Origin: Psychroflexus halocasei
GTDB taxonomy: Bacteria; Bacteroidota; Bacteroidia; Flavobacteriales; Flavobacteriaceae
Assembly (NCBI RefSeq): GCF_900107595.1
Contig: NZ_FNQF01000002.1
Span: forward strand, 1 to 64,000
Reading direction: 5' to 3'
Length of the DNA stretch: 64,000 nt
The position numbers were made by a program, and so were the translations under genes. Each line of letters opens with the position of its first letter. Positions within the stretch are counted from its first letter, which is position 1. Of this stretch, positions 1 to 64,000 are shown in pieces. The notes below the pieces were generated by a model. The model saw only the letters and a list, made by a program, of their open reading frames with translations. It searched no databases and had not been told where the DNA came from.

Positions 1-125
1 TCTTCAGATATGGATTAGACTATATCTCAAAATGCTTGTTATCAGGAACTAATAAATATGACCTTAATCTAATTCAATTTTTGTCGTGTACTTAACCTTT
101 TTTTATAAATTAAATTCATGTAATT

Positions 126-620
126 TTAAAAATACAAGTGTTTAAAAAATGACTCTACCTCTTCCTGAAAAATTTCAACAGGAATGCGATGTGCTAAGTC
201 TAATCTGTAATTGATTGTAAAAGCAGTATTTGTCTTCAATTGGTTAGATAAAAAATTAAGGGTTTCAGCTGGATCAACGACATCGTCTTTTGCGCCAAGT
301 ATCACGTGTTTTAAATTTCGTTTACTACTTTTATAGGTCGGAATTTCTTGTTTTACTGATTGCGTAACCAAAGCTGGGTTAAAAAGCAATGCTGATTTTT
401 GAAAAGCATTTGCCAAGTAAAACGCTGCAAATCCACCAATACTAGTGCCTATAACGAAGTCTATATCTTTATTGATGTATTCGTTTTTAAGATCATTCAC
501 AACCTTATGATTATCCCTGTAAAAAATTGTTGGCGCATGCACATGTCCATAAGATTCTAAAATCTCTCTTTTTTCGCGTGTCAGATTTCCCTTTAATCCA
601 TGTAGATATAAAATTTCCAT
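126..620 (-). CDS. YqiA/UPF0227-like alpha/beta-hydrolase esterase
   Basis: A small single-domain alpha/beta hydrolase of about 164 residues. The N-terminus reads MEILYLHGLKG, the usual first strand and oxyanion loop of YqiA-type esterases. The nucleophile elbow is GTSIGGF (serine within GxSxGG), an acidic residue follows in GAKDDVVDP, and the catalytic histidine is probably in LDLAHRIP. Family members hydrolyse short acyl esters in the cytoplasm; the natural substrate is unknown. I chose the ATG at 620 because the protein then starts at the first beta strand; a TTG seven codons upstream is possible. It is divergent from the response regulator gene and has no obvious operon partner. Confidence 0.8.
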   Translation of the reverse strand: MEILYLHGLKGNLTREKREILESYGHVHAPTIFYRDNHKVVNDLKNEYINKDIDFVIGTSIGGFAAFYLANAFQKSALLFNPALVTQSVKQEIPTYKSSKRNLKHVILGAKDDVVDPAETLNFLSNQLKTNTAFTINYRLDLAHRIPVEIFQEEVESFFKHLYF

Positions 621-692
621 AATGATTTCATCTTTATCCAAATATAGTCATTTCAATCTTTTATGATTTCATGAGTTTATTCAATTTCAAAA

Positions 693-711
693 AAATTCCC
701 ATTTCTTTCCA
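693..711 (+). promoter_or_regulatory. Candidate response-regulator binding site, copy 1
   Basis: The sequence AAATTCCCATTTCTTTCCA ends 23 bases before the response regulator start. It contains two TTCC elements 11 bases apart, the spacing expected for OmpR-type tandem half sites. A 17/19 identical copy lies at 2694-2712 before the PepSY-like gene. Binding is inferred, not shown. Confidence 0.5.
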
Positions 712-734
712 AAGTTTAAACGTATTTTTATTCT

Positions 735-1412
735 ATGAAAATTTTGATTGTAGAAGATGAAAAAGACTTGAGAGAAACACTCGTTTCCTCACTGAAAAAA
801 GAAGCCTACGTTGTTGAAGCTGTTGCTGATGTTGTCAGTGCTTCAGAAAAAATTGCTCTCTATCATTATGATTGTATTTTACTAGACATCATGTTACCAG
901 ATGGCAGTGGTTTTGATCTTCTTGAGCAATTAAAATCTGAAGGTAAATCAGAAAATGTCATTATTATTTCTGCAAAAGATGCCCTTGATGATAAACTAAA
1001 AGGCTTAAGCCTTGGTGCTGATGATTATCTTACTAAACCTTTTCATATTGCTGAATTAAACGCTAGAATCAAAGCGGTTTTAAGGCGTAAAAATCATGAT
1101 GGACAGAATACTATCACGACAGCAAATACGATTTTAAATATTGAAGAAAGAGATTTTAAGGTTAATAAACAATCTATTCATCTCAATAGAAAAGAATACG
1201 ACATTTTATTCTACTTTTTACAAAATAAAAACCGACTTATTACCAAAACAGCCTTGGCCGAATATGTATGGGGAGATCAAATTGATCAAGCCGATAATTT
1301 TGATTTTATTTATTATCAAATCAAAAACTTGCGCAAAAAATTAAAGCAATCAAAAGCTGAAATTGATTTAGAATCAATTTATGGTGTTGGATATAAACTC
1401 ATTGAAGTATGA
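735..1412 (+). CDS. OmpR-family two-component response regulator
   Basis: A 225-residue regulator with an N-terminal receiver domain and a C-terminal winged-helix DNA-binding domain. The phosphoacceptor is Asp51 (ILLDIMLPDG), acidic residues of the metal site are in VEDE near position 7, and the conserved lysine is Lys101 in YLTKPF. The C-terminal part has the usual OmpR pattern (RKEYDILFYF and a final GVGYKL). The stop overlaps the start of the sensor kinase gene by 4 bases, so the two are cotranscribed and form a pair. A direct repeat just upstream, repeated before 2757, suggests autoregulation and control of the PepSY-like gene. Confidence 0.95.
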   Translation: MKILIVEDEKDLRETLVSSLKKEAYVVEAVADVVSASEKIALYHYDCILLDIMLPDGSGFDLLEQLKSEGKSENVIIISAKDALDDKLKGLSLGADDYLTKPFHIAELNARIKAVLRRKNHDGQNTITTANTILNIEERDFKVNKQSIHLNRKEYDILFYFLQNKNRLITKTALAEYVWGDQIDQADNFDFIYYQIKNLRKKLKQSKAEIDLESIYGVGYKLIEV

Positions 1413-2695
1413 AACTTTTCAATCGATCTCTACTCTACCTAACTTTTGCCTTTTTCGTGATTATTGGTGTCTGGTCAATTTTATTCTACTATAATCTTAA
1501 AGATGAAATTAGAGACAGTATTGATGATGGCCTTGAAAACAACAAAATACTGATTATTGAAAAGTTAAAATTCAATCCTGAATTATTAAATCAAAACGAA
1601 TTTGGAGGGAATAATTTTGAAATTCACCCAACATCAAGACAAAAAGCTTTATCTACTAAAGATGTTTATAAAGACACTTTAATGTACCGCATTAATGAAG
1701 ATGATTTAGAACCTGTTAGAATTTTGCACAGTGCTTTTGAAAATGATGGTAAGTATTACAGATTAAAAATAATTTCGTCACTGGTAGAAGAAGATGATTT
1801 AATCGAAGATTCATTCTGGAGCATCGTTTGGCTATTTATTATTTTAATATCAAGCGTAATAATCATCAATAACTTTGTGCTTAAAAAAGTGTGGACGCCT
1901 TTTTATCAAATTTTAGATGCATTAAAAAAGTATCGATTAGACCAAAATGAAAAACCTATTAAAATCTCGTCAAACACAAAAGAGTTTAAAGAACTTCAGA
2001 AAGCCTCAAATGCTTTAATTAAACACGCAAAAGAAGCTTATCATTCTCAAAAACAATTTACTGAAAATGCATCTCATGAGCTACAGACACCTTTAGCAGT
2101 CATCTCCACAAAGCTTGAACTATTACTGGAATCTAAAGATTTAACTCACAATAATGCAAACAGTATTGCCGAAGTTATTGCCATGACAAATCGCATTAAA
2201 CAACTTAATAAATCATTGTTACTGTTGGCAAAAATTGAAAACAAACAGTTTATAGAAACTGAGCAAATTTCAATTCAAAAAATAGTTAAAAACCACCTAT
2301 CAAGAGTAGAAGATTTTATTAATTTCAAAAATATAAATATTGAGTTCGTTTATGAAAAAGACATCATTGTTGAAATGAATTCGGCACTAGCAGAAATATT
2401 AATTTCTAATATAATTAATAACGCTATTTTTCATAATATCGAAAATGGACAGCTTCAAATATTACTCAAAGAAAACAGCTTGATTATTTCAAATACAGGT
2501 AACAATAAAGCTTTAATTAAGGAAAATATTTATGAGCGTTTTCATAAAGAAAATCAAGATTCTAAAAACACAGGACTTGGTTTATCAATCAGTAAGGCAA
2601 TTTGTGAACTTTATCAAGTTCCTATTGTTTACGATTTTTTTGAGAGTCAACATACTTTTAAAATTAATTTCAAAAAAAATCTTGCTGAAGCATAA
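1409..2695 (+). CDS. Two-component sensor histidine kinase
   Basis: A 428-residue membrane kinase. Transmembrane segments are visible at about residues 9-28 and 136-155, enclosing a sensor region of roughly 105 residues. A linker leads to the dimerisation helix with phosphoacceptor His223 in ASHELQTPL. The catalytic domain carries the N box (NIINNAIFHN), a short G1 region and the GLGLSIS G2 motif near the end. It should phosphorylate the regulator encoded just upstream. The signal is not identifiable; the adjacent PepSY-like periplasmic protein and lipoprotein are plausible envelope partners or targets. Confidence 0.93.
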   Translation: MKLFNRSLLYLTFAFFVIIGVWSILFYYNLKDEIRDSIDDGLENNKILIIEKLKFNPELLNQNEFGGNNFEIHPTSRQKALSTKDVYKDTLMYRINEDDLEPVRILHSAFENDGKYYRLKIISSLVEEDDLIEDSFWSIVWLFIILISSVIIINNFVLKKVWTPFYQILDALKKYRLDQNEKPIKISSNTKEFKELQKASNALIKHAKEAYHSQKQFTENASHELQTPLAVISTKLELLLESKDLTHNNANSIAEVIAMTNRIKQLNKSLLLLAKIENKQFIETEQISIQKIVKNHLSRVEDFINFKNINIEFVYEKDIIVEMNSALAEILISNIINNAIFHNIENGQLQILLKENSLIISNTGNNKALIKENIYERFHKENQDSKNTGLGLSISKAICELYQVPIVYDFFESQHTFKINFKKNLAEA

Positions 2696-2712
2696 ATTCC
2701 AAATTCTTTCCA
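2694..2712 (+). promoter_or_regulatory. Candidate response-regulator binding site, copy 2
   Basis: AAATTCCAAATTCTTTCCA differs from the site at 693-711 at two of 19 positions and keeps the two TTCC elements 11 bases apart. It lies 44 bases before the PepSY-like gene, so that gene is likely controlled by the regulator encoded at 735. Confidence 0.5.
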
Positions 2713-2756
2713 GTTTTGTGTTCTTTATTTGTCTTATAATTTAAAAAACACATCTT

Positions 2757-3182
2757 ATGAAAACGATTCAATTTATTGCAATTTTATTATTTGCAACAAC
2801 TTTTGTACAAGCACAAGACATTAATGAAAATCAGGTGCCATCAGTTGTTTTAAACACTTTTAAAACAGAATTTCCTAAGGCAAGTGATGTTGAATGGGAA
2901 ATGAAAGGTGATCAATTTCAAGTCGAATTTGAAATCGGTTATTTCTCAGATTATGAAGCTTGGTTTAAGGCAACTGGAGAAATGCTTTATTATGAAGAAG
3001 AGATTTCTAAACGCAAATTACCTGAAGCTGTTAAAAACACAGTACAACAAAAATATGATGCTTATCGTATTGATGACGTCAAGAAAATCAATAAAAAAGG
3101 TGAAATTTCTTATGCCATTGAACTTGAAAAAGGAAGAGAAGAAATCAATATTATCATTAATGAAAACGGACAAATAAAATAA
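2757..3182 (+). CDS. Exported PepSY-like (DUF2874-type) protein
   Basis: A 141-residue protein with a signal peptide (hydrophobic residues 5-18, cleavage likely after VQA before QDI). The mature part has two similar units of the PepSY-like kind common in Bacteroidetes: VVLNTFKTEFPKASDVEWE with a following strand-rich stretch, then AVKNTVQQKYDAYRID. Function is unknown; such proteins are often located next to two-component systems. It sits 61 bases after the kinase gene and 17 bases before a lipoprotein gene of related design, and shares an upstream sequence element with the regulator gene. The role may be periplasmic sensing or feedback, which is inference. Confidence 0.75.
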   Translation: MKTIQFIAILLFATTFVQAQDINENQVPSVVLNTFKTEFPKASDVEWEMKGDQFQVEFEIGYFSDYEAWFKATGEMLYYEEEISKRKLPEAVKNTVQQKYDAYRIDDVKKINKKGEISYAIELEKGREEINIIINENGQIK

Positions 3183-3199
3183 CCTCAAACACTAAAATT

Positions 3200-3643
3200 A
3201 TGAAAAAGATCACATTATTACTTTGCGCGATTCTGGTTACATTTACTTCTTGTAGCGATGACGACGACAACACCAACCAGGTTTTATTGACAGAATCTGA
3301 AATTCCGACTGCGATAACGACTTACGTTAATACGTATTTCGCTGACAATACAATTGACCGCGCTGTTAAAGACATGGACAATAATACAATAGAATATGAT
3401 ATCTATTTAAGCGGAAATTTCACGTTAGAGTTTAACGCTGATTATGAAATAATTGATATCGATGGCGTTACTGCTTTACCAGACTCAGTTATTCCTCCAG
3501 CAATTTTAATATACGTTAACGAAAATTATCCACAACAATTTATCAGAGGTTGGGAGTTAGAAATGGATTACCAACAAGTTGAACTCAATAACAACATCGA
3601 ACTTGAGTTTACCATGACTGGTGAGTTTATCAGAATAGATTAA
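3200..3643 (+). CDS. PepSY-like lipoprotein
   Basis: A 147-residue lipoprotein. The signal peptide ends in a lipobox-like TFTSC with Cys18, followed by the acidic SDDDD linker typical of Bacteroidetes surface lipoproteins. The rest contains two weak repeats (EIPTAITTYVNTYFADN and VIPPAILIYVNENYP), each followed by strands, resembling the neighbouring PepSY-like protein. It is probably cotranscribed with the gene at 2757. No catalytic residues are apparent. Its role with the upstream two-component system is inferred from position only. Confidence 0.75.
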   Translation: MKKITLLLCAILVTFTSCSDDDDNTNQVLLTESEIPTAITTYVNTYFADNTIDRAVKDMDNNTIEYDIYLSGNFTLEFNADYEIIDIDGVTALPDSVIPPAILIYVNENYPQQFIRGWELEMDYQQVELNNNIELEFTMTGEFIRID

Positions 3644-3660
3644 ATTAATGCTTAAATCAA

Positions 3661-3692
3661 AAAAACGGCTTGGATTCAACAAGCCGTTTTTT
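3661..3692. terminator. Bidirectional rho-independent terminator
   Basis: A 12-bp stem (AAAAACGGCTTG and CAAGCCGTTTTT) with a 7-base loop and T/A runs on both sides. It lies between convergent genes and can end transcription from either side. Confidence 0.85.
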
Positions 3693-3698
3693 AATTTA

Positions 3699-4997
3699 TT
3701 AAACTTCAGTTTGTTTTTTAAGTTCTGGCATGCTTCCTTCCGCAGTTTTTCCGATGATGAGTCCATTGGCTTGACCTTTACTGAAATAAGCTGTTGTCCA
3801 GTTCCACATGGTGCTAATTCTGTTTCTGTAATTAATTAATAAAAACAGGTGAATAAATAACCATGTAAACCATGCAAACCAACCCGTTATCGTTTTCTCA
3901 GGAGTTGTTAAGTCTGCCACCGCTTTACTTTTACCAATAATTGCCATAGTTCCTTTATCATTATAAATAAAAGCTTTCGGTTTTTCATGATTAGCAATTG
4001 ACTTAAAGTTTTTAGCCAATAATTTACCTTGTTGAGTTGCTACGCTTGCTAATTGAGGATGACCTTCTGGAAAATTTGGATCGCTTTTCATAACAGAAGC
4101 ATCACCAATTGCAAAAATATTCTCGGTATTTTTAACTTTAAAAAATTCATCAACCATCAAGCGGTTTCCCTTGTCATAACTATCTTCTGGTAAACCTTTA
4201 AACTGAGTTCCAACGACGCCGGCAGTCCATATTAACGTTTTTGTTTCTATGGTGTCACCATCATCAAATATCACTTTATCATCTTTATAGTCAGACACAA
4301 GTTTGTTGAGCTTGACATGGATTCCCATTTCCTCTAAACTCTTTTTAGAATATTTCTGAGATTTTTCACGCATAGGTGGCAAAACGCTTGGCGATCCATC
4401 AACAAGATAAATATCCATCTTTTGATCTTTAAATTCTGGATATATATCATTGAGAATTGTATTTCTCATTTCGGCAAGCATACCTGCAACCTCAACACCT
4501 GAAGGACCAGCACCAGATATAACGATATTACTCATTTTACGCTTTTCAACTTCATCATTACTATTGATAAATCTTTCAGCTTCTCTTAATAAATAATTCC
4601 TGAGTTTAACAGCTTGATTGATCGACTTCATGGGTAAAGCATTTTCTTCAATATTTTTCATACCAAAAAAATTACTTTTCGTCCCATTTGCCATCACCAA
4701 ATAATCGTAATCAAGTTCGCAAGAACTCAATATAACTTTCTTGGCTTCAGTGTTTACTTCTTTGAGTTTTCCTAAACGATAATTTAAATTTTCCTTTCCT
4801 TTAAAAAGTGTTCTAAATGGAATTGTGATACTTGACACATCTAACATTCCTGTACTGACTTGATATAAAAGAGGTGTAAAGAAGTTATAATTGTTTTTAT
4901 CAACTAAAGTCACATCAAAACCTTTGACATTTCCCAAACTTTTGGCCAAATTAATACCTGCAAAACCTCCGCCTATAATGACTATTTTCTTATCCAT
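3699..4997 (-). CDS. ndh: Type II NADH:quinone oxidoreductase
   Basis: A 432-residue flavoprotein of the NDH-2 family that oxidises NADH and reduces quinone at the inner membrane without pumping ions. The N-terminal FAD motif is IVIIGGGFAGINLAK, a second GxGxxG nucleotide motif (VISGAGPSGVEVAG) sits mid-protein, and the FAD-closing region reads NIFAIGDAS. Near the C-terminus WFTWLFIHLFLLINYRNR is the membrane-binding amphipathic region typical of the family. The gene starts 11 bases after the upstream short-chain dehydrogenase, so the two are probably one transcript, and ends at a shared bidirectional terminator. Confidence 0.92.
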   Translation of the reverse strand: MDKKIVIIGGGFAGINLAKSLGNVKGFDVTLVDKNNYNFFTPLLYQVSTGMLDVSSITIPFRTLFKGKENLNYRLGKLKEVNTEAKKVILSSCELDYDYLVMANGTKSNFFGMKNIEENALPMKSINQAVKLRNYLLREAERFINSNDEVEKRKMSNIVISGAGPSGVEVAGMLAEMRNTILNDIYPEFKDQKMDIYLVDGSPSVLPPMREKSQKYSKKSLEEMGIHVKLNKLVSDYKDDKVIFDDGDTIETKTLIWTAGVVGTQFKGLPEDSYDKGNRLMVDEFFKVKNTENIFAIGDASVMKSDPNFPEGHPQLASVATQQGKLLAKNFKSIANHEKPKAFIYNDKGTMAIIGKSKAVADLTTPEKTITGWFAWFTWLFIHLFLLINYRNRISTMWNWTTAYFSKGQANGLIIGKTAEGSMPELKKQTEV

Positions 4998-5008
4998 ATT
5001 AATTTTTT

Positions 5009-5755
5009 CTATCTTAATTTAATGTCTCCTCCATCGGCCATCAAAGTCTGCCCTGTCATGTATTGACTATCTTTACTTAATAAAAACGCAACTACAGGAG
5101 CGATATCTTTCTGAGGATCTCCAAAATGTTTTAAAGGAATCTTGCTTGCAACTTGTTTATACTGTTCTGGCTGATTTTCTTTCCATTGCGCAACACCTTC
5201 AGTCAGTGCTAATGGGCAAACAATATTGACTCTGATGTTATCTTTTGCCCACTCATTGGCTGCAACACGACTCAAGCCTCTTATTGCTTCTTTTGCTGCG
5301 GCATAACTCGCTTGATTATCTTGTCCGCTGATTGCAGCACCAGAACCAAAATTGACAATGGCACCTTTGTTTTTCTTTAATTCAGCATAAGCGGCTTTCA
5401 TAAAGTTAAGAGTTGCTTTAAACCCTGTATTAAATGATAAGTCCCAATCTTCAGAAGTGAGTTCCATCAATGGCTTTTGCCTTGATGCATGCGCATTATT
5501 GACGAGTCCTGTTAGTTTTCCAAATTTTGAAACCGCCATATCAACGGCTTCTTGCGCAACTTCTTTTTTTGAAACATCACCTTTTAAAAAAGCAATTTTT
5601 TCTGTGTTGACTTTTTGGATTTCTTCACCAGCATCTTCATCAATATCGACAGCAAGAACACTTGCGCCGCGCTTTACAAATACTCTTGTTAAAGCGCCAC
5701 CTATTCCCGCAGCTCCACCTGTGACTATAATGACTTGATTTTCTAAATTTTTCAT
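5009..5755 (-). CDS. Short-chain dehydrogenase/reductase (SDR)
   Basis: A 248-residue classical SDR. The cofactor motif is TGGAAGIGG near residue 12; an acidic residue at the end of beta 2 (AVDIDED) suggests NAD rather than NADP. NNAH replaces the usual NNAG, the catalytic serine lies in NFGSGAAISG, and YAAAK supplies the Tyr/Lys pair. The C-terminus (MTGQTLMADGGDIKLR) is standard for the family. The substrate cannot be told from sequence. It leads the small operon with ndh on the minus strand. Confidence 0.85.
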   Translation of the reverse strand: MKNLENQVIIVTGGAAGIGGALTRVFVKRGASVLAVDIDEDAGEEIQKVNTEKIAFLKGDVSKKEVAQEAVDMAVSKFGKLTGLVNNAHASRQKPLMELTSEDWDLSFNTGFKATLNFMKAAYAELKKNKGAIVNFGSGAAISGQDNQASYAAAKEAIRGLSRVAANEWAKDNIRVNIVCPLALTEGVAQWKENQPEQYKQVASKIPLKHFGDPQKDIAPVVAFLLSKDSQYMTGQTLMADGGDIKLR

Positions 5756-5903
5756 ATTATTTTTTTAAAACTTTTTTTTGGTTAAATAATTACAGTTGTT
5801 TTTATTTTTTTAAAAAATGATTGAATCAAATATAATAAATCGCACACCCAACTAAATGTCAAAAACAATTATATACATGTCGAAATGAAGGATTTAAGTC
5901 GTC

Positions 5904-5940
5904 TTTAACTTGATTTAACTAAACTTAACTTAGCTAAACT
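5904..5940. repeat. Short imperfect TTAACT/TAAACT repeats in intergenic DNA
   Basis: The 283-base gap between the SDR start and the glycosyltransferase end contains four closely spaced copies of a TTAACT-like word alternating with TAAACT. They may be an operator for the SDR-ndh operon or simply low-complexity sequence. Otherwise the gap shows only a terminator at 5975. Confidence 0.25.
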
Positions 5941-5974
5941 GAGAAAATAATACGTCGGTATCATAAAACATGAA

Positions 5975-5998
5975 AGCCCAACAAATTAATGTTGAGCT
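5975..5998 (-). terminator. Terminator of glycosyltransferase gene
   Basis: Reading the minus strand, AGCTCAACA pairs with TGTTGGGCT across a 6-base loop (one wobble), followed by only a short TTT run. It lies about 40 bases after the glycosyltransferase stop. Confidence 0.5.
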
Positions 5999-6038
5999 CT
6001 CAAAAGGGTAAAAACTCTAGTCGGAAAATATTTAATGT

Positions 6039-7460
6039 TTATACAATCTTTTTAAATTTTTCTGTTGGTAATTCTCTGGTTAACCATCCGCTTCTACTTG
6101 CGGTTGCAATTGCATAAGGTGTAATCCAAAACAAAGTAAATGTATAAAATATACTATAAGGATAAGCCCAAAATGATTCAGCTATATCATGTTTCTTTGC
6201 ATAAAACAAAGCTTGAACACTTGAGAAAATCAAAATGCCAATTAATGAAGATGTCAAGAACAATAATGGATACATTACGATAAATGAAATCATTAGTAAA
6301 ATTAACGGGTAGGCCATTAATATTTTTATCCACTGATTTAAAAGTAATACTCTTGCACCAACTTTTGATCCTTCTCTAAAGTTTGAAAAAGCAAACTTTG
6401 TCATCGCGATGTTTTCTCTGACGTTACTTCTTTCCCAACGGATAAACATCTTATACAGATTCTTATAACGTTCAGGAATATTAGTATAAACGTAAGCCTT
6501 ACGCTGAAACAAAACATGGTATCCTTGCTTTAAAATCATGTTTGTCATTGCTCTATCTTCTCCAATATCTGAAGGTTGACCATTAAATGTTTGGTTAATC
6601 CACTCTGGCAAACAATTCATGACAGCTTCTTTGCGGTAAGCAGCCAATGCGCCTGGCGTACACAGCACTGTACCTAAAGCACTTTGAGCGGAACGAACAA
6701 ACTCAAAACTAAAAGCAAAACTCACATTTAGCATTCTCGGAATTAATGCCTTTTTTCTGTTAAGTACACGAACGTTCCCAGCAACAGCTCCACATTTTTC
6801 ATTGCCTACAAAAGGACTTGCCATGTGGCGTAAAGTATCTATTTTCACAATTGAATCACTGTCTACCGTGATAAAAACATCGCCAGTAGCTAAATGAAAA
6901 CCTCTGTATAGCGCGTGTCTTTTTCCTTTGTTTTCAGGTTGTTGATATATTGATAAACGATCTCCTAACTCTTCTTTCGCTTTCTTCATCCATTCCCAAG
7001 TATCATCTTGACTTCCATCGTCTATAGAAATCAATTGCACTTTATCAGCAGGATAATCACTTTCATCTAGACTTGTCAATGTTTTCCATACCAATTCACC
7101 TTCATTATAAGCAGGAACAATAACAGTTAAATATGGTAAATTTTCATCATCAACAGGGTTAACAGCTTTGTACTGAACATACTTGATAAGAAGGTAAACC
7201 ATAAAACAAATATGGGCAGCCAATAATGCAATGCCACCGTATGTTAAAATGCTTCCCCAAATACCTTGCATGCGATCTAAATGAATTTCTTGAAAATAAG
7301 GATAGAAAAAATAGGTCGTGAATGCCGCAGTGACTAAAATTAATAGCGAACCTATTAAAATTAATGGATTATAAGATGTTGATTTTTCTGGTTGAAGATT
7401 TTTATCTTTAAATTCTCTATGATCAAGCTGGTTCATTTTTTTTGATTTTGTTGTTAGCAT
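6039..7460 (-). CDS. Processive family 2 glycosyltransferase (hyaluronan/PNAG-synthase type)
   Basis: A 473-residue inner-membrane glycosyltransferase. Two N-terminal membrane helices (about residues 30-50 and 70-92) precede a GT2 domain with TVIVPAYNEGE, SIDDGSQDDTW, the metal-binding VDSDS and the base motif GEDRA; the Q/RxxRW-like motif of processive enzymes is FIRWERS. Two or three helices close the C-terminus. Relatives polymerise N-acetylglucosamine or hyaluronan while exporting the chain; the product here is unknown. The start could also be Met9. The next gene upstream on this strand encodes an alginate-export-like porin, which suggests a polysaccharide synthesis and export pair, although two terminators separate them. 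Confidence 0.85.
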   Translation of the reverse strand: MLTTKSKKMNQLDHREFKDKNLQPEKSTSYNPLILIGSLLILVTAAFTTYFFYPYFQEIHLDRMQGIWGSILTYGGIALLAAHICFMVYLLIKYVQYKAVNPVDDENLPYLTVIVPAYNEGELVWKTLTSLDESDYPADKVQLISIDDGSQDDTWEWMKKAKEELGDRLSIYQQPENKGKRHALYRGFHLATGDVFITVDSDSIVKIDTLRHMASPFVGNEKCGAVAGNVRVLNRKKALIPRMLNVSFAFSFEFVRSAQSALGTVLCTPGALAAYRKEAVMNCLPEWINQTFNGQPSDIGEDRAMTNMILKQGYHVLFQRKAYVYTNIPERYKNLYKMFIRWERSNVRENIAMTKFAFSNFREGSKVGARVLLLNQWIKILMAYPLILLMISFIVMYPLLFLTSSLIGILIFSSVQALFYAKKHDIAESFWAYPYSIFYTFTLFWITPYAIATASRSGWLTRELPTEKFKKIV

Positions 7461-7536
7461 GTTGTCTCTATTGATTCAACATCAATGCCATCAGAAAAAC
7501 CATTGAATATCAGAGTTTTATATAATTAAAATAAAA

Positions 7537-7564
7537 AAGAGTGTAGAATAAATACTACACTCTT
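7537..7564 (-). terminator. Second of two tandem terminators
   Basis: A 10-bp stem (AAGAGTGTAG and CTACACTCTT) with an 8-base loop; on the minus strand it is followed by a T-rich run. It lies downstream of the porin gene. Confidence 0.75.
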
Positions 7565-7597
7565 GTCGAAAACTGTTGAGTAAAGTTTAAAATGAAA

Positions 7598-7625
7598 AAG
7601 CTTAAGGATTTTAGACCTTAAGCTT
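7598..7625 (-). terminator. First of two tandem terminators
   Basis: A 10-bp stem (AAGCTTAAGG and CCTTAAGCTT) with an 8-base loop, followed on the minus strand by TTTTTC. It lies 31 bases after the porin stop. Confidence 0.75.
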
Positions 7626-7655
7626 ATAATTATGTGAAAATCTACAAAAATCTAT

Positions 7656-8915
7656 TTAATCAAAAGAAAATTTAAAGATTTCAGGATTTACGGTGAGCAT
7701 CACCCATCCCCAATTATTTGTGTTTCCATCAAAGTTATTTTTTAAAACTTGAGTTCCTGTGGATTCTAAATAATGCGAGTACCCTAATTTTAAACCGACA
7801 TCTTTATTAAGTTGATGAGAAAATACAAAATCAATTTCGAGACCTAAATCTTTTGAGCTATCATCGTCCAATTCAGCTGCTGAAAAAAATTGATGCGCAG
7901 TCAGGTCAAAATTTGTTAGAGGCTGAAAAGCATAATTTACATTAGCATAAAGGTCCAAAAGACCAACACTATTAGCATGATTCCCAACATAATAATAATC
8001 CATGAAACCATTGAATTTATGATTTGTTCCATAAAATGGCTGAAAAGCATTATTCTCTCCATCATTGATTAAAGTATTATCATTTCCACTTTGTAACTCA
8101 CCTCCTAACCTGAAACTGAACTCATCATTTGTTTTATATTTTGCTTCTAAGGAAACCAAATAAGCTTTTATATCATTTTTAAAAGCATCTTCTCCAAATT
8201 GATAATAAAAGTTTGAACTTAATTTCAAATTATTGTTTTTAAAATTTAAATGAAAACCTGCAGTTTGGCTATAACTAACGCCTTCTATATACTGATTAGC
8301 CTCTATGTTTTGCATTCCGTTATTTAAAAATAAAAAACTTCCTGAAAAATTATTCCATGTCTGGTTAGCCCAGATATACTGAAAACTTTTATAAGTATTT
8401 AATGTCAAAATATTTCCTGTTAAACTTTCTCTTTCTTGGTTGAATGCTGCTGCCAAATGTAGTTTTGTGTTTTTTTCCTTAAATTTTACCATTGCAGCAT
8501 CGTGGCTTCTGCTTTGCTGAGCCCAGCCAACGCTTCCAAACATTCTTTGGTCATCATAAACTATTTCTTGTCTTCCAACTTTTAAAGTAAAGCTTGAATC
8601 AATAAAGACCTCGGCCCAAGCTTGATGTAATGAAAAGCCGTTATTATCTTTAGTATTTAATTGTGGGACATCTCCCCAAACTCTAATGTCTTGTGGACTT
8701 AAAAAAATACGAAGTTTTTCAGATTGGTAATCAATATTCAAACGCGTACGTTGCGATACAAAAGAACTAGCATCTACATCATCCGAAAACAAGGTTTTAT
8801 AACCATGCCTATACTCGTATCTCGGTCTTAGCTCTGCATCTACAGTTAATTGCGCATAAGAAACACTGATTGAAACAAAACAAATCAGGCTAAATAATAA
8901 ATTTATATTCTTCAT
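7656..8915 (-). CDS. Alginate-export-family outer-membrane porin
   Basis: A 419-residue exported beta-barrel protein. Residues 1-21 form a signal peptide ending SYAQ. The start of the mature protein, LTVDAELRPRYEYRHGYK, and the phrase LRIFLSPQDIRVWGD, then KVGRQEIVYDDQRMFG, are hallmarks of the alginate_exp family in Bacteroidetes. The rest is alternating strands ending in an aromatic residue-rich strand (FKFSFD). It should form an outer-membrane channel for an anionic or neutral polymer or small solute; the specificity is not readable. It is monocistronic judging by the two terminators behind it, but lies beside a polysaccharide synthase. Confidence 0.85.
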   Translation of the reverse strand: MKNINLLFSLICFVSISVSYAQLTVDAELRPRYEYRHGYKTLFSDDVDASSFVSQRTRLNIDYQSEKLRIFLSPQDIRVWGDVPQLNTKDNNGFSLHQAWAEVFIDSSFTLKVGRQEIVYDDQRMFGSVGWAQQSRSHDAAMVKFKEKNTKLHLAAAFNQERESLTGNILTLNTYKSFQYIWANQTWNNFSGSFLFLNNGMQNIEANQYIEGVSYSQTAGFHLNFKNNNLKLSSNFYYQFGEDAFKNDIKAYLVSLEAKYKTNDEFSFRLGGELQSGNDNTLINDGENNAFQPFYGTNHKFNGFMDYYYVGNHANSVGLLDLYANVNYAFQPLTNFDLTAHQFFSAAELDDDSSKDLGLEIDFVFSHQLNKDVGLKLGYSHYLESTGTQVLKNNFDGNTNNWGWVMLTVNPEIFKFSFD

Positions 8916-9212
8916 AGTTTTAGGTTTTAGTCTAACAAAATTCAGCCATACACATTTAATATTTAATGACTATTATCAGTTTGCTCCTAATAATATTGAC
9001 TGTGTTTAAGTTTGTGAAAAATGTAATTAGTGTATCTTCACTCTTGATAACTTCAAATAAAGACAAATAGAAGTTTAACTTTGACTGAATTTTATATCAA
9101 TGACATAACTTTCAACCAATAATTTTGCAGATCAAGCACCTGTTCAATAACCTTTAATCAAGAAATCTAATCAAAATAATTTATGTCAATGATATTTTTA
9201 AATTTATAAAAC

Positions 9213-9908
9213 ATGAAGACCTTTGCTGAAAACATCATTAATTATTACAAGCAACTTCAGTTAGAAGAAGATTTAGGAAATGATATACAGCAAATAAACC
9301 CATATCAAAACAATCCTCTTATTGAAAAAACTGTCAAGAAATTTTACACAAAATACTTTAATGACAATCGTAAACGTCAACTCATTATTGGTATTAATCC
9401 TGGCAGACTAGGCGTTGGCGTTACAGGCATACCCTTTACTGACACAAAAAGATTAGAAGAAGATTGTGGTATTAAAATTCCTAACATTAAATCTCACGAG
9501 CCATCTTCAATTTTTGTTTATCAAATGATTGAGAAATATGGAGGTGCTAAAAAATTCTACCAAGATTTTTATGTCAATTCAGTTTGTCCAGTTGGTTTCA
9601 TCAGAAAAAATAAAAAAGAGAATTGGGTGAATTGCAACTATTATGATTTTGATTGGCTATTTGAAAAATTAGAGAACTTCATCGTCACACAACTCAAAGA
9701 GCAAATTGCTTTTGGAATTGATAGAAGTACCTGTTTTGTTTTAGGCAAAAAAAATGCAAAATATCTCGAACGCATCAATGCAAAAGAAAAGTTATTTGAT
9801 AAAATCATTGTTTTTAATCATCCACGATACATTGTGCAATACAAATCAAAACAAAGTGATTTTTTTGCTGAAAATTATGCGTTAGCGCTTCAACAAAAAG
9901 CTAACTAA
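9213..9908 (+). CDS. SMUG2-like uracil-DNA glycosylase family protein
   Basis: A 231-residue cytoplasmic protein of the uracil-DNA glycosylase superfamily, SMUG2 branch. The catalytic-pocket motif is IIGINPGRLGVGVTGIPFTD, with NPG replacing the GxDPG type motif, and the second DNA-contact motif is FNHPRYIVQY. The conserved mid-region includes YVNSVCPVGFI. It likely excises uracil or modified pyrimidines in base excision repair, though substrate range of this branch is poorly known. A TAATTTTG sequence at 9120-9127 could be the promoter -7 element. No operon partner is evident. Confidence 0.85.
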   Translation: MKTFAENIINYYKQLQLEEDLGNDIQQINPYQNNPLIEKTVKKFYTKYFNDNRKRQLIIGINPGRLGVGVTGIPFTDTKRLEEDCGIKIPNIKSHEPSSIFVYQMIEKYGGAKKFYQDFYVNSVCPVGFIRKNKKENWVNCNYYDFDWLFEKLENFIVTQLKEQIAFGIDRSTCFVLGKKNAKYLERINAKEKLFDKIIVFNHPRYIVQYKSKQSDFFAENYALALQQKAN

Positions 9909-10018
9909 ATTTAAGAATAGGTAATCTTTGAAAACTAAAATAGATTTAATAATTATCATTAATGGTGACTTATGAAATTTTATGATTCTGTTATGCTTTT
10001 ATAGAAATGATTATGTTT

Positions 10019-10026
10019 TAACTTTG
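10019..10026 (+). promoter_or_regulatory. Candidate -7 promoter element
   Basis: TAACTTTG fits the flavobacterial TAnnTTTG element and ends only four bases before the ATG at 10031, which would give a leaderless transcript. No convincing -33 TTG is seen. Confidence 0.35.
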
Positions 10027-10030
10027 CAGC

Positions 10031-10402
10031 ATGAAATCAAAAGTCGGCTCAAAATATAGTTTATTGTTAGTTCTCGTCTACTGCTTAGCAGTTACGATCT
10101 CAAGTCCAGTAAATCAAACGGCTGATTATTCTCATTTTAAAGATAAAAAACAAGAAGATCGAGTTTCTGCAATATCTGGAAACAACTTCTTTCACATCGC
10201 TGAGTTTGATTCTACATTAAGTTTTTCTAACGAAAGCTTAAATGAGAATTATTTTGAGTTATCTCAAGATTTCACCTCAGATTTCATTGCTTATGAAAAT
10301 CATCTTAACGCTAATTTTCTTGATTACGAATCAAGAGCAGTTAATTTACTCATACAGCAACGGAAATCTAACATCACCTATCCATTTCATTGTTTTTGGT
10401 AA
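10031..10402 (+). CDS. Hypothetical exported small protein
   Basis: A 123-residue protein I do not recognise. Residues 9-24 are hydrophobic (a likely signal peptide or anchor), followed by a polar, Asn/Ser/Asp-rich region with several short aromatic words and a final YPFHCFW. The protein has no internal methionine, so the ATG is the only ordinary start. A TAnnTTTG element sits immediately before it. It is 81 bases upstream of another small unknown gene and could be cotranscribed with it. No catalytic motif is visible. Confidence 0.6.
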   Translation: MKSKVGSKYSLLLVLVYCLAVTISSPVNQTADYSHFKDKKQEDRVSAISGNNFFHIAEFDSTLSFSNESLNENYFELSQDFTSDFIAYENHLNANFLDYESRAVNLLIQQRKSNITYPFHCFW

Positions 10403-10483
10403 TCATTTATTTTCTTAAAAAACAGATTGACTCGATATCATGAGTCTCAAGAAAATATTTAAAAATTATTAAAAAACAAAACA

Positions 10484-10966
10484 ATGACTATAGATTTAGG
10501 GAGCGCTATTATTGGCGTGATTATCGTTATTATCGCAACATTACCTTTTGTGATGATGAGCAGAAGTAAAACTAAAAAAGAGAAAAAACTTCATCAGAAA
10601 CTAGTTGATTTAGCTTTACAAAAAAGTTCGAAAATCAATAATTATCAAGCATTACAACATCTTGCAATTGGTTTAGATACAGATAATCATTATGTGTTTT
10701 TCTGTGATACACAAGATGAGGTTTCAATAGAAAATGCTGTTGATTTATCTAAAATCAAACAAGTCAATCTCATAAAAGATAAAGAGAATAAGAAGGATTC
10801 TCAAAAAATCAAACGCGTCGGTTTAAAATTCATCCCTCAGAACAAGGATTATAAAACTGAATTTTTTGAGTTTTTTAATGATGATAAAAACCCGCAAGTT
10901 TTTGGAGAAATACAAATGGCTGAAAAGTGGGTTAATATTCTTCAAAAACACGTTAATAAAGCATAA
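10484..10966 (+). CDS. Hypothetical membrane-anchored protein
   Basis: A 160-residue protein with one N-terminal membrane helix (about residues 7-25, IIGVIIVIIATLPFVMM) followed by a basic stretch (SRSKTKKEKK), so the C-terminal 130 residues are cytoplasmic. That part has an alpha/beta pattern, including HYVFFCDTQDE and VGLKFIPQ, and ends in an amphipathic helix. I do not recognise the family; it resembles small flavobacterial membrane proteins annotated as hypothetical. A strong terminator follows directly. Confidence 0.7.
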   Translation: MTIDLGSAIIGVIIVIIATLPFVMMSRSKTKKEKKLHQKLVDLALQKSSKINNYQALQHLAIGLDTDNHYVFFCDTQDEVSIENAVDLSKIKQVNLIKDKENKKDSQKIKRVGLKFIPQNKDYKTEFFEFFNDDKNPQVFGEIQMAEKWVNILQKHVNKA

Positions 10967-10971
10967 TAAGC

Positions 10972-11014
10972 ATAAATCCAGAAGTTCATTCCAACTTCTG
11001 GATTTATTTTTTTG
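10972..11014 (+). terminator. Rho-independent terminator
   Basis: A perfect 15-bp stem (ATAAATCCAGAAGTT and its complement) with a 6-base loop and a following T run, immediately after the gene ending at 10966. Confidence 0.9.
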
Positions 11015-11046
11015 TATTTGATTTCTTCTCAAAAAAATTTAAATAT

Positions 11047-11076
11047 AAAACCGACCAATATAAATACATTGATCGG
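11047..11076 (-). terminator. Terminator of TonB receptor operon
   Basis: On the minus strand CCGATCAAT pairs with ATTGGTCGG (one wobble) around an 8-base loop, followed by TTTTATATTT. It lies 25 bases after the receptor stop. Confidence 0.7.
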
Positions 11077-11100
11077 AGTGTTGGCTAATTCAAGTTTAAA

Positions 11101-13965
11101 TTAAAACTTATAGGTATAACCTATTGAAAATGATTGACCAGGTGTTCGCTTAGAAAACACTTTATCTGATGATTGATAAGATTTATATAAAGTTTCTACA
11201 TCATCATTTAATAAATTGCTTACTCCAATATTGATGGATTGTTTTTGATCTTCACCAAATGCTTTAGTGAGTCTAAATGAGACATTATGGAAGGATTGTG
11301 TATATGCATCAGGTACATTTCTAATACCTACAACCTCAAGAGTTTCACCTTGTGTGTTATAAAATAAACCAGCTTGCCAAGCTTTCTCAGGATCATCATA
11401 ATTTATCCCGATATTGATTAAGTATGGTGATTGTCCTTGTAAATCTCTTTCTTGATCAATGCTCTCTCCTTCTCTTGCTGCTAGTTTTCTAGATTTGAAT
11501 TCACTTTCATCCATTTTAACGTTAGATTCTATTAAAGAAATATTGGCGTTGATACTAAATTTCTTTAAGCTTTCTAGTAAAAAACCAAAGTTCTTTCTCA
11601 ATTCAAATTCAAGACCATAAACATCTGCAGAGTTTACATTTCTTGGTTGTAGATTATTCGGAGCGGTTTCAAAGGCAACAAGTTCAATAGGATTTGTAAA
11701 TGATTTATAAAAGGCACTAAAGGCATACATTTGACTATTTTCTTCAAATTTCTCAATCCTTAAATCAAAATTATTGATATAGGAAGGTTTCACTATATTT
11801 TTAAAGTTTCCGTCACTGTCAATATCAATCCCTCCAATGAAAGTGATATCACTTAATGGGTCAAAGATTTGAGCAATAGAAGCTTCTTTAAAAGAAGGTC
11901 TTGCTGTAGTTTTGTAATATGAAGATCTAATGTTTATTTCATCATTCCAAGCATAAATCAAGTTAGCTGATGGGAAAAAATCAGATTCATCCAAAATATT
12001 AGTATTATTTAATTGAATAGTTCCTTGATTATTTTCACCTGAATAATTCAGCTTATAATTTTCAAATCTTACGCCTAAAACACTTTTAAGTTGATCTGTT
12101 ATATTGAATTCTTCAGATATATACGTTGCAAGAACGGTTGAATTAGACTGATAAGTATTTGCAGGTTGATAATTTCCTTGTAAATAGGTTCCTTGGTTTG
12201 AATCTGAATTCCAGATATTTTCTGTCAATAACAAGTGATTAGGATTTCCTTCAATTGGTGTTACACTCCCTCCTTTAATAAGGATATTATAGTTATTTAT
12301 TGCAAAATCCCTATCTTTATACGTTGCAGAAGCACCAAATTTTAAATTCGCTTTTCTATCAAAGATTTCATGCTTCTTTTTAAAGTCTATTTTTCCTGTA
12401 AGATTTAATTCTTCTAAATCTCTCCAAATTCTTTGCGGAGATCCAGCTGTGCTTGGTCTTATTGAGTATTCATTTTCACTAATAACTTCAAACGGCGTAA
12501 CTCTGATATCTTTATCCTTAATACTCGAAAAACTTGTTGACAAGCCCCAATCAATTTCCCATTCAGAATCTTCAAAAGCATGATTTCCTGTTAAACCTAA
12601 ATTTGTAATTGATTTCTGAGTGTACTCAACATTATCTCTAACAACTTCAATATCATCTTGAATGTATGTGAAGGTTCTGAATTTCCCTGCACGCGAAACC
12701 CCATTTTGAAGATGCAGGATATTTAATTTATACTTAGAATAATCTGTTTTAAAAGAAATTCCGGCCAAACCGCTTAAAAGTGCTTTCTGTAAACCAATAT
12801 CTCCAGTTTGGGTTCTATTTGGAATTAACTCAGTATCTGATTTACTGATTGGTTTAAAATAAAAGTTTTGCTTTGTATTCTCAAAAAATTCGGTTGTATT
12901 CCTGTATGAAACATTAGCTAAATAGCCTATTTTATTATTGTTTTCACCGATATTAAAACTGTTTCCTGTAGAAAAACTAAAGTTTAAATCACCTAAAGAG
13001 TTTGCTCGATCAGTCGACATTTTTTTATCAAAACGATTCGTTATATCCGTCAGGCTTACTCCTTTATCATTCAAACCATCACCAACAGGAGAAGGAATTT
13101 TCATATTCTTTGAGAAAGGCAAATCCCTTTTGCCATCATCAAAACCAAGAAAATCTGTACCTGAATTCTCACTTTTTAAATAATTTGAATTAAAATGCAT
13201 ATCAGGATTGTATGACATTCCAACACTCAAGCTATACTCTTGACGAGATGGAAAATCCTTTGTCACAATATTAACAACGCCACCCGTAAAATCAGCAGGC
13301 ATTTCTGCACTGGCTGTTTTTGAAACGATAATGTTATCAAGAATATGAGAAGGAATGATGTCCATTTGTAATGTATTTCTATCAGGATCTAAACCCGGAA
13401 TATCCATACCATTAAGTATAGATTTCGTATAACGATCACCCAAACCACGAACAAAAACATATTTACCACCTTGCACAGAAACACCTGGTATTCGCTTAAC
13501 AGCTGAAGCAACATCACTAGCGCCTACTCTTTTGATTCCTTCAGAAGAAAGGCCATCCATGACTTTAATTGATTTCTTTTGTAAATTAAGAACAGCAGAT
13601 TCTGTGTTTTTACGAGCTGTTGTTGTAATCACAACTTCATCTAAAGAAGCAGCTGAAGAAGCTAAAGAAATATTTACAACGACGTCTTTTTCTTTTTCAA
13701 CTATAACATCTGTAATTTCTTTTGTTTGATAACCAACAAATGAAAAAACAAGGGTGTATTTTCCTGGTTCTACCCCAATAGTATATTGACCATCAAAATC
13801 AGTTGTCGTTCCTACATCAGTTCCTTTTAGATAGACATTTGCAAAAGGTAAAGCATCATTAAGCTCACTATCTTTTACAAATCCAATTATTTTATTGTCT
13901 TGAGCAAGTAGGTTTGGCATGAAAGCAAAGGAAAATATAATGATGAAATAATGAGTAAATTTCAT
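11101..13965 (-). CDS. TonB-dependent outer-membrane receptor with CarboxypepD-reg-like domain
   Basis: A 954-residue outer-membrane receptor. A signal peptide (to LLAQ) is followed by a carboxypeptidase-regulatory-like Ig domain at about 25-105 (FVKDSELNDALPFANVYLKG), a plug domain (VASAVKRIPGVSVQGGKYVF, then PADFTGGVVNIVTKDFP) and a long 22-strand-type barrel ending in aromatic SIGYTYKF. It imports a ligand with TonB energy; the ligand is unknown. It is the second gene of an operon with the beta-helix lipoprotein encoded 82 bases upstream, an arrangement parallel to SusC/SusD pairs in which the lipoprotein helps capture substrate. That parallel is inference. Confidence 0.9.
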   Translation of the reverse strand: MKFTHYFIIIFSFAFMPNLLAQDNKIIGFVKDSELNDALPFANVYLKGTDVGTTTDFDGQYTIGVEPGKYTLVFSFVGYQTKEITDVIVEKEKDVVVNISLASSAASLDEVVITTTARKNTESAVLNLQKKSIKVMDGLSSEGIKRVGASDVASAVKRIPGVSVQGGKYVFVRGLGDRYTKSILNGMDIPGLDPDRNTLQMDIIPSHILDNIIVSKTASAEMPADFTGGVVNIVTKDFPSRQEYSLSVGMSYNPDMHFNSNYLKSENSGTDFLGFDDGKRDLPFSKNMKIPSPVGDGLNDKGVSLTDITNRFDKKMSTDRANSLGDLNFSFSTGNSFNIGENNNKIGYLANVSYRNTTEFFENTKQNFYFKPISKSDTELIPNRTQTGDIGLQKALLSGLAGISFKTDYSKYKLNILHLQNGVSRAGKFRTFTYIQDDIEVVRDNVEYTQKSITNLGLTGNHAFEDSEWEIDWGLSTSFSSIKDKDIRVTPFEVISENEYSIRPSTAGSPQRIWRDLEELNLTGKIDFKKKHEIFDRKANLKFGASATYKDRDFAINNYNILIKGGSVTPIEGNPNHLLLTENIWNSDSNQGTYLQGNYQPANTYQSNSTVLATYISEEFNITDQLKSVLGVRFENYKLNYSGENNQGTIQLNNTNILDESDFFPSANLIYAWNDEINIRSSYYKTTARPSFKEASIAQIFDPLSDITFIGGIDIDSDGNFKNIVKPSYINNFDLRIEKFEENSQMYAFSAFYKSFTNPIELVAFETAPNNLQPRNVNSADVYGLEFELRKNFGFLLESLKKFSINANISLIESNVKMDESEFKSRKLAAREGESIDQERDLQGQSPYLINIGINYDDPEKAWQAGLFYNTQGETLEVVGIRNVPDAYTQSFHNVSFRLTKAFGEDQKQSINIGVSNLLNDDVETLYKSYQSSDKVFSKRTPGQSFSIGYTYKF

Positions 13966-13992
13966 AGACGTAATTGTTATATAATTGTAAGT

Positions 13993-14021
13993 ATTGCCCG
14001 ATCATAAATTGACCGAGCAAT
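13993..14021 (-). other. Intercistronic hairpin between lipoprotein and receptor genes
   Basis: On the minus strand ATTGCTCGGTCA and TGATCGGGCAAT can form a 12-bp stem (two wobbles) with an ATTTA loop. It has no following T run, so it is more likely an RNA-processing or stability element than a terminator, and would let the two genes be expressed at different levels. Confidence 0.55.
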
Positions 14022-14047
14022 GTTTAAAAATTGATTATTCAATATTT

Positions 14048-15298
14048 TTAAAATTCTGCAGCTTGATAAGTCCAGCTCCATTCAAAAACACTAAGATCAG
14101 AACCTACACTTGCATCATCTATATTATTAATAATGTTTGCAAAGTCATTTGCATCTGAAGTAAAGCTTGTTAAACCTGAAGAGTCAATAAACACATCTTC
14201 TAATCCTGATGCACTTGAAGGTAAAACGACTTCTATATTAGAGAATGTTAACTTAGCATTATTATAATTCTCAGTAACATTTTCATCATCTTGTAAAGTA
14301 AAATCCGTCCCTTGCGTACCACCTATAAGAAGAATATTATTAATTGAACCCATCGCATTTGAACGAAATTGAGCATATTCTCTATTTCCTGAATTTGCAT
14401 TTGAAACTGAATTATCGCTAAAAATTGTAACATTATTAAGTGTGAACTCACCTGTTAAGGCTTCCCCTTCAGGACCGTCAATTTCAAGTCCATGATCAGA
14501 TACATTTGTTTGAACAATAGCAACGTTAGTGATGTTTCCTGAATAAGCTTGATCAAGATCAACTGAATCATCGCCAACTCCCCATACAACTATATTTGAA
14601 GCATCATGAGTTCCTCCAAAAAACTCAACGCCATCATCTAAATTTGCAATCACTTCAATGTGATTGATATATGTTCCTGAGCCAACACCTCCTGTAGTAA
14701 AACCATTAATTTCATTTCCTTCGCCAATATTAGCTCCACCATGGCGTATTGAAATATATTGCATAGAACCTGAGCTATCATCTGGATTATTACCCCCATA
14801 TAAACCATAACCTGATCCTGGAGGAATCCCTTCTATAAGCTGTTCAGTAACATCTCCTTCTAAAGAAACAGGAGCGTTACCCAAAATAATAAGACCTCCC
14901 CAAAGCCCTCTATCATCAACTGTTAAGTTAGGACTTTCAAGATCACCTGGTTCGATTTCATCTAACACAGAAGTGAAAATAATTGGCTCATCGGCAGTAC
15001 CGTTTGCAATTAATTTTGCATTTCTATCAATAATTAAGGCTGAGGCTTGCGTTTCAACACCTTCAGCACCTTTAATAAGTGTTCCCGCTTCAATCGTTAA
15101 AGTTGCGCCACCATCAACAATAACTTTACCTTCTAAGGTATACACATTATCTTTTGTCCAAACTGTGTTTTCAGTAATGTTACCTGAAACCACTTCATTG
15201 TCTGGCTGTTCCGTTTCAATTGCAATTGAATCATCATCACTACATGAAGAAAGGATCAATAGATTAAAAAATAAGACCGAATAAATTAATTTTTTCAT
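14048..15298 (-). CDS. Parallel beta-helix-type surface lipoprotein
   Basis: A 416-residue lipoprotein. The signal peptide ends LILSSC with Cys19 followed by SDDDS. From residue 40 on the protein is rich in short strands, Gly, Asn and Asp, with the phrases VIVDGGATLTIEAGTLIKG, WGGLIILGNAP, ISIRHGGANIGEGNEINGFTTGG and GVEFFGGTHDASNIVVWG, characteristic of right-handed parallel beta-helix proteins. It has no C-terminal secretion-sorting domain that I can see. It is cotranscribed with the downstream TonB receptor, so I infer it is a ligand-binding or adhesion partner at the cell surface. TAGTTTTG on the minus strand (15329-15336) could be its promoter -7 element. Confidence 0.8.
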   Translation of the reverse strand: MKKLIYSVLFFNLLILSSCSDDDSIAIETEQPDNEVVSGNITENTVWTKDNVYTLEGKVIVDGGATLTIEAGTLIKGAEGVETQASALIIDRNAKLIANGTADEPIIFTSVLDEIEPGDLESPNLTVDDRGLWGGLIILGNAPVSLEGDVTEQLIEGIPPGSGYGLYGGNNPDDSSGSMQYISIRHGGANIGEGNEINGFTTGGVGSGTYINHIEVIANLDDGVEFFGGTHDASNIVVWGVGDDSVDLDQAYSGNITNVAIVQTNVSDHGLEIDGPEGEALTGEFTLNNVTIFSDNSVSNANSGNREYAQFRSNAMGSINNILLIGGTQGTDFTLQDDENVTENYNNAKLTFSNIEVVLPSSASGLEDVFIDSSGLTSFTSDANDFANIINNIDDASVGSDLSVFEWSWTYQAAEF

Positions 15299-15754
15299 TT
15301 TAGTTATATTTAAATTAAATGTTCAGGGCAAAACTACCTGAGTTGGTCTTTTATCTTGTTAATCTAATGTTACCGAGTATTAATGTAAGTTTATGAAATC
15401 AAAAGCTTGTTTAAGTTAAATTAATACAAGGCTTTTCTCAGAAAGCATAAATAACTTAAGCTTCATTAACAGATTACATTTATTTAAAATAACTAATCAT
15501 CAAAACAAACTAATACTCTAGAATACAACATTTTAAAACAGAAAGTTTTGTGACAAGTTTATGAGGTGAAGTATTGGATTTGTAGTCAAAAATATCTCAA
15601 AATACTAATATTTGGATAATTAATTATATTTAATTAAGAAGTACAGGATGAAATTTATTTCTAAAGAATTTATCTTGAAATAAACAGAAATTCGGAATAT
15701 AGTAAAAGCGTATCTATGATTAATGATGAATAGATACGCTTAGTTATTTGATTA
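15299..15754. other. Intergenic region without a supported gene
   Basis: This 456-base AT-rich gap holds the promoter region of the beta-helix lipoprotein gene at one end and the terminator of the SDR gene at the other. I see no open reading frame with convincing protein features and no clear RNA structure in the middle. Confidence 0.6.
15704..15741 (-). terminator. Terminator of SDR gene
   Basis: A perfect 12-bp stem (AAGCGTATCTAT and ATAGATACGCTT) with a 12-base loop; the minus strand continues TTTTAC... after the stem. It lies just after the SDR stop at 15755. Confidence 0.7.
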
Positions 15755-16477
15755 TTATTCTCTCAAATCAATCGTTTCGCCAGATTTCATTTGATCAGAA
15801 TTTAGGATATCAAAAATACGCTGAGCAACATATTCAGGCTTGTAAAGCTGATCATTTTCTTTCAATTCTTTAAACTTTTCAACATTTTCAAAATCCTCAG
15901 CGTCGGTATTTCTTATTTGTGTTTGCATTTCAGTGTCAACAACACCAGGACGAATACCGTATGAGTAAACAGGGTTTTCTTTATTTTTTTGCTCAATTGC
16001 AATGGTTGATGTTAGCATATCAATTGCTGCTTTTGAAGCACAATAAACACTCCAGCCCGCATAAGCTGATGAGGCAGCTCCCGAAGAAATATTTAAAATT
16101 TTCTTAGTACAAGAGTATTTTTCACCAAACTCAATAAATAAACTAGACAACAAGAAAGCTGATGTTACATTTAATTGAATGCTTTTAGAGATGTCTTCAG
16201 GTTTTAAATTTTCTAAATGTTTAATATCACCTAATCTACCAGCATTATTGATTAAGCTTAGTGAAGAGACTTCTAAATCTCTTATTTCAGCTAAAACAGA
16301 TTCAAAAATATGCTCAGCTGCAGATATATCGGTTAAGTCGACTGAAACTTGAGTAAACTTCTCATGTTTTTCATGACTTCTTGATAAAGAATAAACCTTA
16401 TAGTTTTGAGCGACATAATGATCAACTAAAGCACGACCAATTCCTTTACTCCCTCCTGTAATAATAACAATATTCAT
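15755..16477 (-). CDS. SDR oxidoreductase, sepiapterin/benzil-reductase-like
   Basis: A 240-residue short-chain dehydrogenase. The cofactor loop is TGGSKGIGR near residue 7 with Arg33 (LSRS) after beta 2, favouring NADP. NNAG, the catalytic serine in NISSGAAS and the YCASK pair are all present, so it should be active. The C-terminal phrase GIRPGVVDTEMQTQIR and the short extra helix resemble YueD-like benzil reductases and sepiapterin reductases. The substrate is uncertain. It stands alone, with its own terminator, divergent from the S9 peptidase gene. Confidence 0.82.
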   Translation of the reverse strand: MNIVIITGGSKGIGRALVDHYVAQNYKVYSLSRSHEKHEKFTQVSVDLTDISAAEHIFESVLAEIRDLEVSSLSLINNAGRLGDIKHLENLKPEDISKSIQLNVTSAFLLSSLFIEFGEKYSCTKKILNISSGAASSAYAGWSVYCASKAAIDMLTSTIAIEQKNKENPVYSYGIRPGVVDTEMQTQIRNTDAEDFENVEKFKELKENDQLYKPEYVAQRIFDILNSDQMKSGETIDLRE

Positions 16478-16655
16478 TTTTATTTTTTGATGAAATATAA
16501 TATTTTATTTCAGTAAGCTTATGTTTAATAAAAAGCTTGACAAGATATTAACATGTTTTAAAACATGATAAAATAATTAAGAATAAATGATGATAGCTTT
16601 TGGCAGGCAATCTTATTTTAATTTTAAATTTGTGAGAAATTCAAATTATATATTC

Positions 16656-18542
16656 ATGAAACAAATTTTTGTTTTTTTGCTTGCATTCGTTGCCAGCATA
16701 GTAACAGCTCAAGATGTCATGACACCTGAGCAATTAATTCAACTCAAAAAAGTGAGTGGTAAAGGGATTAGTAAAGATGGTAAGTTTGTCGTTTTTAGCT
16801 CATCTCAATACAATTTAGAAAATAACTCATCAGAAACTAAGTATTATAAAATACCTTTAAAGGGTGGTGAAGCTGAAGAAATTTCTTCTTTAGAAAAACT
16901 TCTTCAGCAATCGCAGATTTCACCAAACGGAAAATATGAGTTATTTACAAAACCCGTGAAACTTCAGAAAGTAACAGGTCAGGATTTTTATAGTGATGTC
17001 CCTGAATCTGATGTCAAAATTTACACAAGTTTAAATTATCGTCATTGGGATGAATGGCAAGAAGGACAATTTAATCATGTTTTTTATAAAAAAGTTGGTG
17101 AAGAAAATGCTATAGACATTATGCCAAATGAAGCTTTTGATTCACCAACTAAACCATTTGGTGGCCCAGAAGATTATATCTGGAATCCTGATGGAACTGA
17201 AATTCTTTACGTGAGTAAAAAATTAAGTGGTACTGATTATGCTGTGAGTACAAATACTGATATTTATGCTTACAATCTTAAAACTCAGAAAACACGTAAC
17301 TTAACCCCTGAAAATAAAGGTTATGACACAAGCCCTGCTTTTTCAAATAAAGGTGAATTAGCTTGGTTACAAATGAAACGTGACGGATACGAGTCTGATA
17401 AAAATGATATCATCATTTCTCGAGATGGAAAACACATCAACTTAACTACAAATTGGGATGGCACGGTCAATAATTTCAAATGGTCAGAAAACGGAAAAAC
17501 AATTTACTTTGTTGCACCAGTAAAAGGAACAGTACAGTTATTTGAAATTAAGGCGAAAGCTAATCAAAAGCCTAAACAAATCACTGAAGGACAATTTGAT
17601 ATTCAAAGTGTTGTTGGGCAAAATAAACGTGATTTAGTTGTTGCTCGTCAAGATATGAATCATGCTACTGAGTTGTATGTTGTCAATTCTAAAAATGGAA
17701 AAATGCGTCAATTAACACATCAAAATAAAGATGTTTATGACAACATCAAGTTGGGTAAAATTGAAAAACGCATGACTACAACAACTGATGGAAAAGAAAT
17801 GTTGAGTTGGGTAGCTTATCCGCCAAATTTTGATAAAAATAAAAAATATCCAACAATTTTATATTGCCAAGGTGGACCACAAGGCGCTTTAAGTCAATTT
17901 TATTCATTCCGTTGGAATTTTCAATTAATGGCAGCACAAGGTTATATTGTTATTGCGCCAAACCGAAGAGGAATGCCGGGATATGGTGTTGAATGGAATG
18001 AACAAATCAGTAAGGATTACGGCGGACAAAACATGGAGGATTATTTAGCTGCAATTGATTACATTGCTCAAGAAAGCTATGTTGATAATGAGCGTTTAGC
18101 CTGTATTGGCGCCAGTTACGGAGGTTATTCTGCATTTTATTTAGCTGGAAATCATGATAACAGATTTAAAAGTTTTATCGCTCATGATGGAATTTTTAAC
18201 TGGAATAGTATGTACGGAACCACTGAAGAAATGTTCTTTGTTAATTGGGATTTAGGCGGTGCTTACTGGGAAAAAAATAATGAAGCTGCACAAAAGGCTT
18301 ACAATGAATTTAACCCGATCAATTATGTTCAAAACTGGAATACGCCTATTTTAATTATTCAAGGTGGCTTAGATTTCAGAGTTCCTATTGGTCAAGGATT
18401 AGAAGCATTTCAGGCAGCACAATTGCAAGGCATTAAAAGTAAATTACTTTATTTTCCTGAAGAAAATCACTGGGTTCTAAATGGCCAAAACTCATTGGTC
18501 TGGCAACGCGAATTTTATAAATGGTTAAAAGAAACTTTATAG
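16656..18542 (+). CDS. S9 family serine peptidase (prolyl oligopeptidase/acylaminoacyl-peptidase type)
   Basis: A 628-residue exported peptidase. From the ATG at 16656 the protein begins with a clear signal peptide (IFVFLLAFVASIVTAQ), which is why I reject the longer frame starting at 16587. Residues to about 370 form a WD40-like beta-propeller (for example ISKDGKFVVFSSS, WNPDGTEILYVSKK). The C-terminal hydrolase domain has the nucleophile motif GASYGGYS, Asp in GGLDFRVP and His in EENHWV, a complete triad. It likely removes dipeptides or acylated residues from peptides in the periplasm. Confidence 0.9.
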   Translation: MKQIFVFLLAFVASIVTAQDVMTPEQLIQLKKVSGKGISKDGKFVVFSSSQYNLENNSSETKYYKIPLKGGEAEEISSLEKLLQQSQISPNGKYELFTKPVKLQKVTGQDFYSDVPESDVKIYTSLNYRHWDEWQEGQFNHVFYKKVGEENAIDIMPNEAFDSPTKPFGGPEDYIWNPDGTEILYVSKKLSGTDYAVSTNTDIYAYNLKTQKTRNLTPENKGYDTSPAFSNKGELAWLQMKRDGYESDKNDIIISRDGKHINLTTNWDGTVNNFKWSENGKTIYFVAPVKGTVQLFEIKAKANQKPKQITEGQFDIQSVVGQNKRDLVVARQDMNHATELYVVNSKNGKMRQLTHQNKDVYDNIKLGKIEKRMTTTTDGKEMLSWVAYPPNFDKNKKYPTILYCQGGPQGALSQFYSFRWNFQLMAAQGYIVIAPNRRGMPGYGVEWNEQISKDYGGQNMEDYLAAIDYIAQESYVDNERLACIGASYGGYSAFYLAGNHDNRFKSFIAHDGIFNWNSMYGTTEEMFFVNWDLGGAYWEKNNEAAQKAYNEFNPINYVQNWNTPILIIQGGLDFRVPIGQGLEAFQAAQLQGIKSKLLYFPEENHWVLNGQNSLVWQREFYKWLKETL

Positions 18543-18566
18543 TTTAGTTATCATATTTTGATTTAT

Positions 18567-18606
18567 AAGCCTTTGGATTTTAAACTATAATTCAAAGGCT
18601 TTTTTG
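18567..18606 (+). terminator. Rho-independent terminator
   Basis: AAGCCTTTG pairs with CAAAGGCTT around a loop containing a partial inner stem, followed by a T run. It lies 25 bases after the S9 peptidase stop. Confidence 0.8.
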
Positions 18607-18758
18607 TTTACAAAGAGAACTCATTTTTAAAATTATTAATCTTGTTTCATAAATTTTAATTAATTATTGAAAAAGTAAATGTTATAATGCGTTAAAAACA
18701 TTAAATGTTAAAGATATTTTTAAGACTTTAGACGAACCTATTTTAACAACAATAACAC

Positions 18759-21700
18759 ATGAACATAAAGATATTTCGATTACCAACAAACAAGAGTTTC
18801 TTCTTTTATATTTTTATTGCTTGTTTGGTCAGCAACACTTATGCACAAGATAAATCTAAAGAAGTTTCGACTTCGCTTTATCTAACAGGAAATACAGGAA
18901 TTACCAAAAAATCCAAAGCAAATGAAATTCTTGAAGCTATTGTAAAAGCTTCTCAAGAAGATGAAAATGCTGTTTTTGTTGCTTTAGGTAATCAAACCAG
19001 AAAGCATGGTTACCCTGATAATAAAAAGGGTAGAAATGCTGAAGAAAAATTCTTAAAAGAAAACCTCATTTCGGTATTAAAAGATTTTAATGGTCGACGC
19101 ATTTATATTCCAGGAAAACATGAATGGAACAAAAAAGGACATCAAGCACTTGATGATTTAGAGTCTTTTATTCAAGATAATTCAAATAGTGAATTTTGGC
19201 CTAATGATGGATGTCCAATTGAGAGAGAAACTTTAAGTGACGAAGTTGAACTCGTAATGGTTGATTCGCAATGGTATCTCGAAAACTGGGATGATCACCC
19301 CTATGTCAATAACGATTGTGATATTAAAACAAGAGAAGATTTCTTTGCAAAGTTTAAAGATGAGATGAAAGATGAACAAAACAAAACGATTATTGTCGCT
19401 ATTCACCACCCTGTTTTAAGCGCCAGCCGAAAAGGTTTTTTTGGACGAATGGGCGGTTTTTCAAAACAAAATTTCTATGCGCCAGATTTAGATTTCTTAA
19501 ATGGACGATTAGAAACTTTAGCTAGCCAATTTGAAGATGTTATATTTGTATCTGGAAATCACAGAAACCTACAATATTTGAGCGACGATGGTATCCCACA
19601 AATCATTAGTGGTGCCACAGCCAAAACAAAAAAAACAAGACCTGATGAAGAAGATGGCCATTTCGGATCTGATAATTATGGTTTTGTCAAACTCAATGTT
19701 TTTAAAGACGGAAGTTCAGAAGTTTTAATTTATGAATTAAATCAAAATAATGATTCTGAACTTGTTTTTACTAAGCAAATTGGATTAAAAAAGAAAGACC
19801 CTAATGAATTAAATTATCACGATAAATCAGAATTTGGTTCTCATCAAGAAGCTTCAATTTATACAGAAGAAGAAACCGATAAATCAAAAATTTACAAATG
19901 GTTTTGGGGCGATCATTATAGGCAGATTTATAGCAGAAAAATCAATGCTCCAGTTTTATTTCTCGATGATATCGATCCGAGTTTAAGAGCTTACAGAGCT
20001 GGAGGCGGTAGCCAATCTCGTACTTTAAGACTTATTAATGATGATGAACATGAATACAATATTCGTGAACTTAAAAAAAGTGCATTGCGTTTTATTCAAA
20101 CATCAATCAAAGATCACTATGTTGTCAATTACATGAGGAACACCATTGCTGAAGACATTATTCAAGACTTTTACACAACTGCGCATCCATATGCACCTTT
20201 TGCAGTGGGAAGTTTACTTGATGAGATCAATATTTCGCATGCAAACCCGGAAATATTCTATGTACCAAAACAAAAGAAATTAGGTAGATTTAATGACACT
20301 TATGGTGACAAACTTTACATGTTTGAAGAACATGTTGGTGATGAAAACAAATCTTTTGACACATTTGGAAATGCAGATGATATCATCAGTACAAAAGACC
20401 TGTATCTTGAAATACAAGATGATAAAGATGTTAAGGTAGATGAAGACTTATTTATTAGAGCACGACTTTTTGATATGCTAATCGGTGATTGGGACAGACA
20501 TTCAGACCAATGGCGCTGGGCTTTACACGAACAAAATGATGGCACAAAACTATACAAACCAATCCCAAGAGATAGAGATCAAACTTTCCCAAAATACGAT
20601 GGTCCACTGATTAGTGTTTTAAAATTAGGCATTCCATTGTTGCGTAAAATGCAAACTTATAAACCTGAAATCAAAAATATTAAATGGTTAAATTATTCAG
20701 GTCATATACTTGACCAAAGTTTAATCACGCATTCAACTTGGAAAAATTGGGAAGAACAAGCTAAGTTAATACAAAATAAAATCAGCGATGAAGCTATTGA
20801 AAAAGCTTTCAACAATCTTCACCCAGATACACAAGACGAGAGCATTGAGCACATAAAAAGTGTTTTAAAACAACGCCGAGAAAATTTGATGCATATCGCT
20901 AAAGACTACTATAAATTCTTCAGAAAACATGATATTATCACTGCTACGAATGAAGACAATATCATTGAAATTGAAAGACAGAAAGATGGTATAACGCAAA
21001 TCAAAATTTTTGAAGATGATGAATTGATTTTTGATAAAAAATACAATAAAAAAGAAACCAAAGAAATTTGGCTTTACAGTTTAGATGGTGATGATGAAAT
21101 CACCATTTCAGGAAAAGGAAATAAATTAATTCCGCTAAAAATCATGGGGGGTGAAGAGCATGACGTTTACAATTTTGAAAATCCTAAAAAAGCAAAAGTT
21201 TACGACTATAAATCGAAAGACAACACTTATAAAAATGTGTCATCCAAATTTGTAAGCGATTCTTACGACATCAATAATTACAACCCTAATAAGCGTAAAC
21301 AGACAAGTTTTATTCTATTACCTTCGGTTGATTATAGTGGTGACCAAGGAGTTCAACTTGGCCTTCAAACTCAAATCACGCATGATGGTTTAGTTAAAAA
21401 TCCATTTAAAAATTATCATGAAATCACCGCTAATTACATGTTCTTGAGTGATGGTTTAGAGTTAGAATATAGTGGTGAATTTGCTCATCTGTTCTACAAT
21501 TGGAATTTTGGTATCGATGCATATTATTCTAGTGGAAATTATCTAACTAACTTCTTCGGAATCGGGAACAACACAGTTTATAACAAAGATAATGTTGACC
21601 GAGATTTCAACCGTACTAAACTTAAAAAATGGTTACTCTCTCCTTCACTGATTTATAGAAAAAACGATCACTTTAAAAGTCATGTAAAGTTCTTATTTGA

Positions 21701-22352
21701 ATCGAACGAACTTATAGAAAAAGCAAACAGTTTTTCTGAAAACTATTTTTCATCAACAGACGATATTTATGATAATCAACTTTATGCGGGTGCCGAAGTT
21801 GGTGTCAATTATAACACCAAAAGCATGATGATAGCTTTGCCTCGTAGAGGCTTTGATTTGGGTTTAAGAGCTGGGTATTTAAGAACTATTGACAACCAAT
21901 ATAACAATGAGTTTACTTACTTAAATCCAAAAATTTCGTTTGTTTACCCAATTCACGAAAGTGGGGTTGCTAACTTGGCAACAAAAGCAGAAGGTAAATT
22001 TATAATTGGAGACCAATATGAGTATTATCACGCAGCTACTATAGGTGGTAATGAGAGTTTAAGAGGTTTTAGAAATGAACGTTTTATGGGAAAAAGCTCC
22101 TTCTATCAAACAACAGATTTAAGAATTGGTGTTACAAAGTTCAAAACGAATTTTATACCATTGCGTATTGGTGTCTCTGCAGGTTTTGATTATGGTCGCG
22201 TATGGTCAGATTTTGATCAATCAGATAAATGGCATAACTCTTACGGGGGATCTGTTTTTGTCAACGGATTCAATGCTCTGACAGCTAATGTCGGATTTTA
22301 TAAAAGTAAAGAAGACAACAGACTTCTATTCTCATTTGGGTTTAAATTCTAA
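18759..22352 (+). CDS. Outer-membrane protein: degenerate metallophosphoesterase, kinase-like middle region, surface-antigen barrel
   Basis: A 1197-residue exported protein with a signal peptide to about residue 30. Residues 38-340 have the layout of a calcineurin-like phosphoesterase, but the metal-binding motifs are altered: TGNTG (43-47) for GD, LGNQ (76-79) for GDN, GKHE (119-122) for GNHE and SGNHR (265-269) for GHxH; only HHP (216-218) looks intact. Residues 410-610 carry GGGSQS (415-420), a strand with lysines 439-440, GDWDRH (576-581) and PRDRDQ (603-608), reminiscent of secreted FAM20/CotH/HipA-type kinase folds. From about 830 a BamA/TamA-like bacterial surface antigen barrel runs to the final FSFGFKF. 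The first domain is probably catalytically dead; the kinase resemblance is my inference. Confidence 0.8.
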   Translation: MNIKIFRLPTNKSFFFYIFIACLVSNTYAQDKSKEVSTSLYLTGNTGITKKSKANEILEAIVKASQEDENAVFVALGNQTRKHGYPDNKKGRNAEEKFLKENLISVLKDFNGRRIYIPGKHEWNKKGHQALDDLESFIQDNSNSEFWPNDGCPIERETLSDEVELVMVDSQWYLENWDDHPYVNNDCDIKTREDFFAKFKDEMKDEQNKTIIVAIHHPVLSASRKGFFGRMGGFSKQNFYAPDLDFLNGRLETLASQFEDVIFVSGNHRNLQYLSDDGIPQIISGATAKTKKTRPDEEDGHFGSDNYGFVKLNVFKDGSSEVLIYELNQNNDSELVFTKQIGLKKKDPNELNYHDKSEFGSHQEASIYTEEETDKSKIYKWFWGDHYRQIYSRKINAPVLFLDDIDPSLRAYRAGGGSQSRTLRLINDDEHEYNIRELKKSALRFIQTSIKDHYVVNYMRNTIAEDIIQDFYTTAHPYAPFAVGSLLDEINISHANPEIFYVPKQKKLGRFNDTYGDKLYMFEEHVGDENKSFDTFGNADDIISTKDLYLEIQDDKDVKVDEDLFIRARLFDMLIGDWDRHSDQWRWALHEQNDGTKLYKPIPRDRDQTFPKYDGPLISVLKLGIPLLRKMQTYKPEIKNIKWLNYSGHILDQSLITHSTWKNWEEQAKLIQNKISDEAIEKAFNNLHPDTQDESIEHIKSVLKQRRENLMHIAKDYYKFFRKHDIITATNEDNIIEIERQKDGITQIKIFEDDELIFDKKYNKKETKEIWLYSLDGDDEITISGKGNKLIPLKIMGGEEHDVYNFENPKKAKVYDYKSKDNTYKNVSSKFVSDSYDINNYNPNKRKQTSFILLPSVDYSGDQGVQLGLQTQITHDGLVKNPFKNYHEITANYMFLSDGLELEYSGEFAHLFYNWNFGIDAYYSSGNYLTNFFGIGNNTVYNKDNVDRDFNRTKLKKWLLSPSLIYRKNDHFKSHVKFLFESNELIEKANSFSENYFSSTDDIYDNQLYAGAEVGVNYNTKSMMIALPRRGFDLGLRAGYLRTIDNQYNNEFTYLNPKISFVYPIHESGVANLATKAEGKFIIGDQYEYYHAATIGGNESLRGFRNERFMGKSSFYQTTDLRIGVTKFKTNFIPLRIGVSAGFDYGRVWSDFDQSDKWHNSYGGSVFVNGFNALTANVGFYKSKEDNRLLFSFGFKF

Positions 22353-22530
22353 GGTTAATCAACTTAATTTAATTAATTAAGAAATAATTTTGCATTTAAG
22401 CTAAAATATTATGAAAATTGATAATAATTTGATACTTTAGTTTATTCAAGTGAGAAGTTTAGTATTGTGAGTTTTATTAAACTTTGATTTAGCTTAACCC
22501 AACCATAATAACTCAATTTAGTTTTAGTTA

Positions 22531-22566
22531 AAACCTTCGTCATTCAATTGAATGATCGAAGGTTTT

Positions 22567-22567
<1 letters not shown>
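22531..22567. terminator. Bidirectional terminator
   Basis: AAACCTTCG pairs with CGAAGGTTT around a self-complementary middle (TCATTCAATTGAATGA), with T/A runs on both sides. It serves the convergent outer-membrane protein gene and ligA; the ligA stop overlaps its edge. Confidence 0.8.
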
Positions 22568-24576
<2,009 letters not shown>

Positions 24577-24617
24577 TTAACGGCATGTAAATTTAAAAAT
24601 ATTGATGACTTTTTAGC

Positions 24618-25469
24618 TTATTTCTGCACTTTCATAAAGCGATCATTTCCTCTGAAATCTTTTTTTAATTCAATTTGTGAAAAGCCTATTACTCTCAACA
24701 TTTCCTCTGTTTCTTTTGCTAAATACTGATTGATTTCAAAATAAATCACCGGATTATTTTTCTCTTCTAAAGCTAGTTCAGCGATTTTCTGATAAAATAG
24801 AAGCGGATGATTATCATTGACGAAAAGTGCTAAATGCGGTTCATTATCCAAAACATTATTTTGCATCTCAACCTTTTCTAAATTTCTTACATAAGGCGGG
24901 TTAGAAACAATCACATCAACTTCTGTCGGTAATTGTTTTGCGTTTAAAATATCTTGCTGATAAAAAGTGATTGATGCATCTAACATCATCGCATTATGTT
25001 TAGCTACTGACAAGGCTTCTTGAGAAATATCAAGAGAAAAAACCTTTGCTTTTGTTAAGTGTTTTGATAAAATAATCGGAATACAACCACTTCCCGTTCC
25101 AATATCTAAAATATTGATTCCATCAGCTTGATGAAGATCAGCAATCATCCATTCGATGAGTTCTTCAGTTTCAGGACGCGGAATTAACACATCTGAATTC
25201 ACCTGAAATTTTTCACCAAAAAACTCAGCATAACCTAAAATATGTTGAATTGGAACTTGTTTTAATAATTGTTCAAATTTCTGTTCAAAATCACTTGATA
25301 TTTCTTCAGAAACTTCAATTTCATTCTTTAAGTAATGATCAATTTTTGAAATTTCTAAAACATCTTCAGCCAACCAATGATAGAGCGATTCAGCTTCATC
25401 GCTTTCGTAAATAGATGATAACTGGCTTATTTTCTCTTGTTTAAAATCTTTTAAAATGATTTTCTTCAT
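24618..25469 (-). CDS. prmC: Release factor glutamine methyltransferase
   Basis: A 283-residue SAM-dependent methyltransferase that modifies the GGQ glutamine of peptide release factors. An N-terminal helical domain (to about 90) is followed by the SAM-binding motif LDIGTGSGCIPI and the catalytic NPPY motif at 190-193 (VIVSNPPYVRN). IPRPETEEL is typical of PrmC. I start it at the ATG at 25469; a longer frame would run into the neighbouring acetyltransferase gene without homologous content. It begins two bases after that gene's stop, so both are cotranscribed. Confidence 0.93.
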   Translation of the reverse strand: MKKIILKDFKQEKISQLSSIYESDEAESLYHWLAEDVLEISKIDHYLKNEIEVSEEISSDFEQKFEQLLKQVPIQHILGYAEFFGEKFQVNSDVLIPRPETEELIEWMIADLHQADGINILDIGTGSGCIPIILSKHLTKAKVFSLDISQEALSVAKHNAMMLDASITFYQQDILNAKQLPTEVDVIVSNPPYVRNLEKVEMQNNVLDNEPHLALFVNDNHPLLFYQKIAELALEEKNNPVIYFEINQYLAKETEEMLRVIGFSQIELKKDFRGNDRFMKVQK

Positions 25470-25470
25470 C

Positions 25471-25956
25471 CTATAATTTTTTGAGCATCCATACAGTGCA
25501 AGCATGATGTCCAGTACTTCCCAAACGATAATCGATGTATTCAAACCCTGAGCGTTGATATAGTTTTTGAGCTGCTTTCATCCATGGTAAAGTTTCGATG
25601 TAGCAAAACTTAAAATCATTTTCTTTAGCAAAATCCAAACATGTTTGCATCATTTGAGCGCCTAAACCACGACCTCTCACCTCTGGCTTAAAATACATTT
25701 TCTGTAATTCGCAAACATCATCTTCACCACCTTCTAATGTCGAAATACCGACTGAACCTTTAATTTGATTATTTTCAAGTAAAACGAAATATTCGCTTCG
25801 CTTTTTATCGTAAGTTTCAAACATTTCGTCTAAGCTTTTGTCGGCATAAGCTGTACCTTCTTGTGGTGCATTTTGCTCGATTAAAACCTCACGGATCATC
25901 TTAGCAACATCAGGATTGTCCTTTTTCTGAATTGGTCTAATTTCTATGGAATTCAT
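25471..25956 (-). CDS. GNAT family N-acetyltransferase
   Basis: A 161-residue GCN5-related acetyltransferase. The acetyl-CoA loop is visible as VRGRGLGAQMMQTCL (Q/RxxGxG/A pattern) after the strand LQKMYFKPEV, and the C-terminal half has ENDFKFCYIETLPWMKAAQKLYQRSGFEY, with the usual splayed strand and AxxLYxxxGF. The acceptor substrate is unknown. Its start is divergent from ribD by 25 bases, and it is the first gene of a minus-strand unit with prmC. Confidence 0.87.
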   Translation of the reverse strand: MNSIEIRPIQKKDNPDVAKMIREVLIEQNAPQEGTAYADKSLDEMFETYDKKRSEYFVLLENNQIKGSVGISTLEGGEDDVCELQKMYFKPEVRGRGLGAQMMQTCLDFAKENDFKFCYIETLPWMKAAQKLYQRSGFEYIDYRLGSTGHHACTVWMLKKL

Positions 25957-25981
25957 TCAAATATAATTCTATTTTTGTGAT

Positions 25982-27019
25982 GTGAATATACATGAAAAAT
26001 ACATGTCGCGTTGCATACAACTTGCAAAAAAAGGCTTAGGTTCTACCTATCCAAATCCGCTTGTTGGCTGCGTTATTGTGCACAAAAATAAGATTATTGG
26101 TGAAGGCTGGCACGAAAAAGCTGGTGAAGCGCATGCAGAAGTTCGTGCAATTGCATCTGTTAAAAACCATGAGCTACTCAAAGAATCTCAAATATATGTG
26201 AGTCTTGAACCTTGTAGCCATTATGGCAAAACACCGCCTTGTGCAAATTTAATTATCGATAAAAAAATACCTGAAATCATTATCGGCGCTGTTGATCCTT
26301 TTGCTGAAGTTTCAGGAAATGGGATTAAAAAACTTTTTGAAGCTGGCAGAAAAGTCAGAGTTGGCGTTTTAGAAAAAGAATGTCTTGATTTAAATAAACG
26401 TTTCAATACTTTTCATCAGAAAAAAAGACCTTATATTATTCTAAAGTGGGCAGAAACACCTGATAGCTTTGTCGCGCCCAAAACGCAAGATGGAATTTTT
26501 TGGATCAGCAATCCTTATTCAAAACAGATGGTTCATAAATGGCGTAGCGAAGAGGTTGCCATTATAGTTGGCACAAATACAGCCTTAAAGGATAATCCAC
26601 AACTCAACACAAGGAGTTGGTCAGGAAAATCGCCAATAAGAATAGTGATTGACAAAAATTTGAAATTAACTGAAGACTTACATTTATTTGATGCTTCTGT
26701 TCAAACCTATATTTTTCATCATCTTGAATTAAATGCTAAAGACAAAAAAAATCTGAATTATATCGGTATTGATTTTAGTAAGAACGTTTTAAATCAATTG
26801 ATGGAAAAATTGTATCAACTTAAAATTCAGTCTGTTATTATAGAAGGTGGCTCACAAACTTTACAAAGCTTTATTGATCAAAACTTATGGGATGAAGCAC
26901 GCGTGTTTACGGGTCAAAACAAATTAAATAATGGCATAAAAGCACCGAAATTTGACTTTACACCAATCTTAACTGAAAAAATTTCAACTGACATTTTTAA
27001 AACATATAGAAATGATTAA
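25982..27019 (+). CDS. ribD: Bifunctional riboflavin biosynthesis deaminase/reductase
   Basis: A 345-residue two-domain enzyme for the second and third steps of riboflavin synthesis. The deaminase domain (1-145) has zinc ligands in HAEVRAI and PCSHYGKTPPC, with TYPNPLVGCVIV before. The reductase domain follows, including KWAETPDSFVA and the cofactor/substrate loop VIIEGGSQTLQ. The GTG start at 25982 gives MNIHEKYMSRC, matching the family N-terminus; the first ATG is seven codons later and would remove it. No FMN riboswitch fits in the 25-base gap upstream. It overlaps the HAD gene by 8 bases. Confidence 0.94.
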   Translation: MNIHEKYMSRCIQLAKKGLGSTYPNPLVGCVIVHKNKIIGEGWHEKAGEAHAEVRAIASVKNHELLKESQIYVSLEPCSHYGKTPPCANLIIDKKIPEIIIGAVDPFAEVSGNGIKKLFEAGRKVRVGVLEKECLDLNKRFNTFHQKKRPYIILKWAETPDSFVAPKTQDGIFWISNPYSKQMVHKWRSEEVAIIVGTNTALKDNPQLNTRSWSGKSPIRIVIDKNLKLTEDLHLFDASVQTYIFHHLELNAKDKKNLNYIGIDFSKNVLNQLMEKLYQLKIQSVIIEGGSQTLQSFIDQNLWDEARVFTGQNKLNNGIKAPKFDFTPILTEKISTDIFKTYRND

Positions 27020-27620
27020 AACCTTAGTTTTTGATTTTGGTGACGTCTTTTTAAATCTTGATAAAAAAGCAACAGCTTTGAATTTAGCTAAATTCGATCT
27101 TTTAAATTTTACTCCTGAAATGTGGGAGATCAATAAAAAGTATGAAAAAGGCTTAATTTCAACTGAAAGCTTTATCGATTTTTATATAGAAGAAAAAGAA
27201 GATCTAACAGAGGAAAGCTTTGTTAATGCCTGGAATTCGATTTTAATCAATTTCCCAGAGCATCGTTTAGATTTTATTCAGAATCTCAAGAAAAAACAAG
27301 AATATAAACTCATTTTACTTAGCAATACAAACGATTTACACATTAAATGGGTTGAAGAAAACATTCCTGAATATCCTGAATTTAAAGCTTGTTTTGATCA
27401 GTTTTATTTATCACATGAAATCAATTACAGAAAACCAGATACTGAAATTTTTCAATTTGTTTTAGAAGAAAATAACTTGATAGCGGAAGAAACATTTTTT
27501 GTAGATGATACAGAAGAACATACAATTTCTGCCTCAAAATTGGGCTTAAAAGTCTGGCATTTAGATCCAAATAAAGACGACATCATTGAATTATTCAACA
27601 AAAAATCAGACTTATTTTGA
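27012..27620 (+). CDS. HAD-superfamily hydrolase
   Basis: A 202-residue HAD phosphatase-like protein. Motif I reads FDFGDVFLNLD: the first Asp is the nucleophile position, but the second Asp of DxD is replaced by Gly-Asp as in YihX-type enzymes. Motif II is LLSNTND, motif III KPDTEIF and motif IV FVDDTEEH. Relatives dephosphorylate sugar phosphates or nucleotides; the substrate here is unknown. It lies in a tight plus-strand cluster with ribD, an EamA transporter and a YigZ-like gene, and could supply the missing phosphatase step of riboflavin synthesis, which is inference from position. Confidence 0.85.
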   Translation: MIKTLVFDFGDVFLNLDKKATALNLAKFDLLNFTPEMWEINKKYEKGLISTESFIDFYIEEKEDLTEESFVNAWNSILINFPEHRLDFIQNLKKKQEYKLILLSNTNDLHIKWVEENIPEYPEFKACFDQFYLSHEINYRKPDTEIFQFVLEENNLIAEETFFVDDTEEHTISASKLGLKVWHLDPNKDDIIELFNKKSDLF

Positions 27621-28492
27621 TATATCTTTTACTCAGCATCCTCTCCTCTACTTTAATTTATGTGGTTTTTAAATTACTTGAAAAACATAATATTTACAGG
27701 CTTCACGCACTCATATTTAACTATCTTATTGCTTTTGTTTTAGGCATTAGCATGCAAAGTGATTTACAATTTTCAGATATTTTAGAAATTCCGAGCAATG
27801 ATTGGTTTTACGGAGCAGTTGGATTGGGTATCATGTTTATAACAATTTTTAACTTCATGGTGATTACAACACAAAAAAGCGGTTTATCTGTCGTTTCGGT
27901 TGCCAGCAAAATGAGTTTAGCAATACCTGTCATTTTTGTAATATTTTATTATGATGAGTCATTAAATACAATGAAAATCTTTGGTATTTTGTTAGCCTTA
28001 GTGTCTGTTTATCTTGTTTCTATAAAAACAAAAAAAGGCATCAAAATTGATAAAAAGAATTTGATTTATCCAGCCATTGTCTTTATTGGAAGCGGAATTA
28101 TTGAAAGCGGCATCAAGTTTTTTGAAAATGATTATATCAAAGAAAGTGATATCGCTATTTTTTCAGCAAGCCTTTTTTTATGTGCCATGACAACTGGTTT
28201 GATCGCATTAACAATGACTAGAAAGAACAGAACGACACCGATTAAACTTAAAGCTGTTATAGGCGGATTTTGTTTAGGAATACCCAATTATTTTTCCATC
28301 TATTTTTTCATCAATGCATTGCGCATAGAGTCTTTAAGCGATTCCGCAGTATTTATTTTAAACAGTGTTAGCATCGTTTTGCTCTCAACATTAATCGGCA
28401 TTTTTATATTTGGTGAAAAATTAATTCCTAAAAATTGGATTGGAATTGCCACAGCGATTGTAAGTTTAGTACTGATTAGTTTATATAATTAA
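27617..28492 (+). CDS. DMT/EamA-family membrane transporter
   Basis: A 291-residue integral membrane protein with about ten hydrophobic helices arranged as two EamA-like halves, and a conserved-looking end ILNSVSIVLLSTLIGIFIFGEKL followed by a final helix. The start is a TTG overlapping the upstream stop by 4 bases (TTGA); there is no ATG near the first helix. The substrate is not identifiable. Tight linkage to ribD and the HAD gene suggests cotranscription but need not indicate related function. Confidence 0.82.
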   Translation: MIYLLLSILSSTLIYVVFKLLEKHNIYRLHALIFNYLIAFVLGISMQSDLQFSDILEIPSNDWFYGAVGLGIMFITIFNFMVITTQKSGLSVVSVASKMSLAIPVIFVIFYYDESLNTMKIFGILLALVSVYLVSIKTKKGIKIDKKNLIYPAIVFIGSGIIESGIKFFENDYIKESDIAIFSASLFLCAMTTGLIALTMTRKNRTTPIKLKAVIGGFCLGIPNYFSIYFFINALRIESLSDSAVFILNSVSIVLLSTLIGIFIFGEKLIPKNWIGIATAIVSLVLISLYN

Positions 28493-28502
28493 AGAAAAAT
28501 TT

Positions 28503-29120
28503 ATGGAAGCAGATGCTTTTAACACGATTGATGAAGAAAGTCCTGAAATTCTTTACAAAATAAAATCAAGCAAATTTTTTGCAACAGCTTTTCCTGTCAA
28601 AACAGAAGAAGATGTCGAAAGTGCTATTCAAAAATTAAGAAAAAAACATCACAAAGCGCGTCATTTCTGCTATGCTTGGCAACTTGGTCAAAATTATGAA
28701 CATTATCGTGCCAATGATGATGGCGAACCTTCTAACTCAGCAGGAATGCCAATATATGGACAATTACAAGCTTATGACGTGACAAATATATTAGTTGTGG
28801 TTGTGCGTTATTTTGGTGGAACAAAATTAGGTGTTGGCGGATTAATTTCCGCATATAAAACTGCGGCTCAAATGGCTTTGGATGAAAGTAAAATCATCAA
28901 AAAACTGATTACAAAATCTATTTTCGTGAATTGTAATTATGATATGATGGACCAAGTGATGCGATTAACAAATGACTTAAATCTTAAAATAGTTTCACAA
29001 AACTTAGAATTAGATTGCAATTTTGAAATTGAAATTCGCAAAAATAAATATGATGAATATTACGAAAAATTCAATCAAATTTATGGGTTAAAAGTCAGCC
29101 AAAAACCACCTAAAAGTTAA
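28503..29120 (+). CDS. YigZ/IMPACT-family protein
   Basis: A 205-residue protein of the UPF0029 (Impact) family. The signature block is complete: HHKARHFCYAWQLG, DDGEPSNSAGMPI and VVVVRYFGGTKLGVGGLI. A smaller C-terminal ferredoxin-like region follows (from about 135). Function is not firmly known; eukaryotic Impact affects translation control through GCN1. It is the last gene of the ribD cluster, 10 bases after the transporter, and its end overlaps the convergent thioesterase gene by 4 bases. Confidence 0.9.
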   Translation: MEADAFNTIDEESPEILYKIKSSKFFATAFPVKTEEDVESAIQKLRKKHHKARHFCYAWQLGQNYEHYRANDDGEPSNSAGMPIYGQLQAYDVTNILVVVVRYFGGTKLGVGGLISAYKTAAQMALDESKIIKKLITKSIFVNCNYDMMDQVMRLTNDLNLKIVSQNLELDCNFEIEIRKNKYDEYYEKFNQIYGLKVSQKPPKS

Positions 29121-29518
29121 TCAGAAAGCAAGTCTAAAATTGATTGCGGACAACGCATTGGCCTTCTTGACTCAGAACTAACAAAAGCGTGTACGGTTTT
29201 ACCTTCAGTCAAGAGTTCATTTTTTGCATTATAAATATAATAATCAAATGAAATTTTAACATTTGGTAATTCTTTTAAAAAAGTTTTTACCAGAAGTTGA
29301 TCACCAAAAGTTGCTGGTTTTTTATATTTAACTTCTAAACTTACCAGCGGCAGCATAACACCTTCTTTTTCAAGCTTATCGTAGTGCATACCTTGCTTTC
29401 GGAGCCAATCAACTCTGGCTTGTTCAAAATAAATAGCATAGTTTGAATGATGTACAATTTGCATTTGATCCGTTTCAGCATAGCGGACTTCTATTGGAGT
29501 TTGTGTTTCTTTTAACAT
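29117..29518 (-). CDS. YbgC-like acyl-CoA thioesterase (hot-dog fold)
   Basis: A 133-residue single hot-dog domain protein. The N-terminal motif VRYAETDQMQIVHHSNYAIYFEQAR contains the catalytic Asp (ETDQ) and the following helix of 4-hydroxybenzoyl-CoA thioesterase-like enzymes. It hydrolyses short or medium acyl-CoA thioesters in the cytoplasm. The protein has the usual family length with no additions. It is divergent from dnaA across a 182-base gap. Confidence 0.9.
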   Translation of the reverse strand: MLKETQTPIEVRYAETDQMQIVHHSNYAIYFEQARVDWLRKQGMHYDKLEKEGVMLPLVSLEVKYKKPATFGDQLLVKTFLKELPNVKISFDYYIYNAKNELLTEGKTVHAFVSSESRRPMRCPQSILDLLSD

Positions 29519-29700
29519 TTCAAGGGCTTGTCAATTTTAAAATAATTTTACGATAAATAATTCGTTTATAGTATAAGGATTTTTTCTAATTTAAACACGT
29601 AAAATTCATTTTTTTATTAAGTATTTTGTTTACATATTTGTCATCTCAAAATTAGTTTATTGAGGTCGATTTAATAACCTTTAAATTCAAGTTTAATTCA

Positions 29701-31131
29701 ATGCAACATACTGCTCATTCAGTCTGGAAAAATTGTCTCTCATTTATTGAGGATAACATTTCTAATCAAGCATATAAGACATGGTTTGAACCTATTGAGG
29801 CAGTCAATTTAACTGAAAACTCTTTAAGCATAAAAGTGCCGTCAAAGTTTTTTTACGAGTGGCTTGAAGAACATTATGTTGAGTTATTAAAATCAGCATT
29901 AACCAAAGAACTTGGTAAAGGTGCAAAACTTGTGTATAGCATTAAAATGGAAAATACGCAAGGCAAGAAAAAGTCGCATACCGAGAGTATTCCAAGTACA
30001 CAACGCTCAAATGTCAGTGCACAATCAGTCGAATTTAAATCGTCTCAAAAAAATCCTGAATTTAAGAATCCTTTTGTGATTCCTGGTGTTCGCAATCTTA
30101 AGATAGATTCTCAACTCAATTCAAATTATGGTTTTGAAAGTTTTATAGAAGGAGATGCCAATAGATTAGCACGTTCTGCAAGTTTAGCAGTTTCAAATAA
30201 ACCTGGCGGAACATCATTCAATCCACTGCTTATTTTTGGAGGTGTTGGTTTAGGCAAAACGCATTTAGCGCATGCCATTGGTTTAGAGGTTAAAGAGAAA
30301 TTTCCTGATAAAACTGTCTTATACATATCTGCTGAAAAATTTACGCAACAACATATAGAGTCTGTTCGTAAAAATAATAGAAATGATTTTATTCATTTTT
30401 ATCAAATCATCGATGTACTTATTGTTGATGACATTCAATTGTTATCTGGTAAAAAAGGAACACAAGATGTTTTCTTCCATATTTTTAACCATCTACACCA
30501 AAATGGAAAACAGGTTATTTTGACAAGTGACAAAGCGCCTGTAGATATGCAAGAAATTGAAAATCGTTTGTTATCGCGTTTTAAATGGGGCTTATCAGCT
30601 GAATTGATGTCGCCAGATTATCAAACGCGTTTATCGATTATCGAAAATAAACTTTATCGCGATGGAGTTGAAATGCCTGAAGATGTCATTCATTATCTCG
30701 CAGAAAATATCAAATCGAATATACGAGAACTTGAAGGCGCAATTATTTCATTGATTGCACATTCATCTTTCAGCAGAACAGAGGTCTCTATTGATTTGGC
30801 ACAACAAATTGTCAAAAATTACGTCAAGAAAACAAGTCAACAAATTTCTATTGATCGCATACAACAAGTTGTTAGCGAATACTTTCAGCTTGATTTAGAA
30901 TTGATTCAATCCAAAACAAGAAAAAGAAATATTGTACAGGCAAGACAGTTAGCGATGTCTTTTTCTAAAAGATTGACAAATAATTCCTTAACAAGTATTG
31001 GGAAACAAATAGGAAAAAGAGATCACGCAACTGTCCTACATGCATGTAAAACAGTCGATAACTTGAAGCTTACAAATAAAGAATTTAAAAAGTTTTACGA
31101 CGATATTGATAGAAAACTCAAAGAAACATAA
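29701..31131 (+). CDS. dnaA: Chromosomal replication initiator protein
   Basis: A 476-residue AAA+ initiator. Domain I (about 1-85) and a variable linker precede the ATPase core with Walker A at 180-187 (GGVGLGKT), Walker B VLIVDDIQ and arginine-finger region NRLLSRFKWGL. The C-terminal helix-turn-helix has the DnaA signature GKRDHATVLHACKTV. It opens oriC. I see no run of DnaA boxes in the 182 bases upstream, and dnaN is not beside it, so the origin is probably elsewhere. The downstream phosphatase gene begins after two bases. Confidence 0.97.
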   Translation: MQHTAHSVWKNCLSFIEDNISNQAYKTWFEPIEAVNLTENSLSIKVPSKFFYEWLEEHYVELLKSALTKELGKGAKLVYSIKMENTQGKKKSHTESIPSTQRSNVSAQSVEFKSSQKNPEFKNPFVIPGVRNLKIDSQLNSNYGFESFIEGDANRLARSASLAVSNKPGGTSFNPLLIFGGVGLGKTHLAHAIGLEVKEKFPDKTVLYISAEKFTQQHIESVRKNNRNDFIHFYQIIDVLIVDDIQLLSGKKGTQDVFFHIFNHLHQNGKQVILTSDKAPVDMQEIENRLLSRFKWGLSAELMSPDYQTRLSIIENKLYRDGVEMPEDVIHYLAENIKSNIRELEGAIISLIAHSSFSRTEVSIDLAQQIVKNYVKKTSQQISIDRIQQVVSEYFQLDLELIQSKTRKRNIVQARQLAMSFSKRLTNNSLTSIGKQIGKRDHATVLHACKTVDNLKLTNKEFKKFYDDIDRKLKET

Positions 31132-31133
31132 AT

Positions 31134-31592
31134 ATGAAGACGCGAATATTAATGGTATGTTTAGGTAATATTTGCCGCTCACCATTAGCGGAAGGTATTT
31201 TAAAATCTAAATTAGACACCTCAAAATTCTATGTTGATTCTGCAGGAACTTCAGCTTTACATGAAGGTGAACTCCCTGATCAAAGATCAATTGATGTAGC
31301 TCAAAAAAATAAACTTGATATTACAGATCAGCGCAGCAGACCTTTCTTAAAATCTGATTTTGAAGATTTTGACTATATTTATGTCATGGATCAATCTAAT
31401 TATGACAATGTTTGTCAATTAGCTGAATCAGATGCAGACAAAAAGAAAGTTAAAATGATTATGGATGAAGTTCACCCAGAATCGTCAGTTGATGTCCCGG
31501 ATCCTTATTACGACAGTATCAACGGGTTTAACCATGTTTATAAAATGTTAGATGATGCTTGTCATCAAATAGCTGACAGATTGAAAAATTAA
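31134..31592 (+). CDS. Low-molecular-weight protein-tyrosine phosphatase
   Basis: A 152-residue phosphatase with the active-site loop CLGNICRS (nucleophile Cys9, Arg15) and the general acid Asp in DPYYDS near residue 125. Both key elements are intact. It acts in the cytoplasm on phosphotyrosine; in other bacteria relatives control capsule tyrosine kinases, but no kinase is nearby. It is wedged between dnaA and an RsmI-like gene with gaps of 2 and 3 bases, so the three are cotranscribed. Confidence 0.92.
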   Translation: MKTRILMVCLGNICRSPLAEGILKSKLDTSKFYVDSAGTSALHEGELPDQRSIDVAQKNKLDITDQRSRPFLKSDFEDFDYIYVMDQSNYDNVCQLAESDADKKKVKMIMDEVHPESSVDVPDPYYDSINGFNHVYKMLDDACHQIADRLKN

Positions 31593-31595
31593 AAA

Positions 31596-32318
31596 ATGAG
31601 CGATAATCAATCGAAAGGAAAATTGTTTTTGATCCCTAATTTATTAGGTGATCAAGCGCCTCTTGAAGTGCTTCCGCTTTCAATACGTAAAGTGATTGAA
31701 TCAATTGATTATTATATTGTCGAGAATGAAAAAGTCGCAAGACGATTTATCAAAACGATTTCTCCCAAAAAATCACAAGATAAATTACATATTCAAAAAC
31801 TAAATAAATTTACTTCTGAATTAGAAATACCAGACTTTCTAAATCCTTGCTTAGAAGGTCAAGATGTCGCCATTATCTCTGATGCTGGATGTCCTGGTGT
31901 TGCCGATCCTGGTGCCGTGATTGTAGATTTAGCTCACAAAAGTAAAATTGACGTTATCCCACTTGTTGGTCCTTCCTCTATCCTTCTGGGATTGATGGCA
32001 AGCGGATTGAACGGTCAAAGTTTTGCTTTTAATGGCTATTTACCAATTGATAAGAATGAGCGCAAAAAAAGTTTAAAGAAATTTGAGAACAGAAGTCGCC
32101 AAGAAAACCAAACCCAAATTTTTATAGAGACACCTTACAGAAACAATCAATTAATCGATGATTTGTGTAAAGCATTACATCCCTTAACAAAACTCTGCAT
32201 CGCCGTTGATTTAACAACTGAAGATGAGCTGGTGAAAACCAAAACAGTTGAGCAATGGTGTCAAGAGAAAATTGACATTCATAAACGTCCAGCTATTTAT
32301 CTCATTCTAGCTTCCTAA
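31596..32318 (+). CDS. RsmI-like SAM-dependent methyltransferase (tetrapyrrole methylase fold)
   Basis: A 240-residue enzyme of the tetrapyrrole-methylase superfamily. Motifs include LFLIPNLLGDQ near the N-terminus, the SAM-contacting ISDAGCPGVADPGA and GPSSILLGLMASGLNGQSF. Members of this subgroup are relatives of the 16S rRNA 2'-O-methyltransferase RsmI, but the N-terminal part is different (no GTPIGN), so I do not assign the rRNA target. It follows the tyrosine phosphatase by three bases in the dnaA transcript. Confidence 0.82.
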   Translation: MSDNQSKGKLFLIPNLLGDQAPLEVLPLSIRKVIESIDYYIVENEKVARRFIKTISPKKSQDKLHIQKLNKFTSELEIPDFLNPCLEGQDVAIISDAGCPGVADPGAVIVDLAHKSKIDVIPLVGPSSILLGLMASGLNGQSFAFNGYLPIDKNERKKSLKKFENRSRQENQTQIFIETPYRNNQLIDDLCKALHPLTKLCIAVDLTTEDELVKTKTVEQWCQEKIDIHKRPAIYLILAS

Positions 32319-32400
32319 AAATTCACTTTTAATTAACGTCCTTTTAAGCTTATGATTATTTATTTTGTTAGATATTTGTATATACAAATGTTGTTAATAC

Positions 32401-32859
32401 ATGGAAGTAAAAAAAATAATTCAATCCAATGAAGCTTTACCGATTGCTAAAGAAACAATGATTAATTTGATTATTAGTTCACAACTTGTACATGACTCTT
32501 ACAACAAAGTTTTAAAAGAATTTAATTTAAGTCAGCAACAATTCAACGTTTTACGTATTCTCAGAGGTCAGAAAGGAAAACCTGCAAACCTCAAATGCAT
32601 TCAGGAAAGAATGGTGACGAAAATGAGTAACACAACGAGACTCATTGATAAGTTGATTGAAAAAGGCTATGTAGAAAGACATATTTGTCCAGAAAACAGA
32701 AGAGAAATCGAAGTTTATATTACTCAAACAGGTTTAGATATCCTAGGCAAGGTAAGCCCTGTTTTAGAGGATACTGAAAAGTCATTATCACAAAATCTTA
32801 CCAATTTAGAGTTGGAAAAACTAAATAAATTATTGAATAAATTAAGAACACATGAATAA
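32401..32859 (+). CDS. MarR-family transcriptional regulator
   Basis: A 152-residue winged-helix repressor. A dimerisation helix is followed by the helix-turn-helix (LSQQQFNVLRILRGQ, then CIQERMVTKMSNTTRLIDKLIEKGYVER) and the wing with ENRREIEVYIT. It overlaps the downstream nitroreductase-like gene by 8 bases and probably controls that operon, including the YceI gene behind it. A GATATTTG word upstream is close to the flavobacterial -7 element. The effector is unknown; MarR proteins often respond to phenolic compounds or oxidants. Confidence 0.9.
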   Translation: MEVKKIIQSNEALPIAKETMINLIISSQLVHDSYNKVLKEFNLSQQQFNVLRILRGQKGKPANLKCIQERMVTKMSNTTRLIDKLIEKGYVERHICPENRREIEVYITQTGLDILGKVSPVLEDTEKSLSQNLTNLELEKLNKLLNKLRTHE

Positions 32860-33490
32860 TATTTTAGAAGAATATAAGTGGCGTTATGCAACAAAAAAAT
32901 TTAATTCAGACAAGAAAATCTCAGACAAAGAGATGTCAGTGATAAAAGAAGTGATGCGTTTAGCTCCCTCCTCTTATGGACTTCAACCTTATGAAATTAT
33001 TATTGTAGAAAATGATAAAATTAGAAAGAAATTATGTGAGAAAGCTGGTATGAATCAACCACAAATCAAAGACGCATCTCACCTAATCGTGTTTGCTTAT
33101 AACACCAAAATCAATGAAGAATATTTAAACCATTTCATCGATAAAGTTTCTGAAACTCGAAGCATTCCAAAGGAAGACCTTAAAAGTCGTCACCAATTAA
33201 TGTCGACCGCCGTAATTCAGCAAAGTGAAGAATGGAAAAAAAATTGGGCTAAAAATCAAGCTTATTTAGGTTTAGGGAATTTATTGAGTAATGTGAGCAG
33301 ATTAAAAATAGACGCTTGCCCAATGGAAGGATTTAATGCTGAAAAATTTGACGATATATTAAAGTTATCAGACAAAAACTTGAGTACTGCTGTTATCGCA
33401 ACACTTGGCTATAGAGATGAATCTGATGATGCAAAAGATGCTAAAAAAGTAAGAAAAACAGAAGAAGAATTTTTTAATTATATTTCATAA
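32852..33490 (+). CDS. NAD(P)H-dependent nitroreductase-family oxidoreductase
   Basis: A 212-residue FMN-dependent oxidoreductase of the NfsB type. The N-terminus (YKWRYATKKFNSDKKIS) and RLAPSSYGLQPYEIIIVEN carry the FMN phosphate contacts; a later stretch DACPMEGFNAEKFDDIL is diagnostic, and IATLGYRDESDD closes the site. Relatives reduce nitro compounds, quinones or flavins. The 8-base overlap with the marR gene points to a MarR-controlled detoxification operon. Confidence 0.9.
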   Translation: MNNILEEYKWRYATKKFNSDKKISDKEMSVIKEVMRLAPSSYGLQPYEIIIVENDKIRKKLCEKAGMNQPQIKDASHLIVFAYNTKINEEYLNHFIDKVSETRSIPKEDLKSRHQLMSTAVIQQSEEWKKNWAKNQAYLGLGNLLSNVSRLKIDACPMEGFNAEKFDDILKLSDKNLSTAVIATLGYRDESDDAKDAKKVRKTEEEFFNYIS

Positions 33491-33513
33491 ACAATAACTT
33501 AAAATTAATTATC

Positions 33514-34089
33514 ATGAAAAAAACAATGAAAGCCTTAGCGGCACTAACAGTTTTATTTGCATTCGTTGCATTTACAAACAACACAATTCAAAAGAAAAAA
33601 ATTGATGTTAAGAATAGTAAAATCGAATGGGAAGGTGAAAAATTGACAGGATCTCACAACGGAACAATTCAATTGAAAGATGGTTTCTTGATGATGGAAA
33701 ACGATGAATTAGTCGGTGGAGAATTTACTGTTGATATGACGTCAATTCACGTTGTAGACCTCACAGGAGAAGATAAACAAAAATTAGAAGGTCACTTAAG
33801 TTCTGATGACTTTTTTGGTGTTAAAGAACATCCAACGGCTAAATTGGTTTTAAAAACAGTCGCAAAAAAATCTAATTCAGTTTACGGTGTTTCTGGTGAT
33901 TTAACGATTAAAGGAAAAACAAATCCTATCGCTTTTGATTTAGAAATGGGTAAAAATGAAGCAGAAGCTGAGTTGGTTATCGATAGAACAAAATACGATG
34001 TTAAATATGGTTCAGGTAGCTTTTTTGACAACTTAGGTGACAAAACGATCTACGATGAATTTGAATTAGATATCGAATTAAAATTCTAA
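33514..34089 (+). CDS. YceI-family periplasmic protein
   Basis: A 191-residue lipocalin-like YceI protein. Residues 1-25 form a signal peptide or anchor. The fold markers are VKNSKIEWEGEKLTGSHNGTIQ, GEFTVDMTSIHVVDL, HLSSDDFFGVKEHPTAKL and a final YDEFELDIEL. Proteins of this family bind isoprenoid lipids such as quinones in a central cavity. It sits 23 bases after the nitroreductase gene and probably belongs to the same MarR-controlled unit. The promoter of the trp operon begins immediately after its stop. Confidence 0.9.
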   Translation: MKKTMKALAALTVLFAFVAFTNNTIQKKKIDVKNSKIEWEGEKLTGSHNGTIQLKDGFLMMENDELVGGEFTVDMTSIHVVDLTGEDKQKLEGHLSSDDFFGVKEHPTAKLVLKTVAKKSNSVYGVSGDLTIKGKTNPIAFDLEMGKNEAEAELVIDRTKYDVKYGSGSFFDNLGDKTIYDEFELDIELKF

Positions 34090-34096
34090 ATAAATT

Positions 34097-34125
34097 TTGA
34101 TTTTTAAAAATCAATTTTATATTTG
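34097..34125 (+). promoter_or_regulatory. trp operon promoter
   Basis: TTG at 34097-34099, an 18-base spacer and TATATTTG at 34118-34125 fit the flavobacterial TTG-N17-23-TAnnTTTG consensus exactly. The leader-peptide ATG begins only six bases after the -7 element, so the transcript may be leaderless or nearly so. Confidence 0.75.
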
Positions 34126-34130
34126 CACGT

Positions 34131-34187
34131 ATGTTTAATAATTCAATAAATACTTGGTGGTGGTTACATTTACGTCAAACGTCGTGA
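34131..34187 (+). CDS. trpL: trp leader peptide
   Basis: An 18-codon reading frame encoding MFNNSINTWWWLHLRQTS, with three adjacent Trp codons at 34155-34163. It ends 31 bases before a strong terminator and 88 bases before trpE. This is the arrangement of a transcription-attenuation leader: when charged tRNA-Trp is short the ribosome stalls on the Trp codons, and when it is plentiful the ribosome reaches the stop at 34185. The frame is too short to be meaningful by length alone; the run of Trp codons, the promoter before it and the terminator after it are what support it. Confidence 0.9.
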   Translation: MFNNSINTWWWLHLRQTS

Positions 34188-34217
34188 ACCACATCCCTAT
34201 TGTATTATTTTACATTC

Positions 34218-34250
34218 AAAAAAGGCTTGTCTCACGACAAGCCTTTTTTT
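34218..34250 (+). terminator. trp attenuator terminator
   Basis: A 14-bp stem (34218-34231 with 34236-34249) with a TCAC loop and T run, between trpL and trpE. The segment GTCGTGA at the leader stop (34181-34187) is perfectly complementary to TCACGAC at 34232-34238, covering the loop and start of the 3' arm, and could act as an antiterminator. GTGGTT (34160-34165) can pair with AACCAC (34187-34192) as the competing structure. Confidence 0.85.
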
Positions 34251-34275
34251 ATGCCTAATTTTTAAAAACATCACC

Positions 34276-35667
34276 ATGAAATTAAAATCAACTTATCATA
34301 AAATACTTTCAGACACCATTACACCGGTTAGTATTTATCTTAAAATTAGAGATCAATATCCTGGAAGTTTACTGCTAGAAAGTAGTGATTATCACACTAA
34401 TAACAACTCATTTTCTTACATCTGCATGAATCCGATTGCGAGTTTTAAATTAGAAAATGAACTCATCACAATTGAAAAACAAGACCAAAAAGATCAGCAA
34501 ATAAAGCTCACAGATCAAGAAGATCTTAATCGTGAATTAAAAAAATTTAGAGATAGTTTTGAGATTGAAAAGTTTGATTTTAAATTCACAACCAATGCCT
34601 TATTTGGTTACACTGCTTATGATGCAATTCGGTATTTTGAAAATGTAGATATCAAAAAAAGAAAAGATAACATTCAAATTCCAGACTTATATTATGCTGT
34701 TTATCAAAATATTATTGTCATCAATCACTTTAATAATGAAGCTTATATTTTTAACCATTCAGCGGATGACATTAACTTAATCCCCGAAATAAATCATATT
34801 ATTTCTTCTCAAACACATTCAATTTTTCATTTTGATTATGATGAAAATATTACCTCAAATTTTACAGATGATGAGTTTAAACTCAATGTGTCAGAAGCTA
34901 AAAAACACTGTCAAAGAGGTGATATTTTTCAAATGGTATTATCAAGAAGGTTTGAACAGAAATTTAAAGGAGACGAATTTAATGTTTACAGAACTTTAAG
35001 AAGCATTAATCCAAGTCCGTATTTGTTTTATTTTGATTACACGGATTTCAAAATTTTTGGAAGTTCACCAGAAGCTCAATTAGTTGTCAACCGAAAGAAA
35101 GCCGAAATCCACCCTATTGCCGGAACATTTAAAAGAACAGGACAAGATGAAGAAGATGTTGCGTTAGCTAAAGAATTGAGCGAAGACCCAAAAGAAAACT
35201 CTGAGCACGTTATGTTGGTGGATTTAGCAAGAAACGACCTCAGTAAAAACGGAAGAAATGTGAAGCTAGAAACAGATAAAGAAGTCCAGTTTTTCTCACA
35301 TGTGATTCATTTAGTGAGCAAAGTCACAGCAGATATTAAGGATGATAAGGATGCCATAGATTTAGCAGCCGATTGTTTTCCTGCAGGAACTTTATCAGGT
35401 GCGCCTAAACCAAAAGCGCTTGAATTGATTGAAAAATATGAGACTTTAAATAGAAATCATTATGGTGGCGCAATCGGAATCTTAGATTTTGAAGGCAATT
35501 ATAACCACGCCATTATTATTAGAAGTTTTTTAAGTAAAAACCATCATTTATATTATCAAGCTGGTGCAGGGATTGTTAATGATTCTGATCCAAATTCTGA
35601 ACTTGAAGAAGTTTACAATAAATTAAAAGCATTAAAAAAAGCAATGGCTTTAGCCAAAAAAATATAG
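34276..35667 (+). CDS. trpE: Anthranilate synthase component I
   Basis: A 463-residue chorismate-utilising enzyme that makes anthranilate using ammonia from TrpG. The N-terminal feedback site motif LLES is at residues 33-36, with MNPIASF after it, so tryptophan inhibition is likely retained. The catalytic C-terminal domain has QMVLSRRFEQ, PEAQLVV, PIAGTFKRTG, HVMLVDLARNDL and GGAIGILDF. It is the first structural gene of the operon, behind the attenuator, with trpG two bases downstream. Confidence 0.96.
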   Translation: MKLKSTYHKILSDTITPVSIYLKIRDQYPGSLLLESSDYHTNNNSFSYICMNPIASFKLENELITIEKQDQKDQQIKLTDQEDLNRELKKFRDSFEIEKFDFKFTTNALFGYTAYDAIRYFENVDIKKRKDNIQIPDLYYAVYQNIIVINHFNNEAYIFNHSADDINLIPEINHIISSQTHSIFHFDYDENITSNFTDDEFKLNVSEAKKHCQRGDIFQMVLSRRFEQKFKGDEFNVYRTLRSINPSPYLFYFDYTDFKIFGSSPEAQLVVNRKKAEIHPIAGTFKRTGQDEEDVALAKELSEDPKENSEHVMLVDLARNDLSKNGRNVKLETDKEVQFFSHVIHLVSKVTADIKDDKDAIDLAADCFPAGTLSGAPKPKALELIEKYETLNRNHYGGAIGILDFEGNYNHAIIIRSFLSKNHHLYYQAGAGIVNDSDPNSELEEVYNKLKALKKAMALAKKI

Positions 35668-35669
35668 CT

Positions 35670-36239
35670 ATGAAAAAGAAAATTTTAGTCATTGATAACT
35701 ACGACTCATTTGTTTACAATTTGGTTCATTATTTAGAAGAATTTGATGCTGAAGTATCTGTGTATAGAAATGATGAAATTGATTTAGAAATCATAAAAGA
35801 TTTTGACAAAATCTTACTTTCTCCAGGACCAGGAATTCCTGATGAAGCCGGATTACTTAAAAAAATCATCGAAGACTTTGCGAGTCAAAAACCAATTTTA
35901 GGTGTTTGTTTAGGGCTTCAAGCTATTGTTGAAGTTTTTGGTGGAACACTCAAAAACTTAGATCAAGTTTATCATGGAATTTCAACTCCTGCGAAATTAA
36001 TAGTTGAAGATGATATAATCTTTAAAGATATACCTCAAAACTTTGAAATTGGCCGATATCATTCTTGGTGCTCCAATCAAAAGGTTCCTGACATTTTAGA
36101 AGTAACAGCCGTAGATCAAAATAATGAAGTCATGGCGCTTAGACATAAAAAGCTTCCTATAAATGCAGTACAATTCCATCCTGAATCGGTGTTAACACCT
36201 TATGGAAAAAAGATTATTAAAAACTGGGTTGAACACTAA
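35670..36239 (+). CDS. trpG: Anthranilate synthase component II (glutamine amidotransferase)
   Basis: A 189-residue class I glutamine amidotransferase that delivers ammonia to TrpE. Motifs are IDNYDSFVYNLVHY at the N-terminus, the oxyanion SPGPGIPDEAG, the nucleophile cysteine in GVCLGLQAI and the catalytic His/Glu in QFHPESVLT. Position between trpE and trpD makes anthranilate synthase its main partner; whether it also serves aminodeoxychorismate synthase is not visible. Confidence 0.95.
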   Translation: MKKKILVIDNYDSFVYNLVHYLEEFDAEVSVYRNDEIDLEIIKDFDKILLSPGPGIPDEAGLLKKIIEDFASQKPILGVCLGLQAIVEVFGGTLKNLDQVYHGISTPAKLIVEDDIIFKDIPQNFEIGRYHSWCSNQKVPDILEVTAVDQNNEVMALRHKKLPINAVQFHPESVLTPYGKKIIKNWVEH

Positions 36240-36248
36240 AACAAAAAA

Positions 36249-37250
36249 ATGAAAGATTTATTAAATCGACTTATACAGCATGAAACTATTGATAAAGATG
36301 AAGCAAAATCGGCTTTATTAAAGATCTCATCACAAGAAATTAATCCGCTTCAAATCGCTTCTTTTTTGACTGTTTTTATGATGAGAAAAATCACAATTGA
36401 AGAGTTAGAAGGCTTTAAAGAAGCCTTACTCGAAACTTGCCACAAAATAGATTTATCAGCTTACGATGCAATGGATTTGTGTGGAACTGGTGGCGATGGT
36501 AAAAACACATTTAATATTTCAACTGCAGCATCATTTGTTGTGGCTTCGCTTGGCATAAATGTTGCCAAACACGGCAACTACGGCGTCTCTTCAATAAGTG
36601 GTAGCTCGAATGTTTTAGAATCAATTGGAGTAAAATTTACAAATGATGAAAAGCGATTACAAAATCAAATGGAGCGAACTGGTATTTGTATTTTACACGC
36701 GCCTCTTTTTCATCCAGCTATGAAAGCAGTTGCCAGCATCAGGAAATCATTGGCAATAAAGACATTTTTTAACATGCTGGGACCGATGGTTAACCCATCT
36801 CAACCTAAACATCAATTGGTAGGTGTTTTTGATTTGGAGCTTTTAAGATTGTACCATTATCTATATCAAAAAACTGATAAAAATTACTGTATAATTAATG
36901 ACTTAAATGGTTATGATGAAATTTCCTTAACAGGAAAATCTAGGTTAATTTCAACATCGGAAGATATGTATATCAACCCTCAAGATTTTTCAGCTTCTCA
37001 AATTAAGCCTCAATCTATTTACGGTGGAAAAACAGTTGATGAAGCTGTAGAAATTTTCATAAAAGTTTTAAAAGGTAAAGCTGATGAAGCTCAATTAAAT
37101 GTTGTTTCTGCAAATGCTGCGGCTGCCATAAAATTAAAAAAAGACATCAGTTATAAGGAAGCTTTTGATCTAGCCAAAAACCAATTAAAGAGAGCTAAAG
37201 CCTATCAAGTTTTAATGAATTTAAAAGAAGAAACACATGCATATTCTTGA
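36249..37250 (+). CDS. trpD: Anthranilate phosphoribosyltransferase
   Basis: A 333-residue enzyme joining anthranilate to PRPP. The PRPP-binding glycine-rich loop is DLCGTGGDGKNTFNIST, followed by VAKHGNYGVSS and the family marker FNMLGPMVNPSQP. Length is normal and no fusion to trpG is present. The end overlaps the start of trpC by 14 bases, indicating translational coupling. Confidence 0.96.
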   Translation: MKDLLNRLIQHETIDKDEAKSALLKISSQEINPLQIASFLTVFMMRKITIEELEGFKEALLETCHKIDLSAYDAMDLCGTGGDGKNTFNISTAASFVVASLGINVAKHGNYGVSSISGSSNVLESIGVKFTNDEKRLQNQMERTGICILHAPLFHPAMKAVASIRKSLAIKTFFNMLGPMVNPSQPKHQLVGVFDLELLRLYHYLYQKTDKNYCIINDLNGYDEISLTGKSRLISTSEDMYINPQDFSASQIKPQSIYGGKTVDEAVEIFIKVLKGKADEAQLNVVSANAAAAIKLKKDISYKEAFDLAKNQLKRAKAYQVLMNLKEETHAYS

Positions 37251-38028
37251 CCACATCATTCAGCAAAAAAAGAAGGAAATCAAAATCAAAAAAGAGCTGA
37301 TTCCATTAGAAAGCTTCATGAAAACTGAGTTTTATAAAGCTGAAAGTAAATCTCTAAAAAGAAGTATTCAAAACGCAAATAACATTCCTGTCATTGCTGA
37401 ATTTAAGCGCAGGTCGCCAAGCCGAGAAGTTATCAATCAAAAAATTCATGTCATTGATGTGGCAGAATCTTATCAAAAACTAAGTTTCTGCGCAATGTCA
37501 ATTCTTACAGATCAACATTTCTTTGGTGGTTCTTTAGAAGATTTAGTATTAGCAAGATCAAAATTTAAAAATCCCATTTTAAGAAAAGAATTCATCATTG
37601 ATGCTTATCAAATTCACGAAACAAAAGCATACGGTGCTGATGTTATTTTGCTCATTGCAAGTATTTTATCTACAAATAAATTAAAGTCACTGTACCAAAC
37701 AGCGACAGATTTAGGTTTAGAAGTTTTGGTTGAAATCCATAATCAGCAAGAATTAGAAAAAGCATTAGAAGTTGATGCAGAAATCATTGGCATTAACAAT
37801 AGAAATCTTAAAACCTTTGAAGTTGACCTTAAAAATAGCGTCAAATTAGCGAATCAAATCCCACATAATAAAATCAAAATTTCTGAAAGCGGAATTTCTA
37901 ATCCTGAAACGATTAAAATGTTACAATCTGAAGGCTTTGATGCCTTTCTCATCGGCGAAAATTTTATGAAATCAACTCCAGATTCGTTTGACAAAAATTG
38001 CTCAAGTTTTATTCAAAACATAAAATAA
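37237..38028 (+). CDS. trpC: Indole-3-glycerol phosphate synthase
   Basis: A 263-residue TIM-barrel enzyme that closes the indole ring. Family motifs run in order: IAEFKRRSPSR (catalytic Lys), ILTDQHFFGGS, ILRKEFIIDAYQI, EVLVEIHN, IGINNRNLKTF and KISESGI. It is a separate protein, not fused to TrpF as in enterobacteria. The stop overlaps the trpF start (TAATG). Confidence 0.96.
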   Translation: MHILDHIIQQKKKEIKIKKELIPLESFMKTEFYKAESKSLKRSIQNANNIPVIAEFKRRSPSREVINQKIHVIDVAESYQKLSFCAMSILTDQHFFGGSLEDLVLARSKFKNPILRKEFIIDAYQIHETKAYGADVILLIASILSTNKLKSLYQTATDLGLEVLVEIHNQQELEKALEVDAEIIGINNRNLKTFEVDLKNSVKLANQIPHNKIKISESGISNPETIKMLQSEGFDAFLIGENFMKSTPDSFDKNCSSFIQNIK

Positions 38029-38690
38029 TGAAAGAACTTAAAATCAAAGTTTGTGGTTTAAAAAACCAACAGAACATCAACGAAATAGAAGATTGTGATC
38101 TTGATTATGTCGGTTTTATCTTCTATGAAAAATCTAAAAGATTTGTTGAAGAAAATCAACTCATCACAACTTCACAAAACTTCAAACGTGTTGGCATTTT
38201 TGTCAATTCGTCAATTCAAAATATATGTGATAAAGTAATTCAATACAACTTAGATGTTGTTCAATTGCATGGAGATGAATCACCTTTAGAAGTGAAAAAA
38301 ATCAGAAGTGAAATTTTGAAATTATCATTGCATAAATTTATAGAAATCTGGAAAGCCATTTCTATAAAAAAAGAATCTGACATTCATAAGGCTGACGCCT
38401 ATCAACACATTATTGATAAATTCCTTTTTGATACTAAAGGAAAACTTTATGGTGGAAATGGCCAACATTTTGATTGGCAAATTTTAGATGAATACTCCTA
38501 TTCACCTCCTTTCCTACTCTCTGGAGGTATTTCAAACAAAGATGTCTCAGCAATTAAGGAAATTAAGCATCCAAAACTTCATGGAATCGATATCAATAGC
38601 CAGTTTGAAGTAAAGCCAGGATTAAAAAATATAAATCTGATTAAAGAATTCACTAAAAGTATTAAACAAAATGAAAAACTTACAATATAA
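38028..38690 (+). CDS. trpF: Phosphoribosylanthranilate isomerase
   Basis: A 220-residue TIM-barrel isomerase. Motifs are KVCGLKNQQNI with the catalytic cysteine, DYVGFIFYEKSKRFV, VQLHGDES and LLSGGIS near the phosphate site. I choose the ATG at 38028, which overlaps the trpC stop by one base and places MKELKIKVCGL at the N-terminus; the ten-codon upstream extension lies inside trpC. The 3' end overlaps trpB by 20 bases. Confidence 0.94.
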   Translation: MKELKIKVCGLKNQQNINEIEDCDLDYVGFIFYEKSKRFVEENQLITTSQNFKRVGIFVNSSIQNICDKVIQYNLDVVQLHGDESPLEVKKIRSEILKLSLHKFIEIWKAISIKKESDIHKADAYQHIIDKFLFDTKGKLYGGNGQHFDWQILDEYSYSPPFLLSGGISNKDVSAIKEIKHPKLHGIDINSQFEVKPGLKNINLIKEFTKSIKQNEKLTI

Positions 38691-39864
38691 TTCACCTGAT
38701 AAAAATGGATTCTATGGAGAGTTTGGTGGTGCATTTATCCCAGAAATGCTTTATCCTAACATCAAAAATCTAGAGGAAAATTATTTAGAAATCATTGAAA
38801 GTGATGAATTTAGAGAAGAATATTTACAACTCTTAAAAGACTATGTTGGTCGTCCTACTCCATTGTATTTTGCCAAAAGATTGAGTGAAAAATATAAAGC
38901 AAACATTTACCTCAAGCGTGAAGATCTTTGCCATACAGGAGCACACAAAATCAATAATACTGTTGGTCAGATTTTATTAGCAAAAAAACTAGGTAAAAAA
39001 AGAATCATCGCAGAAACTGGCGCAGGACAACATGGCGTTGCAACAGCAACAGTTTGTGCATTAATGAACTTAGATTGCATCATTTATATGGGAGAAATAG
39101 ACATGAAACGTCAAGCTCCAAATGTAGCTAGAATGCGGATGTTAGGCGCGAAAATAAAACCAGCTTTGTCAGGAAGCAAAACGCTTAAAGATGCAACAAA
39201 TGAAGCCATCAGAGATTGGATAAACAATCCTGAAGATACTTATTATTTGATAGGTTCAGTCGTTGGTCCACATCCTTATCCAGATTTAGTTGCAAAATTA
39301 CAAGCGATTATATCTCAAGAAGTTCAAGAGCAACTTTATGAAAAAACACAGAAAAGAAATCCTGATTATGTGATAGCATGTGTTGGTGGTGGTAGTAATG
39401 CAGCAGGAATTTACTATGAATTTCTAAATCAACCAGAAGTCAAAATTATTGCTGTAGAAGCCGCTGGAAAAGGAATTGATACTGGACAATCTGCAGCCAC
39501 TTCAAAGCTTGGAACTTTGGGTATCATTCATGGCAGTAAAACTTTACTCATGCAAACTAAAGATGGACAAATTACAGAACCTTATTCTATTTCTGCTGGC
39601 TTAGATTATCCTGGTATTGGTCCGATGCATGCACATTTATTGACATCAAAACGTGCAAGATTTATGAGTGTGACAGACGATGAAGCTATGTCGGCAGGAC
39701 TATTACTCAGTAAAACTGAGGGCATTATCCCTGCGATTGAAAGTGCACATGCTTTTGCAGTTTTAGAACACTTAAACTTTAAAAAGTCAGATGTTGTTGT
39801 CATCAATCTTTCAGGTCGTGGCGATAAAGATTTAGAAAGTTATATCAACCATTTCAATTTATAA
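38671..39864 (+). CDS. trpB: Tryptophan synthase beta subunit
   Basis: A 397-residue PLP enzyme that condenses indole with serine. The PLP lysine is in HTGAHKINNT, the phosphate-binding loop is CVGGGSNAAG, and AETGAGQHGVATAT and SAGLDYPGIGP are invariant blocks of the TrpB1 type. It forms the alpha2-beta2 complex with TrpA, encoded two bases downstream. Confidence 0.97.
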   Translation: MKNLQYNSPDKNGFYGEFGGAFIPEMLYPNIKNLEENYLEIIESDEFREEYLQLLKDYVGRPTPLYFAKRLSEKYKANIYLKREDLCHTGAHKINNTVGQILLAKKLGKKRIIAETGAGQHGVATATVCALMNLDCIIYMGEIDMKRQAPNVARMRMLGAKIKPALSGSKTLKDATNEAIRDWINNPEDTYYLIGSVVGPHPYPDLVAKLQAIISQEVQEQLYEKTQKRNPDYVIACVGGGSNAAGIYYEFLNQPEVKIIAVEAAGKGIDTGQSAATSKLGTLGIIHGSKTLLMQTKDGQITEPYSISAGLDYPGIGPMHAHLLTSKRARFMSVTDDEAMSAGLLLSKTEGIIPAIESAHAFAVLEHLNFKKSDVVVINLSGRGDKDLESYINHFNL

Positions 39865-39866
39865 AA

Positions 39867-40634
39867 ATGAAAAAGCTCAATACAGTTTTAAATCAAAATC
39901 ACAAAAAATTATCAATTTATTTTACAGCAGGCTTTCCTGAATTAAATGACACAAGCTCTATCATAAAAGCTTTAGAAGCCAGTCATGTTGATTTCATCGA
40001 AGTCGGATTACCTTATAGTGATCCGCTTGCTGATGGGCCAACAATTCAAGAGAGCTCTAAAAAAGCACTTGAAAATGGTTTCACAACACAATTATTATTT
40101 CAACAACTTCATGATCTCAAAAATCAATGTGATGTGCCGTTAATTTTGATGGGATACTTCAATGTCATTTTACAATTTGGAGTAGAGAAATTTTGCAGTC
40201 AATGCCAAAATATCGGTATAGAAGCTGTTATCATTCCTGATTTGCCATTAGAAATTTATGAAAAAGATTATCGTAAGATTTTTGAAAAACATAATATACA
40301 TCCTATTTTTCTAATCACTCCACAATCATCAGAAAAACGTATTCGTCAAATTGATGAGATTAGTCATAGTTTTATTTACATGGTCAGTTCAGCAAGTACA
40401 ACGGGAGGCACAAAAGGTTTCGGTGATAACGAACTGAAGTATTTTGATAGAATTTCAAAAATGCAACTTAAAAGTAAACTTATCACAGGTTTTGGGGTGA
40501 AAGATAACAAAACATTTGAGCAAGCTGCAGCCAATACAGATGGATGTATTATAGGAAGCGCCTACATTAATTTTTTGAAAGAAAATAAGATTAATCAAAC
40601 AGCAGAATTTATAAATCAAATACGCAATTATTAA
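39867..40634 (+). CDS. trpA: Tryptophan synthase alpha subunit
   Basis: A 255-residue TIM-barrel subunit that cleaves indole-3-glycerol phosphate. Catalytic residues lie in FIEVGLPYSDPLADGPTIQ (the Glu and Asp), with IIPDLPLE and YMVSSASTTGG. It is the last gene of the trpEGDCFBA operon. No obvious terminator follows before the tmRNA promoter at 40659, so some read-through into ssrA is possible. Confidence 0.96.
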   Translation: MKKLNTVLNQNHKKLSIYFTAGFPELNDTSSIIKALEASHVDFIEVGLPYSDPLADGPTIQESSKKALENGFTTQLLFQQLHDLKNQCDVPLILMGYFNVILQFGVEKFCSQCQNIGIEAVIIPDLPLEIYEKDYRKIFEKHNIHPIFLITPQSSEKRIRQIDEISHSFIYMVSSASTTGGTKGFGDNELKYFDRISKMQLKSKLITGFGVKDNKTFEQAAANTDGCIIGSAYINFLKENKINQTAEFINQIRNY

Positions 40635-40658
40635 AGTTTAAAAAAAATGTAAAACACC

Positions 40659-40687
40659 TTGCATTCCTAATAAAAGCTCTATTTTTG
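40659..40687 (+). promoter_or_regulatory. ssrA promoter
   Basis: TTG at 40659-40661, an 18-base spacer and TATTTTTG at 40680-40687 match the flavobacterial consensus with the same spacing as the trp promoter. Confidence 0.75.
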
Positions 40688-40716
40688 CAATTAGTTAAGT
40701 TCTTTGAATAATAAAA

Positions 40717-41113
40717 GGGGTCGATTTGGTTTTGACAGCAAGACCAATTGAATAGTAAGCACGTCGAGCGCTGGGATATAGCTCGTAAATATCATATTTC
40801 AACCTTTTTAAACGGCGATAATAATTACGCCTTAGCTGCATAATCCGAATTACAGTAGGATAATGCTTCACCATTACAAGGTAATGGGCTAAGATGTCTC
40901 TGGAAAGCCCTGATTTATGGCGTTCCATCAAGAGGCACCGGTAAAGTAAATCTAGGTTTCATGACACCTTTAAGTGAAACTGAAATTATAAAGGTTAAGG
41001 ATAACTTAGGTGGTTTTCAGCCAGAGTTATCTCGAAAACTCAAGAGAAAACTAAACGTGTAGAAAGTTTTTGAATTGCTTGTTTGGACGGGAGTTCGAGT
41101 CTCCCCGACTCCA
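40717..41113 (+). ncRNA. ssrA: Transfer-messenger RNA (tmRNA)
   Basis: The 5' end GGGGTCG pairs with CGACTCC at the 3' end to form the tRNA-like acceptor stem, and GGGAGTTCGAGTCTCCC gives the T arm. The tag frame at 40814-40843 reads GDNNYALAA and stop, matching the flavobacterial GENNYALAA type. CCA is not encoded after the discriminator A, so it must be added. With SmpB it rescues stalled ribosomes and tags the unfinished protein for proteolysis. The exact 5' and 3' ends are set by the acceptor pairing. Confidence 0.95.
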
Positions 41114-41117
41114 CAAA

Positions 41118-41155
41118 AAACCCTCGTAAGCCACTGTTTACGGGGGTTTCATTTT
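41118..41155 (+). terminator. tmRNA terminator
   Basis: AAACCCTCGTAA pairs imperfectly with TTACGGGGGTTT around a short loop, followed by CATTTTT, a few bases after the tmRNA 3' end. Confidence 0.75.
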
Positions 41156-41194
41156 TCGGGTGACAATTGAGGTGATATTTTTTGTCAATATCAA

Positions 41195-41228
41195 AAAAAA
41201 GGAAACAAAATAAATTATTTCCTTTTTT
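41195..41228. terminator. AT-rich terminator hairpin
   Basis: AAAAAAGGAAA pairs with TTTCCTTTTTT around a 12-base loop, usable on either strand. A second small hairpin (GTGAGTT and AACTCAC, 41230-41250) lies beside it. Together they could end the small minus-strand frame at 41275. Confidence 0.6.
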
Positions 41229-41274
41229 CGTGAGTTTGCTCATAACTCACATTTAATCAACCTAAACAATCAAC

Positions 41275-41442
41275 TTAGCTAAAATCTATTTCTTTAGAAT
41301 TTTGATTTATATCAGATTTTAGTTTTTTTAAGTATTTCTCTCTCACACTTTTATCAAAATACACGCCGTCACCCTGATGCATATCTGCTAATAGAAATTC
41401 ATCTTTATCTTTGTCATTCTTTCTTAAACTATTTGGATTCAT
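41275..41442 (-). CDS. Small hypothetical protein, 55 residues
   Basis: An open frame starting ATG at 41442 and ending TAA at 41275. The N-terminus is MNPNSLRKNDKDKDEFLLAD; later it reads MHQGDGVYFDKSVREKYLKK and ends KEIDFS. It is highly charged, has no membrane segment and looks like a real soluble small protein rather than random translation. Two hairpins follow the stop. I do not recognise the family. Besides this frame and the tmRNA terminator, the 514 bases between ssrA and the 3D-domain gene show nothing else I can support. Confidence 0.45.
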   Translation of the reverse strand: MNPNSLRKNDKDKDEFLLADMHQGDGVYFDKSVREKYLKKLKSDINQNSKEIDFS

Positions 41443-41627
41443 AATTTTTTATTATAAATTTAGATATATTTAATAATTTTATTAATTTTTAAAACATTTA
41501 TTGATAATAAATTAACACTTGATAAACAGCTTTTATTAATGAGTAATTTGAAACTTTCTTTAATCTTTAATTAAATGAAAAATGAGACATGCTGATCTTT
41601 CTCTAAAAAATTTCATATCATGCAATT

Positions 41628-42107
41628 ATGAAACATTTATTACACAACGACAGATTATCAATGGTTTTATTGTCAATGAGTTTATTTTTTACGAGTTGTA
41701 ATAACAATCAACAAGATTCAAAAAAGAAAATCAAAAAAGTCAATGACACAACGATGACAGTGACAGCAACTGCTTATAATTCAATTGAAAACCAAACAAA
41801 AAAAGGAAACATTGGGCTTGCAGCATGGGGAGATACTTTAAAACCTGGCATGAAAACGATTGCTGTTTCTCGTGACCTTATCAACTTAGGACTTGGTCAT
41901 AATGAAGAAGTTCACATTGAAGGTTTGGAAGGAACTTACACGGTGAAGGATAAAATGAATAAGCGTTGGACAAAAAAAATCGATATTTATATGGGATTAG
42001 ATGCCAAAGCTGCACGTGAATGGGGAGAGAAACAGGTGGATATTAAATTCGAAAAAAAAGATGATCCCAAGGATAAATTTTCAAAACAAGCTAAGAAAAC
42101 AAAATAG
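41628..42107 (+). CDS. 3D-domain lipoprotein
   Basis: A 159-residue lipoprotein with Cys24 in FFTSCNNN. After a lysine-rich linker the protein has a 3D (Asp-Asp-Asp) domain, seen as TVTATAYNS, LAAWGDTLKPGMKTIAVSRDLI, EVHIEGLEGTYTVKDKMNKRW and KKIDIYMG. The fold is shared with MltA lytic transglycosylases and Rpf/YabE C-termini and suggests binding or cleaving peptidoglycan; the critical Asp residues appear as KIDIY and KDKM. It stands alone with no operon partner. Confidence 0.82.
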   Translation: MKHLLHNDRLSMVLLSMSLFFTSCNNNQQDSKKKIKKVNDTTMTVTATAYNSIENQTKKGNIGLAAWGDTLKPGMKTIAVSRDLINLGLGHNEEVHIEGLEGTYTVKDKMNKRWTKKIDIYMGLDAKAAREWGEKQVDIKFEKKDDPKDKFSKQAKKTK

Positions 42108-42207
42108 AGATTTTGCCATTTCAGTTTTAGGTTATATTTAATGAAATACTCAGTTTAAAATGATGACTCTACGTTAATTTCGTAATTTCCAACAGAAATT
42201 AAATTTT

Positions 42208-43581
42208 ATGGATTCTATTCAAGAGTTAATCTCTGATTTTGCATCTGCAATGTGGGGATTACCTCTGATCATTCTATTGATTGGTGGCGGAATTTATCTA
42301 TTGATATTATCCAAGTTTCTTCCCTTTAGATATTTAGGTCACTCCATTGATTTACTTCGTGGTAAATTTAATAATCCTGACGATCCAGGAGAAATCAACC
42401 ATTTTCAGGCGCTTTCTACAGCCTTATCTTCTACTGTTGGTATGGGAAATATTGCAGGTGTTGCTGTAGCGATTACGCTTGGCGGTCCTGGTGCAATCTT
42501 TTGGCTTTGGCTGAGTGCGATTGTCGGGATGGGAACAAAGTTTTTCACAAACACGCTTGCCGTCATGTATCGCGGTAAAGATTCCGAAGGAAAAATACAA
42601 GGTGGCGTCATGTATTTCATCGAAGTTGGTTTAGGAAAGAAATGGAAGTTTTTAGCTGTCATCTTTAGTTTGGCTGGTTTAATTGGCGCTTTACCGGTTT
42701 TTAATGTCAATCAACTTACGCAAGCTATCAATTATATTTTGCTAGAACCCAATAACATTGAAACAGGTTTTATGACAAACCTGACAATAGGAATTGTGTT
42801 TGTCATTTTAACTTCTGTCGTTATTCTTGGCGGTTTACAACGCATTAGCAAAACGGTTTCTAAACTTGTTCCAGCAATGGTTGCACTCTATTTCATTTCA
42901 GTCCTTGCTATTATTGCTATCAACTTTGAGGTGGTTCCCACCTATTTTAAAATGATTTTTACAGATGCTTTTGCTGCAGAAAATTATAAAGGCGATCCGA
43001 TGTTTGGCGGACTTTTAGGCGGATTAATTATTTTAGGAATCAGACGTGGCGCATTTTCAAATGAAGCAGGAATCGGAACAGCAACAATGGCGCATGGCGC
43101 AAGTAAAACCTCTGAGCCTGTTCGTGAGGGTCTTGTCGCAATGTTGGGTCCAGCAATTGATACTTTGGTGGTTTGTACACTCACGGCACTTTCTATTTTA
43201 GTCACAGGCATTTGGAAAACTACGGATGCCAACGGCGTTAGTTTAACTGCAGCTGCCTTTGAAAGCGCAATTCCGTATGTTGGCGATTATCTACTTCTGC
43301 TCTGTATTTCTGCATTTAGTATTTCCTCTCTGTTTTCATTTTCCTATTATGGCACAAAATGCTTGTCGTATTTAGCAGGCGCGACATATAAACATTATTA
43401 CAATTATGTTTACATCATCAGTATTTTAATTGGGGCAACCACATCTTTAAGTGCGATGATTAATCTAATTGACGGTTTTTTCGCTTTGATGGCAATTCCG
43501 ACAATGATTGCGACGCTTATTTTAGCGCCTAAAGTGATGGTAGAAGCAAGACGATATTTTAAAAAATATTCTGATAAATAA
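42208..43581 (+). CDS. Sodium:alanine symporter (AGCS family)
   Basis: A 457-residue inner-membrane carrier with about 11 hydrophobic helices. The family signature is present: STVGMGNIAGVAVAITLGGP, then FWLWLSAIVGMGTKFFTNTLAVMYR, and RRGAFSNEAGIGTATMAHG in the second half. It imports alanine or glycine with sodium ions. Sodium coupling would suit a marine or saline habitat. The downstream acetyltransferase gene begins 19 bases later. Confidence 0.93.
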   Translation: MDSIQELISDFASAMWGLPLIILLIGGGIYLLILSKFLPFRYLGHSIDLLRGKFNNPDDPGEINHFQALSTALSSTVGMGNIAGVAVAITLGGPGAIFWLWLSAIVGMGTKFFTNTLAVMYRGKDSEGKIQGGVMYFIEVGLGKKWKFLAVIFSLAGLIGALPVFNVNQLTQAINYILLEPNNIETGFMTNLTIGIVFVILTSVVILGGLQRISKTVSKLVPAMVALYFISVLAIIAINFEVVPTYFKMIFTDAFAAENYKGDPMFGGLLGGLIILGIRRGAFSNEAGIGTATMAHGASKTSEPVREGLVAMLGPAIDTLVVCTLTALSILVTGIWKTTDANGVSLTAAAFESAIPYVGDYLLLLCISAFSISSLFSFSYYGTKCLSYLAGATYKHYYNYVYIISILIGATTSLSAMINLIDGFFALMAIPTMIATLILAPKVMVEARRYFKKYSDK

Positions 43582-43600
43582 GTTGTTCTAATTTATATTT

Positions 43601-44116
43601 ATGAAAAAATTGATATTTCAAACAATCCAAGAATCAGATTTAGCTGAAGTTTTGGGGATGTTTAAAACTGCTGCAGAGCGCATTTCTAAAATGAATGTTG
43701 ATCATTGGCAATACTGGAAAAATCCACCTCAAGAAAAAGTAGAATGGGTTAAAGATGGCATCAAAAACCAAGAATATTTTTTTGTTTTAAATGAAAAAAA
43801 CAACAAAATCGGAATGCTGCGAATTCTTGATGAAGATTTATTGTATTGGGGAAAACAAGATAAAAAATCAAAGTATGTGCATTCATTAATTGTTAAAGAT
43901 GAATTTGCAGGGAATAATTTAGCCGAAAAAATTCTTGACGAAGTTGAAATATTAGCACATAAAAATGCTTGCAAATACTTAAGATTAGATTGCGATTCAA
44001 AGAATCAAAAACTTTGTGCCTTCTATGAAAATTTAGGATTTCAAAAAGTAGGTGCAAAAGAATTACCGCTCTCCATTTACAATCTATATGAGAGGGAAGT
44101 GACAAAAAGCAGTTGA
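43601..44116 (+). CDS. GNAT family N-acetyltransferase
   Basis: A 171-residue acetyltransferase. The N-terminal part (FQTIQESDLAEVLGMFKTAAERI) and YVHSLIVKDEFAGNNLAEKILDEVE supply the GNAT core; the CoA loop EFAGNNLAEK is less glycine-rich than usual. The C-terminal strand and helix read CKYLRLDCDSKNQKLCAFYENLGFQKVG. The acceptor is unknown. It probably shares a transcript with the alanine symporter. Confidence 0.82.
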   Translation: MKKLIFQTIQESDLAEVLGMFKTAAERISKMNVDHWQYWKNPPQEKVEWVKDGIKNQEYFFVLNEKNNKIGMLRILDEDLLYWGKQDKKSKYVHSLIVKDEFAGNNLAEKILDEVEILAHKNACKYLRLDCDSKNQKLCAFYENLGFQKVGAKELPLSIYNLYEREVTKSS

Positions 44117-44264
44117 CTCATGTAAAATTAATAAGCTTAATCTTATATTGACTAACCTCAATAGCTATTAAATAAATCATAAATTAAAAGTGAAGATTAT
44201 TAAGGCAAAATTCTAAAAGTTAATTTAATAAAATCATTTTTACAGCTTAAAACTCAAGCATAGA

Positions 44265-44865
44265 TTGAACCTCATCAATTCCATTTCGGGAGTTAAACCT
44301 GCAAATCTAATCGGAACTAAATCAGAAGAGGGACAAGAAAATTTAGCTATATTTTCATCTGTTGTTCATTTAGGTTCAAGCCCAGCTCAGCTTGGTTTTG
44401 TCATGCGACCACAAACCGATGAGATCAAAGATACTTATGCTAATATTCAAGAAACTGGTTATTACTCAATTAATCATGTTGGTGAATCTTTCGTTGAAAA
44501 AGCACATTACACTTCGGCTAAATTAAAAAAAGAAGAATCTGAATTTGAACACATGAATATTGAAAATATATACATCAAGGATTTTCATGCGCCTTATGTG
44601 AAAAAAAGTCAAGTTAAAATGGGAATGAAATTGACTCATCAAATCCATTTGCCAAACGATTGCATCTTTATGATTGGTGAAGTCGTTCTTTTAGATGTCG
44701 CAGAAAAAATAATAAATGAAAAAGGACAAATTGATCTATCAGCTTCAAAAACAACAGGAATTTCTGGTTTAAATACGTATTACAGTTTAAATAAAATTGA
44801 TGATTTCCCTTATGGATGATTTCCCTTATGTAAGAACAAACGAAATACCTGATTTCAATGACTAA
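44265..44865 (+). pseudogene. Flavin reductase-family protein, frameshifted
   Basis: The frame encodes an FMN-binding split-barrel flavin reductase: LNLINSISGVKPANLIGTK, LAIFSSVVHLGSSPAQLGF and KTTGISGLNTYYSL. Two defects are visible. At the 3' end an exact tandem copy of 16 bases (44799-44814 and 44815-44830) shifts the frame, so translation stops at 44819; removing one copy restores FPYVRTNEIPDFND and a stop at 44865. At the 5' end the homologous-looking frame continues upstream (NHFYSLKLKHR) to a TAA at 44229-44231, with no ATG; the only start is TTG at 44265, which would lose the first residues. It is either a decaying gene or an assembly problem. Confidence 0.75.
44799..44830. repeat. 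Exact 16-bp tandem duplication
   Basis: GATGATTTCCCTTATG occurs twice back to back near the 3' end of the flavin reductase gene. The length is not a multiple of three, so it changes the reading frame; a single copy restores a family-like C-terminus. Confidence 0.9.
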
Positions 44866-44988
44866 GCCTAAAGAATCAAAAATTTGTGCGACTTGTGGAA
44901 AACCTTTTGCATGGCGAAAAAATGGCGTAAAGATTGGGACAAGGTCAAGTATTGCAGTGAAAGGTGCAGACGACATAAAAACTCTTAA
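44858..44988 (+). pseudogene. DUF2256 zinc-ribbon protein, single-base frameshift
   Basis: The start reads MTKPKESKICATCGKPFAWRK, the N-terminal half of DUF2256 (CxxCxRPFxWRKKW). The frame then leaves the family at a run of six A (44917-44922). Adding one A gives [20 protein letters not shown], RHKNS and a stop at 44988, a perfect DUF2256 ending with the second Cys pair. As it stands the frame runs on to 45043 without the second Cys pair and cannot form the zinc site. The ATG overlaps the ancestral flavin reductase stop by 8 bases, so the two were an operon. DUF2256 genes are often near photolyase/cryptochrome genes; none is seen here. Confidence 0.8.
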
Positions 44989-45179
44989 ATATGATTTTGA
45001 AATATTTCAGAATAAAAAGTATGAAAGACACTATGATGAATAGCTAATTCAAAAACAATAATCTGAATTTATATTAAGAGAAGACCTTTTAACTAAAAGT
45101 AGGATTTTTTATTTAAAATAAAAACTTTGTTTTGTCAATTTTTTTCGTAAATCTTGCAAAAAATAACAGCTCTTCAAAC

Positions 45180-46047
45180 ATGTCAAAATTTCATCTGATC
45201 ATTCTACTTCTCATCTTGCCAATCAGCTTATATTCTCTAAACAACCTGACAAAATTGATAGTCTTCAGGAACCTTTATTCAAGCCTTTTATAGAAAGATA
45301 TATTCTTGATGAAATAAAGAGTTTAAGACAAGAAAACCTGGAGCTAAAAGCAAATCTCACAAAGCAAATCTCACAAAGCAAATCGCCGAAGCTAAACTTG
45401 AATCATCTGATAGAGCTGTCAACTATACCACTAGCACCATCAACAATATTTTTTATATCATCACTGCTGCTGCCTCTCTATTACTTCTTGTAGGTTGGCG
45501 ATCTTTAAATGACATTAAAAAAAGTCTGAAAATTGATATGTCTAAAAAAACTGAAAACATTATCGCTCAATATGAGAGACGCTTACAGCAAATTGAAAAT
45601 AAAATGACCGAGCGCTCTAAGGTGATTATTGAAACTCAACAAAATATTACGAATACAAACTCCATTCATTCTTTATGGATGCGCGCAGGACTTGAAAAAA
45701 GTGAAGAGGATAAAATTACAGTTTACGACGAAATCCTGAGTATCAACCCCAATGATATTGAAGCCATGACTTATAAAGCCGATGCTTTGCTAGAAATCGG
45801 TGAAGTGCGTTGGGCTTTAGATCTTTCAAACACAGCGATTGAACTAGATAATAATTACGCGCTTGCTTATTGGCAACGTGCTTGCGCTTATGCTAAATTA
45901 GAAAAACAAGCTGAAGCTTTATCTGATATTAAAAAAGCAATTGAACTTTCTGATACACTTGAAGATGAATTACTCAACGAAAGTCATTTTGAGAATTTAC
46001 AGAATAATGCTTCTTTCAAAAAGTTAATTTCTCATTATAAAAGCTAA
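45180..46047 (+). pseudogene. Exported coiled-coil/membrane/TPR protein, doubly frameshifted
   Basis: An ATG at 45180 gives a good signal peptide (FHLIILLLILPISLYS). The frame then fails around 45235-45240; removing two bases gives QPDKIDSLQEPLFKPFIE and a coiled coil up to ENLELKANLTKQ. There an exact 14-bp tandem duplication (45350-45377) shifts the frame again; with one copy the protein continues IAEAKLESSDRAVN, a membrane helix (IFYIITAAASLLLLVGW) and then, in frame, the intact part from 45538: a coiled coil and two or three TPR units (IEAMTYKADALLEIGEVRWAL, ALAYWQRACAYAKLEK). Only this C-terminal part (45538-46047, 169 residues) is open today. Function unknown. Confidence 0.75.
45350..45384. 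repeat. Exact 14-bp tandem duplication plus partial third copy
   Basis: GCAAATCTCACAAA occurs at 45350-45363 and 45364-45377, followed by a 7-base partial copy. It shifts the frame of the TPR gene; one copy fewer restores it. Confidence 0.9.
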
Positions 46048-46074
46048 GCTCATCATTTAATTCATTTTTTTTTA

Positions 46075-46082
46075 TAAGTTTG
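46075..46082 (+). promoter_or_regulatory. Candidate -7 element of the asnA leader
   Basis: TAAGTTTG fits TAnnTTTG and ends seven bases before the first Asn-rich leader peptide. A -33 TTG at the right spacing is not evident. The distance to the ATG implies a leaderless or nearly leaderless transcript, as for trpL. Confidence 0.5.
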
Positions 46083-46089
46083 TAGTTCT

Positions 46090-46167
46090 ATGACACATAT
46101 TTTAAATCATATCTTCAATCTTAACTTGAATAATAATCGATTCAAGAACAGGAAGATCATGCTTTAG
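46090..46167 (+). CDS. asnA leader peptide 1 (Asn-rich)
   Basis: A 25-codon frame beginning MTHILNHIFNLNLNNNRF. Seven of 25 residues are Asn, with three Asn codons in a row at 46129-46137 and a further one at 46147. Its last codons include GGAAGATC (46151-46158), which nearly duplicates the 3' arm of the following terminator and can pair with its 5' arm. A ribosome stalled on the Asn codons would leave this segment free to form an antiterminator; one reaching the stop at 46165 would cover it. This is the geometry of an asparagine attenuator, and the gene it precedes makes asparagine. Confidence 0.8.
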   Translation: MTHILNHIFNLNLNNNRFKNRKIML

Positions 46168-46190
46168 AAATAATATATTTTCAAATTTCA

Positions 46191-46229
46191 AAAAAGGTCT
46201 TCTACATTTCAGAAGATCTTTTTTTTTTT
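46191..46229 (+). terminator. asnA attenuator terminator 1
   Basis: GGTCTTCT (46196-46203) pairs with AGAAGATC (46211-46218), extended by A/T pairs, loop ACATTTC, followed by a run of T. The alternative partner of the 5' arm is GGAAGATC at 46151-46158 in leader 1. Confidence 0.85.
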
Positions 46230-46245
46230 GCTTAAAACTCAACAA

Positions 46246-46293
46246 ATGATTCACATTAATATCAATACAAATAATAATAACTCTCCACCTTAA
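46246..46293 (+). CDS. asnA leader peptide 2 (Asn-rich)
   Basis: A 15-codon frame encoding MIHINININTNNNNSPP with the exact order M-I-H-I-N-I-N-T-N-N-N-N-S-P-P. Six residues are Asn, four of them consecutive (46270-46281). It starts 16 bases after terminator 1. Right after its stop lies GCAGGC (46294-46299), complementary to the 5' arm of terminator 2. A ribosome on the Asn codons leaves GCAGGC free, whereas one at the stop covers it. It is thus a second, independent asparagine attenuator in series with the first. Confidence 0.85.
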   Translation: MIHININTNNNNSPP

Positions 46294-46318
46294 GCAGGCG
46301 AAAATCTCCCTATGTGTT

Positions 46319-46345
46319 AAGCCTGCCGTTGTGTAGGCTTTTTTT
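46319..46345 (+). terminator. asnA attenuator terminator 2
   Basis: AAGCCTGC (46319-46326) pairs with GTAGGCTT (46333-46340) around CGTTGT, followed by seven T. GCCTGC in the 5' arm can instead pair with GCAGGC at 46294-46299, which mimics the GTAGGC of the 3' arm. Confidence 0.85.
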
Positions 46346-46368
46346 ATGTCAGAAATTTAAAATTAAAA

Positions 46369-47376
46369 ATGATGAAAACAGAAATATTAAAAATTGAAGA
46401 AGCGATTAGCTTCACAAAACAAACTTTAGAAACAGAACTCAAAAAACAACTTGAGTTAACAAGAGTATCTGCACCTATTGCAGTGATGAACGATACAGGC
46501 GTAAACGATGATTTAAGCGGCGTAGAAAGATCTGTTGTATTCCCAGTTAAATCTTTAAAAGACAAAAAAGCTGTGATTGTTAACTCACTTGCTAAATGGA
46601 AAAAAATAAGGCTTAAAGAACTCGAAGTCAGCGAAAACAAAGGAATCTTCACAGACATGCGTGCCATCAGACCAGATGAAGATTATAGCCATATCCATTC
46701 AATATATGTTGATCAATGGGACTGGGAAAAAAGAATTTCAGACGCTTCAAGAAGTTTAGAATATCTCAAAACAGAAGTCAAGAAAATCTATGCGTCGCTA
46801 AAAAACACTGAAGAAAAAATACATCTTCATTACCCAGACATATCTCCTATTTTACCTGAAGAAATCACTTTTATTCATTCAGAAGAATTGCTTCAAATGT
46901 ATCCTACATTATCACCTAAACAACGTGAATATGAAATTACAAAAAAGTTTAAAGCTGTATTTTTAATTGGAATTGGCAAAGCATTAAGCAACACAAAAAG
47001 TCATGATCACAGAGCGCCAGATTATGACGATTGGATTACAAAAAACGAAGATGGTTATTACGGTTTAAACGGTGATATTTTATTGTGGAACCCGATGACG
47101 CAAAACAGCTTTGAAATTTCATCGATGGGAATTCGCGTTGATAAATCAACTTTAATGAAACAGCTTCAAGTCACTGATCAGCTGCATAAACAAAGTTTGT
47201 TTTACCATCAATTATTGCTCAGTGATGAATTGCCAGAAAGTATTGGCGGCGGTATTGGTCAGTCGAGAATGTGTATGTTTTTGCTCAGAAAAAGACATAT
47301 CGGTGAGGTACAAGTTGGCATTTGGCCCGATAAAATGAGAGCTGAATGTGCCCAAAACGGAATTCATCTTTTATAA
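46369..47376 (+). CDS. asnA: Aspartate-ammonia ligase (asparagine synthetase A)
   Basis: A 335-residue class II synthetase-like enzyme that makes asparagine from aspartate, ammonia and ATP. Markers are LTRVSAPIAVMNDTGVNDDLSG, FTDMRAIRPDE, IHSIYVDQWDWEK, the class II motif 2-like LLWNPMTQNSFEISSMGIRVD and the motif 3-like ESIGGGIGQSRMCMFLLRK. Length fits AsnA (about 330). Two ATGs stand in tandem at 46369. In enterobacteria asnA is controlled by AsnC; here the leader holds two Asn-rich peptides and two terminators, so control is probably by transcription attenuation in response to charged tRNA-Asn. Confidence 0.96.
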   Translation: MMKTEILKIEEAISFTKQTLETELKKQLELTRVSAPIAVMNDTGVNDDLSGVERSVVFPVKSLKDKKAVIVNSLAKWKKIRLKELEVSENKGIFTDMRAIRPDEDYSHIHSIYVDQWDWEKRISDASRSLEYLKTEVKKIYASLKNTEEKIHLHYPDISPILPEEITFIHSEELLQMYPTLSPKQREYEITKKFKAVFLIGIGKALSNTKSHDHRAPDYDDWITKNEDGYYGLNGDILLWNPMTQNSFEISSMGIRVDKSTLMKQLQVTDQLHKQSLFYHQLLLSDELPESIGGGIGQSRMCMFLLRKRHIGEVQVGIWPDKMRAECAQNGIHLL

Positions 47377-47498
47377 TGAATTAATCAAAAAGTTCAATCA
47401 GTTTTTAGACATGTTCAACAAAACATAAAGTTTCAATTTCATTTTAAAAAATCAAATAATAATTGGAAATAATCCTTATTTTTGTTTAAACTCCAAAC

Positions 47499-48758
47499 AT
47501 GGATTACGATAGAATAAAAGAAAAGCTTAATATACTCGCTGATGCTGCAAAATATGATGTTTCATGTTCGAGCAGTGGCAGCAACAGAAAGAACAAAAAC
47601 GGACTCGGGAACTCTAGCGGAACTGGTATTTGTCATAGTTATACACCCGATGGTCGTTGTATTTCTTTACTTAAAATTTTATTGACTAATCATTGTATTT
47701 ATGATTGTGCTTATTGTGTCACGCGTAAAAGTAACGATATCAAACGTGCTGCTTTTAAAGTTCAGGAAGTTGTTGACTTGACGATTAATTTTTACAGAAG
47801 AAACTTTATCGAGGGTTTGTTTTTAAGCTCTGGTATTTTTAAAAGTCCAGATCACACAATGGAAAGATTAATTCGTGTCGCTAAAAAACTTAGAGAAGAA
47901 GAGAGTTTTAATGGCTACATTCATCTGAAATCAATTCCTGGTGCTAGTGATGAATTAATGTACGAGGCTGGTTTATATGCCGACAGACTCTCAGTAAATA
48001 TTGAAATTCCGACACGTGAAGGTTTAAAACTTTTAGCACCAGATAAAGACAGAAAAGACTTTTTAAAGCCAATGAAGAAAGTCCGAAATGAAATTGATAA
48101 ATATAAATCAGAAAAGAAAATCATTAAAAGCACGCCAACCTACGCACCTGCTGGACAAAGTACACAAATGATTGTTGGCGCCACTCAGGAAACGGATGCT
48201 GAAGTGATGTACACGGCAACTTATTTATACAAAAAATATAATATGAAACGTGTTTATTACTCTGGCTACATTCCTATTTCTTACGACAGCAGATTGCCAG
48301 CCATTGGAACTGAAGTTCCAATGATGCGCGAAAATAGACTTTACCAAACTGATTGGCTGTTGAGGTTTTATGGCTTTTCAATAGAAGAATTACTCAATAA
48401 AGAACATCCGAATTTAGAAAGTGACATCGATCCGAAATTGAGTTGGGCTTTAAGAAATCTACACCTCTTCCCTATTGATATTAACAAAGCTGATAAACAA
48501 CTTTTAGCTAGAGTACCAGGATTAGGGATGAAATCGGTTTATAAAATATTGAGTGGCAGACGCTACAGAAAATTGGGTTGGGAACATCTTAAAAAAATGG
48601 GTGTTGCGCTTAATAGGTCAAAATATTTCATCACTTGTAGTTCACGTTATTTTGAGACTAAAGATTATACGCCTCAACAAATCAAACAACGCATTTTGTC
48701 TGAAGGTCATAGCAAATATCAAAAAACGCTTTCAAATCAACTTAACCTTTTTGGATGA
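47499..48758 (+). CDS. Radical SAM protein linked to DNA modification/repair
   Basis: A 419-residue radical SAM enzyme. The cluster-binding motif is NHCIYDCAYC (CxxxCxxC) near residue 65, preceded by GICHSYTPDGRCISLLKILL. Near the C-terminus a helix-hairpin-helix region (LLARVPGLGMKSVYKILSGRR) suggests contact with DNA. This is the family described as putative DNA modification/repair radical SAM protein, found with a partner like the next gene; the reaction is not established. TATTTTTG at 47477-47484 is a good -7 element. The end overlaps the next gene by 4 bases (ATGA). Confidence 0.88.
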   Translation: MDYDRIKEKLNILADAAKYDVSCSSSGSNRKNKNGLGNSSGTGICHSYTPDGRCISLLKILLTNHCIYDCAYCVTRKSNDIKRAAFKVQEVVDLTINFYRRNFIEGLFLSSGIFKSPDHTMERLIRVAKKLREEESFNGYIHLKSIPGASDELMYEAGLYADRLSVNIEIPTREGLKLLAPDKDRKDFLKPMKKVRNEIDKYKSEKKIIKSTPTYAPAGQSTQMIVGATQETDAEVMYTATYLYKKYNMKRVYYSGYIPISYDSRLPAIGTEVPMMRENRLYQTDWLLRFYGFSIEELLNKEHPNLESDIDPKLSWALRNLHLFPIDINKADKQLLARVPGLGMKSVYKILSGRRYRKLGWEHLKKMGVALNRSKYFITCSSRYFETKDYTPQQIKQRILSEGHSKYQKTLSNQLNLFG

Positions 48759-49528
48759 TGCAGAACACATTTATCTATGATGGAAGTTTTAATGGCTTGC
48801 TCACTGCAATATTTGAGATATATGAACTAAAAATTAAAAATGTAAGGATCGTTGCTAAACATTATTATGAAGCTTCTTTTTTTGAAGAATATCACGAAGT
48901 GATCACGAATGAAGAAAAAGCAAACCGCGTTTGGAAAGCAGTTATAAAATACGGTAAACCCATTGATGCTCATTTAATTTATAGGTGTTTTTTAAGCGAA
49001 ATTAATGGAATTGAGCAAAACCTATTTAATTACATCAAAATATTGATATCTAAAAAACAAAGTATTGCAAAAGATTATGGCCAAGCTGATGTTTTTCATT
49101 TAGCTGAAGTCAATAAAAAAATTGGTCGAGAAAAACATCGCATGGATGCTTTTGTGAGATTTAGAAAGACTAAAGACAATATTTATTTTGCAAGCATTTC
49201 ACCAGATTTTAATGTCTTGCCTTTGCTCGAAAAACATTTTCAGAAAAGATATGCTGATCAATTGTGGTGTATTTATGATATCTGCAGAAATTACGGACTA
49301 TATTATGATTTGAATTCAGTTAAAATTGTACATTTTGATTTACCTGAAAATATTTTAAATACTTCTGATGAAATTTTTCAAAAAGAAGAAATTCAATATC
49401 AGAAACTCTGGAAGAATTATTTTGAAAGCACAAATATTAAAGCTCGCGCAAATCAGAAACTTCACGAGCAGCATGTACCGCGCAGGTATTGGAAATACTT
49501 AAGTGAAAAGAACTTATTAAACTGGTAA
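48755..49528 (+). CDS. TIGR03915-type DNA metabolism protein, partner of the radical SAM enzyme
   Basis: A 257-residue protein with no standard catalytic motif. It matches the family that always accompanies the preceding radical SAM protein: the N-terminus FIYDGSFNGLLTAIFEIY, a central EVNKKIGREKHRMDAFVRFRKTKDNIYFASISPDFNVLPLLEKHF and a C-terminal KLHEQHVPRRYWKYL. In some bacteria the homologous region is joined to a uracil-DNA glycosylase domain, absent here; a separate SMUG2-like gene exists at 9213. It is translationally coupled to the upstream gene and ends at a strong terminator. Confidence 0.85.
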   Translation: MMQNTFIYDGSFNGLLTAIFEIYELKIKNVRIVAKHYYEASFFEEYHEVITNEEKANRVWKAVIKYGKPIDAHLIYRCFLSEINGIEQNLFNYIKILISKKQSIAKDYGQADVFHLAEVNKKIGREKHRMDAFVRFRKTKDNIYFASISPDFNVLPLLEKHFQKRYADQLWCIYDICRNYGLYYDLNSVKIVHFDLPENILNTSDEIFQKEEIQYQKLWKNYFESTNIKARANQKLHEQHVPRRYWKYLSEKNLLNW

Positions 49529-49541
49529 TACTATTCATAAA

Positions 49542-49576
49542 AAAACCTCTTTCTTCAAACGAAAAAAGAGGTTTTA
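49542..49576. terminator. Bidirectional terminator
   Basis: AAAACCTCTTT pairs with AAAGAGGTTTT around a 12-base loop between the convergent DNA-metabolism gene and the peptidase gene. Confidence 0.85.
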
Positions 49577-49597
49577 AAATATTAAAAATTAATCTTC

Positions 49598-51652
49598 TTA
49601 ATTGACTTCAGGAAGATTATTATATTTCTTAGAATATTCCATCATCTGATCAGCAAAATGATTTGGCTGAGTGACTTTAATTGTTTTGATTTCACCATTA
49701 TCATCAATTTCAGGAACTAAAACAGGATTCACAAAACCACTATAAGCAGCTGATTTGAATGCTTCATTTCTTTTCAAGACTTCTTTATGAATGTCTTGGT
49801 CAACTTTAACACCATAAGTTTCAACTAAGTTCTTTGCAGCTTCGTAATCACCTTCAGATTTGATGCGTTGAGTTTCTCGCAATAATTCACCAAAAAGTTC
49901 ACGTAATTGAGCGTAATCTTTGATATCAAAATATGTTTTACCGTCTTTGGTTTCTTTGACGATCACATTATCTTCTTTACCTTTTTCATAAACCCAAGCA
50001 CTTACCCATTGACGATTACGCATGTGAGACTCTTCGATATCTTTACCTTCTTCAATTCGGATTAATTGCGTCATTAAACCATTTCTGATATAATCATTAT
50101 AAGCTGCTTTTCCTAGAGCTTCAGCGTTATCAGTTAAACCTAATTCTTCTAATTTAGGATCCATTAAATAATAAAGACCCACTAAATCAGCGCGACCTTC
50201 TTCAAGTGTTGAAGCATAACTCTTTAAAGTTTCCTTAGTCTCGCCAACACCATTATTGATCACACCTGAAGCGTGGCCAACAACTTCATGTAATGCAGTG
50301 TGTAATTTATCAGCTTGCTCGCCATATTTCTTAGAAAGCTTGATTTCTTCTTCATCATGAGCAAACTCCTCTAATTTTTCAGAACCACCAGCATGACTGT
50401 AAGCGTAAATGATATTTCCTAAAGAAACTGATTTACTTCCGTGTGCTTCTCTAATCCAGTTAGAGTTTGGCAAATTCACACCAATTGGTGTACTCGGAGA
50501 TGCGTCACCAGCTTCACCTGCAACATTTACAGTTTTGTATGTTACACCAACAACATTTTTCTTTTTATGCTCATCCATTATCGGAGACTCATCTTCAAAC
50601 CATTGCACGTTATCTTCGAAAACCTTCATTTTCTTAGACATATCAAAATCTTTGATTTGTACAATCGTTTCATAAGAACCTTTGTAACCTTTTGGATCGT
50701 TATAAACTTCTATAAAACTATTGATGTAATCGATATCACCTTCGGTTGCTTCAACCCATGCGACGCTGTAATCATCCCATTTCTGAAGATCACCAGTTTG
50801 GTAATATTCAATTAATAAACCTAAAGCATCAGCTTGAGCTTTATTTTCAGCAACATCTTTTGCTTTTTCTAACCATTTGATGATTTCATCAATAGCGCTT
50901 CCATAAAGTCCGCCACTCTTCCAAACCTTCTCGACAATTTGTCCGTTTTCTTTAACCAATTTAGAATTTAAACCAAAAGAAAGAGGTTTATCAGGATTTG
51001 GAGATTTTTTATTTGCATAAAAAGCATCAACATCTTCAGCTGTGATGTCATCACCGTAAAAGTTAACAGCAGAACCTTTGACTAAACCTTTTGATTCATC
51101 AAGATTTACTTTCTTGTTGTCTTTATCATTAAAAATAACTTCAAAAGCTTCACCTTTTAATTCAGTATTTGTCGCGCTTAATAATTCTTTTAAATAAGCT
51201 TGATTAAATTCAGGTTTAAGCTTGTCGTTTGAATAATGGTGGTGAATTCCGTTAGAAAACCAAACTCTTTTTAGGTAAGTTTCAAAATTCTTCCAGTCAT
51301 CAGCGTTTTTATCACCATCATAATTTGCATGGATATTTTCTAAGGCTTTTCTGATTTTCAGGTTGTGTTTATAGTTCTGATCCCAAATAATATCACGACC
51401 AGATAAACCTGCTTGAGTCAAGTAATAAACTAATTTTTGCTTTTTTAAAGAAAGCTCATCCCATCCTGGAATTTGATAACGCAATATTTTGATGTCAGCA
51501 AACTCATCAACAGTGTAATGAAATTCAGCATCACTCAATTTGTCAGTTTGCTCAGTTTTTTGAGCATTTTCTGTTTTTTCTTTCCCATTTTCATCACAAG
51601 ACACAAAAGTCATGAGGCCCAATAAGGCAATAGGAATGTATTTCAATTTCAT
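49598..51652 (-). CDS. Dipeptidyl peptidase III-like zinc peptidase (M49), lipoprotein
   Basis: A 684-residue peptidase anchored as a lipoprotein (Cys19 in TFVSCDENG). The zinc-binding HExxxH of M49 is present as ALHEVVGHASG, followed by an EEGRADLVGLYYL motif with the third ligand, both as in Bacteroidetes DPP III. The N-terminal half is the helical upper lobe (IPGWDELSLKKQKLVYYL). It should release dipeptides from oligopeptide N-termini, probably in the periplasm or on the outer membrane. It is monocistronic with a bidirectional terminator behind it. Confidence 0.9.
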   Translation of the reverse strand: MKLKYIPIALLGLMTFVSCDENGKEKTENAQKTEQTDKLSDAEFHYTVDEFADIKILRYQIPGWDELSLKKQKLVYYLTQAGLSGRDIIWDQNYKHNLKIRKALENIHANYDGDKNADDWKNFETYLKRVWFSNGIHHHYSNDKLKPEFNQAYLKELLSATNTELKGEAFEVIFNDKDNKKVNLDESKGLVKGSAVNFYGDDITAEDVDAFYANKKSPNPDKPLSFGLNSKLVKENGQIVEKVWKSGGLYGSAIDEIIKWLEKAKDVAENKAQADALGLLIEYYQTGDLQKWDDYSVAWVEATEGDIDYINSFIEVYNDPKGYKGSYETIVQIKDFDMSKKMKVFEDNVQWFEDESPIMDEHKKKNVVGVTYKTVNVAGEAGDASPSTPIGVNLPNSNWIREAHGSKSVSLGNIIYAYSHAGGSEKLEEFAHDEEEIKLSKKYGEQADKLHTALHEVVGHASGVINNGVGETKETLKSYASTLEEGRADLVGLYYLMDPKLEELGLTDNAEALGKAAYNDYIRNGLMTQLIRIEEGKDIEESHMRNRQWVSAWVYEKGKEDNVIVKETKDGKTYFDIKDYAQLRELFGELLRETQRIKSEGDYEAAKNLVETYGVKVDQDIHKEVLKRNEAFKSAAYSGFVNPVLVPEIDDNGEIKTIKVTQPNHFADQMMEYSKKYNNLPEVN

Positions 51653-51776
51653 AAATAAAAATTATAGGATTTCCAGCAAATATAAACATTCACATTTTAA
51701 AATTGGGCGTGCCTCACAAGAGTTGAATAAGCTTTTTATCAAAGTCTAATTTTTAAGCGAAATTATTCATGTTAAT

Positions 51777-52397
51777 TCAACTGTCAGATTGAAGTTGAAT
51801 TGCCAGTTTATACAACTCTCCTTCATCAATTGTCTTATTTAAATTCCGATCAATAAAGATAACAATGTAAAATTTTTCCACATCAGTTTCTGAAAGCTGC
51901 TCTTCTTTTCCGTCATTAGAAAGGGCATTAATCACAAATTCAAGTTGGAGCTGCTCACCCTGCGTTTGGATTAAATCTAAACGTCGCTTGTCAGCATCTT
52001 CATAAAATAAATAATGGTGCCCAAAACGATCTAAAAATAAAGCATCATACTGTCCACTTGCATGTGGCGCCATGCCAGATCCTGGTTCAAAAAAAGGCAC
52101 TTCTGCCGTTGTCTGTCCAATCTTCACCTTTTCTAATGCTTTGACATCTAAAAAACTTGCCAATTGAATCGCATAAAATTCTTGCGTTTCAGTCTTGTAC
52201 ATTTTATTATAAAATTGAAATGAAAATTCATCTGGTGCAATTGTTATGACATCTTCTACCATAATTTTTTCTCCGTATTGATGTAGACTGATTTTATCAA
52301 ATTGATTAGATGAAACAGACTTGTTTGACTCTAAAACATGACAAGATTGTGTCAGCATAAAAACAAAAGATAATAAAAAGAAAGATCTGATTTTCAT
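51777..52397 (-). CDS. Hypothetical lipoprotein
   Basis: A 206-residue lipoprotein with Cys19 in LTQSCHV. The mature region is a mix of strands and acidic loops; near the end FIDRNLNKTIDEGEL resembles a single EF-hand-like Asp-rich turn. I do not recognise a family and see no catalytic triad or metal motif. It is not closely linked to another gene on its strand (124 bases before the peptidase gene). Confidence 0.65.
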   Translation of the reverse strand: MKIRSFFLLSFVFMLTQSCHVLESNKSVSSNQFDKISLHQYGEKIMVEDVITIAPDEFSFQFYNKMYKTETQEFYAIQLASFLDVKALEKVKIGQTTAEVPFFEPGSGMAPHASGQYDALFLDRFGHHYLFYEDADKRRLDLIQTQGEQLQLEFVINALSNDGKEEQLSETDVEKFYIVIFIDRNLNKTIDEGELYKLAIQLQSDS

Positions 52398-52845
52398 TTA
52401 TTGAGGGTTTACAAGGTTTGTAGAATGATAAAAATACAACAACATTTGATAAAATAACTAAGGTTTTATCAATTGATACTCTCGCCAAAAGATATTCATA
52501 AAGTGAGATACACCTTCTCTCAACCTTATAATCTTCTCTTTATCTTACTCTACATTTTATCACAGGTTCTTAAACTTTTATTCTAATTGCGGTGACAAAT
52601 TCAGATACCTTGTGTTATGAAAATCATTTTTTAATACGATGTAATGCTGAAAAAGGATTCATCAGACTTAATCAATTTTAATATCTTATTAATAGAAAAC
52701 AACTTGATTTCAAAATTATACACCATTATAAAGACATTCATTAACAGTTAGATAGCGAAAAAGTTAACAAAATCAAGTTAAATTGCCGTGCAGACTTAAA
52801 ATGATGCTGTTAATTTGCAGTACAAATCAATTAAAAAACAAAATT
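52398..52845. other. Intergenic region without a supported gene
   Basis: A 448-base AT-rich gap between divergent lipoprotein genes. I find no protein-like frame. TTAATTTG at 52810-52817 is one base off the -7 consensus and may be the promoter of the lipocalin-like gene. Nothing else can be assigned. Confidence 0.55.
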
Positions 52846-53322
52846 ATGAAGAATTTTATTGCATCCATTTGCATCAGTTTGCTTTTTATTTCTTGTAGTA
52901 CATCAAAAATAGAACGCCAATCAATGCGCACATTAAAAGGAGATTGGACTATAACTGATATTAGCTATCCAGGAAGTTCTGGTTTTGTCGATGTCAATTT
53001 ATTCAATGATGCCTCTGTCAATTGCTTTAAAAATTCATCTTGGAATTTTGTCAGTAATAACAACACTGGCCACTACACTTTAAGTGGTTCTGACTGCCCA
53101 TCTGGACAACAAAAATTTGCTTGGAATATTGAAACTCTGCAAAACAACACCTATGCTTTTACATTAAAACCAGTTGATAAGGGTGATAATTCACGTAAAA
53201 TCAAACAAGGATTCGGCATGGAAATCACACAACTCAATGATTATAATATGACGACGCGCCAAACTGTACAATACAATGGTGCCCCTTTTATCGTCCAAAT
53301 GGAATTTTCTAAAAACCGATAA
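52846..53322 (+). CDS. Lipocalin-like lipoprotein
   Basis: A 158-residue lipoprotein (Cys17 in LFISCSTS). The N-terminal strand motif MRTLKGDWTITDISYP with GxW, and the strand-rich remainder, fit the lipocalin-like proteins that accompany OmpA genes in flavobacteria. I take the ATG at 52846, which starts the signal peptide; the longer frame from 52783 adds 21 residues without a signal. The OmpA-like gene begins 12 bases downstream, so both probably act in the outer membrane as an operon. Confidence 0.82.
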   Translation: MKNFIASICISLLFISCSTSKIERQSMRTLKGDWTITDISYPGSSGFVDVNLFNDASVNCFKNSSWNFVSNNNTGHYTLSGSDCPSGQQKFAWNIETLQNNTYAFTLKPVDKGDNSRKIKQGFGMEITQLNDYNMTTRQTVQYNGAPFIVQMEFSKNR

Positions 53323-53334
53323 ATCTAACATAAC

Positions 53335-54030
53335 ATGAAATTAACAAAAATGAAAATCATCACCTTTGTGATGACTGGAAGCCTACTATTCTCAAGCTGT
53401 GAAGCGATAAAAAACACAAATAAAACACAGCGTGGTGCCGCTGGAGGTGCTGCTGGTGGCGCAGTCATTGGTGGCGTTATTGGCAACAATGTTGGCGATG
53501 GCAACAATACTGCAATCGGTGCTATTATTGGCGGCGTTATTGGTGGTGCTGCTGGAGGCTACATTGGAAACCGTATGGACAAACAAGCACGAGAAATAGA
53601 AAATCAAGTTCCAGGAGCTGAAGTGAATCGTGTTGGGGAAGGAATCAACATTACTTTTGATGAAAATAGTGGTGTTTATTTTGCAATAAACAAACACGAC
53701 CTCAATAGTGCTTCTCAAGAATCTTTAGGTAAGTTATTAAAGATTTTTAAAGAATACGATAACACAAATATTCTGATTGAAGGCCATACAGATAATACAG
53801 GTCGCGCTGAATACAATATGCAACTTTCTGAAAAAAGAGCAAATTCTGTCGCTAGTTATTTTACACAAAACGGGATTAGTTCTAGCCGATACTCAATAAA
53901 ATGGTATGGTGAAGAACAACCAAAGTATGATAATGAGACTGTGCAAGGACGCTCACAAAATAGACGTGTTGAAATTGCCATCATCGCCAATGAAGATTTA
54001 AAAGAAGAAGCGAAGAAAAATACAAATTAA
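53335..54030 (+). CDS. OmpA-family lipoprotein with glycine-zipper
   Basis: A 231-residue protein. Cys22 (LLFSSCEA) marks a lipoprotein. A glycine-zipper segment (about 33-80, repeated GGAVIGGVIG-like units) could insert in the membrane, followed by an OmpA-like peptidoglycan-binding domain (about 105-222) with ILIEGHTDNTGRAEYN, LSEKRANSVASYF and GRSQNRRVEI. The first strand is FAINKHDLNSAS. It likely tethers the outer membrane to peptidoglycan. It is cotranscribed with the lipocalin-like gene. Confidence 0.92.
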   Translation: MKLTKMKIITFVMTGSLLFSSCEAIKNTNKTQRGAAGGAAGGAVIGGVIGNNVGDGNNTAIGAIIGGVIGGAAGGYIGNRMDKQAREIENQVPGAEVNRVGEGINITFDENSGVYFAINKHDLNSASQESLGKLLKIFKEYDNTNILIEGHTDNTGRAEYNMQLSEKRANSVASYFTQNGISSSRYSIKWYGEEQPKYDNETVQGRSQNRRVEIAIIANEDLKEEAKKNTN

Positions 54031-54088
54031 TCTTCTGCAAATATGCTTTTAAGCCTTCCCGTTTTTGGAAGGTGTGAAGTCAAAATTC

Positions 54089-54124
54089 AAAACCGCAAGT
54101 TCATGATGAACTTGCGGTTTTTTT
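54089..54124 (+). terminator. Rho-independent terminator
   Basis: AAAACCGCAAGTTCA and its complement form a long GC-containing stem with a tiny loop, then a T run, about 60 bases after the OmpA-like gene. Confidence 0.88.
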
Positions 54125-54241
54125 ATTAAAAACTAATTGCTCTCAAAATGATGCAACATCTATAAATGAGTTGATAAAGATTTGATTCGGCTGAATTCCT
54201 AATGTGGGTTCTGCTAAAATTGTTATTATTTGTATAAAATA

Positions 54242-54261
54242 TATTTAGCTTAGCCTAAATA
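54242..54261. promoter_or_regulatory. Candidate DtxR/MntR-family operator upstream of sod
   Basis: TATTTAG-N6-CTAAATA is a perfect 7+6+7 palindrome. Its core TTAGCTTAGCCTAA is close to the classical DtxR box (TTAGGTTAGCCTAACCTAA). It lies about 25 bases upstream of the sod -7 element. A related palindrome precedes the DtxR-family repressor gene at 62073. Confidence 0.6.
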
Positions 54262-54285
54262 ATTTTTAAAGGTGTATTAATTTTA

Positions 54286-54293
54286 TATATTTG
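54286..54293 (+). promoter_or_regulatory. sod promoter -7 element
   Basis: TATATTTG matches TAnnTTTG, 32 bases before the sod ATG. The expected -33 region directly abuts the palindrome at 54242-54261; no TTG is seen there. Confidence 0.55.
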
Positions 54294-54325
54294 AAAAATG
54301 AAATTTAATTTTAAATACAATTAAA

Positions 54326-54931
54326 ATGTTAGACATCAAGAAAGAGTTACCTGAACTTCCTTATGATAAAAAGGCATTAGCACCTTTGATTACAGAGGAA
54401 ACATTTGATTATCACTACGGCAAACACCACGCAGCATACGTGAAAAATCTCAACGGATTGATCAAAGATTCACCACGTGAGGAAAAGTCGGTTAAAGAGT
54501 TAATTTTAGAAGGGCATCAAAAAAAGGAAGCTGGTTTATTTAATAATGCAGCACAACACTGGAACCACAGTTTCTTTTGGCATTGTCTTTCACCAAATGG
54601 CGGTGGCGGTCCAGAAGGTCAAGTTAAAGAATTAATCGAACGTGATTTTCAAAGTGTTGCGCAATTTAAAGAGGAATTTTCAACATTGGCAACCAAGCTT
54701 TTTGGTGCCGGATGGGCATGGCTAGCACAAGATGAATCTGGAAAGTTAGAAATATTACCGATGAGCAATGCGCACACACCTATCACTGAAGGCAAGAAGC
54801 CAATTCTAACTTTGGATGTGTGGGAACATGCCTATTATATTGATTACCGCAACGCACGCCCAAAATTTGTTGAGAGTTTCTGGGAAATCGTCAACTGGGA
54901 TTTTGCTAACGAAAACCTAAAAACATTATGA
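54326..54931 (+). CDS. Iron/manganese superoxide dismutase
   Basis: A 201-residue enzyme that converts superoxide to oxygen and peroxide. Metal ligands are His30, His81, Asp164 and His168 (DVWEHAYY). Gln77 in NNAAQHWNH is at the position of the water-binding glutamine of iron-type enzymes, and Thr162 two residues before the Asp is the residue that favours iron in Bacteroidetes relatives. NAHTP (148-152) replaces the usual NAGTP, with His at a normally small position. It overlaps the next gene by 4 bases. The DtxR-like palindrome upstream suggests metal-dependent control. Confidence 0.93.
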   Translation: MLDIKKELPELPYDKKALAPLITEETFDYHYGKHHAAYVKNLNGLIKDSPREEKSVKELILEGHQKKEAGLFNNAAQHWNHSFFWHCLSPNGGGGPEGQVKELIERDFQSVAQFKEEFSTLATKLFGAGWAWLAQDESGKLEILPMSNAHTPITEGKKPILTLDVWEHAYYIDYRNARPKFVESFWEIVNWDFANENLKTL

Positions 54932-55374
54932 GTAATACCTGCTTACAACATATAGAAGAAGCTTGGAAACTGAAGACAAATGCTTCCAACAAGCTCTTTT
55001 CTGCTGGCAAGTACAAGGCGTCTCTTCTGGGATACGAAGAGGCGCTTTGCCGTGCAGAAGTTTTAAATCAGCATTTGAAAAAGGCAATGATAATTGGCAT
55101 TCCTTTTATTCAAATATTTGCAATTTCATGTAATAATATTGCTTTCACTTATGAGAAAATGGGCTTGTCACAAAAAGGAGAAAAAATGCTTCAGCGTGTC
55201 GTTTACTTTTTAGTATTCCAACATGAAAAAACCGAGCACAATTCAAGAGAAATTCAAAGTGAACTCAAAAGAGCAATGCTGAATTACAATGAATTTGCCA
55301 ACAGAAACACTTTGGATGTGGACAATGTTAAGCTTGTTTTTAAAGATATTCAAAAGCAATTAAAAATAGCATAA
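54928..55374 (+). CDS. Hypothetical TPR-like helical protein coupled to sod
   Basis: A 148-residue all-helical cytoplasmic protein with TPR-like helices (KLFSAGKYKASLLGYEEALCRAEVL, then ISCNNIAFTYEKMGLSQKGEKMLQRVV). It resembles DUF2753-type TPR proteins, but I am not certain of the family. The ATG overlaps the sod stop (ATGA), so it is translated together with superoxide dismutase; a role in maturation or stress response is only inferred. Confidence 0.7.
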   Translation: MSNTCLQHIEEAWKLKTNASNKLFSAGKYKASLLGYEEALCRAEVLNQHLKKAMIIGIPFIQIFAISCNNIAFTYEKMGLSQKGEKMLQRVVYFLVFQHEKTEHNSREIQSELKRAMLNYNEFANRNTLDVDNVKLVFKDIQKQLKIA

Positions 55375-55480
55375 TACCAGCGTGATATGATTTCTTGTTC
55401 CGCATAAAGTCCTTCTTTGAAACTGGGGAAAGCACAATAAATTTTCATATCTTAATCCTTTAAATCTTAAAACATATATC

Positions 55481-56926
55481 TTGAACTTTTCACACCTAAA
55501 CTTAGAGATTAGACCGATTCAATCGCAAGAAAAACTCTCGCAAAACACAAGTCAAATTCTTCTCATCACTGCCGAAGATCAACTGGAGGATAAAAAGCTC
55601 AATGCGCTTTTGACTTCTAAAATAAAAGAGGTTTTTGAGAAAAAAGAAAATAAAATTTTCACGCATATTGCTGATAGGGAATACTTCATTTGCGTCATCA
55701 GCTCTCGAGAGTTTAATAAAAATAAATCTTTAGGCATTTCGCTTTACAAAGATTTGAAAGACGAGAACGTCAACGCTGTCTTTATGAATGGTTTACAACA
55801 GCTTTCAAAAGAACAAAACCAGGCTTTTCTAGAGGGTTTCTATTACGGGAGCTATCAATTTAAAGCCTACAAGAAAAAGGAAAATACCAGTAAAATAACG
55901 GCTTATATCTCTCAAACAATTTATGAAGAAATAGCCATTGGGCAAATTAAAAACCTTGCCGAGAGTGTTGCTTTAACAAGGAATTTAGTCAACGAGCCGC
56001 CAAACAAACTCAATGCTTTGATGTTTTCAAAGCAGGTTGAAGAGGCTGGGAAACACTTTGGTTTTGAAACAGAAATTTTACATGAACAAAAGATTACTGA
56101 GTTAGGAATGGGTGGATTACTCGGTGTCAATCAAGGTTCTGAAGTCCCTCCTACTTTTAATATCATGACTTACGCGCCAGAAAATGCGGTCAACACAGCA
56201 CCTTTGGTTTTAGTTGGTAAAGGTGTCATGTTTGACACTGGTGGTTACTCTCTAAAAATTAAAGGCGGTATGTCAGGTATGAAAGCTGATATGGGCGGTG
56301 GCGCGACTGTTCTTGGAATTATCTCAGCAGTGGCAAAAAACAAATTACCATATCATATCGTCGGACTTGTCCCTGCGACGGATAATAAAATTGACGGAAA
56401 AGCACTTTTAGTTGATGATGTCATCACGATGATGGACGGAACAAATGTTGAAATTCAAAATACAGATGCTGAAGGCCGTTTGGTTTTAGCCGACGCTTTA
56501 GTTTATGCAAAAAAATACAAACCTCAACTCGTCATTGATATTGCAACCTTGACAGGAGCTGCCGCTGCAATTACGGGACCATTCGGAATTGCCTCTGCTG
56601 GCAATCAGCAAGAAGATATTGATGAATTAAAACAAGCTGGAGAAAAAACTTATGAACGCCTTTTTCAACTGCCGCTGTGGGAGGAGTTTGCAGACCTTTT
56701 GAAAAGTGATGTTGCAGACCTTAAAAATATTGGAGGCCCAATTGGTGGTGCGAGTACAGCAGCGCAATTCCTCAAACATTTTACGGCTTACAACTGGATG
56801 CATTTAGACATTGCTGGTGCTGCATTTTTAGATAAACCAGCAGGAACGCTTCCTGCTGGTGCAACAGGCGTTGGCGTGAGACTCGTCTATGATTTCATTC
56901 AAAACAGATCAGTAAAAAATAATTAA
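55481..56926 (+). CDS. Leucyl aminopeptidase (M17)
   Basis: A 481-residue cytosolic metallo-aminopeptidase. The catalytic C-terminal domain has GKGVMFDTGGYSLKIKGGMSGMKADMGGGA with the metal-binding Lys and Asp residues and the family signature NTDAEGRLVLADAL; IATLTGAA follows. The N-terminal domain is the variable macro-like domain. The start is TTG at 55481 (MNFSHLNLEIRPIQ); no ATG lies close to the expected N-terminus. A terminator follows about 30 bases after the stop. Confidence 0.92.
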   Translation: MNFSHLNLEIRPIQSQEKLSQNTSQILLITAEDQLEDKKLNALLTSKIKEVFEKKENKIFTHIADREYFICVISSREFNKNKSLGISLYKDLKDENVNAVFMNGLQQLSKEQNQAFLEGFYYGSYQFKAYKKKENTSKITAYISQTIYEEIAIGQIKNLAESVALTRNLVNEPPNKLNALMFSKQVEEAGKHFGFETEILHEQKITELGMGGLLGVNQGSEVPPTFNIMTYAPENAVNTAPLVLVGKGVMFDTGGYSLKIKGGMSGMKADMGGGATVLGIISAVAKNKLPYHIVGLVPATDNKIDGKALLVDDVITMMDGTNVEIQNTDAEGRLVLADALVYAKKYKPQLVIDIATLTGAAAAITGPFGIASAGNQQEDIDELKQAGEKTYERLFQLPLWEEFADLLKSDVADLKNIGGPIGGASTAAQFLKHFTAYNWMHLDIAGAAFLDKPAGTLPAGATGVGVRLVYDFIQNRSVKNN

Positions 56927-56956
56927 GGAATAGATGGTTTAGTTTTTTAAGTTGCC

Positions 56957-56997
56957 AAAGCCAAGCGTGGATTTTCAATCTATTCTTGGCTTTTTTT
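56957..56997 (+). terminator. Rho-independent terminator
   Basis: AAAGCCAAG pairs with CTTGGCTTT around a loop of about 19 bases that has its own weak pairing, followed by a T run. Confidence 0.8.
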
Positions 56998-57046
56998 GAT
57001 CCTATTATTTAACTTGTATACACGGTAGAAAATTGAATACTTCACG

Positions 57047-57343
57047 ATGAAAACAAAAGACCAATACACAAAAGCTTTGCTGTGGAGCCATAAAATCATT
57101 GGCTTAGAGATCCATGCGTATAGCAATACTGACCAATTAATGAAAGCTTTGGCGGCCTACTTGAATGAATTGATCGCACATGATTTCAATAAGCTGATAA
57201 CGATTTTGTACCGCATTGATGTATCTCAAAAAAAAGCAATGTCAACTTTGAAAGCCCAAGCCAATCAAGAAACGCCAGGTGAAACTTTAGCAAAACTGAT
57301 TATAGAACGACAGCTTCAAAAATTGAAATTTCGAGAAAATTAA
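57047..57343 (+). CDS. Small hypothetical protein, 98 residues
   Basis: A 98-residue, probably all-helical cytoplasmic protein without membrane segments: IIGLEIHAYSNTDQLMKALAAYLNELIAHDFNKLITILYRIDVSQKKAM gives three amphipathic helices, and the end is highly charged. I do not assign a family; the phrase DFNKLITILYRIDVSQKK looks like conserved small flavobacterial proteins of unknown role. It is convergent with the metal transporter operon with a gap of 25 bases. Confidence 0.65.
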   Translation: MKTKDQYTKALLWSHKIIGLEIHAYSNTDQLMKALAAYLNELIAHDFNKLITILYRIDVSQKKAMSTLKAQANQETPGETLAKLIIERQLQKLKFREN

Positions 57344-57368
57344 AAGACTTTTGAACTGGTTTAAAAAC

Positions 57369-58529
57369 TTAAGCTCTAAACAGAAAGAAGCGCTTTTTTA
57401 ATTCCTCTATTGCAGTTTCTTTGTTTGTCGTAATATATTTTAAAGCCTCTTCAGTAAACTCCTCTCCTTTTTCAGTCAGGGACACAATAGAATCCGTAAT
57501 TGTAATGAGGTTATTTTTCAAGGCTAAATCTAGAACAGTTTTCGCTTGTATTTTCTCCCAATTGATGTGATCTTCTAAGTGGCTGACATGGCGTTCTTCT
57601 ATTTCTTGATGGTTTTGTAAGTGAAGTAAAAAGACTAAGAGCGAAACTTCAATGCGTTGTTTTCTTTCTTTAAACATCACAGAAAACACGCCTTGGTTAG
57701 GTGCGAATAAATAGACCAAAAGAAAAACGATTCCTAAAATTGTTGTCATTGACCCAGCGATGGAAGCATCTAAATAATTGGCCATCCAGTAACCGCCAAC
57801 GGCTGAAAAGACACCAAAAATACAACTCAAAATAAGCATTTTCTTCAAGTCATTGGTCAGCAAGTAAGCCGTTGCTGCTGGCGCAATCATCAAAGCGACA
57901 ACTAACACAGCTCCCACAGCATCAAAAGCACCCACAACAGTCACCGAGGAAATTGTCATAAGGCCGTAGTGTAAGACAATTGGTGAAAACCCTAAAGTGG
58001 CGGCGAGACCTTTATCAAAAGTGCTCAGCTTGAGCTCTTTAAAAAACAATAATAACAAAATTACTGTCACCACTAGGATTGAACCAATGACCCAAAGAGA
58101 TTTTGGGCCAAGATCAAGATCTCCTATCAGCAATCGATCAAAAGGTGCAAAAGCGAGTTCCCCAAGCAAAACTGCATCAATATCTAAATGAACATCGTTT
58201 GCATTTTTAGCGATAAGGATCACACCAATACTAAAAAGCGCAGGAAACACCAAACCAATGGCTGTATCTTCTTTTACCAAACCCGTTTTCTGTATAAACT
58301 CAACCATAACAACAGTGACAACACCTGTTAAGGCTGCAAATAAAATGAGTAATGGAGAGTTTAAATCTTGTGTGATAAAGAAGCCCAGAACGATTCCTGG
58401 TAAAATAGAATGACTGATCGCGTCACTTATCATCGCCATTTTACGCAAGACTAAAAAAGTTCCTGGTATGGCACAAGCCACCGCGACTAGTGATGCTATT
58501 AATTGTATTTCTAATTGTGCGCTACTCAT
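57369..58529 (-). CDS. Metal ABC transporter permease with C-terminal winged-helix-like tail (second permease)
   Basis: A 386-residue inner-membrane permease of the ZnuB/MntB/SitC type. About eight helices fill residues 10-280, with AISHSILPGIVLGF and FDAVGAVLVVALMIAPAATAYLL as family blocks. After helix eight a 95-residue soluble tail (KQRIEVSLLVFLLHLQNHQEIEERHV, then KTVLDLALKNNLITITDSIVSLTEKGEEF) has the layout of a winged-helix domain like that of DtxR-type repressors. It pairs with the permease encoded upstream, overlapping by 8 bases. It is the last gene of the operon. Confidence 0.88.
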   Translation of the reverse strand: MSSAQLEIQLIASLVAVACAIPGTFLVLRKMAMISDAISHSILPGIVLGFFITQDLNSPLLILFAALTGVVTVVMVEFIQKTGLVKEDTAIGLVFPALFSIGVILIAKNANDVHLDIDAVLLGELAFAPFDRLLIGDLDLGPKSLWVIGSILVVTVILLLLFFKELKLSTFDKGLAATLGFSPIVLHYGLMTISSVTVVGAFDAVGAVLVVALMIAPAATAYLLTNDLKKMLILSCIFGVFSAVGGYWMANYLDASIAGSMTTILGIVFLLVYLFAPNQGVFSVMFKERKQRIEVSLLVFLLHLQNHQEIEERHVSHLEDHINWEKIQAKTVLDLALKNNLITITDSIVSLTEKGEEFTEEALKYITTNKETAIEELKKRFFLFRA

Positions 58530-59649
58530 TTGTATTTCCTATTTCGTTATACATTTTAGCCGCTTCATGAAAGCCTTTTTCAGTCATTGCCCATTCATTT
58601 CCTTTTAATTGAATAAAATGCTGTTTTTCAAGTTGTTTTAAAGACTTTTTTGTAAATCCATGAAAGTTATTCAAAATCTTAATGGCATGTGGGTGAGAAA
58701 TATTATCATGATCTTTAACGATGCGATACATGAATGTCAAGGTTTTTTTAAGATTGAGTTCTTTTCTGTTTTGATGAAAACGTATTTGTCTAAAAAGAAG
58801 TCCACGTCCAGGTGAAAAAATAAATGAAAAAAGAACAAAAACAGCTGCGACTAAAACGATGACTGGCCCAGTTGAAAGGTTATCTTGACTAGCACTAATT
58901 GCTGTACCAAAAACACCTGATAAGGCACCAAAAATAGCTGCGATAAAAATCATAACACCTAAACTATCTGTCCATTGTCTTGCCGCTGCAGCAGGCGCTA
59001 ACAGCATTGCGCTCATTAAAACAACACCAACAGTTTGCAAGCCTAAAACAATTGCAAGGACAATAAAAACTGTAATTAAGATATCTAAAAAGCGCGTATT
59101 AAACCCTAAGGTCTCTGTGTAATCTGGGTCAAATAATAGAACTTTTAATTCTTTCCAAAAAAGAAGCAAAACGATTAAACTCACACTTGTCACAGCTGTC
59201 ATGACCCAAACATCAGACTCAACTAAAGTTGCTGCTTGACCAAACAAATACTTATCTAAACCTGCTTGGTTTGCATTTGGCATTTTTTGAATAAAAGTCA
59301 ATAACAGCATTCCAAAACCAAAAAATAAAGACAGAATCAAACCTAAAGCTGTATCATTTTTTAATCTTGTTTTTTTTACAATGCTTTTAATCCAGAAAGT
59401 TCCGATAAGTCCGCTGATCAATGCACCGATTAATAATAAGTTTGAGTCTTTAACGCCAGTTAAAATAAAAGCTAAAGCTATACCAGGTAAAGCTGCATGT
59501 GAAATAGCATCGCCTAGTAAGCTTTGTTTTCTTAAAACGGCAAAACTTCCTAACATTCCGCATACTGCGCCCAAAACTGCAGTCCCTAAGGTTATTGTCC
59601 TTAAGGTATAATCAGAAAAAACTAAATTAAAATATTCTGTTATTGACAT
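58522..59649 (-). CDS. Metal ABC transporter permease with C-terminal winged-helix-like tail (first permease)
   Basis: A 375-residue homologue of the next gene, with about eight helices over residues 15-285 (LRKQSLLGDAISHAALPGIALAF and LQTVGVVLMSAMLLAPAAAARQW). The tail from about 290 (ELNLKKTLTFMYRIVKDHDNISHPHAIKILN, then KSLKQLEKQHFIQLKGNEWAMTEKGFHEAAKMY) again looks like a winged helix. The two permeases likely form a heterodimer bound to one ATPase. Ions may be manganese, iron or zinc; sequence does not decide. Confidence 0.88.
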   Translation of the reverse strand: MSITEYFNLVFSDYTLRTITLGTAVLGAVCGMLGSFAVLRKQSLLGDAISHAALPGIALAFILTGVKDSNLLLIGALISGLIGTFWIKSIVKKTRLKNDTALGLILSLFFGFGMLLLTFIQKMPNANQAGLDKYLFGQAATLVESDVWVMTAVTSVSLIVLLLFWKELKVLLFDPDYTETLGFNTRFLDILITVFIVLAIVLGLQTVGVVLMSAMLLAPAAAARQWTDSLGVMIFIAAIFGALSGVFGTAISASQDNLSTGPVIVLVAAVFVLFSFIFSPGRGLLFRQIRFHQNRKELNLKKTLTFMYRIVKDHDNISHPHAIKILNNFHGFTKKSLKQLEKQHFIQLKGNEWAMTEKGFHEAAKMYNEIGNTNE

Positions 59650-59676
59650 CTATGCTTATCTTTTGCAAGTTTTGAA

Positions 59677-60417
59677 CTATTTATTAACTGCTACTTTATA
59701 GTTAATTCCGTAAGTTTTTGTCAGATTTCCATCATTAAATATATCTCGAACTGGACCAGAAGCGATTCCTTTCACGTTTAAAAAAGTAACCCAGTTAAAG
59801 TACTCTGGAACAGTTTGTAAATCGTGATGAACAACAATTAAGGTTTTTCCTGCATTCCGTAATTCTTTTAAAATATTGATAATTGCTTTTTCAGTTGTTG
59901 CATCAACACCTTGAAAAGGTTCGTCCATCAAATAAATCGATGCATTCTGAACTAAAGCTCTTGCTAAAAAAATTCGTTGTTGTTGACCTCCACTTAGTTG
60001 GCTGATTTGTCTGTTTTTAAACTCCAACATTCCTACTTTTTCTAAAGCTTCTAAAGATGTTTTTTTCTCTTTTTGTCCAGGTCTTTTTATCCAACCCAAA
60101 GTTCCATAAGTTCCCATCATCACAACATCAAGCGCTGTTGTTGGAAAATCCCAATCCACGCTACCTTTTTGAGGAACATAAGCAACTTTATCAACTTGTT
60201 TTTTGTAAGGCTTACCAAAAATTTTGACACTTCCAGCAATGGGTTTTATAATGCCTAAAATGGCCTTTATCAAAGTTGATTTTCCTGCACCATTTGGACC
60301 GACAATTGCCATCAAAACACCTTCAGGTATTTTTAAATCAATGTCCCACAGCACTGGTTTATAATCGTAAGCAACTGTTAAGTCATCAACTTGTATAGCG
60401 TAAGTTTTTTTTGTCAT
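59677..60417 (-). CDS. Metal ABC transporter ATP-binding protein
   Basis: A 246-residue ABC ATPase. Walker A is GPNGAGKST at 40-48, the Q-loop is VAYVPQKGS, the signature [16 protein letters not shown] and Walker [13 protein letters not shown], with the switch His in [22 protein letters not shown] is typical of Mn/Zn/Fe chelate importers. It powers the two permeases encoded downstream and works with the lipoprotein binding protein encoded upstream. Confidence 0.94.
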
Positions 60418-60450
60418 CGCGTTATTTTTTGTTGTTGAAGTTTTAAAAAA

Positions 60451-61362
60451 TTATTTTAAAGCATCAATAATTGTTCTCACGTTGTATTTAAACATTCCGA
60501 TATAAGTGCCTTCTTCAGTTCCTGAATTTCCTAAAGCATCAGAGTAAAGTGTCCCTCCTATTTCTACATTAAAACCTTTTGATTTAACTGATTCTTGAAG
60601 TGCTTCAATCGTTCTTCTTGGCACACTGCTTTCTATAAAAATAGCTTTCACTTCATTATCAATGATTAATTTCGATAAACGTCTGACGTCTTTAACTCCT
60701 GCTTCAGTTGCCGTTGATAAACCTTGCAAACCGATGACATTAAAGCCATAAGCTTTTCCGAAATAACTAAAAGCATCATGTGCAGTCACAAGGATTCTTT
60801 TTTCTTCTGGTAATTCTGAAATAATTTCTTTGACTTTTTTTTCTAAAGCATCAAGCTTCTTGAGGTAAACTTTTTCATTTTGTTTATAATAATCTGCACT
60901 TTCAGGATCTTGCTTGCTCAACTGATTTGTCAAGTTTTTCGTAATTCGTTTCCAATAAGAAATATCAAACCAAATATGTGGATCGTAACTTCCTGAGAAC
61001 TCAGTAGAGCTGATCAAATCTTTTTCTTCAAGAATTTCGGCCAAAGCGATTGTGTTACCGCGACGTCCCATTTTTTCAAAAACATCAACCAGTTTTCCTT
61101 CTAAATGTAAACCACTGTAAAAAACGATATCTGCTTGAGTCAGTTTACTCACGTCGCCTTCGCTTGCTTTGTATAAATGCGGATCGACACCACTTCCCAT
61201 TAAACCTTGGACTTGAACAGAATCTCGACCGATATTTTTGACTAAATCTGTAATCATCGTCGTTGTGGTGACAACATTGAGTTTTTCACTTTTTTGATGT
61301 CCGGAATTTTGACAACTCCAAAACAGACTCAAACAAAAAATGAATAGTAAAGTGTTTCTCAT
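60451..61362 (-). CDS. Metal-binding lipoprotein of ABC transporter (ZnuA/MntC/SitA type)
   Basis: A 303-residue solute-binding protein of the cluster A-1 family, anchored through Cys17 (SLFWSCQNS). Likely metal ligands are His in SGVDPHLYKASEGD, His in DPHIWFD, the acidic/His pair around HDAFSYFGKAYG and an acidic residue in FIESSVPRRT. No His-rich loop is present, which argues mildly against a zinc-specific ZnuA and for manganese or iron. It precedes the ATPase gene by 33 bases in the same operon. Confidence 0.9.
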   Translation of the reverse strand: MRNTLLFIFCLSLFWSCQNSGHQKSEKLNVVTTTTMITDLVKNIGRDSVQVQGLMGSGVDPHLYKASEGDVSKLTQADIVFYSGLHLEGKLVDVFEKMGRRGNTIALAEILEEKDLISSTEFSGSYDPHIWFDISYWKRITKNLTNQLSKQDPESADYYKQNEKVYLKKLDALEKKVKEIISELPEEKRILVTAHDAFSYFGKAYGFNVIGLQGLSTATEAGVKDVRRLSKLIIDNEVKAIFIESSVPRRTIEALQESVKSKGFNVEIGGTLYSDALGNSGTEEGTYIGMFKYNVRTIIDALK

Positions 61363-61407
61363 AACTTGTGTTTTCTTCTTTTGCGAATAGAATTTTATTA
61401 TTTAAAA

Positions 61408-62073
61408 TTAATTCACTTCAATTTCTTCTATATAAATATTGTCTGTAGCCATTTTAGACAAGGCTATTTCTTTCCCATTAGACTTGACAGTCATGCTTTC
61501 ATCAAAAGACTCGATGTGGATAACTTCTATTTCAGTTCCTAAACCAATATCTATTTTTTCTAAAAACTGTAAAAAAGAAGAAGAAGTATCATTAAAACCT
61601 TTACAAATGCCTTTATGTCCTTTTTGAAGTTGAATCAAACGTTTTGTTGGTGCATCGGGAATATTTCCTTTTTCATCAGGAATCGGGTCACCATGCGGGT
61701 CGTACTTGGGTCTTCCTAAAAATCTATCCAACTCTTCGACTAATTTTTGAGATTGAATATGCTCTAATTGCTCCGCAACATCATGGACTTCATCCCAAGC
61801 AAAATTAAGTCGATCAACCAGAAATGTTTCCCACAATCGATGCTTACGAATCACTTTTAAGGCTTGTAACTCTCCAGAATTGGTTAGGTGAACACCGTAA
61901 TATTTTTGATAATCAACTAGATTTTTATCAGCTAATCTTTTAATCATTTCAGTGACTGAGGCAGCTTTAGTATCTAAACTTTCAGCAAGCTCATTAGTCG
62001 AAACACCTTTTTCACTTTCTTGTTGTAAATGAAATATGGCTTTTAAATAGTTTTCTTCAGACTGACTAAACAT
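61408..62073 (-). CDS. DtxR/MntR-family metal-dependent repressor
   Basis: A 221-residue regulator with an N-terminal winged helix (EENYLKAIFHLQQESEKGVSTNELAESLDTKAASVTEMIKRLADKNLVDY), a dimerisation and metal-binding region (HRLWETFLVDRLNFAWDEVHDVAEQLEHI, with GRPKYDPHGDPIP) and a C-terminal FeoA/SH3-like domain. It is the first gene of the transporter operon, which it presumably represses when the metal is plentiful. TAACTTTG on the minus strand (62091-62098) fits the -7 element and the palindrome at 62121-62140 covers the -33 region, consistent with autorepression. Confidence 0.92.
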   Translation of the reverse strand: MFSQSEENYLKAIFHLQQESEKGVSTNELAESLDTKAASVTEMIKRLADKNLVDYQKYYGVHLTNSGELQALKVIRKHRLWETFLVDRLNFAWDEVHDVAEQLEHIQSQKLVEELDRFLGRPKYDPHGDPIPDEKGNIPDAPTKRLIQLQKGHKGICKGFNDTSSSFLQFLEKIDIGLGTEIEVIHIESFDESMTVKSNGKEIALSKMATDNIYIEEIEVN

Positions 62074-62120
62074 ATTATTTAATTAATGCTCAAAGTTACA
62101 TTTAATTTATCAAAAATTAA

Positions 62121-62140
62121 AAATTAGCACATCCTAAATT
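62121..62140. promoter_or_regulatory. Candidate DtxR/MntR-family operator of the metal transporter operon
   Basis: AAATTAG-N6-CTAAATT: the TTAG-N6-CTAA core is perfect and the flanks nearly so. It overlaps the expected -33 region of the repressor gene promoter (-7 TAACTTTG at 62091-62098, minus strand). The same geometry occurs before sod at 54242. Confidence 0.6.
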
Positions 62141-62248
62141 TTTATAAATAAGAATTAAAAAACAGCTCATTTATGGTTCTTCAACTCATAAATACTTTGT
62201 AAGATTGTCAGATATATTTTAGACTTATTTAATCAAAAGTAATTGCTC

Positions 62249-63178
62249 ATGAAAAACCAGAAAACAGCCTATATTTATGCTATCATTGCTGTTATATTAT
62301 GGGGAACTGTGGCTACGGCCATGAAAATGTCAATGGAATATTTTGATTTTTTTCAGTTGCTCTTTTTGTCAGTCTTTGTTTCGTTAATCACACTTTTTTG
62401 TGTTGTTGCTTATCAAAAAAAGTTAAAAAACATTTTTAAATGGCCAGTAAAGGCTTATTTAAAATCAGCTATTTTTGGATTGGTCAATCCATTTGTTTAT
62501 TACATCGTTTTATTTAAAGCTTATGAATTATTGCCTGCTCAAGAAGCACAGCCATTAAATTACACTTGGCCAATTATGATTACTTTATTATCCATTCCAA
62601 TTTTAAAACAAAAAATCAGTTTTAAAAACTTTACGGCGATTTTGATTAGTTTCCTTGGTGTAATGATTATTTCAACAAGAGGTCAACTGGCTGATTTTTC
62701 GTTTAGCAATCCTGAAGGCGCAGCATTTGGTTTAGCGTCTGCTGTGGTCTGGGCATTATTTTGGGTCTATAATATTAAAGATGAAAGAGATGAAATCAGT
62801 AAACTTTTTCTCAATTTTTTCTTTGGAATGATTTATATCACAATCGCTCTTTTTGTTTTTTCTGAGTTTCCTGAATATTCAGGTCAGCACTTTTTAAGTG
62901 CCGCTTATGTGGGCTTATTTGAAATGGGAATCACTTTTATCATTTGGTCTTTAGCGCTTAAAAAATCTAAGCAAACGGCTGGTGTAAGTAAGCTAATTTA
63001 TCTTGTTCCGTTTATTTCTTTAGTTGTTATATATTTCGTTTTAGGTGAAGAAATTCAAAAATCAACACTTTATGGACTCGTTTTTATCATCAGTGGATTA
63101 ATATTTGATAACATCAATTTCACAAAATTATTAGGAAAAATCAAAAAGAAAACAATCAAGAAAGTTCAAAAGCTGTAA
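62249..63178 (+). CDS. DMT/EamA-family membrane transporter
   Basis: A 309-residue membrane protein with ten predicted helices in two EamA halves; the first half has AIIAVILWGTVATAMKMSMEYF and PAQEAQPLNYTWPIMITLL, the second GLASAVVWALFWVYN and LGEEIQKSTLYGLVFIISGLIF. The ATG at 62249 is preferred over TTG two codons upstream. The tail is strongly basic (KIKKKTIKKVQ). The substrate is unknown. It is divergent from the metal repressor gene. Confidence 0.85.
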   Translation: MKNQKTAYIYAIIAVILWGTVATAMKMSMEYFDFFQLLFLSVFVSLITLFCVVAYQKKLKNIFKWPVKAYLKSAIFGLVNPFVYYIVLFKAYELLPAQEAQPLNYTWPIMITLLSIPILKQKISFKNFTAILISFLGVMIISTRGQLADFSFSNPEGAAFGLASAVVWALFWVYNIKDERDEISKLFLNFFFGMIYITIALFVFSEFPEYSGQHFLSAAYVGLFEMGITFIIWSLALKKSKQTAGVSKLIYLVPFISLVVIYFVLGEEIQKSTLYGLVFIISGLIFDNINFTKLLGKIKKKTIKKVQKL

Positions 63179-63232
63179 CAGTTTTTGAAAGCTATTTATT
63201 ATTCATAAATTTACGATTATAAATATTAGAGT

Positions 63233-63463
63233 ATGAATCCAAATTTTATGATGTTAGCATTAATCTTACTAAGCCTGACGCTTTGGATTTGGGCAGTTTT
63301 AGACATTAGTCGAAGGCAATTTAAATCAAGATTGACTAAAGCTATCAGTTTAATTTGTGTTTTTATGTTTCCTATTATAGTACCACTACTCTACTTTCAG
63401 TTGAAGGAAAAGTTGATAATTCAGAAAAAAAGAATTTTCAATAAAGAATTAAAACACTGTTAA
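63233..63463 (+). CDS. PLDc_N-domain small membrane protein
   Basis: A 76-residue protein with two membrane helices (about 5-24 and 38-57) joined by a short basic loop, ILLSLTLWIWAVLDISRRQF and ICVFMFPIIVPLLYF, matching the phospholipase D N-terminal-like (PLDc_N) module seen alone in many Bacteroidetes. No nuclease or phospholipase domain follows. Role unknown. Confidence 0.75.
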   Translation: MNPNFMMLALILLSLTLWIWAVLDISRRQFKSRLTKAISLICVFMFPIIVPLLYFQLKEKLIIQKKRIFNKELKHC

Positions 63464-63504
63464 TCAGTTTTACATGATGAAAAGTGAAATTATCTCAAAA
63501 ACAG

Positions 63505-63530
63505 TGTATCCTTTTTGAGTTTGTCTCGTC
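63505..63530 (+). promoter_or_regulatory. Candidate ECF-sigma promoter
   Basis: TGTATCC at 63505-63511 and CGTC at 63527-63530, 15 bases apart, resemble the -35/-10 pair of ECF-sigma-dependent promoters. It lies 30 bases before the Cys-rich peptide gene and upstream of an ECF sigma gene, suggesting autoregulation. Confidence 0.5.
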
Positions 63531-63560
63531 TCCTTAATGAACCTATAAAAATCAAATCTT

Positions 63561-63677
63561 ATGAATAATTGCGAATGTACGAACTGCGAATGCACAAAGT
63601 GTAATTGTGTAAATTGTAAAACAAGCGATTGCCCTTGCGATGTTTGTGAATGTTCAAAATGTAGCTGCTGTAATTAA
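63561..63677 (+). CDS. Metallothionein-like Cys-rich peptide, 38 residues
   Basis: An ATG-initiated frame of 38 codons starting MNNCECTNCECTKCNCVNCK. Fourteen residues (37 percent) are Cys, arranged as CxC pairs (CEC, CEC, CNC, CPC, CEC) and a final CSCC. There are no aromatic or long hydrophobic residues. This composition is that of a metallothionein: it should bind soft metal ions such as zinc, cadmium, copper or arsenic in the cytoplasm. I do not recognise a named family. It lies 11 bases before an ECF sigma factor gene and behind an ECF-like promoter, so the pair is probably a metal or redox stress operon. Confidence 0.75.
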   Translation: MNNCECTNCECTKCNCVNCKTSDCPCDVCECSKCSCCN

Positions 63678-63688
63678 TTAAATCATCT

Positions 63689-64000
63689 ATGAGTTTTCAA
63701 ACCTCTGACATTTGGAATGACCACAGCAGTGAAATGTACTTTTTCTGTTTAAAAAAAGTACAAAATGAAGACATTGCCAAGGAGGTTTTACAAAATACTT
63801 TTTTTAAAATTCATAAAAACATAAATCAATTGAAAAGCCCGTCTCAATCGAGATCATGGGCTTTTCAAATTTTAAGAAATGAGATCATCAATTATCATAG
63901 AGAAGGCTTACCTCAAGATGATCATGAAGATTTATCCGCTCTATCAAGTGATGAATTTAAAGATCAGTTTTGTTGTTTTGAAAGATTTATCAACGAATTA
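63689..64000 (+). CDS. ECF-type RNA polymerase sigma factor (partial, cut by window end)
   Basis: The first 104 codons of a sigma-70-family protein. Region 2 is clear: IWNDHSSEMYFFCLKKVQNEDIAKEVLQNTFFKIHKNINQL, then SWAFQILRNEIINYHRE, the core-binding and -10 recognition helices. After it comes an acidic linker and DQFCCFERFINEL, which would lead into region 4 beyond the window. The layout resembles SigZ-like factors, and the adjacent cysteines (CC) in the linker could sense metals or thiols. The gene starts 11 bases after the Cys-rich peptide gene. Confidence 0.85.
   Translation, partial: MSFQTSDIWNDHSSEMYFFCLKKVQNEDIAKEVLQNTFFKIHKNINQLKSPSQSRSWAFQILRNEIINYHREGLPQDDHEDLSALSSDEFKDQFCCFERFINEL

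Follow-up and report, generated by a model that had tools for sequence, protein, structure and literature searches.

The classical leader-peptide attenuators are those of trp, his, leu, thr and ilv. Asparagine synthesis is known to be regulated by asparagine T-box leaders in Firmicutes and by AsnC in enterobacteria. These two systems rely on direct tRNA binding and on a protein regulator, respectively, whereas in the case described here a translated leader would play this role. Analysis of the asnA gene of Psychroflexus halocasei and of its relatives makes it highly probable that asnA is controlled by two ribosome-mediated transcription attenuators in series, both sensing charged tRNA-Asn.

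The gene lies in a window of 64 kb, which is the whole stretch of DNA that was analyzed. Two units, referred to below as gate 1 and gate 2, follow each other in the region between a TPR-protein gene and asnA, with the following elements.

45538-46047, same strand as asnA: TPR-protein gene upstream of the asnA leader region.
46075..46082, + strand: promoter -7-like element TAAGTTTG, 15 nt upstream of leader 1 (consensus TAnnTTTG).
46090..46167, + strand: leader 1, MTHILNHIFNLNLNNNRFKNRKIML, 25 codons of which 7 are Asn.
46125..46146, + strand: predicted hairpin H1, 7 pairs, spanning the last Asn run of leader 1.
46151..46158, + strand: putative antiterminator strand A1, GGAAGATC, within codons 21-23 of leader 1; pairs with 46196-46203.
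46190..46229, + strand: predicted terminator 1 with its T run; 14-pair stem at 46190-46224, 5' arm core 46196-46203, 3' arm core 46211-46218.
46246..46293, + strand: leader 2, MIHININTNNNNSPP, 15 codons of which 6 are Asn; Pro-Pro codons at 46285-46290.
46294..46299, + strand: putative antiterminator strand A2, GCAGGC, directly 3' of the leader 2 stop codon; pairs with 46321-46326.
46319..46345, + strand: predicted terminator 2 with its T run; stem at 46319-46340, 5' arm core 46321-46326, 3' arm core 46333-46338.
46369..47376, + strand: asnA, the regulated gene (aspartate--ammonia ligase, 335 aa; TIGR00669 equivalog, 389.4 bits for a cut-off of 292.8).

A preliminary description of this region had named the -7-like box, two Asn-rich frames, two terminators and two strands nearly copying the terminator 3' arms as the parts of a tandem asparagine attenuator. 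All were located in the sequence, and the coordinates were right. In leader 1 of the window, A1 lies only 2 nt downstream of the last Asn codon and 14 nt downstream of the end of the main Asn run. Each unit contains a stem followed by a T run between the leader and the next element, i.e. a predicted intrinsic terminator. The stem of terminator 1 was calculated at -13.8 kcal/mol (z -4.78) and that of terminator 2 at -10.7 kcal/mol (z -4.35); none of 200 shuffles was as good in either case.

The P. halocasei genome encodes an AsnRS (asnS, 588 bits for a cut-off of 342.6), and no genome match to AsnB (Asn_synthase) exceeded the Pfam cut-off (best score 20.2, cut-off 21). Therefore, AsnA is probably the sole asparagine synthetase of this genome. 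Charging of tRNA-Asn would track free asparagine. Directly 3' of asnA, at 47499-48758, lies a gene for a putative DNA modification/repair radical SAM protein (TIGR03916, 667 bits).

The proposed mechanism would proceed as follows. A single transcript would start near 46087, leaving a 5' UTR just a few bases long, and would run through both gates. In gate 1, a ribosome would translate leader 1. When Asn-tRNA is plentiful, this ribosome would reach the end of the leader and cover A1; the two arms of terminator 1 would then pair and transcription would stop. When Asn-tRNA is short, the ribosome would stall on the Asn codons, and the free A1 would pair with the 5' arm of terminator 1, allowing RNA polymerase to pass. 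Leader 2, A2 and terminator 2 would repeat the same test immediately downstream. The asnA mRNA would be made only by polymerases passing both gates, so leak should multiply down and the response should sharpen. The parts, their order, their co-variation and the lack of a recognizable second promoter, on which this scheme is built, come from the sequence and its comparison with relatives, and from them we infer a response to asparagine.

The occurrence of the gates was assayed upstream of asnA in relatives. The gene is sparse, with matches in 2 of 27 genomes at genus level, 23 of 299 at family level, 11 of 346 at order level and 17 of 345 at phylum level (own genome counted); three of the 11 matches in the order were weak and partial and were left out. 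The asnA set comprised 127 loci, namely those from these genome searches, the best 80 of 591 named contig loci, and three found via the gate-2 model described below. At least 330 nt of upstream sequence were available for 122 loci, which formed the sample for gate counts; this number probably counts one locus twice, as L008 and L116 have identical AsnA proteins and are apparently one sequence in two collections. In this sample, which includes the best 80 of the 591 named loci, both gates were found at 13 loci, gate 1 only at 9, and a single gate-2-type unit only at 3 (L086, L087 and L122, the last assigned by judgement). No gate was detected by the criteria used at the remaining 97, where leaders were sought with an Asn-density window and by eye, and where a few may have been missed. 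Since 97 of 122 loci carry no gates, asnA does not need this system; it can do without attenuators.

Conservation of the Asn-rich frames and stems in relatives, the lack of which the preliminary description had named as a refutation, was thus observed, with both frames and both terminators before asnA in the 13 tandem loci. These come from several families: L001 (the window), L003 (Mesonia), L034 (a Bacteroidales MAG), L082, L084, L085, L088, L090, L105, L108, L159, L160 and L171. Three of them (L159, L160 and L171) were found via the gate-2 model, hence selected for gate 2, and without them the tandems number 10 of 119. The other asnA of the genus of the window, at L082, still has both gates, although its AsnA is only 53% identical. 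The loci with gate 1 only are those of Hymenobacter and relatives (L002, L004-L007, L113 and L114), L083 and L106. Enrichment in Asn codons is kept in all 22 gate-1 and 16 gate-2 leaders. A GC-rich single Asn leader starting from GTG, MNANLNSNLNLNANNNAMTAGG, with a strong antiterminator and a terminator, was observed upstream of asnA in a genome of the same phylum (L122, reverse complement); this leader suggests that the device is old or was repeatedly invented.

The TAnnTTTG consensus is placed at -12 to -5 in PMC9723704. In raw counts, it was found at most 70 nt upstream of leader 1 in 10 of the 13 tandems, and upstream of leader 2 in none of the 13, with this one consensus scored. Among single-gate loci, also in raw counts, it precedes 2 of the 3 gate-2-type leaders (L086 and L087, not L122) and 1 of the 9 gate-1-only leaders. 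The distance from the T run of terminator 1 to the start of leader 2 is 3-25 nt in the tandems. Because of this short gap, and because the consensus lies before leader 1 and not before leader 2, probably no polymerase reads gate 2 without having passed gate 1.

In each unit, a strand close to the leader end offers an alternative partner for the 5' arm of the terminator, as had been proposed from the near-copies of the 3' arms. Taken alone, the pairings of the window are modest (p ~0.050-0.057 for gate 1 and ~0.019-0.032 for gate 2, with strand limits slightly varied), and the strength of the case for these putative antiterminators comes from the relatives, not from the window alone. Shuffling of the upstream strand gave p <= 0.05 for the pairing in 21 of 22 gate-1 and 10 of 16 gate-2 units, so that the pairing was individually non-significant in 1 and 6 units, respectively. 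Pairing within a locus was also better than pairing between strands swapped among loci: for the 22 gate-1 units as for the 16 gate-2 units, 0 of 20000 permutations reached the observed total (kinship uncorrected). The near-copy strands, present in both units of the window, therefore co-vary with the terminator arms in relatives.

At the terminator bases that can pair both ways, the antiterminator strand is identical to the 3' arm at 284 of 327 positions, with letters differing between loci. For example, the gate-2 strand reads GCAGGC in the window, GAAACGAGC in L082 and GTGAACGGT in L108. RNAalifold analysis of 20 gate-1 sequences revealed two-sided changes at 8 of 10 terminator 1 pairs, with at most 5 of the 20 sequences broken at single pairs; with 8 gate-2 sequences, such changes were found at 3 of 10 terminator 2 pairs. 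The antiterminator strand and both terminator arms thus appear to change together across loci. The last Asn codon precedes the antiterminator strand by a median of ~11 nt in gate 1 (range 0-16) and 13.5 nt in gate 2 (range 1-17). A ribosome stalled on Asn codons would leave the strand free, and a ribosome at the leader end would cover it; this spacing is what stalled-ribosome control needs.

When folding was begun at the antiterminator strand, the antiterminator won at equilibrium in only 1 of 22 gate-1 and 2 of 16 gate-2 units. Equilibrium folding as a proof of switching was therefore negative, the terminator being favored, and any switch would have to operate kinetically. A gate 2 that stands open by default in the untranslated state was not supported either, since the terminator wins 14 of 16 folds.

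The two gates differ in other features. In the 22 gate-1 leaders, a hairpin around the last Asn codons folds with a summed MFE of -154.3 kcal/mol, compared to a null mean of -75.7 kcal/mol, and none of 300 shuffle sets folds as well. No such hairpin was detected around the last Asn codons of gate-2 leaders, for which 238 of 300 shuffle sets fold as well. The gate-1 hairpin is present in the RNAalifold consensus of 14 sequences and not in that of 20 sequences, where the alignment is looser. In several leaders (e.g. L002, L004, L006, L007 and L160) the fold extends into the start of A1. Segment 1:2 of the trp attenuator likewise reaches into the antiterminator strand. It is possible that H1 is a pause or segment-1 element.

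Conversely, a Pro-Pro motif follows the Asn run in 10 of 16 gate-2 leaders versus 0 of 22 gate-1 leaders (Fisher p 1.7e-5, kinship uncorrected). Pro-Pro-stop ends the gate-2 leaders of the window, L082 and L160, and the third bases of the gate-2 Pro codons vary. Leader 2 of L088 and of L090 lacks a stop codon ahead of the terminator and carries Pro-Pro-Pro-Gly-Gly near the usual place of the stop. A hairpin between the Pro codons and A2 was considered as a reason for Pro-Pro at the RNA level and was not supported, as 228 of 300 shuffle sets fold equally well. Consecutive prolines are described to slow ribosomes, and EF-P to relieve this slowing (PMC4176338, PMC5021804). The Pro-Pro motif might therefore park the ribosome over A2. 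Tentatively, and with more doubt than confidence, the two gates may be different machines in series: the hairpin of gate 1 would hold RNA polymerase, and the slow Pro-Pro spot of gate 2 would hold the ribosome with A2 covered, so that the terminator closes unless an Asn stall has occurred earlier. The same tentative model would make serial attenuation by one amino acid a wider Bacteroidota design, also used for Cys/Met, giving a steep multiplicative response without a repressor.

The Pro-Pro motif might also mean that true asparagine sensing is confined to gate 1, and that gate 2 responds chiefly to another signal such as the speed of Pro-Pro translation (EF-P activity, proline supply). The leader would then be a two-signal leader like that of mgtCBR, described as a tandem of one gate for ATP and one for proline (PMC3641672). 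This is possible but unlikely, as Asn content is similar in the two gates (98 of 296 codons in gate-2 leaders, 157 of 524 in gate-1 leaders), 6 of the 16 gate-2 leaders have no Pro-Pro, and L086 and L087 carry gate 2 alone, without Pro-Pro, before asnA.

A phylogenetic tree was computed for 99 of the 127 AsnA proteins (28 were thinned out). A single clade (31 rows, support 96/93) contains 23 of the 25 attenuated loci, alongside 8 rows labelled as carrying no gate, one of them (L013) being a cut-off sequence. L159 and L171 fall outside this clade. Tandem and single-gate loci are interleaved, and well-supported branches force at least 5 changes of the tandem state. Several branches are long, and placements such as those of L122, L108 and L034 are unsure. 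Some tandems are sister rows (L088/L090, L082/L108, L084/L085 and L159/L171), and the statistics given here are uncorrected for this kinship. Gain or loss of single gates and transfer of asnA together with its leader both fit the tree. The single-gate loci (9 with just gate 1, 3 with just a gate-2-type unit) indicate that one gate can suffice, and one gate of the pair could be a redundant relic while the other does all the work. We consider this unlikely, because the 13 loci that keep both gates are spread over the AsnA tree, each gate with an Asn-rich frame and a terminator.

The frames could also encode functional small proteins, or the terminated leaders could be trans-acting small RNAs, attenuation being secondary. 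There is a precedent in Sinorhizobium, where the trp leader peptide is described to act in trans (PMC7298713). Here this is very unlikely, as the peptides look poorly conserved by eye beyond Asn, a short C-terminal motif and the bases involved in RNA pairing.

Whether the pair exceeds chance was assessed in the window itself. Both strands were scanned for Asn-rich frames, defined as frames starting with ATG, 10-40 codons long, in which Asn occurs at least 6 times and makes up 25% or more of the codons. Exactly two frames in the 64 kb satisfy this definition, namely leaders 1 and 2, each followed by its terminator. Among 3000 dinucleotide shuffles of 46050-46368, four contained one such frame, none contained two, and none contained a frame followed by a terminator. 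A terminator scan of 45900-46500 on both strands gave 4 sites (terminators 1 and 2, and two on the minus strand), for a shuffle mean of 0.2. A chance origin, from low-complexity AAT repeats in AT-rich intergenic DNA and ordinary terminators of the upstream gene, can practically be dismissed: the AT-richness of the region and the frequency of AAT codons in DNA of this kind would favor it, but these shuffles, the recurrence of at least one gate before asnA at 24 other loci (Hymenobacter included) and the strand-swap permutations for both gates contradict it.

No Rfam family matched the asn leaders, either in the window at gathering score or in a relaxed scan of 46050-46400. A T-box was rejected on the same two scans. 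By E-value, the best match below threshold was RyhB (24 bits for a gathering score of 55), which is implausible. The window also contains a tmRNA gene at 40717-41116 (RF00023). A distant search of a plasmid collection with the leader DNA gave no match.

Covariance models of gate 1 (R1) and gate 2 (R2) were used for scans that, unlike the retrieval of most loci above, did not go through asnA. In the genome of P. halocasei, each model gave one match at E <= 0.01 with Infernal's stricter filters, both before asnA. At the same threshold, R1 matched in 53 of 246 genomes of the order and R2 in 4 of 335 genomes of the class; at E <= 0.05, R2 matched in 9 of 36, 5 of 46 and 3 of 88 genomes of three families. 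Thirty R1 matches were examined as loci (L128-L157): 2 are asnA loci, 13 were analyzed as leaders for other amino acids, and the other 15 were checked only for correctly oriented Asn-rich frames. In the R2 scans, L158-L160, L171 and L175 are asnA loci, and the 15 other loci (L161-L170, L172-L174, L176 and L177) had no leader by the criterion used; the one Asn-rich frame, in L163, was rejected as a leader, because it is the tail of a frame longer than 480 codons. When 99 of the loci L002-L127 were searched with both models using cmsearch, none of those classified as without gates matched at E <= 0.01. Gate 2 of L082 scores poorly under R2 (E 0.047).

The clearly Asn-rich leaders among the examined model matches all precede asnA (L128, L129, L159, L160, L171 and L175). 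There is a counterpoint to this rule: in two genomes of one genus, a gene other than asnA is preceded by a leader-like frame with 5 Asn in 28 codons, together with a terminator and, close to the frame end, a matching strand (L139:1489-1640, and L137 in reverse complement). Downstream of the L139 frame, this gene encodes 125 aa and has no Pfam match.

R1 also finds leaders of the same layout for Thr, Ile and Cys/Met in the order, and the genes that follow, assigned by eye, are mostly those of the corresponding pathways. Thr-rich leaders such as MIFTTTTTISTTTTINSCRKVCL, with a single terminator, were observed before an aspartokinase-like gene (by eye) in one genus (L130-L134). Ile leaders precede ilvA- and ilvD-like genes, also identified by eye, at L135, L136, L140, L146 and L151, and Cys/Met leaders were found at L138, L141 and L145. 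These 13 loci are a selection from the 28 that are not asnA loci; 11 of them carry a single gate, and the remaining 2, both from flavobacteria, carry a serial pair. Pro-Pro is absent from the leaders of all 13. The first of the two tandems consists of two Cys-rich leaders before a tetrapyrrole methylase gene (PF00590; L145:1553-1875, pairing p 0.002 and 0.006). In the second, Met/Cys leaders stand in series before an EamA transporter gene (PF00892; L138, reverse complement 1513-1813, p 0.020 and 0.126). Given these two Cys/Met tandems, serial attenuation by the same signal is probably not confined to asnA.

Altogether, asparagine would extend the list of amino acids apparently sensed by translated leaders. 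The results suggest that two sensors for the same amino acid can be stacked by a cell on a single RNA, and that the pair can be kept over long evolutionary times, single gates being gained or lost as modules. Because related asnA genes carry single- or double-gate versions in nature, these variants allow a direct test of the benefit of a second attenuator (lower leak, steeper response or a different threshold). The Pro-Pro ending suggests that attenuation has another means of timing the ribosome. For annotation, the pair of gates would mark asparagine-controlled genes matched by no Rfam family here.

Several described systems share part of this organization. The window itself contains, at 34111-34231, a Bacteroid-trp leader (RF01692, 66.8 bits) with the peptide MFNNSINTWWWLHLRQTS (identified by eye) and one terminator, before a trpE-like gene. 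This is the sole match of the RF01692 model in the window, and the model has no match at asnA. Like the asnA leader, the Bacteroid-trp leader combines a leader peptide and a terminator; unlike it, it has a single gate. The leader RNA of Salmonella mgtCBR is described to contain a pair of leader frames and a pair of attenuators (PMC3641672), as proposed for asnA. However, mgtCBR responds to two different signals, ATP and proline, through stem-loops unlike intrinsic terminators (PMC3641672), whereas both asnA leaders are Asn-rich and their terminators look intrinsic. E. coli tnaC is described to respond to high free tryptophan (PMC8092293), whereas the signal of asnA would be scarce charged tRNA-Asn. 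Two tandem terminators are also found in the leader of rimP in Gammaproteobacteria, as for asnA, and the excerpted text of that report mentions no leader peptide (PMC2965389). Among the open-licence papers listed, we found no report of an asparagine leader-peptide attenuator, nor of two leader attenuators for the same amino acid in series.

Like the classical attenuators, the asnA system has a short leader in which codons for the end product abound, a putative antiterminator strand near the leader end, a predicted intrinsic terminator and a biosynthetic target gene. It differs from them in that it would sense asparagine, in its two complete units in series, and in gate 2, which has no detectable hairpin over the regulatory codons. 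By those defining features that sequence can reveal, the asnA leader thus appears to be a case of leader-peptide attenuation, with no pause hairpin seen in gate 2. What would be novel with regard to known attenuators is asparagine as the amino acid putatively sensed, together with the stacking of two different units on one leader.
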